NCBI GenBank assembly: GCA_036702865.1
Contig: DATNQD010000017.1
Span: 62,001 to 126,000, forward strand
Length of the DNA: 64,000 nt
Direction of reading: 5' to 3'
Source: Trichocoleus sp.
Lineage (GTDB): Bacteria; Cyanobacteriota; Cyanobacteriia; Elainellales; Elainellaceae
In this document: piece by piece, positions 1 to 64,000 of the stretch
How positions within the stretch are numbered: the stretch's first letter is position 1
Layout of the letters: every line of letters begins with the position of its first letter
The notes under the pieces: model-generated
Database searches by the model: none
Told to the model about the DNA's origin: nothing
What the model saw: the letters and a program-made list of their open reading frames with translations, nothing else
Translations under genes and position numbers: made by a program

Positions 1-550
1 TTACCAGCACTAAGGCAAACATGGAGCCAGAGGATACGCTTGTCATCCCAACCAACAATCCTAAGGTAGCCCCAACCGTAGCTGTAAGCATCCGTCCTGA
101 GTTTGTTTCAAGATCAAACTTTGGGAAGCTTGGCAGTTGCCATTGAGGCAGGACGACAGAAATTGCTAGACGAATCAGCGAAATAAGCGTGATACAGAGG
201 ATCATCATCCCGATCGATCGCAGCAGAAACATATCCCTACTCTCGATGCCCAAGTGTCTTAGCAAATGGAGAATACCAACTCCTGATAGTGCACCTGGGA
301 CGCTACCCAACGCCAACCATTTCACCACTTGCGGTTCCAACGTTTGCTGTCGCCAATGCTGCATGCTGCCAACAATTTTCATTAAAGCAACAGCAACGAC
401 ATCAGAACTGATCGCAACAGTTACCGGAACATTGAACACAAAAATGAGCATGGGTGTAACGAGCGAAGCGCCACCAATCCCGGTTAAACCAACAACGATG
501 CCAACTACAAAGCTCAGGCAAGAAAGCAGAGGATAATTCATACCATTCAT
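1..550 (-). CDS. TauE/SafE family sulfite/sulfonate exporter (partial, C-terminus beyond left edge)
   Basis: The minus strand reads an open frame from an ATG at 550 (or the in-frame ATG at 541) to the left edge without a stop. The visible ~180 residues have the TauE/SafE layout: a first membrane helix with a Gly-rich GLTGIGGAS stretch, a second with a VAISSDVVAVAL core, a basic loop, and more hydrophobic segments. This family exports sulfite, sulfoacetate or other small anions and is often found with persulfide-detoxifying genes. It lies 34 bp downstream of the small membrane gene at 585-1079 and probably shares its operator-bearing promoter. No clear Shine-Dalgarno sequence decides between the two starts. 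Substrate is inferred from family and context only. Confidence 0.85.
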   Translation of the reverse strand, partial: MNGMNYPLLSCLSFVVGIVVGLTGIGGASLVTPMLIFVFNVPVTVAISSDVVAVALMKIVGSMQHWRQQTLEPQVVKWLALGSVPGALSGVGILHLLRHLGIESRDMFLLRSIGMMILCITLISLIRLAISVVLPQWQLPSFPKFDLETNSGRMLTATVGATLGLLVGMTSVSSGSMFALVLV

Positions 551-584
551 TCGATTTTGTCAGCAGACGGCTATCACAGGGCAA

Positions 585-1079
585 TTACCAGGGCAGTAGT
601 GATCGAAAACCTGCAAATGCTTCGTCGCTAAAAAGATCAGGAGTATTGAATATGTTTAAGCGGACTAATGCCAGGATGACGAGCGTGTAAGCAGTAGAGG
701 AAATGAGACCTGTCATAAGCTCTTGCTTGAAATTGCGCTCTTTGTCTTGTTCTTGAGCGACATCAATTATGCCTGCTTGCATCAGCAGGACGCCCAAAAC
801 ATTAGAGAGCCAGTAGCCTGCGATCGTTGCAGGAATAAACCAATCTGAATGAATCAGGTGGCAAAGATAGCCAAACAAATAGGCAACGGGCAGATTAAAG
901 ATCAGATCATTCCACCAGGAGAGGGGCGACAGCAGAAACCCAACCACAATTAGCAGGCCACCTCTCAACTTTTTGAAGCTGAATTTCCTGATGCTGTCTG
1001 AATCTAGGCTTTGTGGTGATACGGCAATCGTTTGCTGGCGCTGGTTTAGATCCAGGTCTGGCTTCTGGAGTAACGGCAT
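585..1079 (-). CDS. Small integral membrane protein of unknown function, co-transcribed with TauE
   Basis: About 164 residues from the ATG at 1079; a TTG at 1088 is the only upstream alternative and lies against the operator. A polar N-terminus of ~35 residues is followed by about four hydrophobic segments (LLIVVGFLLSPLSWW, LIFNLPVAYLFGYLCHL, ATIAGYWLSNVLGVLLM, LMTGLISSTAYTLVILALV). I do not recognise a named family. It is first in a two-gene unit with the TauE/SafE exporter, and the perfect inverted repeat at 1091-1116 ends 12 bp before its start, so it is very likely under the same control as the sulfur genes further right. A role beside the exporter is inference. Confidence 0.75.
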   Translation of the reverse strand: MPLLQKPDLDLNQRQQTIAVSPQSLDSDSIRKFSFKKLRGGLLIVVGFLLSPLSWWNDLIFNLPVAYLFGYLCHLIHSDWFIPATIAGYWLSNVLGVLLMQAGIIDVAQEQDKERNFKQELMTGLISSTAYTLVILALVRLNIFNTPDLFSDEAFAGFRSLLPW

Positions 1080-1090
1080 ATCTCTCAATG

Positions 1091-1116
1091 TACGGTAAGT
1101 TGACTGGATTACCGTA
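1091..1116. promoter_or_regulatory. 26-bp operator, site A (perfect inverted repeat)
   Basis: Half-sites TACGGTAA (1091-1098) and TTACCGTA (1109-1116) are exact reverse complements, separated by 10 bp. It sits just upstream of the minus-strand gene starting at 1079. The same half-sites with the same spacing occur upstream of four other units in this window (sites B to E). The geometry fits a dimeric winged-helix repressor; the family cannot be told from the DNA. Confidence 0.8.
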
Positions 1117-1140
1117 TATTAACAAGGATTGATCCCCGTG

Positions 1141-1552
1141 TCACCCCATATCTTCCTTTGGATAAAATCTTCTAGAACCCTTCGATCCTCGCTGACCTGG
1201 ATTATTCATCACTTCTCGCAAAAAACTTCAGAATCAAGGCTGCATCAAGCTCTGAGCGAGCGATTCCGAAAACAGACTGTTCTTTGACCGACCTATGATG
1301 CAGACAGGGCGAAGCATTTACAGCAAAACGGTTGCACTAATTAGAATCCATTCACCGATCGGTGGTGCAGACAGGGGTAAGGGCGAAGCATTTGCAGCAA
1401 AACGGTTGCACTAATTAAAATCCATTGGCGCAAATGCTTCGCCCCTACGCGAGGATTCAATCATGCCCAAATGGAATTGCAACGCTTCGTAGCTTCGCAC
1501 TTCTAGGACGAACCCCTCATACAAGTGACAATATTTGCTCTAGAGTCAAGAG
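1141..1552. other. Intergenic stretch, no gene
   Basis: The space between the tauE unit promoter and the 3' end of the cysA-like gene contains the repeat element at 1299-1446. I see no supported reading frame in the rest. Confidence 0.6.
1299..1446. repeat. Tandem direct repeat plus inverted arm (intergenic repeat element)
   Basis: Two near-identical ~54-61 bp copies, 1299-1352 and 1366-1426, both begin TGCAGACAGGG and share CGAAGCATTT[A/G]CAGC and AAAACGGTTGCACTAATTA. The second carries a small insertion after the start. The arm GCAAATGCTTCGCCC at 1430-1444 is the reverse complement of GGGCGAAGCATTTGC at 1381-1395, so the right half can fold into a hairpin of 15 bp. This looks like a dispersed cyanobacterial intergenic repeat (MITE-like). 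No transposase is present. Confidence 0.75.
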
Positions 1553-2566
1553 TTAAATACCTGCGTTAAAGGCGAAGGCTCTTGCTGTTTTCGGCTTCAC
1601 ATAAACCTGCTGAAGTGCAGTGAGGTTGAGTCGATCGAACTGTTCTCGCGGCAAGTAAGCGTTCATCGATTCCCCATCATGTAATTGCAGTTCAACGCGT
1701 ACCTCCCAGCCCAGGTAAACCACTCGGCTAATCGTTGCAGCGACCGCTTCATCTGTCGGCGATTTTTCAATAATGACATCATGCGGACGGATAAAGACCT
1801 CTGGTTGGTCTGCGGGCTGAGGGTGATGTAAAAAGGCTGTACGGCTGGACAACACGTTGACAGGACCAATAAAGCTCATGACAAAGGGAGTCGCAGGTTT
1901 ATCGTAAATCTCAACGGGTGTGCCTACTTGCTCAACCCGACCCTTGTTCATCACGACCAACTTATCTGCAACTTCCATCGCTTCTTCCTGATCATGGGTG
2001 ACAAAGACAGTCGTCACATGCACCTCTTCATGCAGGCGGCGCAACCAGGAGCGTAGATCTTTGCGAACTTTTGCATCCAGTGCCCCAAACGGCTCATCCA
2101 ACAGTAACACCTGGGGCTGTAATGCCAGTGCTCTTGCAAGTGCAACTCGCTGCCGTTGTCCACCCGAAAGCTGAGAAGGATAGCGATCGCCCAACCCTGC
2201 CATCTGAACGAGTTCCAGCAGTTCAGTGACTCGATTGGCAGTTCTCGCTTTTGGCCATTTGGAAATCTCTAAACCAAAAGCAATATTTTGGCGGATGGTC
2301 ATGTGCTTAAACAGCGCATAATGCTGAAACACAAACCCAATCTGACGGTTCTGCACATCTGTATGAGTGACATCTCGCCCCATCATGATCACCCTGCCAC
2401 TATCAGGGGTTTCTAGCCCCGAAATTAAGCGTAACAGGGTTGATTTTCCTGACCCAGATGGACCCAGAAGCGCAACTAATTCTCCGGATTGAATTTCAAC
2501 ACTGACTTGCTCAACTGCTTGAAAATCGCCAAACCCTTTTGATACGTTCTCAACTAAAATGCCCAT
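1553..2566 (-). CDS. cysA: CysA-type sulfate/thiosulfate ABC transporter ATPase (orphan)
   Basis: 337 residues with all ABC ATPase motifs: Walker [10 protein letters not shown] (~35-43), Q-loop FVFQHYALF, signature [15 protein letters not shown] (~132), Walker [14 protein letters not shown], and H-loop [15 protein letters not shown]. The ~100-residue C-terminal part is the regulatory (TOBE-like) extension of the CysA/PotA subclass, and overall length and sequence match CysA. It would energise sulfate, thiosulfate or a related oxyanion/sulfonate importer at the inner membrane. No CysT/CysW permease or binding protein is adjacent, so it either serves permeases elsewhere or the TauA-like protein at 17 kb. 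Operator site B lies 44 bp upstream of its ATG. Confidence 0.85.
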
Positions 2567-2610
2567 AGAGAATCCTCCAACCTAGCAGAACCACTGGTCT
2601 TAAGTTAAAA

Positions 2611-2636
2611 TACTTAAACCTGACCGATTTACCGTA
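2611..2636. promoter_or_regulatory. 26-bp operator, site B
   Basis: Right half TTACCGTA (2629-2636) is exact. The left half TACTTAAA (2611-2618) matches 5 of 8 positions, and flanking AAAATAC/GTATTTT extend the symmetry to 2607-2640. The spacer contains GACCGAT, as in site E. It lies in the promoter region of the minus-strand cysA-like gene. Confidence 0.7.
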
Positions 2637-2889
2637 TTTTATACTTTAAAGTTAATTATTGGGGAAGACTGTCTCATGCGTTACTTGCTTCATCGAATTT
2701 CACACGGCTTGATGCTCTCAGTTCGCATGGAGTTCTCATGCAATCTTGAGGCGGCTAATTGAGCCACCGAGCAGGCGGTAGATTAATCACTTTGAGAGGA
2801 TGTTTGAGCAGGATAAAATGTTCTGCATTTGCTCCTTCAATCTTTCACCTGTGAGGGATTTCTGGTCCAGCTTCTTTCAGGGAGTCTAT
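2637..2889. other. Divergent intergenic region between cysA-like and prohibitin genes
   Basis: Together with site B this region separates two divergent genes (2567-2889, 323 bp). Apart from the operator I see no further supported element. A short frame starting with ATG at 2676 (28 codons) has no support. Confidence 0.5.
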
Positions 2890-3783
2890 ATGAAGACTGT
2901 AACCTCCAGCAGTCCTGCAACCCATTCTAAGAATACAAAAAAGCCTGGCAAAGATGCCTATGCCTTTCTGCGAGTCATTATCATCCTGTTGGTATTGGCG
3001 ATCGTTTCCAGCTTCTTTGTGGTGATTGGAGCAGGCGAAAGAGGCGTGTTGATGCAGTTTGGCGAAGTTCAGGAGCAAGTGCTGAATGAAGGGTTGCATG
3101 TGATTGTGCCGATCGTTCATACTGTGCAGAAATTAAGTGTCAGAGTCCAAAATCAAGAAATTTCAGCAGAAGCCTCTTCAAAAGATTTACAGGATGTGCA
3201 TACGGATGTGGCGCTAAACTGGCACATTCTACCTGCCGAAGCAAACTGGATATTTCAACGAATTGGGGATGAACAAGCAGTTATCCATCGCATTATCAAC
3301 CCAGCAGTTGAAGAAGTGTTAAAGGCAGTGATGGCACAGTATACGGCAGAAGAGCTGATCACAAAGCGTGGAGAAGTAAAAGATAGCGTAGATCAAGCAC
3401 TGACCACTCGACTTTCAACTTATGATATTGCAGTAGATGATATTTCGCTAGTCCATGTACACTTTTCTGAACAATTTAGTGAAGCAGTTGAAGCCAAACA
3501 AATTGCAGAACAGGAAGCAAAGCGGGCAGAGTTTATTGCACTCAAAGCAATTAAAGAAGCAGAAGCAAGAGTCAATCGAGCGAAAGGCGAAGCAGAGGCA
3601 CAGCGGTTAATTCACGCAACGCTCACGCCGGACTTGCTGCAAAAACAGGCGATCGAACGCTGGAATGGCAACCTTCCTCTCATTACGGGCAGAGAGGGTA
3701 CAGCCTTTTTTGATCTTGATCAGTTTGCTCAACAGGGGCTTGTCCCCTCCGATGTGCCACGAGGGCAACTGCGTTTGAAATAG
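2890..3783 (+). CDS. Prohibitin/SPFH-domain membrane protein
   Basis: 297 residues from the ATG at 2890, chosen because AGGGAG at 2879-2884 is well placed; a longer frame from 2800 adds 30 unlike residues. After a polar N-terminus (~25 residues) a single membrane anchor (AFLRVIIILLVLAIVSSFFVVI) leads into the SPFH/prohibitin domain: GERGVLMQFGEVQ, then a VALNWHI strand and a charged coiled coil rich in Glu, Ala and Lys (EQEAKRAEFIALKAIKEAEA). These proteins form large ring assemblies on membranes and in cyanobacteria occur in thylakoid and plasma membrane. Function is not well fixed in this phylum. It stands alone, facing the LysR gene. Confidence 0.85.
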   Translation: MKTVTSSSPATHSKNTKKPGKDAYAFLRVIIILLVLAIVSSFFVVIGAGERGVLMQFGEVQEQVLNEGLHVIVPIVHTVQKLSVRVQNQEISAEASSKDLQDVHTDVALNWHILPAEANWIFQRIGDEQAVIHRIINPAVEEVLKAVMAQYTAEELITKRGEVKDSVDQALTTRLSTYDIAVDDISLVHVHFSEQFSEAVEAKQIAEQEAKRAEFIALKAIKEAEARVNRAKGEAEAQRLIHATLTPDLLQKQAIERWNGNLPLITGREGTAFFDLDQFAQQGLVPSDVPRGQLRLK

Positions 3784-3843
3784 GGATAAGAAATTGGACG
3801 CAAGATGTCCATCCCACAAAGGGTTCGTGAAAGTGCAGAACTG

Positions 3844-4767
3844 TTATTCCGTTTTAGGAAGGGCTTTCAACAGTTGCTCAAAGGCGATCGATAGTTGGGT
3901 TTGAAAGCGTTGACGGTGTTTCAACTTCAGAACAGGCTGCACAATTTCCAGGCTTTCCCCAACAGAATTAATAATTTGAATCACATGGAGCGTTCCTATC
4001 TCTAGCTCCTTCTGCACCATTAGTTCGGGCAGGGCGGCAGCTCCTAAGCCGCTTTCCACCACAGCCTTTACCATCTCACTACTCGCTAACACCAAATTCA
4101 CTTCTAGCTGGTGTAGCAAGATCCCCCATTTTTCGAGTGCCTGTTCTAGCATTCGCTGTGCGCCAGACCCCGGTTCTCGCATGACCCATCCGGTTGTCAA
4201 CAAATCCATCACTTCAACCTGCGATCGACCAAACCAGGGATGCGATTGACCGACCACAATCTGTAAGCGATCGTAGCCAACAATTTCTTGCTCCAAGATG
4301 TCTTGTAAGGATGGCTTAACACCCCCTGTTACCAATCCCAAATCAAATATCCCTGTTGCAGTGCCATCGCAGATTTCTTCTGCATTTGCCAGAACACAGT
4401 TAACGGTGATCCCCGCATACTGCCGTTTAAACTGACTAATTTTTGTGGGGAGCCAGTAGTTGCCGATCGTCATGCTCACTCCTAGCTTTAACTCTCCTCG
4501 CTGTAAGCCGTTGAGTTCCTGAAGCCCTCGTTCGGTTTGGGCAACTTGATCGAGGATCTTTTGGGCTTCAACTTGAAGCAGCTTTCCAGCTTCTGTAATT
4601 TCAATTCGGCGACCAATTCGGTGAAACAGCTTGACTCTATACTGTTCTTCCAGGCTTTGAACTGCGGCACTGACAGCAGGCTGGGTGACAAATAAAGCTT
4701 CCGCAGCGCGAGTGAAATGTAAATTTTCGGCGACAGCCAAAAAAATTCGCAGTTGTTCGAGGGTCAT
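3844..4767 (-). CDS. LysR-family transcriptional regulator
   Basis: 307 residues from the ATG at 4767; a TTG at 4794 would add nine residues. The N-terminal winged helix reads MTLEQLRIFLAVAENLHFT with RAAEALFVTQPAVSAAVQ as the recognition part, then a linker helix and a two-lobed effector domain (LKLGVSMTIGNYWLP to GLGAAALPEL). This is the CysL/CbbR/RbcR-like branch by general look; the effector cannot be read from sequence. It is divergent from the APC-CadD-CadD unit across a 480-bp gap with inverted repeats, the usual arrangement for a LysR regulator and its target, so it probably controls that unit. Confidence 0.85.
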   Translation of the reverse strand: MTLEQLRIFLAVAENLHFTRAAEALFVTQPAVSAAVQSLEEQYRVKLFHRIGRRIEITEAGKLLQVEAQKILDQVAQTERGLQELNGLQRGELKLGVSMTIGNYWLPTKISQFKRQYAGITVNCVLANAEEICDGTATGIFDLGLVTGGVKPSLQDILEQEIVGYDRLQIVVGQSHPWFGRSQVEVMDLLTTGWVMREPGSGAQRMLEQALEKWGILLHQLEVNLVLASSEMVKAVVESGLGAAALPELMVQKELEIGTLHVIQIINSVGESLEIVQPVLKLKHRQRFQTQLSIAFEQLLKALPKTE

Positions 4768-5247
4768 TTTAGTTTTTGCTTGTATTGAAAACAACGGAAT
4801 CAGTCAATTTTTGTAGTGAAAAATGAATAATTGATGTTCCATAACAGCAGTGCTCGCCGAAAAGATTCAGCTAGTTAGGCACATTTCCCTAGTCAATAAC
4901 GGGGGTATAAAAAAATTTATTGATAATTGAATAGTTAATCGTTTCATTCAATTGAATGTCTTTTCTGCTCAGATTCTCAAGCTTTAGAGAAAAACTTTAA
5001 AGTACAGTTTTCATCCGAAAAAAGTGTCCTAATCAATGAGCGTGGAAGAAATCTAATAAGGATTATAATAAGCTGAGTTTATTGTTTTAAGAACTAATTG
5101 TGTTTGCTTCAAGTGGATAGCTCACATACAGTGAAAACGTGCTTCTCTATTTGATCGAACTTAAGAGACACGATTCAGTTCACTGCAAGCTTTATGTAAA
5201 AGCAATACTGAGCGTGAACTGCACCATCCACCTTTAGGGAGTCTCCC
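4768..5247. promoter_or_regulatory. Divergent promoter region between lysR and the APC-cadD unit
   Basis: An AT-rich 480-bp region. ATTGAAT at 4926-4932 and ATTCAAT at 4946-4952 form an inverted repeat, and ATTCAATTGAAT at 4946-4957 is a perfect palindrome. These contain T-N11-A type spacing and are candidate LysR boxes. The APC start at 5248 has a good AGGGAG ribosome site. No coding frame is supported. Confidence 0.45.
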
Positions 5248-6783
5248 ATGACGAGTGAAGTTCAGCTGGAGCGAAGTGCTTATGGTCTAAAACCAGAATG
5301 CTTATCGTTTGGAGAAGTGTTAGCTCAGTCGTTTGCAGTCATTGCACCGACGACGATTCCTGCTTCTAACCTTGGTTTAATCGTTGCCCTAACTGGCAAT
5401 GGTGCCTGGCTTAGTTTTCTGGTTGGTTTAGTTGGCTTGGTCTTTGTCAGCATTAATATTAATCAGTTTGCTAGTCGATCGGCTTCTCCTGGCTCGCTTT
5501 ACTCCTACATTGTGAAAGGCTTAGGACCAACAGCAGGCGTGATTTGCGGCTGGAGCTTGCTACTAGCTTACCTCTTTACTGGAATGTCGGTTCTTTGCGG
5601 GTTTGCTAATTTTAGCGGCACATTAATCGGTCATCTTGGCATTCATCCCTCCAGTATTACCTTATTAGCGATCGGGGCAGGAATTGCCTGGTATGCCGCA
5701 TACAAAGATGTGCAGCTCTCAGCGATGGCGATGCTCTGGATGGAAGGTGTTTCGATCGCGCTGATTGTCATTCTCGGTCTGTTGATCTGGGCACATAAAG
5801 GCTTTGCGATCGATTTTACACAACTAACGCTGCAAGGTGTGCATCCAGGTAATATTGCCACAGGATTAGTACTGGTGCTATTTGGCTTCTCTGGCTTTGA
5901 AAGCGCAACATCACTGGGTGACGAAGCCCGAAGCCCTCTCAAGACAATCCCTAAGGCTGTGATGGGCAGCGCCCTGCTGGCAGGGTTATTCTTCACCAGC
6001 ATGAGCTATATTGAGATTCTCGGCTTCAGCGGGACAGGGCAATCGATCACCGCCAGTGAAGAACCTCTCGGTTTCCTCTCTCGACAGATTGGGGTGGGTT
6101 GGCTGGGTGAACTGGTTGCTTTAGGTGCGCTGTTTAGCTTCTTTGCCTGTATTTTAGGCAGCATCAACCCGGCAGCAAGAGTCTTTTTTACGATGGCGCG
6201 TCACGGATTATGCCACTCCTCTGTTGGCTCTGCCCACGCTGCGAATCGCACACCTCATGTTGCGGTCACTCTCTGCAGTCTAGTCATGTTTCTTGTTCCG
6301 GCAGGAATGTCCTTCTTTCACATCAAGCTGTTTGAGAGCATGGGCTATCTGGGCGCAATCTGCAGCTATGGATTTCTGACCGTCTACATTCTGATCTCGA
6401 TCGCAGCTCCGGTCTACCTTTACAAGATTCGCCAGCTACGTCCGAGAGATATTGCGTTTTCGATGCTGGGCATTGGGTTTATGGCAATTCCGGTTGTCGG
6501 CAGCATTGGCATTCCGGGTAGTGCGCTCTTTCCAGTTCCGGCAGCCCCTTACAATCTCTTCCCCTATTTATTTCTGGCTTATTTGTTTGTCACCTGCGGC
6601 TGGTTTATCTGGCAACGGCTTCATTCGCCTCAGGTGGTTCATGCAATGGAACGTGGGATTGAAGAGATTCACGATCGGTTCAACCATTCTAGCCAGACAG
6701 TGGTTCCGGTAACAGAGGCAATACAGCGCAAGCGATCGAGGCAACACCGCCGCCATCGTCACCATCAAAAAGAAAGGGAGTAA
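5248..6783 (+). CDS. APC-family amino acid/amine permease with basic, His-rich C-terminal tail
   Basis: 511 residues with about 12 membrane helices typical of the amino acid-polyamine-organocation superfamily: FGEVLAQSFAVIAPTTIPASN for helix 1, GSLYSYIVKGLGPTAGVICG for helices 2-3, and VLFGFSGFESATSLGDEA for helix 6. It would import an amino acid or amine by cation symport. The last ~20 residues are strongly basic and carry a HRRHRHHQ cluster, which is unusual for the family and could bind divalent metal. The stop is 6 bp before the first CadD-like gene, so the three genes form an operon opposite the LysR regulator. Substrate is unknown. Confidence 0.85.
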   Translation: MTSEVQLERSAYGLKPECLSFGEVLAQSFAVIAPTTIPASNLGLIVALTGNGAWLSFLVGLVGLVFVSININQFASRSASPGSLYSYIVKGLGPTAGVICGWSLLLAYLFTGMSVLCGFANFSGTLIGHLGIHPSSITLLAIGAGIAWYAAYKDVQLSAMAMLWMEGVSIALIVILGLLIWAHKGFAIDFTQLTLQGVHPGNIATGLVLVLFGFSGFESATSLGDEARSPLKTIPKAVMGSALLAGLFFTSMSYIEILGFSGTGQSITASEEPLGFLSRQIGVGWLGELVALGALFSFFACILGSINPAARVFFTMARHGLCHSSVGSAHAANRTPHVAVTLCSLVMFLVPAGMSFFHIKLFESMGYLGAICSYGFLTVYILISIAAPVYLYKIRQLRPRDIAFSMLGIGFMAIPVVGSIGIPGSALFPVPAAPYNLFPYLFLAYLFVTCGWFIWQRLHSPQVVHAMERGIEEIHDRFNHSSQTVVPVTEAIQRKRSRQHRRHRHHQKERE

Positions 6784-6789
6784 TGCATC

Positions 6790-7509
6790 ATGGGTGATTT
6801 GCTCACAGCCATTCCAACGGGAATGACGGCGTTTACCGCCACCAATATGGACGACATTTTGATGCTGCTGCTCTTTTTCGCACAGGTCAACACAGCATTC
6901 CGCAAAAAGCACATTGTCACCGGGCAATATCTAGGTTTTGGGTTGCTGGTGCTCGTCAGTCTTCCCGGTTTCTTCGGTAGCTTATTCTTGCCGCGCGATT
7001 GGATTGGGATGTTAGGGGTTGTGCCGATCGCCATCGGTCTGAATCGATTATTCGATCACAGCCCAGAAGAAGAGGAGGAGCACGAGGAACCCTCCCCGCA
7101 AAATTCAATCCTGGCAAGTTTTGTTTCCCCGCAGACCTATAGCGTTGCAGCCATTACCTTTGCCAATGGGGGAGACAATATTGGCATCTACATGCCGCTC
7201 TTTGCCAGCACAACAGTGCAAGAATTAGCAGTGATTCTAGGCACGTTTTTCTCGCTGGTAGGCGTCTGGTGCTATACGGCATATCGGCTGACCCAGCTAC
7301 CCATGATCGCTCAAACACTGACCCACTACGGTAATCAGCTTGTACCATTTGTGCTCATTGGTCTGGGAGTGCTAATTCTAGTAGATAGCCATACGCTAGA
7401 GAATCGGGGCTTAACGGTCTTAACGCTGATTATCAGCTTGCTCTGTGTGCTGATGTTTTGGTACAACGCACGATCGATAAACGTTAGCCCAGAAGGTGAA
7501 GAAGGCTAG
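6790..7509 (+). CDS. CadD-family cadmium resistance/cation transporter, copy 1
   Basis: 239 residues, five or six predicted membrane helices, beginning with the CadD signature TAIPTGMTAFTATNMDDILMLLLFF and a second related half around VAAITFANGGDNIGIYMPLFA. The conserved Asp pairs in these segments are the expected cation-handling residues. The central cytoplasmic loop holds an acidic run, PEEEEEHEEPSP, that copy 2 lacks. CadD proteins of Gram-positive bacteria confer cadmium tolerance; cyanobacterial homologues are annotated on similarity. A GGGAG ribosome site and 6-bp spacing tie it to the APC permease upstream. Confidence 0.8.
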   Translation: MGDLLTAIPTGMTAFTATNMDDILMLLLFFAQVNTAFRKKHIVTGQYLGFGLLVLVSLPGFFGSLFLPRDWIGMLGVVPIAIGLNRLFDHSPEEEEEHEEPSPQNSILASFVSPQTYSVAAITFANGGDNIGIYMPLFASTTVQELAVILGTFFSLVGVWCYTAYRLTQLPMIAQTLTHYGNQLVPFVLIGLGVLILVDSHTLENRGLTVLTLIISLLCVLMFWYNARSINVSPEGEEG

Positions 7510-7535
7510 GGAGTAAACCATGATGGGGAACGAAG

Positions 7536-8174
7536 ATGACTGGCTTGATCAGCGCCATCATTACCGGAATGACCGCATTTGCTGCAACAAACATTGATGA
7601 CGTTGTCGTGTTGATGATGCTCTTCAGCCAAGTGGATCATGCTTCACAGTCTCGTCGCATTGTCATCGGTCAGTATCTTGGGTTTGCGCTGCTGTTGCTT
7701 GCCTGTCTGCCCGGATTCATCGGCGGCATGGTGATCCCAAAACCCTGGATTGGCTTACTTGGGTTTCTGCCCATTGCGATCAGCATTCGTCAACTGCAAG
7801 CGCGTTCAGAAGAGGAAGCTGAGATTCAAGCCGTTCCATCTTCGGTATCCACTCAGAGCCCATTCACTCGTCTACTTCATCCTCAAATTGTGCAAGTTGC
7901 AGCCATTACGATCGCCAATGGCGGGGATAACATCGGGATCTATGTGCCGTTGTTCGCGAGTAGTGACCTGACCAGCCTGCTCATCATTCTGGCTGTCTTT
8001 GCAGTGTTGATTGGGGTTTGGTGCTACGTCGCTTATTACTTAGCAAGCCATCCTAAAATCTCCCCCCTCTTAACCCGTTATGCAAATCGTCTTGTTCCCT
8101 TTGTCTTGATTGGTTTAGGGCTTTATATCTTGATTGAGAGCCATTCCTATCAGTTGATCATTCGCGAGCCATAA
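7536..8174 (+). CDS. CadD-family cadmium resistance/cation transporter, copy 2
   Basis: 212 residues, clearly paralogous to the preceding gene. Matching elements are AIITGMTAFAATNIDDVVVLMMLFS at the N-terminus and VAAITIANGGDNIGIYVPLFA in the middle, with the same Asp pattern and membrane layout. The acidic loop of copy 1 is reduced to EEEAEIQ and the C-terminus is ~20 residues shorter. Twenty-six bases separate the two genes, so this is the third cistron of the unit. Two copies kept side by side may act as a heterodimer or differ in ion preference; that is inference. Confidence 0.8.
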   Translation: MTGLISAIITGMTAFAATNIDDVVVLMMLFSQVDHASQSRRIVIGQYLGFALLLLACLPGFIGGMVIPKPWIGLLGFLPIAISIRQLQARSEEEAEIQAVPSSVSTQSPFTRLLHPQIVQVAAITIANGGDNIGIYVPLFASSDLTSLLIILAVFAVLIGVWCYVAYYLASHPKISPLLTRYANRLVPFVLIGLGLYILIESHSYQLIIREP

Positions 8175-8340
8175 AAATGGAATAAATTCTTTACTTGTCG
8201 TGAATTGGTTTTTATCCGTGTAATATCTTTGCCTGTTAAGCAGCAGGTGATATTAAGGACAAATCCCAAGTTGCCTCTGTGTTCTATAGTCTGTCTGTCA
8301 ATTCATCTTTGATTGTTTTTTTGATTGTAAGGAGAATGTG

Positions 8341-8973
8341 ATGAAACGGTTCAAATTTGTTTTAGTAGCGATCGTACTATTGGTCAATCTAGTCTTTGCT
8401 CAACCATCCTGGGCAGATGCGGGTAAGTTTATCAAGAGCCAGGACTATAGGGACGTAACGCAGGCGATCGATAAGCTAGTGAATGCAAAAGATAGCCCTG
8501 GTGATGTCAACCTGTCTTCCGAGCAGCTACAGATCAAGCTATCAGCCTTGCAATTGCAGAAATACATTCTGGAGTCTGCTGAAGAACGTGCTCAATGCAC
8601 AAACAATACCGGTAAGACGATTGGAATCTATGCGAAGTCGAAAAAAGCACCTGCCTCTGCTCCAAGTACACTATATTATTTAGGGGCTGGTGAAACCACT
8701 GATGATGACTTTGACTGTGATGGTATTTACTTACCCTCTGGTGCAAATGTCACTTTGTCTCCCTTAGCTGCCGCACAAGAACTGACTGAACCCATTGCCG
8801 TAAGAGTGGTTGATGGAACTCGATTAGCAATTTCTAGCAATTCTGAAACCGGGGCGATTGAATTAAATGTTCCGCCTGCCCAAGTGATTACAGCCGGTGA
8901 GAATAACTGGGCAATTCCAGCATTAACGCAAGCAGACATTGATATTCAACAACCCAATGCACCCCAAGACTGA
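8341..8973 (+). CDS. Exported hypothetical protein
   Basis: 210 residues from the ATG at 8341, with AAGGAG at 8329-8334. A signal peptide (MKRFKFVLVAIVLLVNLVFA then QPSWADA) predicts Sec export with cleavage after SWA. The mature part starts with a helical region (SQDYRDVTQAIDKLVNA) and continues as a beta-rich region with two cysteines, AQCTNN and FDCDG, that could pair. I recognise no domain. It is 166 bp beyond the second CadD gene, with its own promoter likely. Confidence 0.65.
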   Translation: MKRFKFVLVAIVLLVNLVFAQPSWADAGKFIKSQDYRDVTQAIDKLVNAKDSPGDVNLSSEQLQIKLSALQLQKYILESAEERAQCTNNTGKTIGIYAKSKKAPASAPSTLYYLGAGETTDDDFDCDGIYLPSGANVTLSPLAAAQELTEPIAVRVVDGTRLAISSNSETGAIELNVPPAQVITAGENNWAIPALTQADIDIQQPNAPQD

Positions 8974-9148
8974 CGATTTAGCGCATTCGTTACAGCAGCT
9001 CTAGCAAGCGGATGATACCGTATCATCACCAGCCGCTCTACAATAATCATGTAGATGGCTAAGCCATTGCTAACCCGTATTTCAACCTCAATTTATCTGC
9101 GATCGGGTGGGCATTTCGTCCACCCCATTCCCTTATCTGAGACTGCCC

Positions 9149-9601
9149 ATGTTCCTACCTTTCAAGCCCCAGGCGCACCGCACTGCTGATTCCTCAGAGT
9201 CCACATCCGAAACTAAACCCAGACACCTCAACCCAAACCGCATTCGTGATCACCTGGCAAACGAGCGCACCTATCTTTCCTGGATGCGGAGTGGCATTGC
9301 TCTAATGGGATTTGGTGTACTCATTGTGCGGATGCGGATTCTCCAGCCTCCCCTTGCAGCTCAACCCCCCGGTAATGGCTGGAAGTTAGGGCTGGCATTT
9401 GCGATCGTAGGGCTACTCTCTGTGATTCTCTCTGCCCAACACTACTTTGTGGTACGAAACGATATTGAAGAAGATACTTACGAACCGCCCGATCGCTGGG
9501 TAATTATTTCGAGTTTGGCAATTCTGCTGCTGGGGTTGGGCGTGGTCTACTACATTTTCTCGTTTCCGTTCCAATTAGCCGGCATGGCATTAATTGAGTA
9601 G
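9149..9601 (+). CDS. YidH/DUF202-family membrane protein
   Basis: 150 residues from the ATG at 9149; a GTG at 9107 would add 14 residues and neither start has a good ribosome site. A polar, Pro/Ser/Thr-rich N-terminus of ~45 residues precedes the DUF202 signature RDHLANERTYLSWMRSGIAL, then three membrane helices: the one within the signature, LGLAFAIVGLLSVILSAQHYF and WVIISSLAILLLGLGVVYYIF. Biochemical role unknown. A hairpin terminator follows at 9662-9696. Confidence 0.8.
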   Translation: MFLPFKPQAHRTADSSESTSETKPRHLNPNRIRDHLANERTYLSWMRSGIALMGFGVLIVRMRILQPPLAAQPPGNGWKLGLAFAIVGLLSVILSAQHYFVVRNDIEEDTYEPPDRWVIISSLAILLLGLGVVYYIFSFPFQLAGMALIE

Positions 9602-9661
9602 TGAATTGAGTAGATCACCAAAGAGCAGCCAACTGGATTTATAAAAACAACTAAACACAAC

Positions 9662-9696
9662 AAGGGGTATGATCAATCGCATCACGCCCCTTTTTT
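9662..9696 (+). terminator. Rho-independent terminator after the YidH-like gene
   Basis: AGGGG..TGAT pairs with ATCA..CCCCT across a CAATCGC loop, followed by six T. It closes the plus-strand unit before the convergent minus-strand gene ending at 9755. Confidence 0.75.
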
Positions 9697-9754
9697 CTGT
9701 TATTTATTTTTTGGCTGTCTGTCCTCAATCAAAAGTCTGATAAAACAGGCTTAA

Positions 9755-10165
9755 CTATGCAATTGCTGAAGTGAGTAAGGTAGGTTCAGTGACAAAGTTG
9801 GTTCTACGGAAATAAGCGATCGCTTTGGTGCCAACCTGCTTAGACTGCTCTGCACAACGATGACAAAGAACAGCTAGTTCCGTCAACTTAGGGTTGTTCA
9901 TCTGGCTGCAGGTCATTGCACATCGCTCACACATCTCTGCACAGAGTAAAGCAGCGCGTCCCATAAACTCGGAGCCATCACTCATCAAATTCGCGCACAT
10001 CATGCACATCTCTGCACAATCTCGCATCATGCACAGCAGCGTCATTTCCAAACACTGACCTTGAGGATCAGCACAATAATTCATGGCTTCTGTACAAGCG
10101 CTTTGGCAGTCCTTCCAAGCTTGCAAACAGATTTTCATTTCAGAAGTCATGGATTCACTCATCAT
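9755..10165 (-). CDS. Cys-rich four-helix-bundle copper-binding (Csp-like) protein
   Basis: About 136 residues; ATGs at 10174, 10165 and 10162 are in frame, and AAAGGA is best spaced for the inner ones. Cysteines recur with helical spacing: KICLQAWKDCQSACTEAMNYC, then QCLEMTLLCMMRDCAEMCMMC, then LLCAEMCERCAMTC and VLCHRC. This is the pattern of four-helix bundles that line their core with Cys to store Cu(I) (copper storage proteins, DUF326). There is no signal peptide, so a cytosolic form. It is convergent with the YidH-like gene. Copper binding is inferred from family pattern. Confidence 0.8.
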   Translation of the reverse strand: MMSESMTSEMKICLQAWKDCQSACTEAMNYCADPQGQCLEMTLLCMMRDCAEMCMMCANLMSDGSEFMGRAALLCAEMCERCAMTCSQMNNPKLTELAVLCHRCAEQSKQVGTKAIAYFRRTNFVTEPTLLTSAIA

Positions 10166-10804
10166 AGGACTCATCCTTTAACAATACTTTTTGGGGGGAT
10201 TCAGCTTTTCAGTCTGGCTATATTTATAAGCCTAATCAATTTGCTCAAAATTGTACAACTGACCCTGAAGAGAACAAATTAAACCCCCAAAAGCCTAGTA
10301 TAAAGACGGGAATTCGATCGCAAAGAACAGGTTTGAGTGGGGAAATCAGGTTCATTCAGGAACTTAAACAGCGAAAGGACGACTGGAATGCTTTTGAGAA
10401 GAGTGGTGACAATTTCCCCTACTCAACTAGGGAATACTTGTTGTCTCAAAAACTGAATGAGAAAAAAGTCAAAAGAAAAATTTGTTTTTTAGAAATTGTC
10501 AAAAGAATTTACCAAAATAGCTTATTTTTTTACATAGCTTAATGAAAATGCCGGAGAATAATAAAAATATTTCACAATGTAATGTCATAGAACCATGACA
10601 TTTGGCTGGATATTTCGATGCCCTGCTCCACTCCAAAAGTTTTCGATCGGGCGATCGGATGCATACTCTCTGGCAAGAGAGCATGAACTGGGGAAAGCTA
10701 TTTGAGAACTAGAATCATCGGTTTGCCTACCGGAGAATGGGATTATTCAGTCTAAGACTGCTATATTATCTACAGTTTCTTTAGACCCTTCTTATCCTCT
10801 CTCT
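10166..10804. other. Intergenic stretch with a palindrome, no supported gene
   Basis: 639 bp between the Csp-like gene and the cupin gene. It contains the inverted repeat at 10581-10602. A 69-codon frame from a TTG at 10333 lacks a ribosome site and family resemblance. Confidence 0.5.
10581..10602. promoter_or_regulatory. Perfect 8-bp inverted repeat, possible operator
   Basis: AATGTCAT (10581-10588) and ATGACATT (10595-10602) are exact reverse complements around a 6-bp centre. It lies about 200 bp upstream of the cupin dioxygenase gene. Size and symmetry fit a metal- or redox-responsive dimer site, but no regulator is known. Confidence 0.45.
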
Positions 10805-11359
10805 ATGGCACTTTTGAAACTTAGCGACGGTACAATTCTGCGTGACCCTCAAGCGATCGCTTCAATCCTTGAATCGCTTCATATTGATTTCAAGCATTAT
10901 GATCCTGGTACATCTTTACTCTTTCCTGATTTAGATCAGCAAGATGTTGTGGATGATCTAGCAAAATGTGACATCTTAGAGCTGCACAATAGCCAGTTTG
11001 AATATCTACGGCGTGACCAGGGTTATCTGTTCTACGACATGCTGAACGTTCATCCAGGTTCACCCCAACTGGCAACGCTCATTGAAACTTACAGTCACTA
11101 CCATACGCATACCGAGCCGGAAGCAATATATGTCCTTACAGGTGAAGCAATTTACGGGTTCAAAGATCTCGCTCAAGCCGAAATTCAACTCCTTATTCAA
11201 GCGCAAGACTATCTCCATATTCCAGCCGCTGTAGAACATTGGTTTAACTTCTCTGCATCTTTAAGCTTGAAAGCAGTACGCTACTTCAGCGGTGTAAGTG
11301 GATGGGCACCGCAATACAACCAAATAAACCAGCAGAACTGGAATAAGTTTCAAGAGTAA
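10805..11359 (+). CDS. mtnD: Acireductone-dioxygenase-like cupin (methionine salvage)
   Basis: 184 residues, the usual size of acireductone dioxygenase. The metal-binding cupin motif HTHTEPE supplies His100, His102 and Glu106, and PAAVEHWF supplies His145. The enzyme cleaves 1,2-dihydroxy-3-keto-5-methylthiopentene to formate and the 2-keto precursor of methionine (Fe form). No other methionine-salvage gene is adjacent, so it acts as a singleton here; its place among sulfur genes may not be chance. It lacks a visible copy of the 26-bp operator. Assignment rests on motif, length and general resemblance; another cupin dioxygenase is possible. Confidence 0.75.
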   Translation: MALLKLSDGTILRDPQAIASILESLHIDFKHYDPGTSLLFPDLDQQDVVDDLAKCDILELHNSQFEYLRRDQGYLFYDMLNVHPGSPQLATLIETYSHYHTHTEPEAIYVLTGEAIYGFKDLAQAEIQLLIQAQDYLHIPAAVEHWFNFSASLSLKAVRYFSGVSGWAPQYNQINQQNWNKFQE

Positions 11360-11482
11360 TGCAGTAGTTTATTACCTAATTTATTGATGAGCAGAGAATG
11401 AGAGCGATCGCACTGCTGTTGCTTCTGCTATTCATTCTGCCGATCGGGAATCTAGATTTTTCTACAGGGCAAGGAGATGCAG

Positions 11483-12268
11483 TTATCTCCACATCATAAG
11501 CCACGATCCTATTCCAACTAAACTCGCTCCCACTACAGGAACTAGCGATCGTCCATGTTTCCAGCTACGCTCTAATGTCATTACGCCTGTCAGGGCTAAC
11601 ATCCACACTAAATGCCCAGCTCCGACAGAGACCATAACCAGCATTAACGCCCAACAACAGCCCAAGCAATAAAGCCCATGGCGAATGCCAAGTTTCCAGG
11701 CAGCAATTGCCCCCTGTTGATAGTGATGGGTGAGGAAACTGTAAGGATGGCGACAAGCATACAAACATTGCTCTTTCAGCGGGCTGAACTGGAATAGACC
11801 TGCAGCTATCAGTGCAATTGGCAAAATCAGATCAGATTGGTGATGGAATTTGTGTTGCCCCAGCAGTTGTAACCCTAAATCACCCACAAACGCGATTAGC
11901 GCAAAGCCTGTCCAAACTGCTAAGTACGCAGCGAGAAATGCAAGTAGAACAAGATGATGATTCGTTTGACTGCTACTGACTTTAATAAATAACCGAGCAA
12001 ACGGCAGCGTACTCGGCAACATCATTGCAATGGTCATTACTTGCCATGCGGCTAAAAAAATCAGCAGCTTAAGCGCAAAAGATATAGAGAAATATGTTGC
12101 TAATCCGTTCAGGTGAAACAGATGCCATTGCCCAGTGAAAGCAAGGAGCAGCAGTACTCCCCAAGCAGCAGCCACTAAAACCCATGCCCAATTCAGCGGA
12201 TCAGCAAAGAGCGATCGTCCCGACTGCATCCAGCTCGTCGCCATAGAATTTTCAGGCAATTCGTTCAT
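11483..12268 (-). CDS. DUF2182 predicted metal-binding membrane protein
   Basis: 261 residues with about seven membrane helices. Family hallmarks are WQVMTIAMMLPSTLPFARLF, the segment FQFSPLKEQCLYACRHP, and HGLYCLGCCWALML near the C-terminus. The conserved Met, Cys and His residues inside or next to helices suggested metal binding to those who named the family; function is unproven. Its ATG lies 3 bp after the stop of the DUF1326 gene, so the two are translationally linked. This pairing recurs in many bacteria. Confidence 0.85.
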   Translation of the reverse strand: MNELPENSMATSWMQSGRSLFADPLNWAWVLVAAAWGVLLLLAFTGQWHLFHLNGLATYFSISFALKLLIFLAAWQVMTIAMMLPSTLPFARLFIKVSSSQTNHHLVLLAFLAAYLAVWTGFALIAFVGDLGLQLLGQHKFHHQSDLILPIALIAAGLFQFSPLKEQCLYACRHPYSFLTHHYQQGAIAAWKLGIRHGLYCLGCCWALMLVMVSVGAGHLVWMLALTGVMTLERSWKHGRSLVPVVGASLVGIGSWLMMWR

Positions 12269-12271
12269 TGC

Positions 12272-12889
12272 TTATGCCTCAAGGTGAAATAAGCCCTGAA
12301 TGGCATTGTGACCACTGTACTCCCAGGCGAGGTTAAATTCTGGTATGTTCACCTTGTGGACAGGTGCTTTCGCGACATAAGCAGGCGATCCTGGAATCGT
12401 ACTAAAGATACTATCTACAAGTTTAGTTGGGCTACCATCTGGACCCCGGTAGGGTTCCATTTCGCTGATCAAAACATCCCCAATCCGAATCGTTCCCCGT
12501 CCATTTTCGATGTTGTATTCAATGGGTGCCACCCGAACGTCCAGAACTTCGGCAACCAGTTTTGCCACGTCTGCGATCGCACCACCCAACTCACCATTAA
12601 ACACTTGAGTTAACAACTGCTGTTGCTCTAGAGTACCCTTAGCATCCACGTACACGACAGCTTTCCAGCCGCCAGCAAGAACGTTGCCGGGAATATAGAC
12701 AATTTTCAGTAAGGTTAAGCCACTGACATCAACCCCTTTGATGGTTCCTTGCTCGACGTGGTAAGCCACAAAGCTATCGCAGTAACCACCGTCCGGATCA
12801 TCCCCAATCCAGCAGGGGCAAGGTGCTTTGCAAGAGCAGGCTTCTAAAATCTGCCCAGTGAGATCGTAAGTCTTGATTGCAGTTGTCAT
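12272..12889 (-). CDS. DUF1326 domain protein
   Basis: 205 residues with the DUF1326 opening YDLTGQILEACSCKAPCPCW, whose CSCKAPCPC cluster could bind metal or a thiol ligand, followed by IGDDPDGGYC and a mixed alpha/beta domain. No signal peptide. Biochemical function is unknown. It is first in a two-gene operon with the DUF2182 membrane protein, and operator site C lies 36 bp upstream of its ATG. This places the pair in the same regulon as the sulfur genes, which is new functional context for it. Confidence 0.85.
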   Translation of the reverse strand: MTTAIKTYDLTGQILEACSCKAPCPCWIGDDPDGGYCDSFVAYHVEQGTIKGVDVSGLTLLKIVYIPGNVLAGGWKAVVYVDAKGTLEQQQLLTQVFNGELGGAIADVAKLVAEVLDVRVAPIEYNIENGRGTIRIGDVLISEMEPYRGPDGSPTKLVDSIFSTIPGSPAYVAKAPVHKVNIPEFNLAWEYSGHNAIQGLFHLEA

Positions 12890-12925
12890 GAACGCTCTCC
12901 CATTGCTGCTAACGCTTGCATTAAA

Positions 12926-12951
12926 TACGGTAAACCGATCGATAAACCGGA
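12926..12951. promoter_or_regulatory. 26-bp operator, site C
   Basis: Left half TACGGTAA (12926-12933) is exact. The right half AAACCGGA (12944-12951) matches 5 of 8 positions. The spacer ACCGATCGAT closely resembles the site E spacer. It sits in the promoter of the minus-strand DUF1326-DUF2182 operon. Confidence 0.75.
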
Positions 12952-13075
12952 TTTTATCAAACTTTTCTAGATCTGATGAAGGAGGACTGGGAAAAATGAT
13001 GAGATTCAGACTTAAAGTTCTACAAAATTGGGGGCTTTAGAAGAAGTGTAAAAATCTGCTTAGGCTATCTTGGCT

Positions 13076-15406
13076 CTAAATATACATTGCAAAATAGTCA
13101 TGAATTTCAGTATTCATTAATAGCGTTAGTTCTGCTTTCGTTTGTTCATCACTTGTTGTAGCAGCCATAGAATTCAGATAATCTTCAGGCATGAAATCAC
13201 CGCAGTATTCATTTGCGGGTACTGCTTGATTCATCTTTTTGGGATAGCTCAAGTTCAGGTTATTCATGATCGTAATAAACTGGCTGCGAGTGCGATCGGC
13301 AAATCGTGGGTTCAACCGCTTTTCTTCGCCAATTGTAGAAACGGTACGCCCGTAATAGTCATGTGCCGGGTACACGAGTGTTTCATCAGGCAAGGCGAAT
13401 AGCTTTTGTGTCACTACGTCGTACAAAGTACCAGCATCACCGCTCTGAAAATCGGTGCGTCCACAGCCTCGAATTAACAGGACATCTCCCGTTAACAAAT
13501 GGGTTTTGTTGACCCAATATGCAATGTGACTGGAAGTGTGCCCCGGTGTCGCAATTGCCTCAATCACCACTGATCCTACAGTTAAAATCTCCTCACCCTC
13601 CAGAGAGCGATCGGCTTTTGTCACAGCCGTATTTTGTGGAACCAAAACCTGGCAGCCCGTTTGCCGCCTTAACTTGCCTGCTCCGGTAATGTGGTCAGCG
13701 TGGATGTGAGTTTCCAGACAATAGCGCAGCGTCAACCCCAGTTCATCTAAGGTTTTTAAATCACGATCGACCTGTTCCAGGACAGTATCGACTAGCGCTG
13801 CATCTCCTGTTTGTCGATCAGCAATCAAGTAGGTATAGCTGCTGGTTTCAGGGTCAAAAAACTGACGGAATAGCAGCGTTGATGGAATAGCTTGATTCGT
13901 GAGGCGTGAAATGGAGCTATCACGTAGCGAATTGTCTATTCTCGTTGCCGAAGGAGCAGGTGGAACAGGACGCACCCGCACTGGAAGCGATCGCAACACG
14001 GTTTCGGCTAATGCTTGCGCTTGCCCTCGCAGTTCAGGCACAGCAATGGATTCCCACAAATCACCTTTGCGAGGCGTTCCAAGAGTGTAGAGCCAGGTCA
14101 AAGCATTGCCCGTCGCATCTAAAACTGCACCATGAGAAGCAGTGTCTAGCCCTAAGCCAAGGCAGTTGGGACGAATTAATCCCTGATCTCGTAAATTAGC
14201 AATGAGGGGATTGAGCGATCGTCGATAATCGACTGATATCCCTGTGCAGTTTACAACCCGCTTGACCTGCAAAACTGTATCAGCTTTTGTTTTGCGCTGG
14301 CTTACGGTGACAGCAATCCCATCAGATGAGGCTTGATACGTTTGAATTCGTCCTGCGGCTACGGTGAGCTGCCCTGAACCAAGCATTTCATCTAGCGTAT
14401 CGGCAACTCGTTGAGCAATTCGATGGCGATGGACATCCCAATAGGGAGTGAGGTGGCGCACAAATCGTTGCTGCTCTGCAATTGGCAGTTGTTGCCAGAG
14501 CTGTTGCGTAATCGGACGCAGGGAATCAATCACCGATCGCCAGTCATAGCCTTGAGCAGTAGCGCTTTTTATCTCAGTACGCACTCGCCGCACTAAAGCC
14601 CGAATCGTTTGAGGGGCAGTTTCTGGCGTCAAAAAAGGTGGATAGAGTTTGGTCGCTTGATGTCGTTGTGGAGAAAGTCCCCGACGCGATATTGCATACA
14701 CCTTACCCTGATGCTGCCGCTCGCGCAGCGACAAGACTGTATCAACCATCGTCAACCCAGTGCCAACTAATAATACAGGGGCAGCCGGATCAAGATCGAG
14801 CAGCGCATCGGCTGACCAGGCATTGCGGAGATAGTCTTGCTCCCCTTCCTTCGAGTTAGGAGGCGCGGCTGGTGAGTTTCCTAGAGCCAGTACTACCTTA
14901 TCTGCCAGGAAAAAACGACCACTGCGGAGAGAAACGATCGCCCCTTTGGCATCCGGTTCTATGGCAACTCCTTCATCGGTCAATCGCTCAAGTTGAACGT
15001 AGCTAGGCGCTGTAGCTTCAGCTTCCTCTAGAACAGATTGAATGTAAAAAGCATAAACCTTGCGTGGAATAAAAGTGCTGGCGTTAACTTCATCCTCAAG
15101 AAATGTTGTCAATTCGTTCTGATTATGGTTCAACCAGCGAAGCAGATGACCTGGATCATGAGGAAATGCACTCATATTGCCTGCTGAAACATTGAGCAAA
15201 TGGCAGGTGCTATCCGTGCTGTAGGCAATTCCTTTGCCAATGTCATGACTCCGCTCAATTAATTTAATTGTGAGTGGCTGAGTTGCGGTCTTCAGAAGAT
15301 GGGTTGCGACGAGAGAACCGCTGAAACCACCACCAATGATGGCGATCGTTGTTTGAGTACGGGGAGTCAGAAAATAAGAGTTCACAGTTGTTTTTGAAAA
15401 GTTCAT
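13076..15406 (-). CDS. Fusion protein: YdhS-like FAD/NAD(P)-binding oxidoreductase + ETHE1-type persulfide dioxygenase
   Basis: 776 residues in one frame. Residues ~20-500 are a flavoprotein of the COG4529/YdhS type: dinucleotide-binding AIIGGGFSGSLVA (~23-35), RSHDIGKGIAYST and a second nucleotide-binding region near VLLVGTGLTMVDTVLSL. Residues ~515-765 are a metallo-beta-lactamase fold with ETHE1 features: THIHADH (His567, His569, Asp571, His572), GHTSSHIAYW, GCGRTDFQSGD and YPAHDYYGRTVSTIGEEK. ETHE1-type enzymes oxidise glutathione persulfide to sulfite in the cytosol. The flavin half could supply the persulfide by oxidising a sulfide or thiol substrate, by analogy with SQR; that is inference. 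Operator site D lies 57 bp upstream. The fusion boundary shows no frameshift. Confidence 0.85.
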   Translation of the reverse strand: MNFSKTTVNSYFLTPRTQTTIAIIGGGFSGSLVATHLLKTATQPLTIKLIERSHDIGKGIAYSTDSTCHLLNVSAGNMSAFPHDPGHLLRWLNHNQNELTTFLEDEVNASTFIPRKVYAFYIQSVLEEAEATAPSYVQLERLTDEGVAIEPDAKGAIVSLRSGRFFLADKVVLALGNSPAAPPNSKEGEQDYLRNAWSADALLDLDPAAPVLLVGTGLTMVDTVLSLRERQHQGKVYAISRRGLSPQRHQATKLYPPFLTPETAPQTIRALVRRVRTEIKSATAQGYDWRSVIDSLRPITQQLWQQLPIAEQQRFVRHLTPYWDVHRHRIAQRVADTLDEMLGSGQLTVAAGRIQTYQASSDGIAVTVSQRKTKADTVLQVKRVVNCTGISVDYRRSLNPLIANLRDQGLIRPNCLGLGLDTASHGAVLDATGNALTWLYTLGTPRKGDLWESIAVPELRGQAQALAETVLRSLPVRVRPVPPAPSATRIDNSLRDSSISRLTNQAIPSTLLFRQFFDPETSSYTYLIADRQTGDAALVDTVLEQVDRDLKTLDELGLTLRYCLETHIHADHITGAGKLRRQTGCQVLVPQNTAVTKADRSLEGEEILTVGSVVIEAIATPGHTSSHIAYWVNKTHLLTGDVLLIRGCGRTDFQSGDAGTLYDVVTQKLFALPDETLVYPAHDYYGRTVSTIGEEKRLNPRFADRTRSQFITIMNNLNLSYPKKMNQAVPANEYCGDFMPEDYLNSMAATTSDEQTKAELTLLMNTEIHDYFAMYI

Positions 15407-15462
15407 TCTTCAAGGTTTTTAATTTTTGCAACCAATGCCATTTTATTTTTTCACTACTATAC

Positions 15463-15488
15463 ATCGGCAAACCGATAAAGATTATGTA
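15463..15488. promoter_or_regulatory. 26-bp operator, site D (degenerate)
   Basis: Read on the minus strand, AAAATACA matches site E base for base and TTTGCCG sits at the same distance as TTTACCG in site E. The inner positions diverge. It lies in the promoter of the fusion gene at 13076-15406. Confidence 0.5.
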
Positions 15489-15837
15489 TTTTATGTTACC
15501 GATCTAGAATTTCCAGGTTCTTAGCCTGAACTGCCTCTGTTGTACGGTTATATTCTTTTGAGACGGTGCTTCTACTAAGGAAGTAAAACTTTCTGATGTA
15601 AATATGTCATTGAAGTAACATTTTTTGCAATCTGACCAACCGTGATGTCTCTCACTTTTGACTTAATTAAGTGTGCAGCTTGAACTTGCCTTAGAACTGT
15701 ACAGCAAACAGTTTCTTGGAAAGAATACCTCTCTTTCAAGCAGAGCAATCATGTCATCGATGCTTCGATCTTAGCAACCAGCAAGAGCTTCAGGACTTGC
15801 TTTTTATCAGTTGCTATGAAATGATGTGTTTTGAAAA
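15489..15837. other. Divergent intergenic region with no gene
   Basis: This is the middle of the 647-bp gap between the fusion gene and tauD, flanked by operator sites D and E. A 77-codon minus-strand frame at 15749-15982 overlaps site E and has no support. Confidence 0.55.
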
Positions 15838-15863
15838 TACAGTAAACCGACCGATTTACCGTA
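15838..15863. promoter_or_regulatory. 26-bp operator, site E
   Basis: TACAGTAA (15838-15845) and TTACCGTA (15856-15863) form an inverted repeat with one mismatch, spacer ACCGACCGAT, and symmetric AAAA/TTT flanks. It lies 190 bp upstream of the tauD start and is the best extended copy of the motif. Confidence 0.8.
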
Positions 15864-16053
15864 TTTAATTGCCAGAGCTGATGAAGTGATGTTTCTTTTA
15901 ACCTTGGCTTGCCAATCCCTTCCTGTTCCTCAACACTATACTTTCGCTCACGCAACGATCGAACTCTCATGAGCTGCTTCATTGTTTGTGCTTTTGCGAA
16001 CTCAAGAGCGGCAGCACATTTGCTTTATACGCTTGAAGAAAAAAGGAATCACG

Positions 16054-16965
16054 ATGAGTTTTACGACCTTTGACCTCACCCCGCTATCAGGACGTATTGG
16101 TGCAGAAATTCTTGACGTTGATCTCAACGCTGACCTCAGCGATACCTTGATCCAGGAAATTCGTCAGGCATTGGTACAATACAAGGTCATTTTCTTTCGG
16201 CAGCAGTCGCTTGATGCAGCAGGGCAGATTGCTTTTGCTCGTCGCTTTGGCGAAATTACAACGGCTCATCCAACGCTGCCCCCGCTGACCGAACATGCCG
16301 AAGTATTAGACCTTGACTATGGACGGACTGCAACCCGTTCCAATGAGTGGCATACTGACGTAACATTTGTCGATCGTCCACCGCTCGGCTCCATTCTGCG
16401 GGCGATCGAAATTCCCCCGGTTGGTGGTGATACAGTTTGGGCAAATACGGTGACTGCCTATCAAGATTTACCCGAACATCTTCGCAATCTTGCGGATCAA
16501 CTTTGGGCAGTACATAGCAATGTTTATGACTATGCAGAAGCTGCCATCACTCCATCTGAAGCACTGAAGGCTTATCAGAAAGTCTTTACCTCAACGCTGT
16601 ACGAGACGCTGCATCCTGTGGTACGAGTGCATCCAGAATCCGGTGAGCGAGGGTTATTTATTGGCGGATTTGTGCAGCAGATCCAGGGGCTATCTGTTAC
16701 AGAGTCAAAGGACTTGGTTCGGCTGTTGCAGGCATATGTGACCCGCCTGGAAAACACAGTGCGCTGGAAGTGGCAGGTTGGAGATGTCGCATTTTGGGAC
16801 AACCGATCGACCCAGCATTATGCGATTTATGACTATGAGGGGCAACCTCGACGGGTACAGCGAGTCACGATCGTGGGCGATCGACCGCTCAGCATTGACG
16901 GCAGATCCAGCCACGCAATCAAAGGCGATTCTTCAAGCTATGTGCGCCAACCTGTTTTGGCTTAA
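16054..16965 (+). CDS. tauD: TauD-family Fe(II)/2-oxoglutarate-dependent sulfonate/sulfate-ester dioxygenase
   Basis: 303 residues from the ATG at 16054, which has AAGGA seven bases upstream; a longer frame begins at 15982. The facial triad is visible: His100 and Asp102 in NEWHTDVTF, and His255 in STQHYAIYDY. The Arg-rich segment QPRRVQRVTI binds 2-oxoglutarate in the family. TauD hydroxylates taurine, releasing sulfite and aminoacetaldehyde; AtsK relatives use alkyl sulfates, so the substrate could be either. It heads a run of four same-strand genes with 80-95 bp gaps and is downstream of operator site E. Sulfite made here would suit the TauE exporter at the left edge. Confidence 0.85.
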   Translation: MSFTTFDLTPLSGRIGAEILDVDLNADLSDTLIQEIRQALVQYKVIFFRQQSLDAAGQIAFARRFGEITTAHPTLPPLTEHAEVLDLDYGRTATRSNEWHTDVTFVDRPPLGSILRAIEIPPVGGDTVWANTVTAYQDLPEHLRNLADQLWAVHSNVYDYAEAAITPSEALKAYQKVFTSTLYETLHPVVRVHPESGERGLFIGGFVQQIQGLSVTESKDLVRLLQAYVTRLENTVRWKWQVGDVAFWDNRSTQHYAIYDYEGQPRRVQRVTIVGDRPLSIDGRSSHAIKGDSSSYVRQPVLA

Positions 16966-17053
16966 AGCAGAGCCAGGACAGAAGTGAAAAGCTAGATTTG
17001 CTGCAAGCCACCCTCACACTTCAGAGATTCATCGAAGCAAAGCGAGTCTTTTT

Positions 17054-18124
17054 ATGCCACTTCGTCGCAGAAATGTTCTATTTGGTCTGTTTGGTCTGAG
17101 TTTGCCTTTCATTAGCTCTAGCTGCACTCAAAATTCGCCCCAAGCGAGTAATTCTGGTTCAACAGCGAATTCAACTGTAAGTCCGTCTTCTGAAGCAAAA
17201 AACTCAGAGCCAGCTCCCGCTAAAATTCGGGTTGGCTATCAGGTGTATGCTGGAGCTGAAATCCTGGCAAAGGGATTAGGTCTTGCCAAAGAGACTTTTG
17301 CTAATACAGACGTTGAATATTTGCGGTTCGATTCAGGACGAGATGTCAATACTGCCTTTGCTGCAAATAGCATTGACTTTGGAGTGCTTGGTTCCGCTGC
17401 CGCCGCAGTTGGGCTTTCTCGCAATATTCCCTACGATGTCTTCTATGTTTACGAACTGACCAACACAGCAGAAGCACTTGTCGTCAAAGATAACATTAAG
17501 ACGATCGCAGACATTAAAGGAAAGAAGATAGCCACAACGTTTAGTTCAACAAGCCATTATTCTTTACTATCGCTGTTGGAATTAGAAAAAATAAACCAAA
17601 GTGAAGTAACGATATTAGATATGTTGCCGCAAGATAGCTTAGCAGCATGGCAGCGCGGCAATATTGACGGAGCTTACACTTGGGAACCCGTTTTAGCAAC
17701 GCTTGAGCAAGGAGGAGGAAAAGTATTAGTCACCTCTGGGGAATTGGCGAAGCGGGGACATGCCACATTAAACGTTGCCGTCGTTTCTCAAAGCTTTGCT
17801 CGGCAATATCCTAACGTCGTAAAACAATATGTTGCCATGCTGGATAAGGCTGTTAACGTGTATCGTCAAGATCCACAAGCAGCCGCGAAAGCACTCTCAG
17901 CAGAATTGGGAGTTCCACCTGAAGAAGCACTGCGACAGGCAGGAAGCCTAAGTTGGTTTGATGCTTCAGAGCAAGTGGACAACCAAAATTTAGGAACAGC
18001 AGACAAACCGGGTGATATTGCCAAAACACTGCAACAAACGGCAGATTTTATGGTGACGCAAAAGGCAATTCCTTCAGCACCTAATCAGGACACGGTGCAA
18101 AAACACATTTATCATGCTCTCTAG
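17054..18124 (+). CDS. TauA/SsuA-like ABC substrate-binding lipoprotein
   Basis: 356 residues. The N-terminus is basic (PLRRRN), then hydrophobic (VLFGLFGLSLPFISSS) ending in Cys24, a plausible but not ideal lipobox. A Ser/Asn/Pro-rich linker leads to a periplasmic binding domain of the NMT1/TauA type: KIRVGYQVYAGAEILAKGLG, VEYLRFDSGRDVNTAFAANS, DFGVLGSAAAAVGL and GAYTWEPVLATL. It would capture taurine or an alkanesulfonate for an importer. No TauB/TauC partners lie here; the CysA-like ATPase at 1553-2566 or genes elsewhere may complete it. Follows tauD by 88 bp. Confidence 0.85.
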   Translation: MPLRRRNVLFGLFGLSLPFISSSCTQNSPQASNSGSTANSTVSPSSEAKNSEPAPAKIRVGYQVYAGAEILAKGLGLAKETFANTDVEYLRFDSGRDVNTAFAANSIDFGVLGSAAAAVGLSRNIPYDVFYVYELTNTAEALVVKDNIKTIADIKGKKIATTFSSTSHYSLLSLLELEKINQSEVTILDMLPQDSLAAWQRGNIDGAYTWEPVLATLEQGGGKVLVTSGELAKRGHATLNVAVVSQSFARQYPNVVKQYVAMLDKAVNVYRQDPQAAAKALSAELGVPPEEALRQAGSLSWFDASEQVDNQNLGTADKPGDIAKTLQQTADFMVTQKAIPSAPNQDTVQKHIYHAL

Positions 18125-18218
18125 TTACAGCAAAATGCCTGGCGATCGGGAAAAACTTGCTTAGTTTAGTATTGCTAGATCAATTGATATTTCAACTGAT
18201 TCAATGAAGGAATAATTA

Positions 18219-18779
18219 ATGAGCCAGCTTTTAGGGGAAGTTCTTTCCGCAAATCACAGTTATGTCTCAAACTTCGGTGAGAAGGGGCAACTCCCACTGC
18301 CGCCTGCTCGACGATTTGCAATTCTTACCTGTATGGATGCTCGACTTGATCCGGCTCAGTTTGCAGGACTAACAGAAGGAGATGCTCATGTCATTCGTAA
18401 TGCAGGAGGTCGTGTCAGTGAGGATGTAATTCGATCGCTCGTCATTTCCTACAAACTATTAGGAACTCGTGAATGGTTTGTCATTCATCATACGGATTGT
18501 GGCATGGAAACCTTTACTGATCAAATCATCCGAAATCTCCTGTCTAGCAGCCTGGAGACGGCTGTGTTAGGTGAGTCAGGCTGGCAGGATCAAGGAACAA
18601 CTCCTGGTTCAACGGCAGGTGAGTCTATTGATTGGTTGACGATCGGTGATCAGAAGCAAAGCATTATTAATGACGTTCAGCAAATTCGCAATCATCCGCT
18701 TGTACCTCAAGAAATCCCCATTTATGGTTATCTTTATGATGTTAAAACCGGAAAGCTAATTGAAGTATTCAAGGCATGA
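18219..18779 (+). CDS. Beta-carbonic anhydrase family enzyme (possible COS/CS2 hydrolase)
   Basis: 186 residues with the beta-class zinc site: Cys38-X-Asp40-X-Arg42 in LTCMDARLD, then His91 and Cys94 in HHTDCGM. The Asp-Arg pair of the active site is intact. Length and the compact C-terminus resemble the small class-D group, which includes mycobacterial carbonic anhydrases and the carbonyl sulfide hydrolase of Thiobacillus. Carbonic anhydrase is the default reading. Its place behind tauD and tauA under operator E makes hydrolysis of COS or CS2 worth testing; this is inference. AAGGA precedes the ATG by seven bases. Confidence 0.8.
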
Positions 18780-18783
18780 TACT

Positions 18784-18824
18784 CCGTTTGAGTAGCCTGT
18801 TCTAGTAGCCCGTTTGAGTAGCCT
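18784..18824. repeat. 15-bp direct repeat
   Basis: CCGTTTGAGTAGCCT occurs at 18784-18798 and 18810-18824, in the gap after the carbonic-anhydrase-family gene, with a related TCTAGTAGCC between. Probably a local duplication. Confidence 0.7.
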
Positions 18825-18869
18825 TTTTCGACTGCACCAATTCCAAACTAACGTACAAGATTTTGAATT

Positions 18870-19322
18870 ATGACAGACTCCATTAAACCGATTAGTGACA
18901 GTTTTAGTGCTGCTGGACAAGTTTCAGCAGATGATTTACAACAGGCTGCCGCTCAAGGATTCAAATCAGTTTTGAACTTACGATCGCCCGATGAACCTGG
19001 TTTCTCTGTTAATGAACAGCACCAAGCCGAAGCCGCAGGTCTGGACTATACAAATGTGCCGCTGAACCCTTCTCAGGCAGAGGAAGACAAAATTGCGACT
19101 GCCTTAGCAGCATTAGAAGCATTGCCGCAGCCTACACTCATTCATTGTGCCGCAGGGGCAAGAGCCGGAGCGATCGCCCTAATTGCAACCGCAACTCAAG
19201 CAAAACTTACCGCAGAAGAAGTGATCATCAAGGCACAGCAGGCAGGTCTGAATCCAGAACAACCCCACCTTCACCAATTCGTTGAAAGTTTAAGGAGCGA
19301 ATCCACACCTGATCATGTCTGA
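18870..19322 (+). CDS. DUF442 (Blh-type) phosphatase/sulfurtransferase-like protein
   Basis: 150 residues. The fold is that of the dual-specificity-phosphatase-like DUF442 domain: FKSVLNLRSPDEPGF, YTNVPLNPSQ and the active-site loop LIHCAAGARAGA. The loop is Cys-X4-Arg, shorter by one than classical Cys-X5-Arg phosphatases, as expected for DUF442. In Xylella and Agrobacterium this domain is fused in front of an ETHE1-type dioxygenase (Blh) under BigR control. Here it is a free protein while the dioxygenase is fused to a flavoprotein. It is last in the tauD run. A sulfurtransferase-like role is inference. Confidence 0.8.
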   Translation: MTDSIKPISDSFSAAGQVSADDLQQAAAQGFKSVLNLRSPDEPGFSVNEQHQAEAAGLDYTNVPLNPSQAEEDKIATALAALEALPQPTLIHCAAGARAGAIALIATATQAKLTAEEVIIKAQQAGLNPEQPHLHQFVESLRSESTPDHV

Positions 19323-19571
19323 TTACAGTCAAAAGTCGATCGCGCTCTGCTTAGTTCACGCTTAGCGAGGAGTTGAATAGGGTAATACTCTTTCGGAACC
19401 ACTGGCTAACACACACAGGATTGCTTGCAAGACCCACATTAGATTGACGCTACGAGGTCTACCACTTCTAAATGCAGGATTGAGAAGCGACGCAAACAAC
19501 TCTTGCCTATTGCTGATTCTCAGCTTACTCAAAATCTTGACATTGACATTAATGTTTTAGGCTAGGAGGGT

Positions 19572-19589
19572 ATGGATCTGAGATTTTGA
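19572..19589 (+). CDS. Five-codon minicistron (leader) before the P1B-4 ATPase
   Basis: A strong AGGAGGG (19564-19570 region) is placed for an ATG at 19572, which reads MDLRF and stops at 19587-19589. The ATPase ATG follows 3 bp later with no ribosome site of its own. Translation may therefore reach the ATPase by termination and restart. Too short for any family evidence. Confidence 0.4.
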   Translation: MDLRF

Positions 19590-19592
19590 AAC

Positions 19593-21518
19593 ATGGTTGC
19601 TGCTCCCGATTCTACCTCTCACTTCCCAAACTTCTTCAAGGAACATCCTGATGCAGTCGCGGCGATCGCCTGTGCGGTTCTGGTTTTTCTGGGCTGGCAG
19701 ATGCTCAATTTTGGTTGGCTCGGAGTTGCCCTTTTCACTCTGACCGCTGCTTATGTGATTGGAGGCTTTGAGAGTACGCGTGAAGGCTTGACTACCCTGC
19801 TGGAGGAAAAAGAACTTGATGTCGATCTGCTGATGATTGTGGCAGCATTGGGAGCCGCAATTCTAGGACTTTGGCGACGAGAATATTACATGATTGTCGA
19901 TGGCGCTGTCCTGATCTTGATCTTCGCGATTAGTGGGGCACTAGAAGGGTATGCGATGCAGCGAACAGAGCGGAGTATTCAGGGGTTGATGGGTTTAACC
20001 ACCGATACAGCGCGAGTGATTCGAAACGGACAGGAACGATCGATCCCAATTTCGGAATTAGAGATTGGCGATCAAGTCCTGGTTAAACCGGGGGAACTGG
20101 TGCCAACCGATGGTTTGGTGATGGAAGGATTCAGCACCCTGAACCAGGCTTCGATTACGGGAGAATCGATTCCAGTCGAAAAAATGAGTGGGGATGAAGT
20201 CTTTGCAGGCACGATTAATGGCAATGGCGCATTACGCCTCAAAATTCATCAACCTCCCGAAAGTAGCTTAATTCAGCGGGTAATTCGTCTGGTTCAGCAA
20301 GCCCAAACCGAAGCACCTCCCTCTCAGCAGTTTATCGAACGATTTGAGCGCGGCTACGCCAAAGTAATTGTGATTGCCGGGATCTTGTTGGGCACCTTAC
20401 CTCCGTTTCTGCTGGGCTGGAGTTGGGAAAATACTATTTATCGGGCACTCATCTTTTTAGTTGTCGCGTCGCCTTGTGCGCTAATGGCTTCGATTATGCC
20501 AGCACTGCTCTCTGGAATTGCCAATGGAGCGCGGCATGGAATTTTGTTCAAAAATGGGGCGCAGTTGGAACGAATTGGACGGGTTAGGGCGATCGCCTTT
20601 GACAAAACCGGAACCCTAACGACAGGCGAGCTTCAAGTGGTTGATGTTTTCTCAACTGGGTCATTTGCTGAGCAACTGCTTCAAGTGGCGGCGGCATTAG
20701 AGAGCTTATCGGAGCATCCCATTGGTGAGGCGATCGTTCGGGCTGCCCGTCAACGGAATTTGGCATGGATGGCAGCAGTCAACGGACAAGCGCAAGCTGG
20801 ACAGGGAATCACCGGAGAAATCAATGCTCAAATTGCGGTGGTTGGCAAAGCTGCTTTTGTCCAGGCTCAAGTGAATCAGGTGGCAAAAGCCTTGACGGAG
20901 CAAAGCCAGCAGTGGGAAGCCGAAGGAAAAACGGTGGTCTGGGTTGCCTATGCAAGAGAGATTTTGGGCATCATTGCTGTTGCTGATACAGTGCGACCTA
21001 CGGCAGCAAGAGCGATCGCCCGATTAAAACGACTGGGCATTGAGCAGATTATCATGCTGACCGGAGATAACTCGCGCGCAGCTCACAGCATTGCTCAACA
21101 GGTTGGAGCGGATCAGGTTTATGCAGAGCTTTTGCCCGAAGATAAAGTGAATGTGATTCGTAAACTCCAAAAGCAATATCAGACGGTGGCAATGGTGGGA
21201 GACGGTATCAATGATGCACCAGCCTTAGCCCAGGCATCGGTCGGAATTGCAATGGGAGCCGCAGGCAGTGACGTGGCACTGGAAACCGCCGATATTGTGT
21301 TGATGGCAGATCGCTTGGAGCGGTTAGAACACGCAGTTCGTTTGGGTCGTCGCGCTCAAGGCGTTGTCAAACAAAATATTGTATTTGCCCTCAGTTTTGT
21401 GGTGATTTTGCTGATTCTCAACTTCGCCAATCACATCACCCTCCCCTTTGGAGTTCTGGGACATGAAGGCTCGACGGTAATCGTGACGTTGAGCGGATTA
21501 CGATTACTGAAAGGTTAA
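19593..21518 (+). CDS. P1B-4-type heavy-metal-translocating ATPase (CoaT/PfeT-like)
   Basis: 641 residues with TGES (189-192, actuator), Ser-Pro-Cys at 293-295 in the metal-binding helix, phosphorylation site DKTGTLT from Asp337, SEHPIGEAI for the nucleotide-binding His-Pro, and GDGINDAPAL. The final helix carries HEGST at 624-628. SPC plus HEGGT/HEGST is the mark of subgroup P1B-4, which exports Co(II), Fe(II) or Zn(II). There is no N-terminal heavy-metal-associated domain, as is usual for this group. Metal choice is uncertain. It follows the DUF442 gene by 270 bp and may have its own promoter; see the minicistron before it. Confidence 0.9.
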   Translation: MVAAPDSTSHFPNFFKEHPDAVAAIACAVLVFLGWQMLNFGWLGVALFTLTAAYVIGGFESTREGLTTLLEEKELDVDLLMIVAALGAAILGLWRREYYMIVDGAVLILIFAISGALEGYAMQRTERSIQGLMGLTTDTARVIRNGQERSIPISELEIGDQVLVKPGELVPTDGLVMEGFSTLNQASITGESIPVEKMSGDEVFAGTINGNGALRLKIHQPPESSLIQRVIRLVQQAQTEAPPSQQFIERFERGYAKVIVIAGILLGTLPPFLLGWSWENTIYRALIFLVVASPCALMASIMPALLSGIANGARHGILFKNGAQLERIGRVRAIAFDKTGTLTTGELQVVDVFSTGSFAEQLLQVAAALESLSEHPIGEAIVRAARQRNLAWMAAVNGQAQAGQGITGEINAQIAVVGKAAFVQAQVNQVAKALTEQSQQWEAEGKTVVWVAYAREILGIIAVADTVRPTAARAIARLKRLGIEQIIMLTGDNSRAAHSIAQQVGADQVYAELLPEDKVNVIRKLQKQYQTVAMVGDGINDAPALAQASVGIAMGAAGSDVALETADIVLMADRLERLEHAVRLGRRAQGVVKQNIVFALSFVVILLILNFANHITLPFGVLGHEGSTVIVTLSGLRLLKG

Positions 21519-21583
21519 TGAACTCAAGCGAGAGTTTCTAGCCGTTCCGAAATGGAGGGGATCGCAGAGCAAATGAGCGATCG

Positions 21584-22213
21584 CTACTGTTTCGTTGCAG
21601 TTTCCCCGGCTGCCTTGAGAGCACGTGCTACTTGAGCCACCCGCTTGCCCTGAAAGCGAGCAACTTCGATGTCATCTGCTGTCGGTGGCGTATTTTCCTG
21701 TCCAGAGACAGTCGAAGCACCGTAAGGGGTACCTGCTTTAAACAGCGAGGGATCGGCATATCCTAGAGGGACAATGATCAAACCCAAGTGCGCCATTGGG
21801 TGATACATCGAAATAATCGTGCTCTCATTGCCGCCGTGTACGGTCGATGTCGAAGTAAAGGCACTTCCAGCCTTGCCGACGAGCTTACCCTGAAACCAGA
21901 GACCCCCCAGCGAATCAATATAAGCTTTTAGTTCAGAAGAGACGTTACCAAATCGCGTTGGGGTGCCAAAAATAATTGCATCTGCCCATTCTGCATCCGC
22001 TTCCGTAGGGGCTTCATACAGCGCGTTCATTCGTTCTGCATTCTCAATCCAGCCCGCTGCTTTTTGCATCACCTCAGGAGAAACAATTTCTCGCGCACGA
22101 CGCATCACCACTTCAGCACCTTCAGCCTGTGCGCCTTCGGCGATCGCTTTGGCAAGGGCTTCGGTTGAACCATTGCGGGAGTAGAACGCAACTAACACTT
22201 TAACGGTATCCAT
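21584..22213 (-). CDS. wrbA: WrbA-type NAD(P)H:quinone oxidoreductase
   Basis: 209 residues of flavodoxin-like fold. FMN phosphate loop is FYSRNGSTEALAKAIAEGA; GTPTRFGNVSSELKAYIDSLG and FTSTSTVHGGNE contact the flavin; STVSGQENTPPT is the family's C-terminal loop. WrbA tetramers reduce quinones by two electrons and limit semiquinone-driven oxidative stress. Convergent with the P1B-4 gene, singleton. Confidence 0.9.
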   Translation of the reverse strand: MDTVKVLVAFYSRNGSTEALAKAIAEGAQAEGAEVVMRRAREIVSPEVMQKAAGWIENAERMNALYEAPTEADAEWADAIIFGTPTRFGNVSSELKAYIDSLGGLWFQGKLVGKAGSAFTSTSTVHGGNESTIISMYHPMAHLGLIIVPLGYADPSLFKAGTPYGASTVSGQENTPPTADDIEVARFQGKRVAQVARALKAAGETATKQ

Positions 22214-22327
22214 GCTCTAGTGATTCCTTCATTCTGGATTCTGCACTGCTATGCTACGACCACAAACGCCAATCTGGTTCTTTGTACGTAATTTTTTAAG
22301 CGATCGAGAACGATCGATCGTCCTTTG

Positions 22328-23104
22328 TTACTGAAGCTGTTCAATGTAAAGCAAGGTTTGCTCGTAACTCAGTTGATCGTTAGACTGCTGAAATAACGCT
22401 GCGGCTCGCTGCAAATCTGCTAGTGCAGCTTGTTTATTGCCCGTTTCAGCATAAAGCACACCCCGGTTACCGTAAGCTTCAGCCAAGTTTGGATTCAGCC
22501 GAATTGCTTGTGTAAAGTCAGCGATCGCGACTTCTGCATTTCCCAGCGCCGTGTGTGCTTTTCCTCGGTTATAGTAAGCATCAGCGTAATCAGCATTAGA
22601 TTCAATCGCCCGATCGAGATCTGTGATGGCAGCTTGTAAGTTGCCCATTCCGGCATGTAATACACCGCGATTATTGTAAGCCTCAGCGTAATTCGGGTTG
22701 AGCCGGACTGCCTCTGTCAGGTCAGCAAGTGCCCCCTGTAAATCACCCATATCTGAACGGACTTCCCCTCGGTTGTAAATTGCTCTGGCGTTGTCAGGGT
22801 CAATTTGAACCGCTTGCTCAAAGTTGGAGATGGCTTGTGGATAATCTCCCAAATCGTGATAAGCCAGCCCTCGATGGATGTAAGCATCGGTGTAATGAGG
22901 ATTTGTCTGAATTGCTTGAGTATAGGCAAGAATTGCCCCTGTAAAATTGCCTTCCCTAGCATGAGCCTGCCCTTGATTCACCAGTTCGACTGCTCTATTT
23001 TGTGTCGTATTCGGTTGAAACGCTTGTACTTGAATCTGAGAATCAATGCTGGCTATTAGCGTTAAAGTTCCAAGTAATGCAGCAATTTTAAGAGAAGATT
23101 TCAT
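22328..23104 (-). CDS. Secreted tetratricopeptide-repeat protein
   Basis: 258 residues from the ATG at 23104 (an upstream start at 23119 gives five more). A signal peptide (MKSSLKIAALLGTLTLIASI) precedes six or so TPR units of 34 residues, each with the A-Y-NRG pattern (AYIHRGLAYHDLGDYPQAISNFEQA, AIYNRGEVRSDMGD, AYNNRGVLHAGMGN, AYYNRGKAHTALGN, AYGNRGVLYAETGN). Such proteins are protein-binding scaffolds in the periplasm. Partner unknown. Confidence 0.85.
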   Translation of the reverse strand: MKSSLKIAALLGTLTLIASIDSQIQVQAFQPNTTQNRAVELVNQGQAHAREGNFTGAILAYTQAIQTNPHYTDAYIHRGLAYHDLGDYPQAISNFEQAVQIDPDNARAIYNRGEVRSDMGDLQGALADLTEAVRLNPNYAEAYNNRGVLHAGMGNLQAAITDLDRAIESNADYADAYYNRGKAHTALGNAEVAIADFTQAIRLNPNLAEAYGNRGVLYAETGNKQAALADLQRAAALFQQSNDQLSYEQTLLYIEQLQ

Positions 23105-23218
23105 TGTCCAAAGCCTCACATCCGCTGCCTCTATTTTGACTCAGCATCAGTTGAATTTAAACAATACCGATTCTAGAAATCTCCTGACGGCTCAAATAAC
23201 TGCTCAAACAAACTCCTG

Positions 23219-24475
23219 CTAAATCGAAGAGCGGAGAGCTGGATAAGGAAAGAGCAATTGAAACCCAGACTGTCGATCGGCGATCGGTTCTGAAGCTTCA
23301 TCCCACAAACTTTCGTAGTAGAAGAAAGATACGCCTAACCCCCGGCTCTGCGTTGCCCGAACTTGCGACTGAATTTGCCGGATCGATACAGGACTATTTC
23401 TCAGCCCTGCCAATATGCCAATTCCAGTCGGAATCTTCTGCTGTGACTCCTGAATTTCGGGGCGGTTAATCTGCTCCAGAAAACTCCCTAAATCAGACCG
23501 ATATACCTGCACAATCAGTTCATCGACCAAATTTTTTCGCACCCATGCCAGCCAATCTTGCAAGTGGAGATGATAGGCAAAATCATAGTAATTGGGGGAC
23601 ATCGAAAAAACTGCCTGAGGGTTTCGTTCCTTCACTGCTTTGTGCAATTGGGTCATAAAGGCTGTAATTTTATCTGCCCGCCAGCGTACCCATTTATCGT
23701 CTTTTGGATCACTCGGAGGAGAATTCTTCGTTTCCTGCTTGTATAGGGCGATCGTGTAATCGTCGTACCCAAACTCAGCAGGTAAGCTCATGTGATCATC
23801 AAACTGAATTCCGTCTGCATCATATTGGGTGACAATCTCTAACACGAGACTGGTGATAAACTGTTGCACATCTGGACGGAAAGGATTAAGCCAAGCCACC
23901 TCTCCTGCGGAACCAATCGAAGTTTGGCTACCATCTTGCTTTTGCGTCAGCCATTCGGGGTGTTGTAATGCCAATTCTGAAGTGGATGGAGCCATGAAAC
24001 CAAACTCAAACCAGGGAATGGCCAGCAATCCTTGATGATGTGCCTGAGCAATGACATCTGCGAGAATATCCTGTCCCTCTAAGCCTCGGTACACAAAATT
24101 TTGAATGCCGGCTTGCTGCACGACGGTACTGGGATACATCGCATAGCCTGAATTCCACACCACGGGGTAGACGGTGTTGAAGTTTAACTGCCGCAGTTGC
24201 GCCATAGCTGCTCCAACTTTGAGGCGATCGCGCAGGACAAGCGTATCATTACTGGTCAGCCAAACGCCTCGGATCTCAGAACGAAGCGCTTGAACAGTTG
24301 CCCCAGTTGGAGTACTTACCAGCAGCACGGTGAGGAGTGACATTACAAAGAGGAAGGCAGGCAACGCTCGGACGACGGACTTGAGGGAGCGGCGGATTGG
24401 TGGAATATGGGGTAAAGCGATCGCCTGCGGGGCAAAATGGAGTCGCCAGTTTTGAGTGAATAAACGCACTATCAT
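23219..24475 (-). CDS. GH10-like (DUF187/GHL10, YngK-type) exported hydrolase
   Basis: 418 residues. A ~30-residue basic N-terminus is followed by a membrane-spanning signal (VVRALPAFLFVMSLLTVLLVS). The catalytic-type domain begins SEIRGVWLTSNDTLVLRDR and shows the GHL10 pattern: FNTVYPVVWNSGYAMYPS, LLAIPWFEFGFM, DADGIQFDDHMSLP and VFSMSPNYYDFAY. Members act on polysaccharide, perhaps peptidoglycan-linked glycans, outside the cytoplasm. Substrate unknown. Singleton. Confidence 0.85.
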   Translation of the reverse strand: MIVRLFTQNWRLHFAPQAIALPHIPPIRRSLKSVVRALPAFLFVMSLLTVLLVSTPTGATVQALRSEIRGVWLTSNDTLVLRDRLKVGAAMAQLRQLNFNTVYPVVWNSGYAMYPSTVVQQAGIQNFVYRGLEGQDILADVIAQAHHQGLLAIPWFEFGFMAPSTSELALQHPEWLTQKQDGSQTSIGSAGEVAWLNPFRPDVQQFITSLVLEIVTQYDADGIQFDDHMSLPAEFGYDDYTIALYKQETKNSPPSDPKDDKWVRWRADKITAFMTQLHKAVKERNPQAVFSMSPNYYDFAYHLHLQDWLAWVRKNLVDELIVQVYRSDLGSFLEQINRPEIQESQQKIPTGIGILAGLRNSPVSIRQIQSQVRATQSRGLGVSFFYYESLWDEASEPIADRQSGFQLLFPYPALRSSI

Positions 24476-24883
24476 CGGTCAAACCAGGAGTGAGCGAGCC
24501 AAACACACGATTGTGTCTGGTTGTCATATTGACTAGCCATATAGTCTACCCGCTGTTGCGCTAACTGGAAGATAAATTCTTAATGGAAAGTATCGAATTG
24601 TTGCAATGGCAGGCTTTCGCAGCAAGGGGATAAGGGAGTGGCAAGCAGCAAACGGCTAGGCTGATGAGCTTCACCCAACTAGATGACCGCAATATCTGCT
24701 CAGCAGTTCCATTAACGATATCCTGACGCATCTGGCAGAGCATCTCGAAATCAGGCAACTCAAATACTGATTCATGCCGATGGTGCCTGCGTAAGTTCTA
24801 GAGACATTGGACGAGTTCACAGCCGATCGCAAAAACGGCGTTTTTTTCTTTTTCAGCTTTATACTTCCCGATTTAGCAGCGTC
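24476..24883. other. Intergenic stretch, no supported gene
   Basis: 408 bp between the GHL10 gene's promoter and the end of the pix operon. Near 24833-24847 a short symmetric element CAAAAACGGCGTTTTT could help end transcription, but it is weak. A 65-codon minus-strand frame at 24561 has no support. Confidence 0.4.
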
Positions 24884-25462
24884 CTAAAATGGCAATTGTT
24901 CTCCATTCGGCTGCATCAATTGATTCAGGTTTAGCACGAGCAGCGGAGGTTCAGTTGGATTGACGATCGCTAACGCACTAATATATTGAATACTGCCTTC
25001 TGTAAGATAGTCGTGTGGAACGGGAATGAATGAAGATTGAGCAATGCAGCGTAGAACTGGCTGTGTCTTGATGAAAATACCAACTCGTTCATTTTGTGTA
25101 TTTTGAAGAATTAATAGATATGGCTGGAAAGCATTTTTTGTTTCATGTGACGTTTCATGCGATGTTGCATGAGGAAATGAATAATCAGGTGAAGGATTGA
25201 TGCGATCGGGTAAGGTTTTGAGAGGCGATCGAAAGATTCTTCGTTCGATGTCAAAGACAAATAATTCTCGATTTTGATACAGTGTAAATCCTATTCCTGT
25301 CGTATCAAACTGACCGTAAATCTCAGATGACTGGATCAATCGGTAGGCAAACTCAATTGGAATAGCAAACCGTTCTTGGCGTAAACAAAAAACAATGAGC
25401 TTTTGGGTTGCCTGAGCCTTGCGACGAACTACCTGACGAGACAGGGAATAAGGGCTTGACAT
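24884..25462 (-). CDS. CheW-like protein, last gene of the pix operon
   Basis: 192 residues with a divergent CheW domain: LIVFCLRQERFAIPIEFAYRLIQ at the start, GIGFTLYQNRELFVFDIERR in the middle, and EPPLLVLNLNQLM at the end. Starts 6 bp after the CheA stop. A second CheW in the operon could compete with PixI or link the kinase to another receptor. Its basic N-terminus (VVRRKAQATQK) is unusual. Confidence 0.75.
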   Translation of the reverse strand: MSSPYSLSRQVVRRKAQATQKLIVFCLRQERFAIPIEFAYRLIQSSEIYGQFDTTGIGFTLYQNRELFVFDIERRIFRSPLKTLPDRINPSPDYSFPHATSHETSHETKNAFQPYLLILQNTQNERVGIFIKTQPVLRCIAQSSFIPVPHDYLTEGSIQYISALAIVNPTEPPLLVLNLNQLMQPNGEQLPF

Positions 25463-25468
25463 AGCGAT

Positions 25469-28400
25469 TTAAGCAGTGGGAGTAAGTTCGGTAATTTGCG
25501 CCAGAGTTTGGAGAAGAACCTGCTCATTGTAGGGTTTAGAGAAATATGCAGTTGCACCTAAATTCATCGCCAGTTGACGATGTTTTTCACCACTGCGAGA
25601 AGTCAGCATGGCGACAGGAAGCTGCTCAAAAGTTGGATTTGCCTTTACTCTCGCCAGGAAGCCATAGCCATCAAGACGGGGCATTTCAATATCACAAATC
25701 ACTGCCTGGACTTCTAATCCTGACAGCAATTTTTCCAGTGCATCTTGCCCATCTTTCGCTTGTTCGATCTGGTATCCTGCTTTTTCTAGCGTTAATGCCA
25801 GGAAACGGCGCACGTTGATTGAATCATCGACAATCAGAATTGTGGTTCTACGCGCAGCAGGCAGAGCAGGTAAGGAAATGGGCAGATCGGGTAAAGACTT
25901 TCTATTCTCCGTCCACAAAGGTAAGATTTCTGGTTCAACAGAATGTTTGACGGCTTCGCTGTTTATAATCCATTGGACTAATCCCGCAACACTCACCAGT
26001 GGAACAACGCGACCATCTCCCAAAATGGTGCAGCTTGAAAATCCGAGTGGCATTTTGAGACTGCCTTGCACTTGTCGAATCGCAACTTCCTGTTCACCCC
26101 AGAACCGATCGACTTCCAGCGCCATCAATTGAGACTGGTGATGAGTAATTAAGACCGTTGGTTCGCTGATCGTTGGATTGAGTTCTAGTCGTTCTGACCG
26201 CTGCGAACAGTTAAACTTCAGCCAGTTTTGTAGCCGAATCAGTTGGATAACTTGTCCCTCCCATTCAAACGCATCGCCGCCAATCGTAGAAATCCGCCGT
26301 TCGTCTGGGACAACTAACATCTCTTCGATCGCATCTGCTGGGAACGCCAGCAACATCCCATTACTTTCAGCCAATAGCACCTTTGTCACAGACAGCGTAT
26401 AGGGAACAGAGAGGGTAAAGGTTGTACCGACTCCCACCTCAGTATCAACCTTAATTTCGCCCCTCACCTGCCTCAGTCGCTCTCGCACCACATCCATCCC
26501 AACTCCACGACCAGAGAGCGTTGTCACCTGATCACTTGTGCTAAAGCCAGGTTCAAAGATGAGTGCTAAGAGTTCTTCATCGCTTGCTGTTGCCAGCAGC
26601 ACATCATCTAAGCCCATCTGTCGCGCCCGCGATCGAATTTTATCGAGCGGAATGCCACCCCCATCATCACGGATGGTAATCAGAGTATGGTTATTGTGAC
26701 GAACTGCCTGAATTTCAATTCGTCCTTGTTCCGGTTTGCCGCGTAGCAATCTCGTCTGTGTATCTTCGATGCCATGATCAAAAGCATTTCTCAGTAAGTG
26801 CATTAACGGTTCATTTAATGCCTCTAAGATATTGCGATCGACGAGTAATCCAGAGCCTTCTAGCTTCAGTTCAACAGGCTTGCCATGCTGTAATGACCAC
26901 TCCCGAACTGCTCTGGGGAACCGATCGACTACATCTGAGATAGGACGCATTCGGAGCTGTGTCAGACGGGTTTGCAGCTGCCGCGTTGTTTTATTAATGT
27001 TGCGCGATGTTTGTTCAACATCATCTAGCCCCAGATCAAGATCCGTCGTGACTTCCTGAAGCTGCACCGTTGTTTCCATAACTTCTTGCGACAGCAAATG
27101 GAGATCAGTGTATTGATCCATTTCGAGCCTGTCGAAGCGATGCTGAATTACAGAACTTTCATCAAACGGAATCAGGAAAGCATGGTCAAGATGGGTGCGC
27201 GAGCTGTCGATCGGCGAATTGACAGAGATGGGTCTGATCGGAGTTGTGGCTTGAACCGTAATTTGATCGTAGGCAGTTCGCAACTGTTGATTAGACTGAT
27301 CTAGCACCTGGACTCGATGGCTCAAAGAGGTCACCAAATCACGTAGCCGCTTCAGGTATAGCTCCAATCCATTTCGCTCGATCGTCAGTTCTCCCAGCAG
27401 ATCGTTCACCTGGTTGAGTTGCTTCAGCGGCACTCTCACAAAAATCTCTTGATCAGGCTGGCTAGAACTTACCGTGTCATCCGGCTTCATTTCCAGAACA
27501 TGACGGCTGGAAGAATGAGCAGACTGAGCCTCTAATAAGGCATTTGCTTCAAGAGATGCCCGATCGGCAGCAGCCGAGAACAGTTTTGATGAATTATCTT
27601 GATAGTCTGATTGAGTCGTTGTTGATTCATCAAAGATACTTTCAAATACAGCATCATGAATAATATCTTGAACCGTTTCATGCGTTGCTTCAATGTCCTG
27701 CTCAAGAGTATCCTGCTCAAAAATATCCTGAAAAATATCCTGTTCAAGAATGTTTTGCTCAAGCATGTCTTGCTCAAGCATGCCCTGCTCAAGAATATCC
27801 TGCTCAACCGTTGCATAAACAACTTCTGTGATCTCAAGATCTGAATCGGGTTCAAGCTCAATGGGCAGCGACCCTTCAACCAGTGAGAAGAAGGATTCAT
27901 CCTGCAACTCATCTGCATCAAATAGAACACTTGCGTCAGCCACCACTGGCACTTCGATCGCCAAGCCCGGAACCACAAACTCGGTTGGCAATGCCTCTAA
28001 ATAACCTGTTAAAACAAGCGCCTGCGATCGCCGCCAGACCTCCAGCGCCAGAGTTGCTAATTCTGTAGCCCGATCGGGAGCCACCGTCAGCGATAGCGCG
28101 ATCGAACGACAGAGTTGAGTAAAGGCGTCGAGCTGCAACATTTCGCCTAATCCGCCCAGCTCTTGCGCCAAAATATCAAGTTCCTCAGGCAAGCGCGGAT
28201 CGCCGCTCTCAATGACAGCCTCCAATCGCTGAAGACAGCCCTCTACTTCTGTTTGGAACAATAGCGGCACAATGTCATGCCCTTCTTCAGGCGACAAAAC
28301 CGACTGTGCTGTTTCTTCTTCTGGGTCGCCCAGACGATCGTGTAGCTGCTCCAAAATCGGCAGAGCCTGAGTTTCTAGCCAGTCGGGGTCAATGAGTCGA

Positions 28401-28756
28401 TCGTCAGCGATGCCATCAAAACAGGCACGATAGTTGCAGTCGATGACATGACTCAAACAGTCGATGCTGATGAGCAGCCACCGCTCCAGGTCTGCGTCAA
28501 CTTCAATGCTGTGTTTCTGGACTTTGAGAACCTTTAAGGAGTCTTCCAAACGGTGAGCAAACTGGCTCAAGGTCTGGAACCCCATCATGCCCGCTCCTCC
28601 CTTAATGGAATGGGCAGCTCGCAGGGCAGCATTGATCTTGGGAATGTCAATCTTGCTGTTGGTCAGCCCTAATACGGCGGCTTCGATTGTACTTAGATAC
28701 TCATGCGCCTCAGAAAGGAACTGAAGCTGAATTTCGAGCTCTTTATTTTGTGACAT
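25469..28756 (-). CDS. pixL: Hybrid CheA histidine kinase (PixL-type)
   Basis: About 1,095 residues from the ATG at 28756; a GTG at 28771 overlapping the pixJ stop would add five. Order: Hpt domain with AAHSIKGGAGMMGF (phospho-acceptor His49), a long acidic linker, dimerisation helices, HATPase with LMHLLRNAFDHGIE and DDGGGI, CheW-like domain, and a C-terminal receiver with VDDSINVRRFL and ICDIEMPRLDGYG. It phosphorylates PixG/PixH receivers in response to the light-sensing PixJ. The linker holds about eight tandem copies of a LEQDI-like pentapeptide, encoded at 27691-27809. Confidence 0.9.
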   Translation of the reverse strand: MSQNKELEIQLQFLSEAHEYLSTIEAAVLGLTNSKIDIPKINAALRAAHSIKGGAGMMGFQTLSQFAHRLEDSLKVLKVQKHSIEVDADLERWLLISIDCLSHVIDCNYRACFDGIADDRLIDPDWLETQALPILEQLHDRLGDPEEETAQSVLSPEEGHDIVPLLFQTEVEGCLQRLEAVIESGDPRLPEELDILAQELGGLGEMLQLDAFTQLCRSIALSLTVAPDRATELATLALEVWRRSQALVLTGYLEALPTEFVVPGLAIEVPVVADASVLFDADELQDESFFSLVEGSLPIELEPDSDLEITEVVYATVEQDILEQGMLEQDMLEQNILEQDIFQDIFEQDTLEQDIEATHETVQDIIHDAVFESIFDESTTTQSDYQDNSSKLFSAAADRASLEANALLEAQSAHSSSRHVLEMKPDDTVSSSQPDQEIFVRVPLKQLNQVNDLLGELTIERNGLELYLKRLRDLVTSLSHRVQVLDQSNQQLRTAYDQITVQATTPIRPISVNSPIDSSRTHLDHAFLIPFDESSVIQHRFDRLEMDQYTDLHLLSQEVMETTVQLQEVTTDLDLGLDDVEQTSRNINKTTRQLQTRLTQLRMRPISDVVDRFPRAVREWSLQHGKPVELKLEGSGLLVDRNILEALNEPLMHLLRNAFDHGIEDTQTRLLRGKPEQGRIEIQAVRHNNHTLITIRDDGGGIPLDKIRSRARQMGLDDVLLATASDEELLALIFEPGFSTSDQVTTLSGRGVGMDVVRERLRQVRGEIKVDTEVGVGTTFTLSVPYTLSVTKVLLAESNGMLLAFPADAIEEMLVVPDERRISTIGGDAFEWEGQVIQLIRLQNWLKFNCSQRSERLELNPTISEPTVLITHHQSQLMALEVDRFWGEQEVAIRQVQGSLKMPLGFSSCTILGDGRVVPLVSVAGLVQWIINSEAVKHSVEPEILPLWTENRKSLPDLPISLPALPAARRTTILIVDDSINVRRFLALTLEKAGYQIEQAKDGQDALEKLLSGLEVQAVICDIEMPRLDGYGFLARVKANPTFEQLPVAMLTSRSGEKHRQLAMNLGATAYFSKPYNEQVLLQTLAQITELTPTA
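27691..27809. repeat. Tandem 15-bp coding repeat in the CheA linker
   Basis: Units of about 15 bp (TCCTGCTCAAGAATA-like on the plus strand) encode VEQDI, LEQGM, LEQDM, LEQNI, LEQDI, FQDI, FEQDT and LEQDI. One unit is a codon short. The array stays in frame, so length change would be tolerated. Confidence 0.8.
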
Positions 28757-28767
28757 CGATCGACACC

Positions 28768-31700
28768 TCACTCATGGGAACCAACCTCAAACGTCTCTAC
28801 AGATGCCTGAAGTTCTCGCGCAACTGCAACAGTTTGGCGAATTGCACTCGACACCTGAAGTGATGAGTCAGAAGTACGCTTTGACACTTCTGTCATTTGC
28901 TTCATTAGTTTGGAAACTGACTCAGATGTTTCCACCTGCGAAACCGTTGCATCCGAAATCGACTGCACTAGCTGATCAATCTGGCGCGACACCTCTAAAA
29001 TTTCACTCAGGCTTTGCTTTGCGCCTTCAACGAGATGAGTCCCTTCCACCACTTGAGCCGTACTTTGCTCCATTGCTTCCACCACCTGAGAGGTTTCTCG
29101 CTGAATGGTTTCCACAATGACTTCAATTTCGCGCGTTGCAGCAGCCGATCGAGCTGCCAATTCTCCCACTTCTTCTGCAACGATCGCAAATCCCTGTCCC
29201 TCTTCCCCGGCACGAGCCGCTTCAATCCCAGCGTTGATCGCCAACAGGTTCGTTTGCAGGGCAATTTGATTAATTAAGGACACCACTTTCGAGATTTGCT
29301 GCGAAGCTTCCCCTAACCGTTTCACCTTTTTCGCAGTTTCGCCCACCGTTTCGCGCAAACCCAGAATGTTTTGTACGGTCAGATCCATTGCCGTTCCACC
29401 CGTTTCTGCGGTGGTTGAAGCCGTCCGAGCCACCCGAGCCGCCTGCTGTGCACTCGCTGCAACCGTTTGAATCGATCGCGTCATTGCTTCAACAGAAACC
29501 AGGGTTTGGCTCGTTTCTTCTGCTTGTTGCAAGGCTTCTTCTGCCAGTTGCCGAATTGCATCTTCGTTTTCGCCCAGTGAACTGTTGACCTGTGTCGATG
29601 ATTCTTTCACCTTGGTCACAATTCGCCCCAGACTTTCGATGATGGCATTGAAAAAGTCAGCAACGGTGCCAATTTCGCCAACTGTCACTTCTGCCCGCAC
29701 CGTTAAATTTCCGCGAGCCGCTCCTTCCACTTCAGTGAGCAGATTGATTAACTGCATCTGGATGGCTTCCTTCTGCTGTCGCTGTTCTTCAGACAGAGCC
29801 TCTGCCTCTAACCGAGCTTTTTCACGCTGCTCAAACAAATTGGCTTGCTCCATTGCAAATCCCAGGTTCTGTGCTGCCTGTCGAATGAAGCTAATATCAA
29901 TCTCCTGCCAATCGCGGGGTGCATCGCACTGGTGGGCAATTAACAGCCCAAATAGCTGATTGTGTGACAGAATTGGAGCAACTAAATTTGCTTTAACCTG
30001 GAAGGGTTCTAGCTGTTTGAGATGGCACTCTGTGTAGCCCGCTTCGTGAATGTTGGGCGTTGCATGAACGCGACCTTGCTTATATTTCTCAACATAAGTT
30101 GTGGCAAAGCAGGGATCTTCAATTTCCGCACCAACGATCGCTAACCAGGTCGGCTCAACGGACTCAGCCACAATCTGCCCTGCCCATCGATCATCAAATT
30201 GATAAACAATGACGCGATCGGCTGCCAGGGTATGACGGACTTCTGTTGCAGCAGTTTGAATGATTTCTTGGAAATTGAGCGATTGGCGCATTTTAGAAAT
30301 CAGCGTATTGAGCTGACGCTCTCGCTGCGTTGAGAGCCGCTGTTGCTGTAAAAGAGTTGCTTGAGTTAGGGCATAACCTGCCTGCGTTGCAAGCTGCTGC
30401 ACCAGATCCAGTTCGGCGGGCTGCCAGGTTCTTGGACCAGAGCATTGATGAACACAGAGCAGCCCAATTAAATCGTCTCCAACAACGATCGGCGCAACAA
30501 TGTTTGCTTGCACTTCTAATCGCTCTAAAATTTCACAGTGACATTTAGTGATCTGGGCTTCAGCAATGTTGTTAATTTTAGAAATTCGCCCTGCTTTATA
30601 GCGTTCTACTGTTCCGGGCAGGAGAGGATCATAAATTGTTTGCCCCATGGCTTTCATCCATCCTGAACCAACCGATTCGCTGCTAATCACGCCGCTCTTA
30701 TAGTCAGTGCTGAAGCGATAAATGAGAACGCGATCGGCTTTCAACAGCGTGCGTACCCCTTCAACAGAAGTGCTGAGAATATCATCCGGATTCAGGGAGT
30801 CTCGAATTCGCAGCATGATATCTGTGAACAGTTTTGCTCGTTCTGTTGAAATCTCCTGAAGATAATTCTTCTCCAGCAAAGTGGATTCTGAAGCAGTAAT
30901 ATTGTCTGCAAGTTTGTTGAATGACTGCGTTAACGTGCCAATTTCATCATCTGCCAGAATTGGAGCACGAACCTGTCGATCGCCTGCTGCAAATTGTTTG
31001 ATCCTTTGCCGTAAGCTTTCGATCGGCTCACTGATCGATCGAGTCAATCGCTTTGCTATTAAAAGATTGAGTAATAAAACAAGCCCAGCAACGCCAAGCT
31101 GAAAGAATAAAATATTTGTAAATAGATAGTTTGAACCTGCCTCTGGTGTACCCCGCACCAGCACTGCAACGGGCTCGTTCTTAAAATTCTTGATTGCTTC
31201 AGCCGCAATAATGTAGGTTTGATCTCCAACCCTCATCCGCTGTGTTACTGGCTCAGATGAGTTTGCTGCTCGCTTCAGCAGATCTGCTTTTGGCAGTTCA
31301 ACATCTGATTTTGCCTGTTCAACACTTTGACCCTTGCTCATCTCCAGGCTACTTGCCAGCGCAAACTCACCGGATGGTTGAAGCAGGTAAATTGCACTAT
31401 AGCCATTGCCTAAACCTGACAGCGTTGCTTCGGCAATCTGCGGTTTCTTGTTTACAATATCACCCGACACCAGAACCCCGATCGCCTGCTCAGTTCCCTG
31501 CTGATAAACAGGCGTCAACGTATAGCGAATCAACGCATCTTGATCGGCAAAGCCTTCTGGTAGGGGGGGCGCTTCCCGTTTTAGCTCTGCCCCACTCACA
31601 ATTGAAGTGGCTGCAATCTGACGTGGATTTTTGAGCACCGTGCCCACTAATCCATCTGGATCAAACTTTTCTCCGGCTCGATCGGCATTAGCGTTGGCAA

Positions 31701-32190
31701 TAATTCGCCCATCCAGCCCTACTAGCGTGGCATATTCAATTTGATGATTGGTGATTTCGCTGCTGAGAATTGTTTTGAGTTGCTGTTCCAGGCCTGAGGA
31801 GAGTGAACGACCATTGGCATAAGCCTGAGCCGCTTCAACGATCGCCGTATTCGTAGACTGTCCTCGAAAACCAGATTCCATTTCTCGAATGTTGGCGTTG
31901 TAAGCCATTTCTGAAACGGTTAACTCAGACTTTGCCTGCTTCGAGAGTTGTGATTGTCCATTTTGTAGAACGAGCCAGGAACTCACGCCCATTAACCCAA
32001 TAACGGCAATTGCTTCTGAGGCAATTAAAGCGAACAATTGCTTGTGGCGTAAAGGCAAGTTTGTAAATTTTTGAGCCAGCAATGAATGTTTTTCAGATGA
32101 AGTTTGAACTTGATCATCCTCAGGAACCATCTCTATTTCAGGTGTTGGATTACCGAACGGGTTAGTGGGGCGGTTGAATTGAGTAGTCAT
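28768..32190 (-). CDS. pixJ: PixJ-type phototaxis MCP with two bilin-type GAF domains
   Basis: 1,140 residues. Membrane helices at ~52-76 and ~356-378 flank a Cache-type extracellular domain; a HAMP follows (~378-430). GAF1 (~455-605) has a candidate chromophore Cys550 in [11 protein letters not shown]2 (~630-785) has DPCF at 692-695 plus Cys722 in TECHLKQL, the two-cysteine set of DXCF cyanobacteriochromes; the 28-residue gap equals that in the Thermosynechococcus PixJ blue/green sensor. A HAMP-like region and an MCP signalling domain ([19 protein letters not shown]) end the protein. It drives CheA through CheW. GAF1 lacks a second Cys at the DXCF place (DPLL instead), so its colour should differ. 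Confidence 0.92.
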
Positions 32191-32386
32191 AATAAGACAA
32201 GACTTGCTAAAGGGATGTTGATGACCTGAAGAACAGGAACAGCATGAAGTAGAAGACAGATAATCGAAGATAGAGGATAGAAGTTGACTGATTTGATCGT
32301 CTTAGTTATGCTGCGATCGTTTCACCTGAAGAGAGATTGATGAAATCACAGCCGACGATCAACAACTCATGATCTATCACTCACAA

Positions 32387-32893
32387 TCAACCACACAAAA
32401 TAGAAGATTGTGCGATTGCCTCTGTGTCTAAAACTAGCACTGCTTCTTGCTGTTGCTGATGCGTTTGTAGAATGTACCCTCGTAGATAGGGAACAATCGA
32501 TGCGCTGACTTGCCCAATCGGAGACTGGATTGCCTCTGGTGGGAACCAGGCCATACTTTCAACCTGATGCACCACAAACCCTAATAGAACAGTGCCAATT
32601 TGGACAATAATCAAGCTGTTTTGCTGCACGTAGGTTTGCCGATGAGCAACTCCAAGTAGTTGTGCCAAATCAACAATCCAAAGCACACGACTCCGACGGT
32701 GGGTTAGCCCAAGCACGCAAGCAGGCATACTGGGCATAGGTGTCACCCGCTGGGTTGACAGAAGTAATACTTCCTGAATGTGCTGCATTGACATTACAGC
32801 AGATAGATGAGGGCTAAGCTGAAACTTGAGATAAGCATCACCGAGGTTGCGCTGCGGTCGATTCCCTTGAAGTGCCAGAGCTGAAGTATTCAT
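32387..32893 (-). CDS. pixI: CheW-like coupling protein (PixI-type)
   Basis: 168 residues from the ATG at 32893; a GTG immediately upstream abuts the pixH stop, so the genes are coupled. CheW features: YLKFQLSPHLSAVMSMQHIQEVLLL, VLGLTHRRSRVLWIVDLAQLLG and IVQIGTVLLGFVVHQVESM. It bridges PixJ and the CheA kinase. Confidence 0.88.
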   Translation of the reverse strand: MNTSALALQGNRPQRNLGDAYLKFQLSPHLSAVMSMQHIQEVLLLSTQRVTPMPSMPACVLGLTHRRSRVLWIVDLAQLLGVAHRQTYVQQNSLIIVQIGTVLLGFVVHQVESMAWFPPEAIQSPIGQVSASIVPYLRGYILQTHQQQQEAVLVLDTEAIAQSSILCG

Positions 32894-32896
32894 CAC

Positions 32897-33274
32897 TTAC
32901 CCTGCAACCAGTTGAACAGCACGAATTAATTGTTCTTTTGTAAAAGGCTTCGTGAGGTAAGCATCTGCGCCTTGCTTCATTCCCCAAAGGCGATCGATCT
33001 CCAAGTTTTTGGAGGTACAAATAATGACGGGAATTCCCTCTGTAATTGGGTCTTTCTTTAAGCTGCGGCAGAGTTCAAATCCGCTAATGCCAGGCATCAC
33101 AACATCAGTAATAATCACATCAGGTTTCTGTTCAATCACCATTCGCAGTGCATCTTTTGCAGTCACTGCATTGATCACCATATAGCCGCTTTGACGAAGA
33201 TAATGGCTCATCAACTCCATTTCTGAGAGGCTATCCTCGACAATCAAAATCGTTCCCATTAACGTTAGGCTCAT
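32897..33274 (-). CDS. pixH: CheY-like response regulator (PixH-type)
   Basis: 125 residues, a single receiver: ILIVEDSLSEMELM with the acidic pocket, VIITDVVMPGISGFELC with the phospho-acceptor Asp, ICTSKN and YLTKPFTKEQL with the Lys. AAGGAAAG precedes the ATG at 33274. In type IV pilus phototaxis systems PixH acts with PixG to set pilus activity and direction. Confidence 0.9.
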   Translation of the reverse strand: MSLTLMGTILIVEDSLSEMELMSHYLRQSGYMVINAVTAKDALRMVIEQKPDVIITDVVMPGISGFELCRSLKKDPITEGIPVIICTSKNLEIDRLWGMKQGADAYLTKPFTKEQLIRAVQLVAG

Positions 33275-33340
33275 TCTTTCCTTTTCCTAAAATTCTTTAA
33301 TGCCTGGCAGACTGCAGCAAAGTAAGATTTCCAACTCCGA

Positions 33341-34405
33341 TCAAGGCGTCATGGGCAAATGCTTAAAGACAAGCTTTAGCAGGTCAGACTGGGTAAAGGG
33401 TTTCGTTAAATAGCCTGATGCTCTCACTAGCTTTGCCTTCGCCCGATTCACAAACCCTGAACTACCCGTCACCATAATGATTGGGGTGTGTCTAAAATTT
33501 GGATGTCGCCGCACCAGCGAGCAGAGTTCATAGCCGTCTAGATTGGGCATCTCAATATCAAGCAGAATCAAATCAGGCTTATGACGCATAATTTGCATCA
33601 ATGCTTTGACTGGATCGTTGATCATCAATACTGAAAAGCTCGTATCATCCAGAAAGGATTTGATGGCTTGTAAAACCGTCTGGCTGTCATCGATGCAGGC
33701 GATCGTATAGTTTGTTTTTGCTTTTGTATCAAGCGATCGAGAGGGAGTTGCTGCCGAAACTGCCACTGGAGAAGCGCTCACTTCTTCTGAGTTGGTAGCA
33801 GTCGTGGAAGCAGGTAGTGCAATTTCTCGGCTGGGCAGCGGAGAGCGAGGAGCAGGAAGATTTGGTTTAGCAGGATTTTGACGCAGCCGCAGTTGATTCT
33901 GACAATACTCGACAATTGGACGCAGATCAAGCTGACAAAACTTTGAGGTCTGGCTTTGGTCGAAATCAACAAGCTCGTAAGTGCCATCCCCAATTGCCAA
34001 AAAGGATTCAATCACTTCCTTGGCTAATCCTTCAATCAAGGTAGCTGCCTGTGCTGTGTTCAAATGCTGTTGATTCACCAACCAGCAAATTGCCTGATAA
34101 TCTTTTGCTTGTGCCGCATCATCTATCCCAGTTTCAAATAAAAGCCTGACCTGGACTCGAATTGCACTCACCAAAGTTGGTACGTAGGCGCTAAGCTGCC
34201 GTAAATGGCGATCAAGGCGACCAAACGGATCCTTGGAGTTGGAGGCATAGATCAGTTTTCCCTGCTCCAGGTAGATGAACCAGGATGTCGTTCCGCTCGT
34301 CACTTGCAAGCAGCCTGTCGTTTGCCGGCTCGTATATTGAGCAAGTAGGGTCAGGGGATGAAACTTTTGAAAGGGTTGGTAGCTAGCCATAGAAACTGTA
34401 TTCAT
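33341..34405 (-). CDS. pixG: PatA-type response regulator (PixG-type)
   Basis: 354 residues; GGAGG six bases before the ATG at 34405 fixes the start. Residues ~10-120 form a PATAN/DUF4388-like domain (LTLLAQYTSRQTTGCLQVTSG, FIYLEQGKLIYASN). A Pro/Ser/Thr linker leads to a C-terminal receiver (ACIDDSQTVLQAI, LILLDIEMPNLDGYELC, YLTKPFTQSDLL). First gene of the pix operon. PatA proteins connect phosphorylation to pilus motor placement in cyanobacteria. Confidence 0.9.
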   Translation of the reverse strand: MNTVSMASYQPFQKFHPLTLLAQYTSRQTTGCLQVTSGTTSWFIYLEQGKLIYASNSKDPFGRLDRHLRQLSAYVPTLVSAIRVQVRLLFETGIDDAAQAKDYQAICWLVNQQHLNTAQAATLIEGLAKEVIESFLAIGDGTYELVDFDQSQTSKFCQLDLRPIVEYCQNQLRLRQNPAKPNLPAPRSPLPSREIALPASTTATNSEEVSASPVAVSAATPSRSLDTKAKTNYTIACIDDSQTVLQAIKSFLDDTSFSVLMINDPVKALMQIMRHKPDLILLDIEMPNLDGYELCSLVRRHPNFRHTPIIMVTGSSGFVNRAKAKLVRASGYLTKPFTQSDLLKLVFKHLPMTP

Positions 34406-35032
34406 CGATTTCCTCCAACTCAGTTGAGGCAGGTGCTAAAGATGGATTGGGAATATTGCTACACCGTCACATCAACTCAAGGTATGCTCAATCTTCAAAA
34501 CGTTTCCATCCGCTTTGCGGCAATTGCCTCAGATTTGAATCTGCACGAATGCAGAAGATGCATTGATGGATCAGGAAGCAAAAGCATCTTAAAGATGCAA
34601 CGGAAAATTTGAACGATATTGGCAAATGCAATAAACCCTTCAAGACTGTACTAGCAGGTAGTTGCGTGATACTAGCTCTACAAGTAGACAAATGTTTTAA
34701 TGATGAGGTCAGCGAACTGTTAAACCCTGATTAGTCACTATCACCTTAAGCCAACAATTCACAACTTTGTGTCTTGTTTTACACTTATCTGCAATTTAGG
34801 GTAGACAACCCAAACCAAAACTCAAAATCTACCTGTTAACAAGCATACAGAATTTCTTAAGCTGATACGTAAACTGTAGATAAAAATTACATCACTGAAT
34901 TGAAGAATACATAATGATACAGGCTATGACATATTGGGGGTGATAGGTAACGGATCACTAAAAACAGCCTCATTAGAATGAAAAGTACGTTGTTTTTTCG
35001 AGGTCAGCAATCATTGCAAAACAAATGTTTTA
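34406..35032. other. Promoter region of the pix operon and 3' end of the bcs operon
   Basis: 627 bp, AT-rich. It should hold the pix promoter near 34420-34800 and the bcs terminator near 35000. I see no clear hairpin with a T-run and no coding frame worth keeping. Confidence 0.45.
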
Positions 35033-37639
35033 CTAGCTAAGCGATCGAAGCAGTTTCTTGATCTTGCTGCGCTGCTGTCGCTCAAGCGTGTCCGGGAAGC
35101 GCATTTCCATGGCGACGCGCTGTGGTAGTTCAGGATGATTGGGAACCGTCGAGAGGATTTCAACCAGATCTACCTGAACCAAGATACTTTGAGCAGCCGG
35201 ATCATCTGGAGCATTGCCAAACATCAAGCTCATGACTGGCTGCGTTAGCTCGATCGTCTCCAAAGACAGTACCGGATTACCCTCTAGCTCCAGGCGCATA
35301 TCCTTGGTTCCGAGTTCAGTCACTTTCACAGGGTAAGACCAGCCCTGCCAGCCTTCCCAATAAAGTTGAGCTTTCGCCCGTATCTGTTTGCGGATTCGCA
35401 CGCCCCCAGCAGGACGCAACTCTCGGAAAACGCGCTTCAAGCTTGTGGCAATAAACTGGAGTGATTGCAGCGGCTTATCTGTTTGGCTGCGTTCTTGGGC
35501 ATACCACTCCTTCACATCTGAAAAGATCACCAGCGACAGATCATCCTTCTGCACCTGGTTTAAATTGATGAAATCAATTGAGAGTAAACTTTGGAGCCGA
35601 CTTGTAGCAATGCCTCTGACAATTCGTGCATCTAACAGTACCCTGGCATCATAGTCACCAATTAATTCAACGCGCACTTCATCGGGGATATTAGGCCACT
35701 CCTCCATCATCAATTGTGCGCCCGTTTCACTCACATTGGTCGTTGTGCCGACCCAGCTCTGACCTTCACTGTGAATAATGGCTGTCAGCTGTCGGGGAAG
35801 GCGGTGCGATCGACGAAGCTGGGGTTGCTCGAAGGCAACAAGACAAGCTGCCAACACCAAAAACAAGTTAAACACACCCCACATCGCGTTAATTAACACT
35901 GCCTGCGTGTCGAGTGGGCTGAGGATCAGCCAAAGGGGAACGGTCAGCAGGGATGCCGCTGTGATGCCACCCAGAAGCACCAGATACCGAACTGACTCCA
36001 TGTCAAAGCTGCGCTTATCAACCACCAAACCTTTGTCGGTCACATTAAACGAACCGAGTTGTGGATTGACCAGCGCCAACAGAGTGACAATCCCTGCCTG
36101 AAAAGACATTGCAAATTCATAAATCTCATTCCAGAAGGAAAAGCGAACATGCTTATAAGGAATGTGATTTGCTTGCATTGACAAGATGATGTGAGGCAGC
36201 GCATAGAATAACGTTTCTAATCCTAATCCTCGCACTGAGTTAATGCTAAAGAGCAGAAATAGAATCGGAGCGATCGCGTACATTAAGCGGGGAAACCCAA
36301 AAAAGAAGTGAGACGTAGCACTGAAATAACAGAGCCGCTGCGCCAAACTCAGCTTCAATTTGGGGTTGAACATGGGGTTTTCCAGACGGAGAATCTGTGC
36401 CATTCCCCTCGCCCATCGCACCTGCTGCCCCACATAAGAAGAAAACTTTTCAGGGGCTAACCCTGCCACCATAATTTTGTCATAGTAGACCGTTTCATAG
36501 CCGAGTGAATGGAGCCGCAGTGAGGTATGGCAATCCTCAGTCACAGTTTCAGTCGCAATTCCACCAATTTCCAAGACATAATCGCGCCGGATCACTGCTG
36601 CCGAACCGCAGAAGAAAGCGGCATTCCAAAAATCATTGCCCTTTTGCAGCACTTTATAAAACAGCTCATTGCCCACTGGGATTTCTCCAGAAGTCAGCAG
36701 GTTTCGCTCAAACGGATCAGGATTATAGAACCAGTGCGGTGTTTGAACGAGCGCAACTTTAGGGTTTTGGAAAAAGCCAACCGTTTCCATCAAAAAGCTT
36801 CGCAGCGGAATGTGATCGCAGTCGAGAATTAAGACTAACTCCCCTGTGGTTCGGCGGAGTGCCGTATTAATATTGCCTGCTTTGGCGTGATCATTATTGT
36901 CGCGAGTCAGCAAGGTACAACCCAACTCTTCGCACATTTGGCGCAGTTGTTCACGACGGTCACGATATTTTTCTGCTCGCCCATCATCTAGAATATAGAC
37001 CTGCTTTCGGTGCACCGGATAGTCCAGCGCGATCGACGCGAGTGCAGTCTTGCGAACAATTTCGACATCCTCGTTATAGGTTGGAATGTAAACATCGATA
37101 CTCGGCAGTGATTCTAAAGTGGCTGGATCAATCGATCGGCGCTCGTTGATTTTGAGCGTTTGAAAGTAAGCGAGCAAGAGGGTGAGAATGCCATAAAGCT
37201 CGGCTGACAGCAGCAAAATGCTAAAAATACCGTTTATCCAATCGATCAGGTTGAGCGTGTAGTTAATCCGGTAATAGAGATAACGCAATGTTGCAATGAG
37301 GCTCAACACCATCAACAGCAGATGCAGATGCTCTCTCGTCCGGTGTTCTGTCTGATTCTCTTCCAGGGAAAGCACCAGTCGCCCTACAGCCACCAAAACG
37401 ATGAGAATCATGCCTTGCTCCCAAAGACCCGGACGAACCGTAATCAAAGGGATGATCAGAACGAATAGCGCTCCTAAGATGATCAAAAGTTGCCAGCGCG
37501 TCAGCCAGTGAAACACCAAGTCAAAACCATTGGGCAGGCGATCGACGAGCCAGGTTATAAACCACTGCTGTTGGGCAAAAGGCAATCCTTTAGGAAACGG
37601 TTTGCGCTGACGCTGATGCTTTTTAGGAAGGCTAAACAT
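35033..37639 (-). CDS. bcsA: Cellulose synthase catalytic subunit with PilZ domain (BcsA)
   Basis: About 868 residues from the ATG at 37639; a TTG at 37654 adds five. Membrane helices flank a family-2 glycosyltransferase core: DVYIPTYNEDVEIV, YILDDGRAEKYR, LILDCDHIPLRSF, QTPHWFYNPDPFERN, TEDCHTSLRL and the Q-Q-V-R-W gating motif in YVGQQVRWARG. A PilZ domain follows with RRSHR and NVSETGAQL, the c-di-GMP-binding pair. It polymerises UDP-glucose into beta-1,4-glucan and feeds it through its own channel. Last gene of the bcs unit. Confidence 0.93.
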   Translation of the reverse strand: MFSLPKKHQRQRKPFPKGLPFAQQQWFITWLVDRLPNGFDLVFHWLTRWQLLIILGALFVLIIPLITVRPGLWEQGMILIVLVAVGRLVLSLEENQTEHRTREHLHLLLMVLSLIATLRYLYYRINYTLNLIDWINGIFSILLLSAELYGILTLLLAYFQTLKINERRSIDPATLESLPSIDVYIPTYNEDVEIVRKTALASIALDYPVHRKQVYILDDGRAEKYRDRREQLRQMCEELGCTLLTRDNNDHAKAGNINTALRRTTGELVLILDCDHIPLRSFLMETVGFFQNPKVALVQTPHWFYNPDPFERNLLTSGEIPVGNELFYKVLQKGNDFWNAAFFCGSAAVIRRDYVLEIGGIATETVTEDCHTSLRLHSLGYETVYYDKIMVAGLAPEKFSSYVGQQVRWARGMAQILRLENPMFNPKLKLSLAQRLCYFSATSHFFFGFPRLMYAIAPILFLLFSINSVRGLGLETLFYALPHIILSMQANHIPYKHVRFSFWNEIYEFAMSFQAGIVTLLALVNPQLGSFNVTDKGLVVDKRSFDMESVRYLVLLGGITAASLLTVPLWLILSPLDTQAVLINAMWGVFNLFLVLAACLVAFEQPQLRRSHRLPRQLTAIIHSEGQSWVGTTTNVSETGAQLMMEEWPNIPDEVRVELIGDYDARVLLDARIVRGIATSRLQSLLSIDFINLNQVQKDDLSLVIFSDVKEWYAQERSQTDKPLQSLQFIATSLKRVFRELRPAGGVRIRKQIRAKAQLYWEGWQGWSYPVKVTELGTKDMRLELEGNPVLSLETIELTQPVMSLMFGNAPDDPAAQSILVQVDLVEILSTVPNHPELPQRVAMEMRFPDTLERQQRSKIKKLLRSLS

Positions 37640-37715
37640 AAGGTGCTTTTGCAAAGTGACGGGTCAATAAAATGAATCTGGCAAGGAATTCCTGATGAAT
37701 CACTGAGCCAATGCG

Positions 37716-40091
37716 CTATTGTCCTTGAGGTGGCGTTAATCTCCGTAGAAAAAGCTGGATGATGCCATAAAGCGTCAACGCTGCAATCACGATCGCCGGG
37801 GCAAGAAAATACCAGCTTCGCTGAATCTGCTGCCAAACCTGATTCATAGAACTGTTGGTTTTGACGGGACGAGGAGCAGTTTGCTGCAAAAATTCCAGGC
37901 TGTAGTCATTGGCGTTGTAGGGTGAGGCATTGGCTTGATTGGCGCTAATCAGCACCGTATCGCCTTGCAATTGGAAAAACAGCGGATCCTGCGCCAGAAA
38001 ATCTCGAACCTGATTCAACCCGGTTTCTGTTTGTCCGCTCAAGGCTAACAAAACCCGATCGCGGTTCCAGGGGGAAATGATTTGTTTAACCATGCCCTGG
38101 TTGTCGGGCAAAACTTGAATGCGGCTCTGTTGCCACTGGCGCGTCTTGTCTTTCTGAATCGCAAACCCGCCATCTTTCATCACTTCTGGGAAGGGAAACT
38201 GAGCTTCTGTGCCGATCGCAATCAGATGATGCGCGCTGCGTTGATCCTCTGGAAGCTTGTTCGATCGGTAGACAGACATTTGAATCGAATCACTTTTGCT
38301 CAGCCGTCCCAGTCGTTCCCCAATTTGCAACATCACCTGCAAATCCGACTTAGAGGGATTGTTGGGCAGAACGATCGTCGTATTTGAGAGATCTTGTGGA
38401 GTGGCAAATGGAAAACCAGTCTGGAGCAGCTTCAAATCAGGTAACCGAGCCGTTGTTTGCCGCTGCAAATTAAACTGGGTATCGGTGTGAATCGTGCCCC
38501 AAAGCTGCTGATCTGTCACCCGGCTACAGGAGCGACGTTCTCTGGGATCGAGCAGAAAATTCACCTGAATTTTAGAGTTTGGTCTAATGCGATCGGCAGG
38601 CAGATCGAGCTTGAGGGATTTATGCTGCTCGCCGCCAACCTCGGTGAGTCTTGCCCCACCCACTGCAACGCCATCTAACAGCACTTCGACCAGTGAGGTG
38701 AGTGGATTTATCTGAGGGCCATAGCTGTAGCGCAACGTCATCGTGCTGCCAGGCAGAAATTCGTCATCGGGCAAGGCACGAAAATCGAATTCCAAGGCAG
38801 GCGCATGAGAACCACGGACAATCACATCCTGCATCGGCTGATTATCAAAAGTGGAGAGATCTTTCAGTTGAAAGGAGTTAGCCTCTGGCAAATATCCTCG
38901 CCATTCTCGCGCTGGGGGGGATTCCACAGGCGTCACTTGATCCACAAAAATAACTTGTCCGGTGCCAATCTTCCGGTCTTGAGCCTGCACTAAGAACTGG
39001 ACTGCTTTGGCGACTCCTTCTGCCCCATTACCTGACGCAATCAGAACCGGAACTTTTTGAGCGGGGTCGGATGCCAACATGAGAACGCCAACATCGGCAG
39101 GAAGTGGCTGCTGTCTGCCATCGAGTAGTTGATCACCCGCCATTGCCAGCGGCAGATCAAGCGAGCCGATCGCTGGTTGTGAAGCAGGCGTACCCACCAG
39201 AATCAGCCGTTCATTTGGCTCTACCTGATCGATCGCCTCAACCAGTCGAGTATCCATTGCCCGAAAGTTGGCAAATCGTCCGAGTTCAGTTTGCAGCCTT
39301 GTGGTTGCGGTGAGCCAGGCTTCATCAAGGCTTTTGGGCAGCAGATAGGCAACGGCGTTTGCTTCCAGGCTGAGGTTGTCAAACACTGGATAGGGATAAC
39401 GATTGAAGTTGAGCGCGATCGGCTGGGGTTCAAAATCAAACAGCAGCTTCGAGTCTGGCAAAACTTCTGTCCAAAGAGACGGATCAAACGGATCTTGGGT
39501 ACAGGTTGGCGAATTATTTTGGAGCGCCGCAATCACTAACTCGTTGTAGTCTTGAACCAAATTCAGCGGCACAGGAAAAACAATCTCCCCAATTTTGCCC
39601 TGAGGCTTATTGAGCGGGATGCTGCCAACACTTGTGCCATTGATCAAAACCGTCAGGTTCGATCGGGTGGCATAGAGGGCTCCAGAATGTCGATAGCGCA
39701 GCAATAATTTAATTGTTTTGGGCTTCCAGCTTTGGGGTCGCGTAAACCGCAAGCGAGCTTCATCATAAATCCCTTCTAGCCGAAACCGATTGCCCACCAC
39801 AGGACTACGGTTAAACTCCAGCACATACTGTCCCGGGTTGCCAGCAGCTACAGTTGGCTGTGTTGTGGGCGGCTTGGGTAATGTAAAAGATGAAGTCGAT
39901 CGCGCTGCTGGCGCTGCTGGAGTCGCTGGAGTAGACTGAGCCAGGCTGGGCACAACCCACCCCATCACTAACGCCCAACTAAGTCCACAGCTGACGAGCA
40001 AGAAGCTAATTAACCAGCGTAGATTAAGCCGTTGACGAGATGTACGGCGGTGAGATGCAAAAGAAACAAGATCACGAAAAAAATACCGCAT
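37716..40091 (-). CDS. bcsB: Cellulose synthase periplasmic subunit (BcsB)
   Basis: 791 residues. A basic N-terminus and signal anchor (WLISFLLVSCGLSWALVMGW) precede alternating carbohydrate-binding and flavodoxin-like domains (LRFTRPQSWKPKTIKLLLRYRHS split over strands, VLINGTSVGSIPL, RLILVGTPAS, VLIASGNGAEGV). A C-terminal membrane helix (YFLAPAIVIAALTLYGIIQLF) anchors it beside BcsA. It guides the glucan across the periplasm. Gap to bcsA is about 75 bp. Confidence 0.9.
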   Translation of the reverse strand: MRYFFRDLVSFASHRRTSRQRLNLRWLISFLLVSCGLSWALVMGWVVPSLAQSTPATPAAPAARSTSSFTLPKPPTTQPTVAAGNPGQYVLEFNRSPVVGNRFRLEGIYDEARLRFTRPQSWKPKTIKLLLRYRHSGALYATRSNLTVLINGTSVGSIPLNKPQGKIGEIVFPVPLNLVQDYNELVIAALQNNSPTCTQDPFDPSLWTEVLPDSKLLFDFEPQPIALNFNRYPYPVFDNLSLEANAVAYLLPKSLDEAWLTATTRLQTELGRFANFRAMDTRLVEAIDQVEPNERLILVGTPASQPAIGSLDLPLAMAGDQLLDGRQQPLPADVGVLMLASDPAQKVPVLIASGNGAEGVAKAVQFLVQAQDRKIGTGQVIFVDQVTPVESPPAREWRGYLPEANSFQLKDLSTFDNQPMQDVIVRGSHAPALEFDFRALPDDEFLPGSTMTLRYSYGPQINPLTSLVEVLLDGVAVGGARLTEVGGEQHKSLKLDLPADRIRPNSKIQVNFLLDPRERRSCSRVTDQQLWGTIHTDTQFNLQRQTTARLPDLKLLQTGFPFATPQDLSNTTIVLPNNPSKSDLQVMLQIGERLGRLSKSDSIQMSVYRSNKLPEDQRSAHHLIAIGTEAQFPFPEVMKDGGFAIQKDKTRQWQQSRIQVLPDNQGMVKQIISPWNRDRVLLALSGQTETGLNQVRDFLAQDPLFFQLQGDTVLISANQANASPYNANDYSLEFLQQTAPRPVKTNSSMNQVWQQIQRSWYFLAPAIVIAALTLYGIIQLFLRRLTPPQGQ

Positions 40092-40145
40092 GGAATTGTG
40101 GGTGAATAGAGTAGGAGGAAGGTTGTTGATGATGAGTGAGATGAT

Positions 40146-41483
40146 TTAACGATTCAGGCGAGACATAAACTGGAAGCAGTTCGATCGCCCGGTGCTTGCA
40201 GTTCGATCAATCTGTGCCGGAGGTGTTGCGGGTAATAGCGCAAACCAGGCAAGGTTCTGGGTGTAATAGGCTGAGTTGTTGTCCCAGAAGCCATTTTTGT
40301 AAGCCGGGAGCAGCTTTTGCTGATAGATCTGGTCAGCCATTGTAGAATCGACTCGCTGCAAAGCCGGATAGAGCATGGCATATTGCGCTGTTGCCTCATA
40401 GTCAACCATGGGCTTGCCTTGCAAACTAATTTGAGCTGGGAGCTTTTGTTGATTGCGCCATTCCTGCTGGAGATGGGTCAAATGATTTTCTAGATAAGCC
40501 AATGCTTTGGGTTCTTGAAACCAGATGGCATCGAGGGCAACGCGCCACCAGACCCGATAGGCATCAAACCCATAGCGACTTTGCAACTGGCTTGCAGTGG
40601 TCACAGGATGAAATTCGCCTTTCTGCAAATCCAGCATCACCCAATCACTCGGTAACCCCACTTCAGAAATCGTTGCCGACTGTTCGATCGTCTGATAGCT
40701 GCTGTCCACCAGGCGCATCCAGTTTCGCTCGTTATCGACTTGAGCAAACAAACGAAAGGCATAAGGAGCCAGGTAAGAGGGATTGAGAATGAGCTGATTT
40801 GGCTGAGGTTGAAAGACGGATTTGGGACCCGGCAGCAAATAAGGGGTTTGATCGGCGGCTGAGACAATCGACAAAGCCCATAAATCTTTGAGTTTAGAAC
40901 GAGCCTGATCCACATAATCGGGGTTATGCCAGCGACGAGCCGCCAGAATGAGCGCCGTGACCGCATCAATATCTGCATCACTGGCAAAATTCGGATCAAT
41001 TGTGCCCCATTCCCCTCTAGAATTTTTGCCCCATTTCCACGCCCACAGTCGATCGGTCGTTTCGCCAGCTTCGTTCTTGCGGTTCAAATTGTTTTCTGCC
41101 CAGGCAAATGTCCGGTCGAACGTCTCTCGATCGCCAATCAATACCGCTCGAAGCATCGCGTATGCCTGCCCTTCTGAAGTCGATCGCTGATCATCTTCCC
41201 AGTCAATCACCCGCCCATCTGCTTGAATAAATCGATCGCGGTAAGCCATCCAGCTTTCTCGTAAAATTTCAAGTTTTTCCGCGGGAAAATTTTCGGTGGG
41301 TTGCGCCAGCGATAAGGCAGCATTAGAGGCAGCTTGCCCTGAAGAAATCGCTGGAAATCCACCCATTAAAACAGCGATACAGGCGATCGAACTGAGTAGA
41401 AATCGTTTAGTCCATTGCCAACGGGATGGATAGTGCGATCGGATCGGAAATAAAGCTTGAGTGAAAAAGTGGGGAAAGCGCAT
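40146..41483 (-). CDS. bcsZ: GH8 endoglucanase of the cellulose operon (BcsZ-like)
   Basis: 445 residues with signal peptide (FLLSSIACIAVLMGGFPAISS). Glycoside hydrolase family 8 features: ESWMAYRDRFIQADGRVIDW, RSTSEGQAYAMLRAVL with the catalytic Glu, WKWGKNSRGEWGTIDPNFAS and DADIDAVTALILAARRW with the catalytic-type Asp. Periplasmic cleavage of beta-1,4-glucan supports fibre release and quality. Longer than the E. coli enzyme by ~75 residues. Confidence 0.9.
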   Translation of the reverse strand: MRFPHFFTQALFPIRSHYPSRWQWTKRFLLSSIACIAVLMGGFPAISSGQAASNAALSLAQPTENFPAEKLEILRESWMAYRDRFIQADGRVIDWEDDQRSTSEGQAYAMLRAVLIGDRETFDRTFAWAENNLNRKNEAGETTDRLWAWKWGKNSRGEWGTIDPNFASDADIDAVTALILAARRWHNPDYVDQARSKLKDLWALSIVSAADQTPYLLPGPKSVFQPQPNQLILNPSYLAPYAFRLFAQVDNERNWMRLVDSSYQTIEQSATISEVGLPSDWVMLDLQKGEFHPVTTASQLQSRYGFDAYRVWWRVALDAIWFQEPKALAYLENHLTHLQQEWRNQQKLPAQISLQGKPMVDYEATAQYAMLYPALQRVDSTMADQIYQQKLLPAYKNGFWDNNSAYYTQNLAWFALLPATPPAQIDRTASTGRSNCFQFMSRLNR

Positions 41484-41538
41484 AGGATCAAAAACTTGCA
41501 GTGTAAATTAAATCAGCGTGAATCACAAAAGGAACACT

Positions 41539-43860
41539 TTAGTAACGCTCCCAATAAGGTTGAAATCCACGTCTTCGTAATAGATCGAGTCGCAAGGATT
41601 GAATGCGTTGTTCCAAATTAGAATGATGATTGTCTGATGACGCTGCCTGAATTGCCTCAAACTGAGCCAGGGCTGCTAAAGGCTGATCTTGAACAGCGCT
41701 TAACTCTGCCAGAACTCGTTGAGTTTCCAGATCGTTCGGGTTGAGTGCAACAACCTGCTGATAGAGTGATACTGCATCGGCATAGCGTTTTTGCTCAAAG
41801 CGGATTCCGCCCAGTGCCGAGAGCGCATCTGTATTTTCAGGTTGTTGGTTGAGAATCGTTTGATAAGCCTGCCCTGCTTGTTCCAGATTGCCGATACGCT
41901 GCGATAACTCTCCCTGCACGAAGTAGACATTCACGTTGTTCGGATTTTGGGCAATCAGTTGATCTACTTTTGCCTGTGCCTGTGCCGGATCTTGCACTGC
42001 CAACACCTGAATCAAGCGACGGTTAATGGCAAGATTGTCTGGTTGTGCTGCTAATAGCTGGTCATAGATCGATCGCCGCTGTGCATTCGCAGGCAAGACG
42101 CTAACCAGACTGATCAACTCCGGTGGAACTTCAGTTTTAGAGCTTGCTACCCATTGATCCAGAACTGCCTCTGCTTCAGCCTCCGTGATCCGATCGGTCT
42201 GATAAGCCAAACTTGCTTGCCCCAACCGAAGCCGCAGATCCTCAGGATTTTGATTGACGAGCTGATCATAAGCAGCCAGGGCTTCGGGTAAGCGCGCCTG
42301 TGCCGATCGCACGCCTGCCAGCCCCCGTAATGCTGCCGTTAAAACTGGCTGAGGTGGATTGCTAGAAATTAGCGTTTCATAAATCTGGGCACTCGTATCA
42401 AGCTTGTTCTCTTGCCGTTCAATTTCTGCCAAAAGCAGCGTTGATGCCGGATCTGTCGCAGGCGTTGTCTCTGCTCGCGCCTGGTTGTAGTCTGCTAATG
42501 CCTGCCTTGCTGCCGCAATGTTTCCTTGCTGAAGCTCAATCTGCGCTATCCGAAATTGCAGAAAAGGAATGTCGATACCCGATTGCACAAAGGTTTGATA
42601 GATCGGTAAAAGCTGGGGAGCAGGCGGATCAAGACGAATCAGGGCTTGAGCGATCGATCGCTGTTCCCCCTCAGAAGAAGGCAGCGGATTCAAAACCGTT
42701 AAAAGCTGCTGTTGTAATTCAGTTTGTGAAATCTGTTCCAGTTCCTTTGCCACAATTAATCGCTTGATCTGCAAACTGGTGTCATCCGGGTATTGGCTCA
42801 CCAATTGCTCATACAGTTGCAGCGCTTCCGATCGAGCAGACTCAGACTCGCTCAAGACATCCGCCGCTTCCGTCAGGAAACCTGTTGCTGGAGTGGATTG
42901 CGCCAAAATTTGCCGATAGATCGCCACTGCCTCGTCATAAAGGCTCACATCTTGTGCCTGACGACCGATCGCACTGAGGGCACGAGCAAGCGGTAAAGCT
43001 GCCTTTGTTTGACCCCGCAACGGTTCTAAGGTTTCTAACGCTGCTTCTGTCTGCTGATTTGCCTGATATGCCACTGCAAGAGCAGCTCGAATTTGAATCG
43101 CGTTGTCGTCCAGCGATCGAAGCTGCTGTAGGCGCGTTGCTAAAACTGTCACTGCCTGAGCCGGATTCCCGGTTTCTTGCAGCGCTAAGGCATAGGCTGT
43201 AATTCGATCGGGGGGAATAGCCGCTCCAGTTGCGAGGTAACGTTCAAACAGCGATAAACCTTGCTTGTAGTCTCTGCTGTAGGTGTAAGCTTGGGCTGCC
43301 CCCAGTAAGACTTGTGGTGTGGCATTTGCGGTGAGGAGCGGTGCATAGTCGCTCAGTGCTTCTGCAAAGCGTCCCTGATATCCCAAAAGCGTTGCCCGCT
43401 GTAGTCTGGCTTCCTGATCTTGAGGCGCGATCGATAATAAGGTCGATAAAGCTTCAATGCCCTGAGCTTGCCATTCAGAACGGTAGCCGCCGAGTGTGCC
43501 GATCGCCCGGAGTGCCTGCTGATTCTGAGGAGCCTGCCTTAAAACCTGCTGATATGCCTGCCATGCGTTCGCATCCTGCCCAGCTCGCTGATAAGCAATT
43601 GCCAGCCCTAACTGTGCCTCCAGCGATTGCGGATAGCGTTGTAGTGCTTGCCGGAATGTGGCGATCGCATCGTTCACCCAGCCCCGCTGCAATAGCGTAT
43701 AGCCCTGGCTGACCGCAGATGGCACTTGAGCCAACGCCACTTGACTACCGGGAGCCAGCCACAACCCCGCAACTAAACTCAATAGACCAATCCGGCTCGA
43801 AAAGAGTTGTCCAGAATCAGCGATGAGTCCCTGACGAAACCACTGATGCAAACGATTCAT
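41539..43860 (-). CDS. BcsC-like periplasmic TPR scaffold
   Basis: 773 residues. Signal region (LLSLVAGLWLAPGSQVALAQ) then about 20 TPR-type helical repeats from ~50 to ~760 (AIATFRQALQRYPQSLEAQLG, AGQAYQTILNQQPENTDALS, AVSLYQQVVALNPNDLETQR). This equals the TPR half of BcsC, but the C-terminal outer-membrane barrel is absent: the frame stops soon after the last repeat with RRRGFQPYWERY. The barrel seems to be the preceding gene, whose stop overlaps this ATG by 4 bp. It would line the path of the glucan through the periplasm. Confidence 0.85.
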   Translation of the reverse strand: MNRLHQWFRQGLIADSGQLFSSRIGLLSLVAGLWLAPGSQVALAQVPSAVSQGYTLLQRGWVNDAIATFRQALQRYPQSLEAQLGLAIAYQRAGQDANAWQAYQQVLRQAPQNQQALRAIGTLGGYRSEWQAQGIEALSTLLSIAPQDQEARLQRATLLGYQGRFAEALSDYAPLLTANATPQVLLGAAQAYTYSRDYKQGLSLFERYLATGAAIPPDRITAYALALQETGNPAQAVTVLATRLQQLRSLDDNAIQIRAALAVAYQANQQTEAALETLEPLRGQTKAALPLARALSAIGRQAQDVSLYDEAVAIYRQILAQSTPATGFLTEAADVLSESESARSEALQLYEQLVSQYPDDTSLQIKRLIVAKELEQISQTELQQQLLTVLNPLPSSEGEQRSIAQALIRLDPPAPQLLPIYQTFVQSGIDIPFLQFRIAQIELQQGNIAAARQALADYNQARAETTPATDPASTLLLAEIERQENKLDTSAQIYETLISSNPPQPVLTAALRGLAGVRSAQARLPEALAAYDQLVNQNPEDLRLRLGQASLAYQTDRITEAEAEAVLDQWVASSKTEVPPELISLVSVLPANAQRRSIYDQLLAAQPDNLAINRRLIQVLAVQDPAQAQAKVDQLIAQNPNNVNVYFVQGELSQRIGNLEQAGQAYQTILNQQPENTDALSALGGIRFEQKRYADAVSLYQQVVALNPNDLETQRVLAELSAVQDQPLAALAQFEAIQAASSDNHHSNLEQRIQSLRLDLLRRRGFQPYWERY

Positions 43861-45596
43861 CGAAACAGCCTCCCAATTTCATCGCTGTTAATATCGGCTC
43901 GAACGCGAAACCCTAAAACCGTCTCTGAAAACTGATCTCGCGCCTGTAATGAAATTCCGGCTCGCAAATTGCGGGTCAACCTGGTATCGTAAAACAGTTC
44001 CCAAACATCCGGCATATCTGTGCCGCTGCGTCGTCGTAATCGATTGTTGGAAAGTTCGCGACCATATCCCAAACCAAGTCGATCGCTAGGCAGCAGCAAG
44101 TCGAGCAAATTGAATCCGAGACTGTAAGTCTGTCCGCCCTGGTCGATCGATTGATTCTCATACCAGCCATAGCGACCAAACAAGCCGAGCGAAATTTCTG
44201 GAATAAATGCCTCAATGTTGAGCCCATAAGCGACTTCTCGATCGCCCGATCGCAGCCCAAAATCCTCACCCCCGTTGCGAGAAATTTGATAGATTTCTTC
44301 AAATCCGTCATCCTGTCCGGCATCTCGGTCTGTGGCGTAAGTGCCGCGTACAATGACATTGCCAAATCGCACACCCACTTCACCCGCAAAACCATCAAGC
44401 TGAAATTCACCCAAATCTCGACTCGATGAAAAAGTGGCTCCAGTCAGACTGAGATTATCAATCGGATTCCACGCCACCAGTGCCCCCGGACGAGAACCGA
44501 TGCCAGTCACACTTAGCGCTGGATTGGTTTGAAAAACTGGGTTAAAGAAATGAGTTGCTGCATCTTTGGCAAAACTATTGCGATCGAAATAAGACGTCAG
44601 ATCGATCATGCCAAACACTGCTCGTAACCCTGGCAGGCTTGGAGGTGAAGCAGCAACATACAGTTCGTTTAAGTCTAGCCCGCTGCCTTCGGAATCAGTA
44701 AACGCATCGCCTGTCACAGCATCGACGGTAATACCAAATAACAAGGATGTATTAGGGGCATACATTCCTGTTATCCGGGCTCTGGCAGAAGCTTCATCAC
44801 CCTCTTGCAAATAAACACCTTGCAAGCGAATAGAGGGGGAACCTAGTGCCTCGATCGCAGTGGAGTGTTCAGGTAGGGTTGCCGCAGATGGCTGTTCGGT
44901 TTGAGCAACGAGTGAAGCAGAGTCGATCGGCGTTGGAGGAGTAGAAATTGAATTTTGGGGAGGAGTGGGTGCTACCTCAGGCTCAGAAGCTGCAATTTCG
45001 CTGTCTTGTGGAACCGGATCAGCAGCCAGTGGAACGAAGGTCAGCGCCGTTTGATCACATGACGCATCATCTGAACAAGCATTCAGAACAATATTGGAGT
45101 GATTGATTGAAACCTGCTCGTTGCTTGCAGTAAAATCGGCTGAAGTGGAAGCTGCCCAGGGTGATGAGTCAAGCGTTAACGGCTTAAGGGTAGTAGTTTT
45201 GTCTGAGGTAAAGCGAACAGGATTCGATCCGGGCGTATCTGTTGTAGCGGTTGGTAAAGAAGAGCCTCGATCGATGAAAGCCTGAGTGACCGTAGTTTCT
45301 GTGGCAGCAGCATCGATGGGCAAAGAAAGCTTAGTGGCAGGAACAGCAGAAGCGGATGAAGCATTGACAATGCCAACTGCACTCAAAAAAAACAATGCAT
45401 TGACTGCTGTAATTGTGACCTTTGAGGCAATGGAATCATTGGCAGAATAAGGGACAGGGATAATGACATCATCCATGACATTCGCGGTGAATTGTATAAC
45501 AACAGGTTTCCTGTCAGTGGAAACAAATGAGTGTGAAGCTTGAGCGAAAGGCAAATAGAATCGCTTATTTAGCAAGCTTGTTGAGTAAAGATGCAT
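43857..45596 (-). CDS. Outer-membrane beta-barrel protein of the cellulose operon
   Basis: 579 residues from the ATG at 45596; an in-frame ATG at 45476 would place a signal-like segment (VTITAVNALFFLSAVGIVNA) closer to the start. A low-complexity Ser/Thr/Pro linker (~70-235) precedes a porin-like barrel of alternating strands (SIRLQGVYLQEGDEA, RAVFGMIDLTSYFDRNSF, NVIVRGTYATDRD, SLGLFGRYGWYENQ, NLRAGISLQARDQFSETVLG) ending in a short strand with terminal FR. Carbohydrate-selective-porin-like. First in the operon; likely the exit pore for the glucan. Confidence 0.78.
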   Translation of the reverse strand: MHLYSTSLLNKRFYLPFAQASHSFVSTDRKPVVIQFTANVMDDVIIPVPYSANDSIASKVTITAVNALFFLSAVGIVNASSASAVPATKLSLPIDAAATETTVTQAFIDRGSSLPTATTDTPGSNPVRFTSDKTTTLKPLTLDSSPWAASTSADFTASNEQVSINHSNIVLNACSDDASCDQTALTFVPLAADPVPQDSEIAASEPEVAPTPPQNSISTPPTPIDSASLVAQTEQPSAATLPEHSTAIEALGSPSIRLQGVYLQEGDEASARARITGMYAPNTSLLFGITVDAVTGDAFTDSEGSGLDLNELYVAASPPSLPGLRAVFGMIDLTSYFDRNSFAKDAATHFFNPVFQTNPALSVTGIGSRPGALVAWNPIDNLSLTGATFSSSRDLGEFQLDGFAGEVGVRFGNVIVRGTYATDRDAGQDDGFEEIYQISRNGGEDFGLRSGDREVAYGLNIEAFIPEISLGLFGRYGWYENQSIDQGGQTYSLGFNLLDLLLPSDRLGLGYGRELSNNRLRRRSGTDMPDVWELFYDTRLTRNLRAGISLQARDQFSETVLGFRVRADINSDEIGRLFR

Positions 45597-46379
45597 TGAT
45601 TAGAGAACAGAATCAGGACGGAATTAGAACAGCCTGGATACTGAACCCTCATTACAGATCGATCAGATAGAGGTAAAGCTTTAACGTCGTTCTAATGCAA
45701 TTGATGCAAATAGATGAAAATGCAGCTGATTCACGAGTTGCCCATTCTGGGTCTGGAAGAGATCCGCAATGGAGGTAGAGCCTACTGATTGAAAGGGTGA
45801 TAGATGCGATCGGAGCTTTACGTAATACTGATTAGAAAACACCCTAAGTCAACCGCCAAATGGCGCAATTAAGTAGTTTTATAACACGGATGTCCGTGAG
45901 GTTAAAGAGAAGTGCGTAGCATATTCATGAAGACTATGCAAAACTTCAGTAGAAATATTTTATCTTTTATCAAGCATTAATCTCTACCGAAAAATAAGAA
46001 CCTTTCTTCAACTGAAAGTAAATCTTTGATAAAAGCAATTTCTATCTCTAAAAAAAATCCTGATTTACAAATTGACCGCTACAGTCCTGATTCGCCCAGC
46101 CCATTGAAGTTATTATTTATCAGTGGATTGAGGATTAGCACTATCAAAAAATAAATTGCCTTTATCTGGTTTTTGGGGTTAATTGAATCAAGAAATTCGA
46201 TCGATTCTAAAATCCATTTCCTCTGCTGCTTTATTCCCTTTAAGCATTACAAGAACATGATGATGATCACTGCAACATCTTAAATCTTGTGATAAGTTTG
46301 GTCAGAATAACTGCTTTGGTGCATCTTCCAGACAATTCATAGACGAATTCCTGCGAAGTTTCATTGATCTCTATTTCCT
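45597..46379. other. Intergenic region with the bcs promoter
   Basis: 783 bp between divergent genes. It contains the palindrome at 45885-45898 and long AT-rich stretches around 45950-46060. No coding frame is supported. Confidence 0.5.
45885..45898. promoter_or_regulatory. 14-bp perfect palindrome upstream of the bcs operon
   Basis: CACGGA-TG-TCCGTG, about 290 bp before the barrel gene start. Possible regulator site for the cellulose operon; no factor known. Confidence 0.4.
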
Positions 46380-47153
46380 ATGTTGAAAAGCTTATCCTTT
46401 TCTAATTGGCAAGGCACAACCTTGCAGCGATTCATTTGTTACTCGATCGTTCTGCTGAGTCTTTTACTGATTCTTTGTACTGGCTGTACAAGCTTCCGGC
46501 TCCCCGGACAATCGGCTGAAGTCAACCTCGATTTACAGGTTAGTCCAGGTAATTTTGCCGGAGTTTACAACATTTCGGGCAGTGCTGATTTGCCCAACCA
46601 AACAAAAATTGCAGTTGCGGCTGTTCGCTATCTTTATCCAACCCAATCGATTAATCAGGCTATCACCGATCGCCCGACCTACTCCGTTTTAGACTATCAA
46701 GAAGCGGAGATCAAAGATAAACAGTGGCAAACTCGGCTCAACCTCTGGCAGGTTGCCAAAGACGGTCGCTATGCTGAAGCGTGGCAGCTTGAGCAACCGA
46801 AAACGGGTCTGACTGTGGCTCCTGCTCCAGAAATCATTTTTTTGGCAACCTTGACCCCCGGAAAAAATCTTGCTCGCGTGGAGCAGCAATTGGCTCAGCG
46901 CAGCCTGCGGTTCTCAAGTGCAATTACGCGTAGCACCAGCGATGGAGATTGGTATGTGCAGGTCAGTCAATCGATGACAGCCGGGTTACCAAACGACAAA
47001 ACGGCTCCACTACTGCAAAGTAATAAAGAGAACAATGATGGATGGGGCGATCGCTATGTGCTCGTTCCAGAACCGCCAAACCCAATTCAGCTAGAGCAGC
47101 CTTCAAACCGCCGCACCAATGCACCTTACTCGGCAGCAGAATTCCTCCGATAA
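46380..47153 (+). CDS. Putative lipoprotein of unknown function
   Basis: 257 residues. N-terminal hydrophobic stretch (FICYSIVLLSLLLILCTGC) ends at a Cys with a lipobox-like LCTGC, so lipid anchoring is likely. The mature part is beta-rich at first (EVNLDLQVSPGNFAGVYNISG) and includes AAVRYLYPTQSINQ and a C-terminal region with Pro/Asn. No domain recognised. Stands between divergent/convergent single genes. Confidence 0.65.
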   Translation: MLKSLSFSNWQGTTLQRFICYSIVLLSLLLILCTGCTSFRLPGQSAEVNLDLQVSPGNFAGVYNISGSADLPNQTKIAVAAVRYLYPTQSINQAITDRPTYSVLDYQEAEIKDKQWQTRLNLWQVAKDGRYAEAWQLEQPKTGLTVAPAPEIIFLATLTPGKNLARVEQQLAQRSLRFSSAITRSTSDGDWYVQVSQSMTAGLPNDKTAPLLQSNKENNDGWGDRYVLVPEPPNPIQLEQPSNRRTNAPYSAAEFLR

Positions 47154-47171
47154 TTGAGCATGAACCAGACT

Positions 47172-47690
47172 TCAAGCAGGATTCATGGGTGGCATTTGGG
47201 TTCGCTCATTTCCAAAACTGGGTTCTGCATAATAAGGAACTGCATCTAAAATGCCTGACTCTACATTGCTTCGTTCATTGATGCGGTTGTCAGTTTCAGG
47301 TTCTTCTTCTCGTGCTACAGACAAATCGACCCATTCAGATCGCACTTCAAAATCAGCGATCGGTTGGGCTGCTGCTTCTAGTTCAAGCGAGTTGGGCATT
47401 GAGGAAACGACCCGGGGCTGCTGCGATCGACGACGAATGATATCCGCAGTTAGCAGACCAGCACTGACGCTCGTAATTGCAGCAATGCCGATATATCGAA
47501 TCATTGGATCTTTAGATTGTCGATCTTTATGATTGAGAATCGGCTGAAACGTTTCCTGGAGGAAGGATAACTGATCACCCTCAATCACGCCTGACTGAAG
47601 CAGCAGCAACGGTGCAATAAAACCCGAAAAAATAGTACTGGAAACTAACGCGATCGGTAAGAAAACAGACTTCAGTGGAGAAGAGTTCAT
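47172..47690 (-). CDS. Hypothetical membrane protein
   Basis: 172 residues from the ATG at 47690, with GGAAG upstream; a GTG at 47828 would add 46 residues of charged sequence. Two hydrophobic segments: SVFLPIALVSSTIFSGFIAPLLLL and MIRYIGIAAITSVSAGLLTADI. The rest is acidic and polar. No family recognised. It converges on the lipoprotein gene, 18 bp apart. Confidence 0.55.
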   Translation of the reverse strand: MNSSPLKSVFLPIALVSSTIFSGFIAPLLLLQSGVIEGDQLSFLQETFQPILNHKDRQSKDPMIRYIGIAAITSVSAGLLTADIIRRRSQQPRVVSSMPNSLELEAAAQPIADFEVRSEWVDLSVAREEEPETDNRINERSNVESGILDAVPYYAEPSFGNERTQMPPMNPA

Positions 47691-48286
47691 TTTTAGTACT
47701 TCCAACTCTAGGACAAGGGAACGATTTGAAGTGTGGTAATGCACCGCTTGTCTCAAATACTCTCGCAAATACTCTGGCTTGAAGCTATTCGCAGCGCGAT
47801 CAAAAACAAAGCTTTCCGCTGTTCTCACATTATACGCAGGCTGAACCCTCTTTCCGTAATCTAAACTTTAATTGTCAAGTTAACAAAACAATCCTTTGCC
47901 AAAACACCCTAATTGATAGTAGCTTTTACTCATTTACAAACAATTACGATTACAATTAGATGAAGTCGCAGAGTCAAACGATCGAGTTCGCGCTGATCAG
48001 CACTACGGTTACACTTCACCCCAATTCATATCAGCCAGCCTGCTTCAAAATCACCTGATTCATCATCTATTAAACTCAGTCTGGTTAAGGCAGCCTTCTG
48101 TCCTGTGGTGGACATTTTTCTTTAAAAAACAACAGCAGTCTATTCCTTTGGCGCATGGCTCAAATGCTAGATAAGGCTTCATTTATAGTTCACTGAAGCT
48201 TTAAGCTCTTCATCCGGCAGAACTAAAAAGAGGATGAATAACTGTTGTAAGTGAAGGGTTACAGCTCCTCGCTCTAAGCTAGTGCC
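47691..48286. other. Divergent intergenic region, no supported gene
   Basis: 596 bp between two divergent genes (the leftward frame may extend to 47828). No repeat, RNA or operator stands out. Confidence 0.45.
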
Positions 48287-48976
48287 ATGAAATTCCAAGC
48301 CTCAATTGCAACAGTTATTATTACAACCGCAACACTATTAACGCTTTCCTGGTTCGTTGTATTAAAAGGACAACGGTCAGAAGTTGATCAAGCTGCGAAT
48401 GCGTCACCGTTTCATTTCACGTTTTTCAGACAACCGTCTATCACTGAGACAATTCTGAAAACAAAAAATTGTGTGGGCTGTGATTTGAGTGGTATTGATC
48501 TCAGCGGCTTAGATTTGAGCCGAGTTGATCTGCGGAACGCCAATCTCTCCCATGCAAACTTGACTCGAACAAAGTTAATTAATGCAATTTTGGCTGGTGC
48601 TCAGCTCACTCATGCCAATTTGAGCAAAACGAATTTGCAGGGCGCGAATCTGCAACAGGCAAACCTCAGCCATGCTGACCTGTCAGATGCTCAAATGCTA
48701 AATGCCAGCTTTAATCAGGCAACCATGCAGCAAACGACGTTCGATCGGGCAGAATTGCGAGATGCAGATCTCAATTCGGCAGCCGTTGAAGGCGGGAGTT
48801 TCAAAGCAACAAGTTTGTATGGAGCAACGTTACGATCGGCTAAATTGTCGAATGCAAATTTCACCAGTGCAGATCTACGATATGCCGATTTATCAAATGC
48901 AACCCTCAAGGGCACAAATTTTGCTCAAGCTCAACTCGATCGCGCTATCTTTAGCCAGCAAAAACCCTTGCCATAA
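48287..48976 (+). CDS. Membrane-anchored pentapeptide-repeat protein
   Basis: 229 residues. N-terminal signal anchor (ATVIITTATLLTLSWFVVL) then, from ~62, a run of A(D/N)LXX pentapeptides starting KNCVGCDLSGIDLSGLDLS and ending near residue 222. This predicts a right-handed quadrilateral beta-helix outside the cytoplasmic membrane or in the thylakoid lumen. The NCVGCDL cap is typical of cyanobacterial members. Function unknown. Confidence 0.88.
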   Translation: MKFQASIATVIITTATLLTLSWFVVLKGQRSEVDQAANASPFHFTFFRQPSITETILKTKNCVGCDLSGIDLSGLDLSRVDLRNANLSHANLTRTKLINAILAGAQLTHANLSKTNLQGANLQQANLSHADLSDAQMLNASFNQATMQQTTFDRAELRDADLNSAAVEGGSFKATSLYGATLRSAKLSNANFTSADLRYADLSNATLKGTNFAQAQLDRAIFSQQKPLP

Positions 48977-49011
48977 CTATATTTTTCACCTAATCAAAAA
49001 TCCTCTGTTTG

Positions 49012-49037
49012 ACTCACCCTAAAGCGGTGGGTTTTTT
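49012..49037 (+). terminator. Probable terminator after the pentapeptide gene
   Basis: CACC pairs with GGTG across CTAAAGC, followed by GG and six T. Short stem, so moderate confidence. Confidence 0.45.
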
Positions 49038-49069
49038 GTTATAAGAAGACGTTGTTCCGATCGCGCTGC

Positions 49070-50239
49070 ATGACCCATTCGATCGTTCGGCTACCGCGTC
49101 CTCTCCTGTGGACGATGGCTTTTACCTGTGGAGCAGTCGCCGCGAACCTCTATTACAATCAGCCGCTTCTGGTTGTCATTGCTCAAGACTTTCAGGCTGC
49201 TCCTTCGCTCACTGGGCTGTTGCCAATGTTAACTCAGGTTGGTTATGCCACCGGAGTTTTATTACTTGTACCGCTAGGAGATTTGCTGGAGAAACGTCGT
49301 TTGATTATCCTGATGCTGGGGGCAAGTGCAATCGCTCTGGCAATCACGGCGGCGGCTCCCAGTTTGTCCTGGTTATTGGGGGCAAGTTGGGCGATCGGCG
49401 TCACCAGCATTAGCGCTCAATTAATTGTTCCTTTTGCCGCACAGTTAGTAGCACCAGAAGCACGCGGCAACGTCGTTGGTATTGTGATGAGTGGCTTGCT
49501 GATTGGGGTACTGCTGGCGCGAACCGTGAGTGGGTGGGTGGGGGCAATTTTTGATTGGCGAACGATGTACTGGCTTGCCAGCGGGCTCATGCTGCTGTTA
49601 GGGCTGGGGCTTTCCCGCTTCCTGCCTAAGAGCCAGTCCCCTTTGAAGGTCAGCTATCTGAGATTAATTCGATCGCTCTTCCCGCTCCTGACGCAGCCTG
49701 TATTGCGCGAGACAGCTCTCATTGGGGCAATGTCCTTTGCTGCGTTTAGTGCCTTCTGGAGTACGCTTGCCTTTCGATTAGCAGCACCGCCCTATCACTA
49801 TGGTAGTGAGGTTACGGGTTTGTTTGGCTTAGTGGGCATTGTTGGCGCAGTTGCGGCTCCAATTGCTGGGAAGCTTGCCGATCGCGGTGATCCGAAGCTG
49901 ACTGCCGGAATTGGCTTAGCAAGCACAACATTATCGTTCTTGCTGTTTTGGGGATTTGGGCAGCAGCTTTGGGGTTTAGTTGCAGGGGTGATCTTGCTAG
50001 ACTGGGGCGTTCAATCAACACAAATTTCCAATCAAGCACAGATCTATGGCCTGCCTGCCGAGTTTCACAGTCGGCTGAATGCGCTGTACATTACGCTCTA
50101 TTTTGTGGGAGGGGCGATCGGTTCGTTAGCAGGTGCATTTGGCTGGACTCATTTCGGCTGGAGTGGGGTCTGCATAGCGTCGTTATTCATGATTGGGGTT
50201 GCCTGGACAAAATTTATGCCGGGCGATTTCAGAAAATGA
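49070..50239 (+). CDS. MFS transporter
   Basis: 389 residues from the ATG at 49070; a TTG at 49052 adds six. Twelve predicted helices. Helix 1 ends AANLYYNQPLLVVIAQDF and the helix 2-3 loop reads GDLLEKRRLIILM, the MFS signature form. The second half begins near LIRSLFPLLTQPVLRETAL. Members with the YYNQPLL motif are annotated as drug or metabolite exporters; substrate not predictable. Singleton. Confidence 0.85.
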   Translation: MTHSIVRLPRPLLWTMAFTCGAVAANLYYNQPLLVVIAQDFQAAPSLTGLLPMLTQVGYATGVLLLVPLGDLLEKRRLIILMLGASAIALAITAAAPSLSWLLGASWAIGVTSISAQLIVPFAAQLVAPEARGNVVGIVMSGLLIGVLLARTVSGWVGAIFDWRTMYWLASGLMLLLGLGLSRFLPKSQSPLKVSYLRLIRSLFPLLTQPVLRETALIGAMSFAAFSAFWSTLAFRLAAPPYHYGSEVTGLFGLVGIVGAVAAPIAGKLADRGDPKLTAGIGLASTTLSFLLFWGFGQQLWGLVAGVILLDWGVQSTQISNQAQIYGLPAEFHSRLNALYITLYFVGGAIGSLAGAFGWTHFGWSGVCIASLFMIGVAWTKFMPGDFRK

Positions 50240-50363
50240 TAAAAGGAAATTTCTCAGAAAAAAGGCAGGCTTTGCCGAATGAAATGACCGAACCGAGCGC
50301 ATCATGGCAAAACCTGCACTTACAGGTCATCTGTTTTCGAGAAATTAGTTTCTAGAAATTAGC

Positions 50364-51710
50364 CTAATTTGCCGCAAGCATCGTCGGATTACCGCAGGCA
50401 TCAAGGACAGGGTGAGGTGAGTTGACTTTGATATTTAAGTGCTCCAATGACTCAGAAATAGGGAGTGCAAAGCCCAAGCCTTCTACACCGCGACTGGTAA
50501 TTTTCTCGGTAACGATGCCAATTACTGCCCCTCGCTGATTCAATAAAGGACCGCCACTGTTGCCTGGATTCACTGCGGCATCGGTTTGAATCAGGTGATG
50601 CACGCCATTTTTGCGAATTCCACTCACAACCCCCTGCGTCACACTATTGGATAGTGCCAGCGGATTACCGATCGCCACAACACCCTCACCGACTTTGACA
50701 GCGCTGGTATGACAAATTGGTAAACCGGGAAGCTCCATCGGGCTGCCTTCGATCTGAAGTAGCGCAACATCTAAAGCCGCATCGCGTTTGATTACCCTCG
50801 CAGGATGAGTGGAGCCATCATACAAATCCGCTTTGACAGCATAGGCAGAGCCAACTACATGACGATTGGTGACGATCAGACCCGATGAATCAATCACAAA
50901 ACCGCTGCCGCGTCCGTCAGATGTCCGAATCTGCACAATTGACGGAATCGATCGCGTCACAATTTGTTCTGTGCTGAGTGGGATATCTGAACTGGCAAGC
51001 GCAGCAATTTCAAAGTGAATTGGTTTGGTTTGCGGGAGAGCTGCCAGCGTCGGCTCATTCATCACGGATCGAAAGCCAGCATCCGCTAAAAGGGAGCGAA
51101 AGCTCGATCGAATTGCCTCATAGGTTGCAGCCGGGTTGTCAACGCCTTCTGCCTCTGCTTTGCCGATCGTTTCTTGACGGTAGACAACTTTTGCGGTTGC
51201 CCGATCGAACAGCTCCCAGCGAATGGCTCGTTCGTCCTGGGTCTGGTCATGGAAGAGGGTGCTGTAGGAGTTCAGCTTCACCTGGGTCATCGTTCCCCCC
51301 AGCAGGAAGCGTCCCGGTTCAATCTCATCAACCAGCTGATCCGCAAAGAGAGAATTTGCCGATGAACGTACCACGTCATATCCTGCTTCAATCAGTTCCT
51401 CCTCCATCAGCGATCGAGCCGCATCCTCCAGCTGCTCATTCATTTCACCGACGGCAGTATATCGCTCCTGCAAAATCTTCAGAAGCCCGTCGTAATGCCC
51501 ACCAACAACAACGCCAGGTAATACTCCAGAGCGAAGACTGACCACTTCAATCCTGCTATCTTGACTTGTGGAGCCGAAGTTGGTCTTAAATGATATGGGT
51601 TGAGACAAGGGATGAGCAGAATTCGTCAAACCCTCTGCCATCACAGGAACTTGGAACATAAACCAGAGCAGCAGCGTACAGATAAAGCGACCAAAAAAAC
51701 TTTTGATCAT
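50364..51710 (-). CDS. Trypsin-like serine protease with a novel N-terminal domain
   Basis: 448 residues. Signal peptide (FICTLLLWFMFQVPVMA). Residues ~55-225 form a domain with VLPGVVVGGHYDGLLKILQERY, LLGGTMTQVKLN and IRWELFDRATAKVVYRQ, reminiscent of outer-membrane assembly lipoproteins, but I cannot name it. Residues ~250-430 are an S1C/HtrA-type protease with triad His284 (TNRHVVG), Asp314 (DAALDVALL) and Ser385 (NPGNSGGPL). No PDZ domain follows. Probably periplasmic. The combination is unusual. Confidence 0.82.
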   Translation of the reverse strand: MIKSFFGRFICTLLLWFMFQVPVMAEGLTNSAHPLSQPISFKTNFGSTSQDSRIEVVSLRSGVLPGVVVGGHYDGLLKILQERYTAVGEMNEQLEDAARSLMEEELIEAGYDVVRSSANSLFADQLVDEIEPGRFLLGGTMTQVKLNSYSTLFHDQTQDERAIRWELFDRATAKVVYRQETIGKAEAEGVDNPAATYEAIRSSFRSLLADAGFRSVMNEPTLAALPQTKPIHFEIAALASSDIPLSTEQIVTRSIPSIVQIRTSDGRGSGFVIDSSGLIVTNRHVVGSAYAVKADLYDGSTHPARVIKRDAALDVALLQIEGSPMELPGLPICHTSAVKVGEGVVAIGNPLALSNSVTQGVVSGIRKNGVHHLIQTDAAVNPGNSGGPLLNQRGAVIGIVTEKITSRGVEGLGFALPISESLEHLNIKVNSPHPVLDACGNPTMLAAN

Positions 51711-51891
51711 AGATTAAAAGCGTTACAGCGAGAACGTAGAATTTCCTTAATCTGCAGAACAACCTATCCTCTTGTAAAGGGCAAATATACAGAAATTTAA
51801 GGATAGGTTAACTGTATTTATCTGTAATGGCTCCAGAGTTAGCTCGCAGCCTTGATTTGCGGGTTTAACATTTCACCCTAGATTGAACTGT

Positions 51892-52425
51892 ATGAATCAA
51901 AATTCACTACCTCAACCGCTCGAAACGGTATTCTCTGAATCCAAATCAGAAGATATTTTCCGTAATTTGTTGCCTGTCATGTGTCAATTGTTACAGGTCG
52001 ATCGCTGCTTTCTGCATTTGCGAGATCCTGAGACTCGCTTACATCAAAATTTTTGCTGGCGACAAAATCCTGATCTGCCTGATACCAGCATAGAAGGATG
52101 GGAGCCGGAACAGGAATGGGAAAAAGAAGACCCTATGTTTGCAGCAGCACTTCGAGCCGAAGATTCCATTTTTGTTGAAGACATTGAAACCGCCAGTCCC
52201 TCAGTGCTGAATCGGGAATTTGAGCGCACAAATTTGGGGCATCGCGCCTTAGTTCATGCTCATTTGCGGCAAGAAGGCTTGCTCTGGGGCATTTTACAAC
52301 CTGCCGTTTTTGGGAAGCCGCGAGTTTGGAGTGACGCCGATCGACTGGTGATTCATCAAGTTGTAGAGAAATTAACGCCGATCGTGATTCATTATGTTAA
52401 AACAGCGATCCCTAGTGAATCCTGA
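51892..52425 (+). CDS. Stand-alone GAF-domain protein
   Basis: 177 residues from the ATG at 51892. One GAF domain: IFRNLLPVMCQLLQVDRCFLHLRDPETR, then WEPEQEWEKEDPMFAAALRAED and GHRALVHAHLRQEGLLWGILQPA. The position where bilin GAFs carry Cys-His has Leu-Gly-His here, so no bilin is expected. No output domain is attached. It may be a partner or sensor of small ligands. Confidence 0.75.
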   Translation: MNQNSLPQPLETVFSESKSEDIFRNLLPVMCQLLQVDRCFLHLRDPETRLHQNFCWRQNPDLPDTSIEGWEPEQEWEKEDPMFAAALRAEDSIFVEDIETASPSVLNREFERTNLGHRALVHAHLRQEGLLWGILQPAVFGKPRVWSDADRLVIHQVVEKLTPIVIHYVKTAIPSES

Positions 52426-52805
52426 TTTATTCTTAGCGATCGTGTCATAGCTGTTACAAATCTTGTTTAATTTCTATGATCCAGGATGACAGAAATAACA
52501 AGAGTAATTTAGTTGAGCTTTGGTCAGCGATGGCAGTTACCTTTAAGGGTTGAACATCAGGCTGGACGTTTGCTTGAATCTCCTCTATCAGCCGCCTAAA
52601 AAGTAGCATTTGAACCGATCGTTTGATCAAAATATGCTTCTGAATTCCATTGCTGCTGAAATCACTGCCCAGTAGTAAATCGCTGCTTAAAAATTGATTG
52701 TCGCAATTCCAAATTTTTGTCACCATTACAGTCAGGATGCGAGGACAGGCAACTCAGCTCCGATTCCTAGTCTGACTCGCTGACTTTTTACCTCTGGGAG
52801 AACTT
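52426..52805. other. Intergenic stretch, no well-supported gene
   Basis: 380 bp. A 90-codon minus-strand frame at 52454-52726 lacks a ribosome site and any recognised family. The ALDH gene's GGGAGA ribosome site is at its right end. Confidence 0.45.
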
Positions 52806-54278
52806 ATGGAGAAGCTGACGCATTATCCAATGGTGATTGGGGACGAACTCGTTGCAACGGGTAACGAAGACTTAATTGATCCGGCAACCGGAAAACCTTT
52901 TGCGACAGTGGCACTGGGAACGACGGCAGATGTCGATCGCGCGGTTGCAATTGCAAAAGCAGCACAAAAAGAATGGGCAGCGCGTTCTTACGGTGAGCGG
53001 AGTATCGCCTTATTAAAGCTGGCAGATGCCCTGGAAGCCAAGACAGAAGAACTGGCAAGGCTAGAGAGCCAAAACGCCGGAAAGCCGCTGAAGCTTTCGT
53101 TGGGGGGAGACATTCCCTTTGCGATCGATAACCTGCGCTATTTTGCCTCTGTGGTTCGTCGAGCGGAAGGGGTGGCAGCGGGGGAATATGTTGGCGGCTA
53201 TACGAGCATGATTCGTCGAGAGCCGATTGGAGTGGTGGGGGCGATCACACCCTGGAACTATCCTTTTATGATGGCAATTTGGAAGCTGGCTCCTGCCCTG
53301 GCAGCCGGAAACGCAGCGGTGATTAAACCTGCACCCAATACCCCGATCACAACGATCGCACTTGCCCAAATTGCGTTGGAGTCTGGGTTTCCGGCTGGGT
53401 TAATTAACGTGGTAACTGGGGGGGCAGAAGTTGGGGAGGCAATTTGTACGCATCCAGATATTCGGATGATCAGCTTTACGGGCAGCACTCGCACCGGAAA
53501 ACGGATTGCAGAATTGGCAAGTCCTCGGGTGAAACGCGTGACGCTAGAGCTGGGAGGCAAGGCTCCCTTTTTAGTGTTTGGCGATGCAGATATTGAAGCG
53601 GCTGCAAGAGGTGCTGTTCCGGCAGCATTTATGAACAGCGGGCAAGATTGCACTGCTGCCACCCGTATCTATGTGCAAAACGAAGTCTTTGATCAGTTCC
53701 TCGATCGCTTTACGGCGCTCACCCAAACGCTTAAAGTTGGGCAACCGTTTGACGAGAGCACTGATATTGGTCCGCTGACCAGTGAGCCGCAGCGTTTGAA
53801 GGTGCATGGTCTTGTTGAAGAAGCCCGTCAGCAGGGCGTAAAAGTTGCAACAGGCGGCGTCCTACCGGAAGGAGCAGGCTATTTCTATCCGCCAACCATT
53901 TTGGTGGATGCGCCGCAAGCGGCAAACTGTGTGCAGGAAGAAATCTTTGGCCCTGTGATTGTGGTCAATCGTTTCACAGATGAAGCAGAGGCAATTCATC
54001 TAGCAAATGATATCCCCTACGGTCTTGCTGCTAGTGTTTGGACTCAAAACGTTCAGCGGGCAATGCGCGTTTCTGCAGCTCTGGAAGCCGGGACGGTCTG
54101 GGTCAATGACCACTTGCCGATCGCCAGCGAGCTACCCCACGGTGGTTTTAAGCAAAGTGGCATGGGCAAGGATATGTCGCATTATGCGCTGGAGGAATAC
54201 ACGATCGTTAAGCATGTCATGTTTGATATTACTGGCGATCAAAAGAAAGCATGGCACTCTGTTGTTTTTGATGCATAG
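52806..54278 (+). CDS. Aldehyde dehydrogenase, gamma-aminobutyraldehyde/betaine-aldehyde type
   Basis: 490 residues, full length. Catalytic Glu in VTLELGGKAPF and catalytic Cys in NSGQDCTAATRIYV; NAD site in FTGSTRTGKRI; ITPWNYPFMMAIWKLAPAL near 140. The QDCTAATR form resembles PatD/KauB enzymes that oxidise 4-aminobutanal from putrescine to GABA. Located 130 bp before a polyamine-type importer, which supports that substrate. GGGAGA precedes the ATG by six bases. Confidence 0.88.
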   Translation: MEKLTHYPMVIGDELVATGNEDLIDPATGKPFATVALGTTADVDRAVAIAKAAQKEWAARSYGERSIALLKLADALEAKTEELARLESQNAGKPLKLSLGGDIPFAIDNLRYFASVVRRAEGVAAGEYVGGYTSMIRREPIGVVGAITPWNYPFMMAIWKLAPALAAGNAAVIKPAPNTPITTIALAQIALESGFPAGLINVVTGGAEVGEAICTHPDIRMISFTGSTRTGKRIAELASPRVKRVTLELGGKAPFLVFGDADIEAAARGAVPAAFMNSGQDCTAATRIYVQNEVFDQFLDRFTALTQTLKVGQPFDESTDIGPLTSEPQRLKVHGLVEEARQQGVKVATGGVLPEGAGYFYPPTILVDAPQAANCVQEEIFGPVIVVNRFTDEAEAIHLANDIPYGLAASVWTQNVQRAMRVSAALEAGTVWVNDHLPIASELPHGGFKQSGMGKDMSHYALEEYTIVKHVMFDITGDQKKAWHSVVFDA

Positions 54279-54300
54279 ATTTTGATGCATAGATTTTGAT
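54266..54300. repeat. 14-bp tandem repeat across the ALDH stop codon
   Basis: TTTTGATGCATAGA at 54266-54279 and 54280-54293, then TTTTGAT. The first copy contains the last codons and stop. Confidence 0.8.
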
Positions 54301-54408
54301 TTAATGCGTAAATTTTGACGGATTATTTCTCATCTATCAGTCAATCATGCTCAAAAAGATACGAACATCATTGTATCTGCTTGAATTTGCTGCTTTTTAG
54401 GAGAGTTT

Positions 54409-55464
54409 ATGCTGTATCGCTTTAGCATTTCATTCATCATTGGTGTTCTCAGTTTGTTATCCATTTTGCTGCCCATTCCGCCTGCATTCGCAGAGAACTG
54501 TACTTTGTCTGCGATCGTTTGGGAAGGATATACTGATCCTGCTTTTGCTGAAATCTTTGAGAAGCAAACGGGCTGTACGGTCAAAGCGACTTATGCTGGC
54601 TCCAGCGACGAGATGTTTGCAAAGTTTCGCACTGGAAAAGGACGCAACTACGATATTATTTCTGCTTCTGGCGACATTACCGAACGCCTTCATAAAGCGG
54701 GATTGGTGCAAGCGATCGACACCAGCAAACTGCAAAACTATAATTCGGTCTTTCCATCTTTTCAAAACGGAATTTGGAATACGTTTGATGGCAAACCCTA
54801 CGGTGTCACTTTTGCCTGGGGTCCGAATGTGCTGGTTTATAACCAGGAACAGGTGAACACTGCGCCTAAAAGCTGGGATATTTTGTTTGATCCAAAGTAT
54901 GCCGGAAAAGTTTCGCTGCCCGATAACCCGATGACGATCGCGGATGTCGCCTTGTGGCTGGGTAAACCAGAACCCTATAACTTAACGGAAACGGATTTGG
55001 CAGAGGTGAAAGCAAAACTGCTAGAACTACGTCCACAGGTGCGTAAGTTTTGGACGACTGCCGGAGAGTTAGCAAACCTGTTTCAGTCGGGTGAAGTCGT
55101 ACTTGCTCATGCTTGGCCCCTCACCTACACCCAGCTCAGTGGAGAAGGCTTTCCTGTCGGATCAGCCAGCCCCAAAGGTAAGCTGACAGGCTGGACGGAT
55201 TCCTGGATGATTTCTGAAAGTTCGCGTCATCCCGAAGCTGCCTATCAGTGGATTGATTTTATCCTTAGCGGCGAAGGGCAAAAAGGCGTCATGGATGTAA
55301 CAGGCTATTCGGGCGCAACAACACTGGGCGCAGAAGCAGTTGGCAAAGAACGAGCCAAAGCTTTGTTCATGGATGATCTGTCCCTGCACCAGCAAATTAA
55401 CATGTGGCAGAGCGTGCCTAATTACGATAAGTGGGTACAACTCTGGAACGAAATTCGGACATAA
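54409..55464 (+). CDS. potD: PotD/PotF-like polyamine ABC substrate-binding protein
   Basis: 351 residues. Signal peptide (ISFIIGVLSLLSILLPIPPAFA). Binding-protein domain: LSAIVWEGYTDPAFAEIFEK, YDIISASGDITERLHKAGL, VTFAWGPNVLVYNQEQV and GWTDSWMISESSRHPEAAYQW. It would deliver putrescine or spermidine to the permeases that follow. AGGAGAG is five bases before the ATG. A 256-bp gap separates it from potB. Confidence 0.85.
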   Translation: MLYRFSISFIIGVLSLLSILLPIPPAFAENCTLSAIVWEGYTDPAFAEIFEKQTGCTVKATYAGSSDEMFAKFRTGKGRNYDIISASGDITERLHKAGLVQAIDTSKLQNYNSVFPSFQNGIWNTFDGKPYGVTFAWGPNVLVYNQEQVNTAPKSWDILFDPKYAGKVSLPDNPMTIADVALWLGKPEPYNLTETDLAEVKAKLLELRPQVRKFWTTAGELANLFQSGEVVLAHAWPLTYTQLSGEGFPVGSASPKGKLTGWTDSWMISESSRHPEAAYQWIDFILSGEGQKGVMDVTGYSGATTLGAEAVGKERAKALFMDDLSLHQQINMWQSVPNYDKWVQLWNEIRT

Positions 55465-55720
55465 TTCTGCCCAAAAATTGGGCGATCGAGTCGATTGCCT
55501 CAGTGGTAACAATTTTGGTCGCCCAGTCATTTCAATTCGATTGACTGCAATACTCAATACATTAAAATTCCCTCTCTTAGCCGAATCCAGATTTTGGCTC
55601 TCGTCACAGTCATCACCCAGGTCAAGACAACGATTGAGCAAAACTCTACACAGACTTCCTGTTTGCTTCCTGCCTCCTGGTTCCTGATCTCTGACTCCTA
55701 TCCCTTACCCCTGGCTCTCT

Positions 55721-56587
55721 GTGGATGCTACTCTGCGTCGAAGTCCATCTCTGCCTACCAGTTTCTATGCAACTTTGTTGCCGCCGCTGCTGTGGATGTC
55801 ACTGCTCTACTTTGTGCCTCTGGCGCTGCTAATTTCCTATAGCATCTGGCGATTAGACTCATTCGAGATTGTGAAACAGGCAAGTTGGGTTAACTTTCAG
55901 ACAATTTTTACCAACACCGCCTATCGCACCGTCATTCTTCGCACGATCGCGACTGCACTTGTCGTCACCGCCATCGATAGCATCATTGCGTTACCCGTTG
56001 GCTACTTTATTGCCAAATATAGTGGACGCTATCGTGGGCTACTGACCATTTTGGTCATTTTGCCGTTGTGGTCGAGTTATTTGGTGCGTGTGTTTGCCTG
56101 GAAAATTATTTTGGGCTATAACGGCGTTTTGAATACTGCGTTAATGGCGATCGGCATTCTTCAAGAACCCAGTTCAGTATTTCTATACAATCAATTTTCA
56201 ACGCTGCTTACATTCGCTCATGTGTGGCTGCCATTTATGATTTTGCCAGTCATCACAGCATTCGAGCGTTTGCCCAATTCCTTACTCGAAGCATCTGCTG
56301 ATCTTAATGCACCACCATTAACAACCTTTCGTCGAGTGATTCTGCCACTTGTGACTCCTGGCGTTCTTGCTGGCTCGATTAATGTGTTTGCTTTGACAAT
56401 GGGCGATTTTATTACTCCCAGTCTTGTCGGTAGCCCAAACGGCATTTTGCTCGGCAATGTGATCGCTTCTCAGTTTGGCGTTGCCTACAATTGGCCGCTT
56501 GGTGCAGCATTTGCCCTTGTTGTCATGCTGATTGTGTTTGCAGGATTAGCGATCGTCATTCGCTGGGGAGGATTAGACAGCTTATGA
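55721..56587 (+). CDS. potB: Polyamine ABC permease (PotB-like)
   Basis: 288 residues from a GTG at 55721. Six helices, first LLPPLLWMSLLYFVPLALLI. The EAA loop reads SLLEASADLNAPPLTTFRRVILPLVTPGV. The stop overlaps the potC ATG by 4 bp. Confidence 0.85.
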   Translation: MDATLRRSPSLPTSFYATLLPPLLWMSLLYFVPLALLISYSIWRLDSFEIVKQASWVNFQTIFTNTAYRTVILRTIATALVVTAIDSIIALPVGYFIAKYSGRYRGLLTILVILPLWSSYLVRVFAWKIILGYNGVLNTALMAIGILQEPSSVFLYNQFSTLLTFAHVWLPFMILPVITAFERLPNSLLEASADLNAPPLTTFRRVILPLVTPGVLAGSINVFALTMGDFITPSLVGSPNGILLGNVIASQFGVAYNWPLGAAFALVVMLIVFAGLAIVIRWGGLDSL

Positions 56588-57384
56588 CCGAACTCGTTTC
56601 TGTGGCAAAGCCGCGCTCACAGCCTAAACCCTGGTTTCTGGGCATTTGGACAGGGGTTGTGTTTGCTTTTTTGTATCTGCCGATCGCTGTTCTTGTTTTA
56701 ATGAGCTTCAATGATTCTCGCATTCTATCGCTACCGTTTAAGGGAGTGACGCTGCACTGGTATCAAACTGCATTTGCAGATCGAGCATTACAGATGGCGT
56801 TGATCAATTCGCTGAAGGTAGCGTTTGCGGCAACTCTGTTAGCGACGCTCTTCGGATTGCTGGCTGCCTTTACAATCTATCGCTATCAATTCTTTGGTAA
56901 GACGGCTTTTCGGATTGCGCTCAATCTACCGATTTTGTTACCGGGAATTGTCACTGGGATTGCAATGCTGGCGTATCTCTCGGATTTAGGGTTTGAACTA
57001 TCTCTCTTAACGGTGGTTTTAGGGCACGCTGTTTTTGGCTTACCTGTTGCGTTAGGTCCTATTCTTACCCGTTTAAGTCAGTTTCCGCGCAGTCTAGAGG
57101 AAGCAGCTTATGATCTGGGTGCAAAACCTGCCAGAGTGTTTATTGATATTTTGTTTCCTTATATTCGCAGCGCCTTACTCGCTGGTTCATTACTTGCATT
57201 CACGCTGTCGTTTGATGAAGTGATCGTCACTATCTTTTTAACAGGGCAAGATAACACGTTGCCGATGGAGATCTGGGGCAGACTTCGCACTAATATTACA
57301 CCTGAAATTGCAGCAGTTGCTACGTTTATTCTGTTTATTAGCGGTGGGTTTGTGTTGTTGAGCCAACGTGAAGCGCAGGAGTGA
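56584..57384 (+). CDS. potC: Polyamine ABC permease (PotC-like)
   Basis: 266 residues from the ATG at 56584, coupled to potB by an ATGA overlap. Six helices; EAA loop SLEEAAYDLGAKPARVFIDILFP. FDEVIVTIFLTG near the C-terminus is typical of PotC. Confidence 0.87.
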   Translation: MTELVSVAKPRSQPKPWFLGIWTGVVFAFLYLPIAVLVLMSFNDSRILSLPFKGVTLHWYQTAFADRALQMALINSLKVAFAATLLATLFGLLAAFTIYRYQFFGKTAFRIALNLPILLPGIVTGIAMLAYLSDLGFELSLLTVVLGHAVFGLPVALGPILTRLSQFPRSLEEAAYDLGAKPARVFIDILFPYIRSALLAGSLLAFTLSFDEVIVTIFLTGQDNTLPMEIWGRLRTNITPEIAAVATFILFISGGFVLLSQREAQE

Positions 57385-57424
57385 TTTTTGAATTGGAAAC
57401 AGGCGATCGGTCATGAGGGAAAAG

Positions 57425-58528
57425 ATGGAACAGAGCGTTGTTTATTTAGACTCGGTGAGTAAGGTTTATCGAACAGGCGAAACGGAGATCTATGCCGTTA
57501 AAGAAGTGACGATCGAGGTTCAGCCAGGAGAGTTTTATTCGTTGCTCGGTTCGAGTGGGTCAGGCAAAACCACGACACTTCGGCTCATTGGTGGCTTTGA
57601 AATTCCAGAATATGGGCAGGTTTACATTGGCGGCGAAGCAGTGACAACGCTACCTCCTTATCGGCGTAATGTGCATACGGTGTTCCAGAGCTATGCCCTA
57701 TTTCCGCATATGAGCGTGAGTGAAAACATTGCTTATCCGCTCAAAATTGCCAGAGTACCGCGTAGCGAGATTGCAACTAGAGTGCAAGAAGCACTGCGAA
57801 TGTTCCAAATTACTGAATTGAGCGATCGGCGACCCAATCAGCTTTCGGGTGGACAGCAGCAGCGGGTGGCTCTGGCGCGTGCCCTGATTAATCGTCCTAA
57901 AGTGCTATTGCTGGATGAACCGCTCTCGGCATTGGACGCCAAAATTCGAGAAGAAGTGCGTCAAGAACTCCGAGAACTGCAACGACAAACCAATCTCACG
58001 TTTATTTACGTCACGCATGATCAGGAAGAAGCCCTGGCACTATCCGATCGCGTTGCGGTGATGCATCAGGGTCAGGTGGAACAGATTGGCACACCCAAAG
58101 AAATTTACGATCGTCCGGCTTCACTATTCGTAGCGCAGTTTATCGGCAAAGCCAATTTTTTGACGGGCACAGTCCAGCAAGTCACTCATGAAATAACTCA
58201 TCAAAGCGTTGTTGCAGATGTGCAGGGTACATTGATTCAAGCCATCTCACCCAGTTTTGTTCCACAGATTGGGTCACAGGTGACATTGATGATACGTCCA
58301 GAACGCATCTGCTTTAACGAGCATTCAGCAGAAAACCAGATCGCAGGAACGCTGGACACCATGACTTATGTTGGACAAATGGTGCAATCTCGTATCTGTA
58401 CAGCGATCGGCAGCATCACCGTTACTCAGCTAAGTGCAGATCAGGAATGGGACAAACAGACGCGAATCCTGACATGGAAGGCTCAAGACTGTATTGTGGT
58501 TCAATCCTCACCCCGAGCGAGGCAATGA
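57425..58528 (+). CDS. potA: Polyamine ABC transporter ATPase (PotA-like)
   Basis: 367 residues from the ATG at 57425, with GAGGGA just upstream; an ATG at 57413 would add four. Walker A GSSGSGKTT, signature [15 protein letters not shown], Walker B VLLLDEPLSALDA, H-loop [11 protein letters not shown]-terminal TOBE region follows. Completes a DBCA operon. Confidence 0.9.
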   Translation: MEQSVVYLDSVSKVYRTGETEIYAVKEVTIEVQPGEFYSLLGSSGSGKTTTLRLIGGFEIPEYGQVYIGGEAVTTLPPYRRNVHTVFQSYALFPHMSVSENIAYPLKIARVPRSEIATRVQEALRMFQITELSDRRPNQLSGGQQQRVALARALINRPKVLLLDEPLSALDAKIREEVRQELRELQRQTNLTFIYVTHDQEEALALSDRVAVMHQGQVEQIGTPKEIYDRPASLFVAQFIGKANFLTGTVQQVTHEITHQSVVADVQGTLIQAISPSFVPQIGSQVTLMIRPERICFNEHSAENQIAGTLDTMTYVGQMVQSRICTAIGSITVTQLSADQEWDKQTRILTWKAQDCIVVQSSPRARQ

Positions 58529-58684
58529 ATTTCTGAGAGAGTTGTAAAGATTTGTTTACTTCAGCCAGGGCTTTATGTTAAGTTCGGTATCGAGAAGTAC
58601 GAATTAATTCTAGCAAAGCTCTAGTTTTACCTTCTTGTCGATCAAATCTTGTCGATCAAAAATTTAGCGAGGTAAGACTGTAAG

Positions 58685-59644
58685 ATGCCCTATACGATTG
58701 ATTCAGCCCGCGGTATTTTCCCAAAAACTCTCTCGGCTGATGCAGTACCTGCGACAACCGCCCGCTTTAACCAACTTAGTGCTGAAGACCAACTTGCATG
58801 GACTTGGTTTGCTTTTCTGGAAATGGGCAAGACGATCACAGTTGCCGCTCCAGGTTCTGCCAGTATGCAGTTTGCAGAAGAAGTCTTGAATCAAGTCAAA
58901 AAAATGACTTTCCCCGAACAGACTCAGGTGATGTGTGATCTGGCTAACCATGCTGACACACCCATCTGTCGCACTTATGCAACTTGGTCGCCAAATATCA
59001 AGCTAGGGTTCTGGAACCAGTTGGGAATATGGATGGAGCAGGGCACTGTTGCACCAATTCCAGCAGGCTACCAACTTTCTGCAAATGCCGCAGCCGTATT
59101 ACAGGCATTGAAGGATATGGATCAAGGCCAACAGATTACCGTTTTGCGTAACTCTGTTGTTGATATGGGATTTGATCCTGGTAAACTGGGCAGCTACACC
59201 AAGGTTGTTGAACCTGTTGTTGCACCCAAGGCATTGTCTCAGCGAACTCAAGTCGCAATTCAAGGTATCACAAACCCAACGGTTTTGAGTTACATGAATA
59301 ACATGAATGCGAATGATTTTGAGGCACTCATTCAATTGTTTACACCCGATGGGGCACTGCAACCTCCTTTTCAAAGACCGATCGTTGGTAAAGATGCTGT
59401 CGCTCAGTTCTTCCGGGAAGAATGCCAGAACCTGCAACTCATTCCAGAACAAGGCATTTCTGAATCCGTAGAAGATGGCTTTACTCAGGTCAAAGTGACA
59501 GGAAAAGTACAAACTCCCTGGTTTGGTGCGGCTGTGGGAATGAATATGGCTTGGAGATTTTTGCTAACCCCTGAGAATAAGATCTTCTTTGTGGCAATTG
59601 ATTTGCTTGCGTCTCCGAAGGAACTGCTTAATCTAGTCCGCTAG
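58685..59644 (+). CDS. ocp: Orange carotenoid protein (OCP)
   Basis: 319 residues, full length. The N-terminal helical domain (1-165) and C-terminal NTF2-like domain (~195-315) are joined by a linker. Tyr203 and Trp290 (carotenoid keto-group hydrogen bonds), the Arg155-Glu246 interdomain salt bridge and Trp110 are present. Position 44, Tyr in Synechocystis OCP, is Phe here. Blue-green light converts OCP to the red form, which binds phycobilisomes and quenches energy. FRP is next door, fitting an OCP1-type pair. Confidence 0.96.
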   Translation: MPYTIDSARGIFPKTLSADAVPATTARFNQLSAEDQLAWTWFAFLEMGKTITVAAPGSASMQFAEEVLNQVKKMTFPEQTQVMCDLANHADTPICRTYATWSPNIKLGFWNQLGIWMEQGTVAPIPAGYQLSANAAAVLQALKDMDQGQQITVLRNSVVDMGFDPGKLGSYTKVVEPVVAPKALSQRTQVAIQGITNPTVLSYMNNMNANDFEALIQLFTPDGALQPPFQRPIVGKDAVAQFFREECQNLQLIPEQGISESVEDGFTQVKVTGKVQTPWFGAAVGMNMAWRFLLTPENKIFFVAIDLLASPKELLNLVR

Positions 59645-59698
59645 AGGGTCTTTTAGCAGATGTGTGAGAAGTAGAAATCGTTCTCCACTTGCTTCCTA

Positions 59699-59748
59699 AG
59701 TTCCGTGAGATTGGGAGATCTTAGCTCTATCTCCCAACTCTAGGAACT
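59699..59748. terminator. Long hairpin between ocp and frp
   Basis: TTGGGAGAT (59711-59719) pairs exactly with ATCTCCCAA (59729-59737), and outer AGTTCC/GGAACT at 59699-59704 and 59743-59748 extend the stem. No T-run follows, so it may attenuate, process or stabilise rather than end the ocp message. Confidence 0.55.
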
Positions 59749-59903
59749 GCTGAAAAGTTCTTTAATCTCTGGTCTACCTGATTCGCGGCTCAAGTCGCTC
59801 AATTCTGCATCAGAAATAACAGCTTCATACCCCTCTTACTATTTCAATTGCGGTAGCAATAAACAATAAAAAAACAGCTAAATTGATTTCTTTCGGTTTA
59901 ATT

Positions 59904-60230
59904 ATGGTAGTAAGCGACGTTGATTGGTCTCAGGCAGAAAAAGAAGTGGCTCAAGCAGCTTTCAACAAAGCTTACAAACGAGAAACTGAGTCTTTATTGA
60001 CGGAAGTCCGTGAACAAGCAAACACGATCGCAGCACTAGACCACCTGTGGCAATTGCATGACTTCTTAAGTGCAAAAAGACATACGCTTGACGGCAAATA
60101 CGATTATAGATATCCGGTTCTCGTTTTTGTTTTTGCTCAACTCGTGAAAGAAGGTTGGCTACGACTTCAAGATTTAGATGGACTGGATGCAGGTAAGCTG
60201 GCTAAAATTGCTGCTCTGTCACGGATGTAG
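59904..60230 (+). CDS. frp: Fluorescence recovery protein (FRP)
   Basis: 108 residues from the ATG at 59904; a TTG at 59883 would add seven. Strong resemblance to Synechocystis FRP: DWSQAEKEVAQAAFNKAYKRE, then LWQLHDFLSAKRHTLDGKYD, which holds the conserved Trp, His-Asp and Arg used to grip the OCP C-terminal domain, then FVFAQLVKEGWL. It speeds return of red OCP to orange and detaches it from phycobilisomes. Separated from ocp by 259 bp with a hairpin, so its dose may be set separately. Confidence 0.93.
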   Translation: MVVSDVDWSQAEKEVAQAAFNKAYKRETESLLTEVREQANTIAALDHLWQLHDFLSAKRHTLDGKYDYRYPVLVFVFAQLVKEGWLRLQDLDGLDAGKLAKIAALSRM

Positions 60231-60390
60231 TTAGTAAGCGAGTTATGAATCATGCTCACAATTAACGGTTACTGGATATTCATTAGACATTAAAAGAAAG
60301 AGAGTCACTGTAGTTTTGAGGCTAACAGTCACTCTCATCAAGAAAACCGTTTTATTGTGGAAACCAGTTCTGTGTGGATGTTGATTTTTT

Positions 60391-60591
60391 TTACTTCAGC
60401 ATCCTTGTCACTCTGACATCATATTCAGTTGCTTTCGGGTAATCAACTTTGGCATGATCCCACGCTGTGTGGTGGGCTTTTCGCGTTGTTTCAGCATCTA
60501 CTTCGTAGCGAGCAGTTTCGATGCGAGATCGCTTGTTGCTCAGTTCAGCATATTCTTGAATGTCAACTAGGACTTCATACGTATGAACCAT
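60391..60591 (-). CDS. Small hypothetical protein
   Basis: 66 residues with a near-perfect AGGAGG ribosome site before the ATG at 60591. The sequence is polar and mixed-charge (VLVDIQEYAELSNKRSRIE, EVDAETTRKAHHTAWDHA). No domain recognised. The ribosome site is the main support for it being real. Confidence 0.65.
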   Translation of the reverse strand: MVHTYEVLVDIQEYAELSNKRSRIETARYEVDAETTRKAHHTAWDHAKVDYPKATEYDVRVTRMLK

Positions 60592-60803
60592 TGTGAGCCT
60601 CCTCGTTCAGAAAGAAACGATCGGAATAAACACAGTATAAAAAGCAAGTGAGTCATTGGGCGCAGAGGCACAATTATTTATTACTATTCAACTCTTCCTT
60701 GAATTACTTCAAAAAAGATCGATTATGTTAAAAAAAAGCGATCGGTTCCTCTCACGATCGCAAAGTTATGTTAATGAATGTATTGATGTTTGATCTCAGG
60801 CAA

Positions 60804-62732
60804 TCATCCTGCAACATGGATCGCCGGACGGCGGTCAGGATGTTTTTCGGCGCGACGCAGCACTTCACGAGTCACAACAGGAATGTCTCCTTCTCCAAAC
60901 AGAATGAAGCGCAACAAATACTTAATGGGGTTTCCTTCTGACCAGCCAAAATAGACATGGGGCAGTTGTCCGGTTTGGTCACGCAGATAAAGCAGAATTG
61001 CCGCAATTGCATTAGGCACAGCCGCACTCTTCGCCCGCAGAATCCGGTGATCTCCTATCTGTATGCCTTCGATCGAAATCGTTTCAGCAAACTCAGAAGC
61101 ATCTGAAACTTGCACTTCAAGAAACAAAATTGTATCGAGATCGGGGATGTGATTATCTGATCGGACTTCCCGTTCTTTCAAAAGATACTCTTGTTCGTCT
61201 CCTGTATTTTTGCGATTGGCAATTAAGCGAATCGTTCCCCGACTTTCTTCACTGATAAACCGACGGGCAGTTTCATCCAGTTCAATCTGCTCAACCCGTA
61301 GTTCTGTCGATCGCCAGACTCGCGATACTAGCGAAGTAAAAATGATGGTTCCAATAAAGAAAGCAGCAATTCTGATCCCTTCGGGTCGCTCAATTATGTT
61401 GACGATCGTTGTATAGACAAAAACGATCGTAATGATGCCAAAGGTGATTACTCCTGTCCCGGATTGGCGACGATGCGCAGATAATGTTACAGCAAATGCA
61501 GCTGAACTCATCAAGACCAGCACTCCAGTTGCGTAGGCTCCTCCCTGTGCTTCAACGCTGGCATTAAATAGAATTGTGACTGCAAAAGCGATCGCTGTAT
61601 AGACCAGCACCAGAGGACGATTTGCCCTTGCCCAGTTGGGAGCCATGCCATAGCGGGGTAAGTAGCGCGGCACAATGTTAAGCAAGCCTGCCATTGCTGA
61701 TGCGCCGGCAAACCAGAGGATGGAAATTGTACTCAGGTCATACAGCGTCCCAAAGGCGTCTCCCAAATAAAGATGGGTCAGATAAGCAAGCGCCCGCCCA
61801 TTCGCTTTACCGCCTGTCTGAAATTCCTGTGATGGAATGAGCAAGGTTGTCACTAAGCTGCTTGTAATCAAAAAGAAACTCATGATCAAAGCGGCTGTGG
61901 ACAATAGCTTGTGGGTATTGTGGATGCGTCCTTTAGGCTGTGCTGCACTATCGCTGCTTTCGCCTTCAACAAGTGGCATTACAGCAACCCCGGTTTCAAA
62001 ACCTGATAGCCCCAGTGCCAGTTTAGGGAACAGCAGAACAGAAATTGCCAGCATCTTAAACGGATTGCCATGTTCAGTCGCTAAAGCCGTTTGCCAATTG
62101 CTAATGACAGACGGATTGAGCAGAATTTGGTAAGCTCCTACCCCGATCGTCACCAGATTCAGCAACAGATAAGCCCCAACTAAAAATACAGCAAGCCCGA
62201 TTGCTTCCTTAAATCCCTTCAGGAATACAGCACCCAGTAGCGTAATCAAGAGGAGAGTGATGAGAACAATCTCACTGCTCAGAGCATGCGGCACAAAGGG
62301 GTTTTCGACGATGTGGGCAGTTGCGTCAGCCGCTGATAGGGTAATGGTGATAATAAAGTCGGTGGCAACAAATCCGAGTAGGCAAAGGACAAAGAGTTTA
62401 CCCTGCCACCAGGACAGCAGATGTTCCAGCATGGCGATCGACCCTTCCCCATGAGGACTGGCTGCTGCAACACGTCGATAGATGGGCAATGCGCCAAAAA
62501 GCGTCAGCAATACCAGGATTAAAGTTGCCAGGGGAGCAAGTGAACCAGCAGCTAGGGCGGCAATGCCAGGTTGATACCCCAATGTAGAAAAGTAGTCTAC
62601 ACCTGTCAGGCACATAACCTGCCACCAAGCGTGTTGAGCATGCTGCCCTTCTTTACCGCTGCGATCCTCCTTCAGCAACCAGCGGGCCAACAGTTTGCGA
62701 TTTCGTTTAATTGGACTAATGCGTCTAGCCAT
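60804..62732 (-). CDS. APC-family permease with C-terminal cytosolic domain
   Basis: 642 residues. About 12 helices from ~40 to ~465 ([21 protein letters not shown] at helix 1, [18 protein letters not shown] in the 2-3 loop, [20 protein letters not shown] at helix 6), then a ~170-residue hydrophilic domain ([38 protein letters not shown]). Amino acid or amine/cation symport expected; substrate unknown. Not closely related to the APC gene at 5248. Confidence 0.83.
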
Positions 62733-63147
62733 CGACGCTACTCCTAGCGAATGAAATATTTCAGTCAGTTGATCAGTTGATCGGTTCAGCCATTCTGGTT
62801 GCTCCCATCCAATCGTTATTATCTAAGCAAACTTCTACAAAATGTTCGATCGGCACTTTTTCATGTCTGGAGGAGTGCCATTACAAGAAAGTCTGAGTGA
62901 TTAGAGCTGAGGAATCGATCGTGGTCAAAGAAAACCTGCGTGAATATTGTACTGATTTGTACTAATTCGTTCGGGAGCGAAGGCTTACGGATCACCACTG
63001 CGGGTTAGAAACTGAATGATTAATTGCTTATGGCTAAGAACTGATTACCAAGATATGCAAAAAGCCCCCACCGATGTAGAGGCTAATTCTTCCGCTCTTG
63101 CTGAAAGCAATACAAGCTAGGCTTGTCTCAAACGAATCGAAAAGGAT
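62733..63147. other. Intergenic stretch, no gene
   Basis: 415 bp between the APC permease promoter and the GlsB-like gene's end. I see no supported element. Confidence 0.5.
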
Positions 63148-63420
63148 TTAATAAGCACCGCGACGAGTCAGAGCGTAGTAAATAAACAGGGCAATAATTG
63201 CGCCAATGACAGCAACCACAACACCGCCAATGCTTAGAGCCGACGCTGTCAGAGCGATCGAACCCGTGGTGAACAGATTATAGAGGCTACCGCCAACAAA
63301 CGCACCAATAATGCCTAGCAACATCGTACCCAGGATACCGCCACCCTGACGACCAGGATAAATTGCTTTAGCCAGTGCACCTGCAATCAAACCTAATACG
63401 ATCCAAGCCAAAATATTCAT
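63148..63420 (-). CDS. GlsB/YeaQ/YmgE-family stress membrane protein
   Basis: 90 residues, three hydrophobic segments: ILAWIVLGLIAGALAKAIYPG, GILGTMLLGIIGAFVGGSLYN and LSIGGVVVAVIGAIIALFIYY. The Gly-rich pattern and GRQGGGILGT are family marks. Often induced by stress. GGAGAAAG precedes the ATG. Confidence 0.9.
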   Translation of the reverse strand: MNILAWIVLGLIAGALAKAIYPGRQGGGILGTMLLGIIGAFVGGSLYNLFTTGSIALTASALSIGGVVVAVIGAIIALFIYYALTRRGAY

Positions 63421-63880
63421 TACTTTCTCCGTTGATTAAAGATTGATTCAGTAAATCTTGTTGTCCCTGTTATGCCTAATTTAACCGGTTCTGTTTCCAG
63501 GATGGACTATCAGAAGAGAGAAGAAGGGTTATGGCAGGAGGGTGAGTTCTGGCTCTGCACGGCTGATGCTTAATGTAGAGTATTTCAAGTCATTGTGAAT
63601 CAATCTTCTGCACTAAGACTGAAATTCAGTAACAAATTGGCTGTTTCTGTTCAAAATATGGCTCTAAGAATGTATAGCGCTAAATACAGGCACCAAATAT
63701 ATGACGCTAAAAGCCGTTTTCTTCGGATTGTCGGCAGTTGATTAAACTAAATGAAGTGAATCATTAGAAAGACGGAACGTTCATTGTGAGTTAAAACTCA
63801 TCACTACGGGTTATGTGGCTGATCGGATTCTTCTAAATCGTCTTTCAAAATCCTGTTCTCATGACAATGGAGTAAAGCAA
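63421..63880. other. Divergent promoter region, no gene
   Basis: 460 bp between the GlsB-like gene and the D-lactate dehydrogenase-like gene. No clear operator or RNA seen. Confidence 0.5.
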
Positions 63881-64000
63881 ATGAAAGTTGCTGTTTTCAG
63901 CACAAAGCCTTACGATGTGCGCTTTTTAGAGGAAGCCAATCGGGATCAAAAACATGAACTCGTTTTCCTTGAACCTCGCCTGACCGCTGAAACCGCTTCA
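63881..64000 (+). CDS. D-lactate dehydrogenase-like 2-hydroxyacid dehydrogenase (partial, N-terminus only)
   Basis: Forty codons to the right edge: MKVAVFSTKPYDVRFLEEAN and onward to FLEPRLTAETAS match the N-terminus of LdhA-type D-lactate dehydrogenases (substrate-binding lobe). Catalytic residues lie beyond the edge. AATGGAG precedes the ATG by about eight bases. Confidence 0.8.
   Translation, partial: MKVAVFSTKPYDVRFLEEANRDQKHELVFLEPRLTAETAS

Follow-up and report, generated by a model that had tools for sequence, protein, structure and literature searches.

The window, the whole 64,000-nucleotide stretch of Trichocoleus sp. DNA analyzed here, carries on its minus strand an uninterrupted open reading frame of 776 codons, in which a flavoprotein half is followed by an ETHE1-type persulfide dioxygenase (PDO) half (Table 1). 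The original prediction gave no strand; the plus-strand translation of the same interval contains 36 stops. Pfam searches identified NAD_binding_9 at residues 22-177 of the protein (E 3.1e-39) and Lactamase_B at residues 521-682 (E 3.7e-18). These matches, together with those to PDB structures, bear out the earlier claim that a flavoprotein and a complete ETHE1-type dioxygenase are joined in one 776-residue frame. A domain search of the whole protein found neither a rhodanese nor a DUF442 domain, in agreement with the further claim that the fusion partner is of another kind. The match to NF040641 was confined to the PDO part. A model of the whole protein reached pLDDT 76 and pTM 0.59, and at this pTM the arrangement of the two halves relative to each other is of low confidence.

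Table 1. The fusion gene, its parts, and neighboring genes (positions in the window)
Feature	Position	Strand	Remarks
776-aa fusion ORF	13076..15406	minus	stop codon at 13076-13078
Flavin half, residues 17-478	13973..15358	minus	boundaries per aligned range 16-478 of the fold match
Linker, residues 479-508	13883..13972	minus	variable, low pLDDT
Type I ETHE1/PDO half (predicted), residues 509-740	13187..13882	minus	
C-terminal tail, residues 741-776	13079..13186	minus	ends in YFAMYI
TauD-family dioxygenase	15982..16965	plus	divergent neighbor; likely ATG inside, near 16054
TauA/SsuA-family sulfonate-binding protein	17054..18124	plus	
Beta-carbonic-anhydrase-family protein	18219..18779	plus	cluster also in six other loci of the neighbor set
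Stand-alone DUF442 (BLH_phosphatase, TIGR01244) sulfur-transferase-family protein	18870..19322	plus	
Sulfate ABC transporter ATP-binding protein (CysA type)	1553..2566	minus	10.5 kb from the fusion

The persulfide dioxygenase half and the C-terminal tail

Residues 511-740 matched the solved ETHE1-type PDO of M. xanthus (4ysb) with an E value of 8.6e-74 (phmmer, PDB). In the whole-protein model, the PDO half superposed on PRF of B. phytofirmans (5ve5) at 1.3 Å over 229 residues (Z 35.7) and on human ETHE1 (4chl) over 230 residues (Z 34.6). With the structures assigned to types as in PMC6060420, type I PDOs gave Z scores of 34-36 and are 44-52% identical to the PDO half, whereas the type II enzyme of P. 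putida (4ysk) gave Z 30.9 at 29% identity. The modeled PDO half resembles type I more closely than the type II enzymes, which are larger.

In the A. caldus PDO (AcPDO), the iron ligands are H57, H113, and D130, and R139, D141, and H171 are needed for activity (PMC6060420). The 2-His-1-Asp iron ligands of the window protein are H567, H623, and D641, and the second-shell residues essential in AcPDO are represented by R650, D652, and H682; both sets are kept in 33/33 sequences of alignment A2, which holds 33 of the 54 fused proteins. The PDO motif, THIHADHIT at residues 566-574, fits the pattern T-H-hydrophobic-H-A-D-H-hydrophobic-T/S. Its third histidine is kept in types I and II and is F or Y in type III (PMC6060420); it is present in 29 of the 33 fused proteins and replaced by Phe in the four acidobacterial rows of A2. 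Residues and modeled fold mark the C-terminal half as a type I persulfide dioxygenase with its catalytic residues in place, which would be expected to be active.

The window protein shares with type I PDOs (human ETHE1 4chl, M. xanthus 4ysb, and B. phytofirmans PRF 5ve3-5) the fold, the Fe ligands, the THxHADHxT motif, and the Arg/Asp/His second shell. It differs from them in its N-terminal flavin oxygenase-like partner, and one clade of fusions differs from known type I PDOs in its conserved YFAMYI end. The acidobacterial flavin fusions described below share with type III PDO-rhodaneses, which we take to be of the S. aureus CstB kind, the PDO type, the rhodanese, and the H-to-F change; in the window protein, by contrast, the residues are those of type I, and the rhodanese domain carried by PRF and CstB is absent. 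Blh, found in the bigR operon, is a DUF442-ETHE1 fusion (PMC5823870), and its ETHE1 half is common to it and the window protein. Unlike in Blh, DUF442 is encoded in the window by a separate gene, and the flavin half takes the N-terminal place. Fusions of rhodanese and PDO are likewise known (PMC13047784).

The YFAMYI end follows a variable stretch and was present in 35/35 fused members of the window's clade and in 0/16 of the other cyanobacterial fusion clade, one of these 16 being cut by a contig end. The encoded end pattern occurred in five of 60 genomes, four times at fusions and once, in G005, at a fragment, the only form in which that genome has the PDO end. The tail was modeled with low pLDDT, and one may speculate that it is a lid or docking peptide.

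Fold and active site of the flavin half

Modeled alone with 53 sequences, the flavin half reached pLDDT 88.2 and pTM 0.86. Its best fold match was the aspartate N-hydroxylase FzmM (8cp2/8cp5; Z 30.5, 442 residues), followed 3 Z lower by the ornithine hydroxylase PvdA (Z 27.2, 387 residues) and then by SsDesB and cadaverine, ornithine, and putrescine hydroxylases (Z 26.4-25.9, about 385 residues), with which flavin-containing monooxygenases tied by Z. A sequence profile of the flavin half agreed with the fold match in reaching FzmM (E 1.5e-13). Profiles were needed; phmmer of the single flavin homolog L106 against the PDB gave weak partial matches only.

FzmM superposes on the whole flavin half, and the two share two dinucleotide domains with a helical insert (about residues 268-344 here), the FAD-binding GxGxxG (G25, G27, and G30), and the NADP-side SRRG. 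The NADP-side motif consists of G215-x-G217 and S240-R-R-G, in which G215, G217, S240, R241, and G243 are kept in 33/33 sequences of A2. N-hydroxylase-type (class B) flavin monooxygenases place an Asn, or else an Asp or Glu, over the flavin C4a. In FzmM this residue is Asn62, which is critical in class B monooxygenases (PMC10404684). Its counterpart, N72, is kept in 53/53 sequences of alignment A3, which holds 53 of 78 eligible flavin halves; this catalytic Asn and the dinucleotide motifs are common to FzmM, the ornithine, cadaverine, and putrescine N-hydroxylases, and the flavin half. By these features and the model, the flavin half has an N-hydroxylase (class B) monooxygenase fold and would use NADPH and O2.

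The substrate site is different. None of FzmM's five aspartate contacts (Arg13, Arg276, Asn413, Arg416, and Arg577) is kept in the window protein, which has S29, a gap, P321, a gap, and E458 at these positions. Across A3, the Arg13 position is Ser in 48 sequences, Thr in four, and a gap in one, and the Arg577 position is Glu in 53/53. Arg276 falls in a gap in 52/53 sequences and Arg416 in 53/53, and Asn is not among the five commonest letters at the Asn413 position. As to the contacts of FzmM with sulfate, Arg409 is kept in 51/53 sequences, the Arg412 position holds Arg or Lys in 37/53 and Thr in the window protein, and Arg266 is replaced by His in 52/53. Columns in the helical part, where the alignment is poor, are less sure. 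Since the aspartate contacts are not kept, the substrate is expected to be other than that of FzmM, and the flavin half may work like an aspartate N-hydroxylase, yet is not one. A pcaB-annotated gene follows two Streptomyces homologs; no such gene was noticed beside the fusion. Cysteine sulfinate, an aspartate isostere, had been considered because of the likeness to FzmM and the cysteine dioxygenase genes beside some relatives (see below); this candidate is weakened by the missing contacts and by the finding of cysteine dioxygenase within 8 kb of 0/51 cyanobacterial-type fusions.

The description of this half as YdhS-like holds only loosely. Among the family members, 33/53 match PRK09897, a "FAD-NAD(P)-binding protein" model that we take to be YdhS, but the window protein reaches 30.7 bits where the model's cut-off is 783.

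Distribution, origins, and gene neighborhood of the fusion

The domain order that the original prediction proposed to seek in other genomes is present in many cyanobacteria and in acidobacterial loci. It was found in one frame in 4/98 genomes in a search of relatives, the window's own included, and the same four lie within the 36 genomes of the window's order. Among 386 cyanobacterial genomes sampled at >=90% completeness, 11 had a near-full-length fusion, the window's own again counted, and this is the fairer estimate of prevalence. A scan of named genomes with the flavin half yielded at least 555 confirmed matches; among the best 80, ranked by flavin-half similarity, 53 encode the flavin half and PDO in one ORF (49 cyanobacterial, including L118, which is cut by a contig end, and four acidobacterial), a ratio that is not a prevalence. 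No flavin ORF was called in two named loci, L121 and L128. Loci are not equivalent to genomes, since some genomes give two (e.g., Nostoc sp. LPT and NMS7). The fused genera include Nostoc, Cylindrospermum, Sphaerospermopsis, Pseudanabaena, Microcoleus, Chroococcus, Leptolyngbya, Elainella, Calothrix, Fischerella, and others. The acidobacterial fusion is rarer than the cyanobacterial form, its single near-full-length match among 297 sampled genomes being the query's own genome.

An assembly join is excluded because the same order recurs in one frame in other genomes, and the flavin-PDO fusion is confirmed as a genuine single reading frame, due neither to chance nor to assembly. The doubt raised originally, that of a frameshift or assembly join, or a pseudogene artefact in general, is refuted and retains virtually no probability: nothing speaks for it in the window, G005 keeps only a fragment of the PDO end, and the frame is intact across dozens of assemblies that have diverged in sequence. 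G297, suspected of a broken fusion because its alignment spans a TAA, proved to have an intact 716-aa ORF of which the TAA is the natural end.

A tree of flavin halves (87 rows, quick method, unrooted) contained two supported cyanobacterial fusion clades, one of 16 rows, all fused, and one of 38 rows, of which 35 are fused; L063 and L077 lie inside a fused clade and have no PDO half. Loci L034, L035, L038, L039, and L043, from the same genomes as L070, L074, L113, L122, and L107, were omitted from this tree and from the neighbor counts. The acidobacterial fusions lay in a separate clade of nine rows and combine the same flavin family with a type III PDO-rhodanese. In one of them, L114 (NAD_binding_9 + Lactamase_B + rhodanese), the fusion was probably joined locally, because its PDO-rhodanese part resembles unfused acidobacterial genes (65-70% identity). 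A tree of PDO halves (quick method, unrooted; without the type III rows and 13 near-copies, and with 19 of 20 lone loci) placed the two cyanobacterial clades apart, with few firm branches.

Flavin and PDO were also found as neighboring separate genes in five of the best 80 loci, with type I PDOs in L089, L096, and L105 and type III in L111 and L117. In the Scytonema and Tolypothrix pairs, the PDO gene overlaps the flavin gene or lies 157 bp downstream, and the spacing in the Scytonematopsis pair is 159 bp; these PDOs carry the type I motif. In two Sulfotelmatobacter genomes, a PDO-rhodanese with the type III motif lies 11 and 14 bp downstream. Given the separate clades and the two different PDO types, it is well supported by the sequences that the fusion arose at least two times. 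The independent fusions and adjacent gene pairs in turn offer strong evidence that the two halves are functionally linked. Since many cyanobacteria have the pairing and other bacteria acquired it independently, it is very likely that the halves cooperate in sulfur metabolism.

Some of the fusion loci are embedded in ssu/sfn/tau organosulfur clusters or adjoin them; we know of no ssu operon described with a flavin-PDO component. Nostoc sp. UHCC 0302 has a run of five genes on one strand, those for a sulfonate-binding protein, ssuD, ssuC, an ABC ATPase, and finally the fusion, which is separated from the ATPase gene by 7 bp. In L073, an ssuE-like gene precedes the fusion at a distance of 52 bp; in L118, the fusion overlaps an sfnB/dszC-type gene by 4 bp; and in Nostoc edaphicum, it is plasmid-borne, with a sulfonate-binding-protein gene on either side. 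Organosulfur genes (TauA/SsuA, SsuD-like, SfnB/DszC, or TauD) were present within 8 kb of 12/51 fused and 6/32 unfused loci and in 0/20 random and 0/20 lone-ETHE1 control stretches (0/40 together). Neighbor seeds had been taken from the same loci as were counted, hence the recounts without seed-source loci, which gave 8/43 fused (p = 0.004) and 3/27 unfused (p = 0.06); these p-values can serve only as a guide, because the controls were taken from the genomes of other cyanobacteria and related loci do not count as independent. When sulfate transporters and DUF442 were included, the counts were 23/51 fused, 12/32 unfused, 0/20 random, and 4/20 lone-ETHE1, and, with seed sources removed, 16/43 fused and 9/27 unfused. 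None of the seven listed gene kinds was found within 8 kb of 28/51 fused loci, many Nostoc among them; the flanks of some fused loci are truncated by a contig end, the mean being 13.8 of 16 kb. A DUF442 gene lies within 9 kb in 4/4 fusions of the window's family (window, L033, L034, and L035). As a marker of fusions DUF442 was rejected as not specific, with 3/51 fused versus 3/20 lone ETHE1 loci within 8 kb.

Unfused relatives of the flavin half occur in related settings. Fusion is not a prerequisite: within an ssu gene run, the window's own genome has an unfused flavin paralog. A cysteine dioxygenase gene lies directly beside the flavin gene in 5/32 unfused loci (Pfam-checked in three) and within 8 kb of 0/51 fused loci and 0/40 controls. 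An SrpI type 2A encapsulin together with a cysteine-desulfurase-type gene was found within 8 kb of 7/32 unfused and 1/51 fused loci, as well as in 2/4 acidobacterial fusions and 0/40 controls. Among four unfused plasmid copies viewed, that of Acidisoma is near cysN/cysD and an Rrf2 gene, and those of Azospirillum, Methylomagnum, and Gluconobacter had no evident sulfur gene nearby. The informative settings concern cysteine, persulfide, or sulfonate sulfur; known oxygenases in such settings yield sulfite or sulfinate. Rhodaneses and serine acetyltransferases are described as the most enriched accessories of family 2A encapsulins (PMC8346489). The main text of the family 2A encapsulin paper PMC8049743, whose neighbor tables are in supplements, contains none of the words "rhodanese," "dioxygenase," and "FAD."

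Proposed function and alternatives

We infer the activity of each half, the order of steps, the substrate, and the physiological role as follows. The N-terminal half would be an NADPH/FAD/O2 monooxygenase that oxygenates a small sulfur or amino compound, and its product, directly or via GSH, would reach the PDO half as a persulfide. There the Fe(II) type I PDO would convert glutathione persulfide to sulfite. Sulfur released or made reactive in the first step would thus be finished as sulfite through the coupling in the fusion, and the cell would reduce this sulfite to sulfide for cysteine. We regard the chances as evenly balanced that the fusion is a bifunctional sulfur-acquisition enzyme of this kind, a flavin monooxygenase coupled to a PDO that delivers sulfite into assimilation. 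The mechanism is weakest at the flavin step and at the channel; putative channeling of a persulfide between the halves is plausible.

The chemistry of the flavin half could be different. As a reductase in the manner of YpdA/Bdr or thioredoxin reductase, it would use NADPH to reduce disulfides or polysulfides and so regenerate GSH or provide the PDO half with GSSH. Such a source of GSH or GSSH next to a PDO is chemically sensible, and Bdr/YpdA and thioredoxin reductases did match the fold (Z 23-26, about 300-317 residues); the best of them, the disulfide reductase YpdA (Z 25.9, 317 residues), tied by Z with most N-hydroxylases, and thioredoxin reductases reached Z 25.4 and less. These reductases, however, align over ~70 to 130 fewer residues than the N-hydroxylases and FzmM. 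Thioredoxin reductase has a CxxC and YpdA has Cys14, but the sole conserved cysteine of the flavin half is C387 (52/53), there is no conserved CxxC, and the Cys14 place is Ser, Thr, or a gap (48/4/1 of 53). A single conserved cysteine disfavors dithiol reductase chemistry, and we consider this reading unlikely, but a live alternative. The same argument disfavors sulfide:quinone oxidoreductase (SQR) chemistry, by which the flavin half would turn sulfide into a persulfide taken over by the PDO half. SQR, rhodanese, and PDO are known partners in sulfide oxidation (PMC13047784), but the nearest folds are N-hydroxylases, and the flavin half carries an NADP-side motif. No SQR was among the 50 fold matches listed, which by itself does not speak against one. 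SQRs have two or three redox-active cysteines, which here lack a counterpart, so that the flavin half was rejected as an SQR by this measure and the reading as a whole is very improbable. With one conserved cysteine and a fold nearest to N-hydroxylase-type monooxygenases, the original proposal that the first half makes the persulfide found no support.

The halves might instead be joined for co-expression only, each acting alone in a sulfur-starvation response with no shared intermediate. The linker, whose length varies and which is modeled with little confidence, would agree with this, as would the unfused flavin genes near similar genes and the two members of the fused clade that have no PDO half. 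Against it, the fusion arose at least two times with two different PDO types, and in one clade an invariant tail follows the PDO half. Mere co-expression is about as unlikely as the reductase role, and likewise a live alternative.

The coupled-oxygenase reading extends to a broader one that we hold only tentatively and consider less probable. The fusion might represent a new one-polypeptide, two-oxygenase desulfurizing class, in which the flavin half would attack an organosulfur compound, a substrate novel for its family and obtained by Ssu/Tau-type transport or from cysteine, and pass on a persulfide from which the PDO would free sulfite. The YFAMYI tail would close or dock on the partner half in one cyanobacterial clade, and the flavin family found with cysteine dioxygenase or with SrpI encapsulin and cysteine desulfurase would be an unrecognized part of sulfur scavenging.

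Among the open-access papers listed by searches aimed at a flavin-PDO fusion, none describes one in its title or abstract opening. To our knowledge, known PDO fusions pair the dioxygenase with a sulfur transferase; the fusion described here joins two apparently oxygen-using enzymes. A Nostoc punctiforme alkanesulfonate monooxygenase mutant did not colonize feathermoss (PMC7784912), and the fusion hosts are organisms in which sulfonate use can matter. The repeated independent joining argues for a role of the NAD_binding_9 flavin family alongside persulfide oxidation. What had been annotated as a "FAD/NAD(P)-binding protein" thus becomes a testable enzyme, with a route to its substrate.

Fused forms and an apparent remnant

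The C-terminal tail of the fusion, ending in YFAMYI, is invariant and restricted to one fusion clade. An isolated fragment in genome G005 (locus L205) corresponds to fusion residues 695-776, YFAMYI end included, and is apparently the leftover of a lost fusion gene. The four fusions found in Acidobacteria (L114, L115, L116, and L123; 948-969 aa) all combine the flavin half with a type III persulfide dioxygenase, and a rhodanese was Pfam-confirmed in L114.

Gene neighborhoods of fused and unfused flavin genes

A fumarate-reductase-like flavoprotein is encoded close to 7 of the 51 cyanobacterial-type fusions. Such a flavoprotein is present at L051, L061, and L202; the L061 locus and the L202 plasmid also carry a small ferredoxin nearby. 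An unfused protein paralogous to the flavin half, at 47% identity, is also encoded in the window's own genome, where its gene adjoins a run of SsuA-, SsuD-, SsuE-, SsuC-, SsuB-, and SfnB/DszC-like genes. Five other unfused flavin genes have an immediately adjoining cysteine dioxygenase gene.

Coordinates and spacing of neighboring and related features
Feature	Location	Arrangement
DUF1326 protein adjoining PpoB2-family protein	window 11483-12889	same strand as fusion, immediately downstream
YFAMYI tail	window 13079-13186	C-terminal
Fumarate-reductase-like flavoprotein	L051:2495-4192
Unfused flavin-half paralogue	L042:9548-10987 (G000:C60)
Isolated fusion fragment	G005:C47:5655-5900
Cysteine dioxygenase-flavin gene	L091	13 bp
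Cysteine dioxygenase-flavin gene	L104	overlapping
Cysteine dioxygenase-flavin gene	L107	17 bp
Cysteine dioxygenase-flavin gene	L037	42 bp
Cysteine dioxygenase-flavin gene	L125	52 bp, divergent

Encapsulin and plasmid settings

At ten loci (L099, L100, L104, L106, L111, L116, L117, L119, L123, and L127), the flavin gene has both an SrpI type 2A encapsulin gene and a cysteine-desulfurase-type gene no more than 8 kb away, and the flavin family may be a member of the encapsulin sulfur system. The fusion gene is plasmid-encoded in two Nostoc strains and Cylindrospermum (L201, L202, and L059), with sulfonate-transport genes close by on both Nostoc plasmids; based on these locations and neighbors, it may be mobile as an accessory sulfur cassette.
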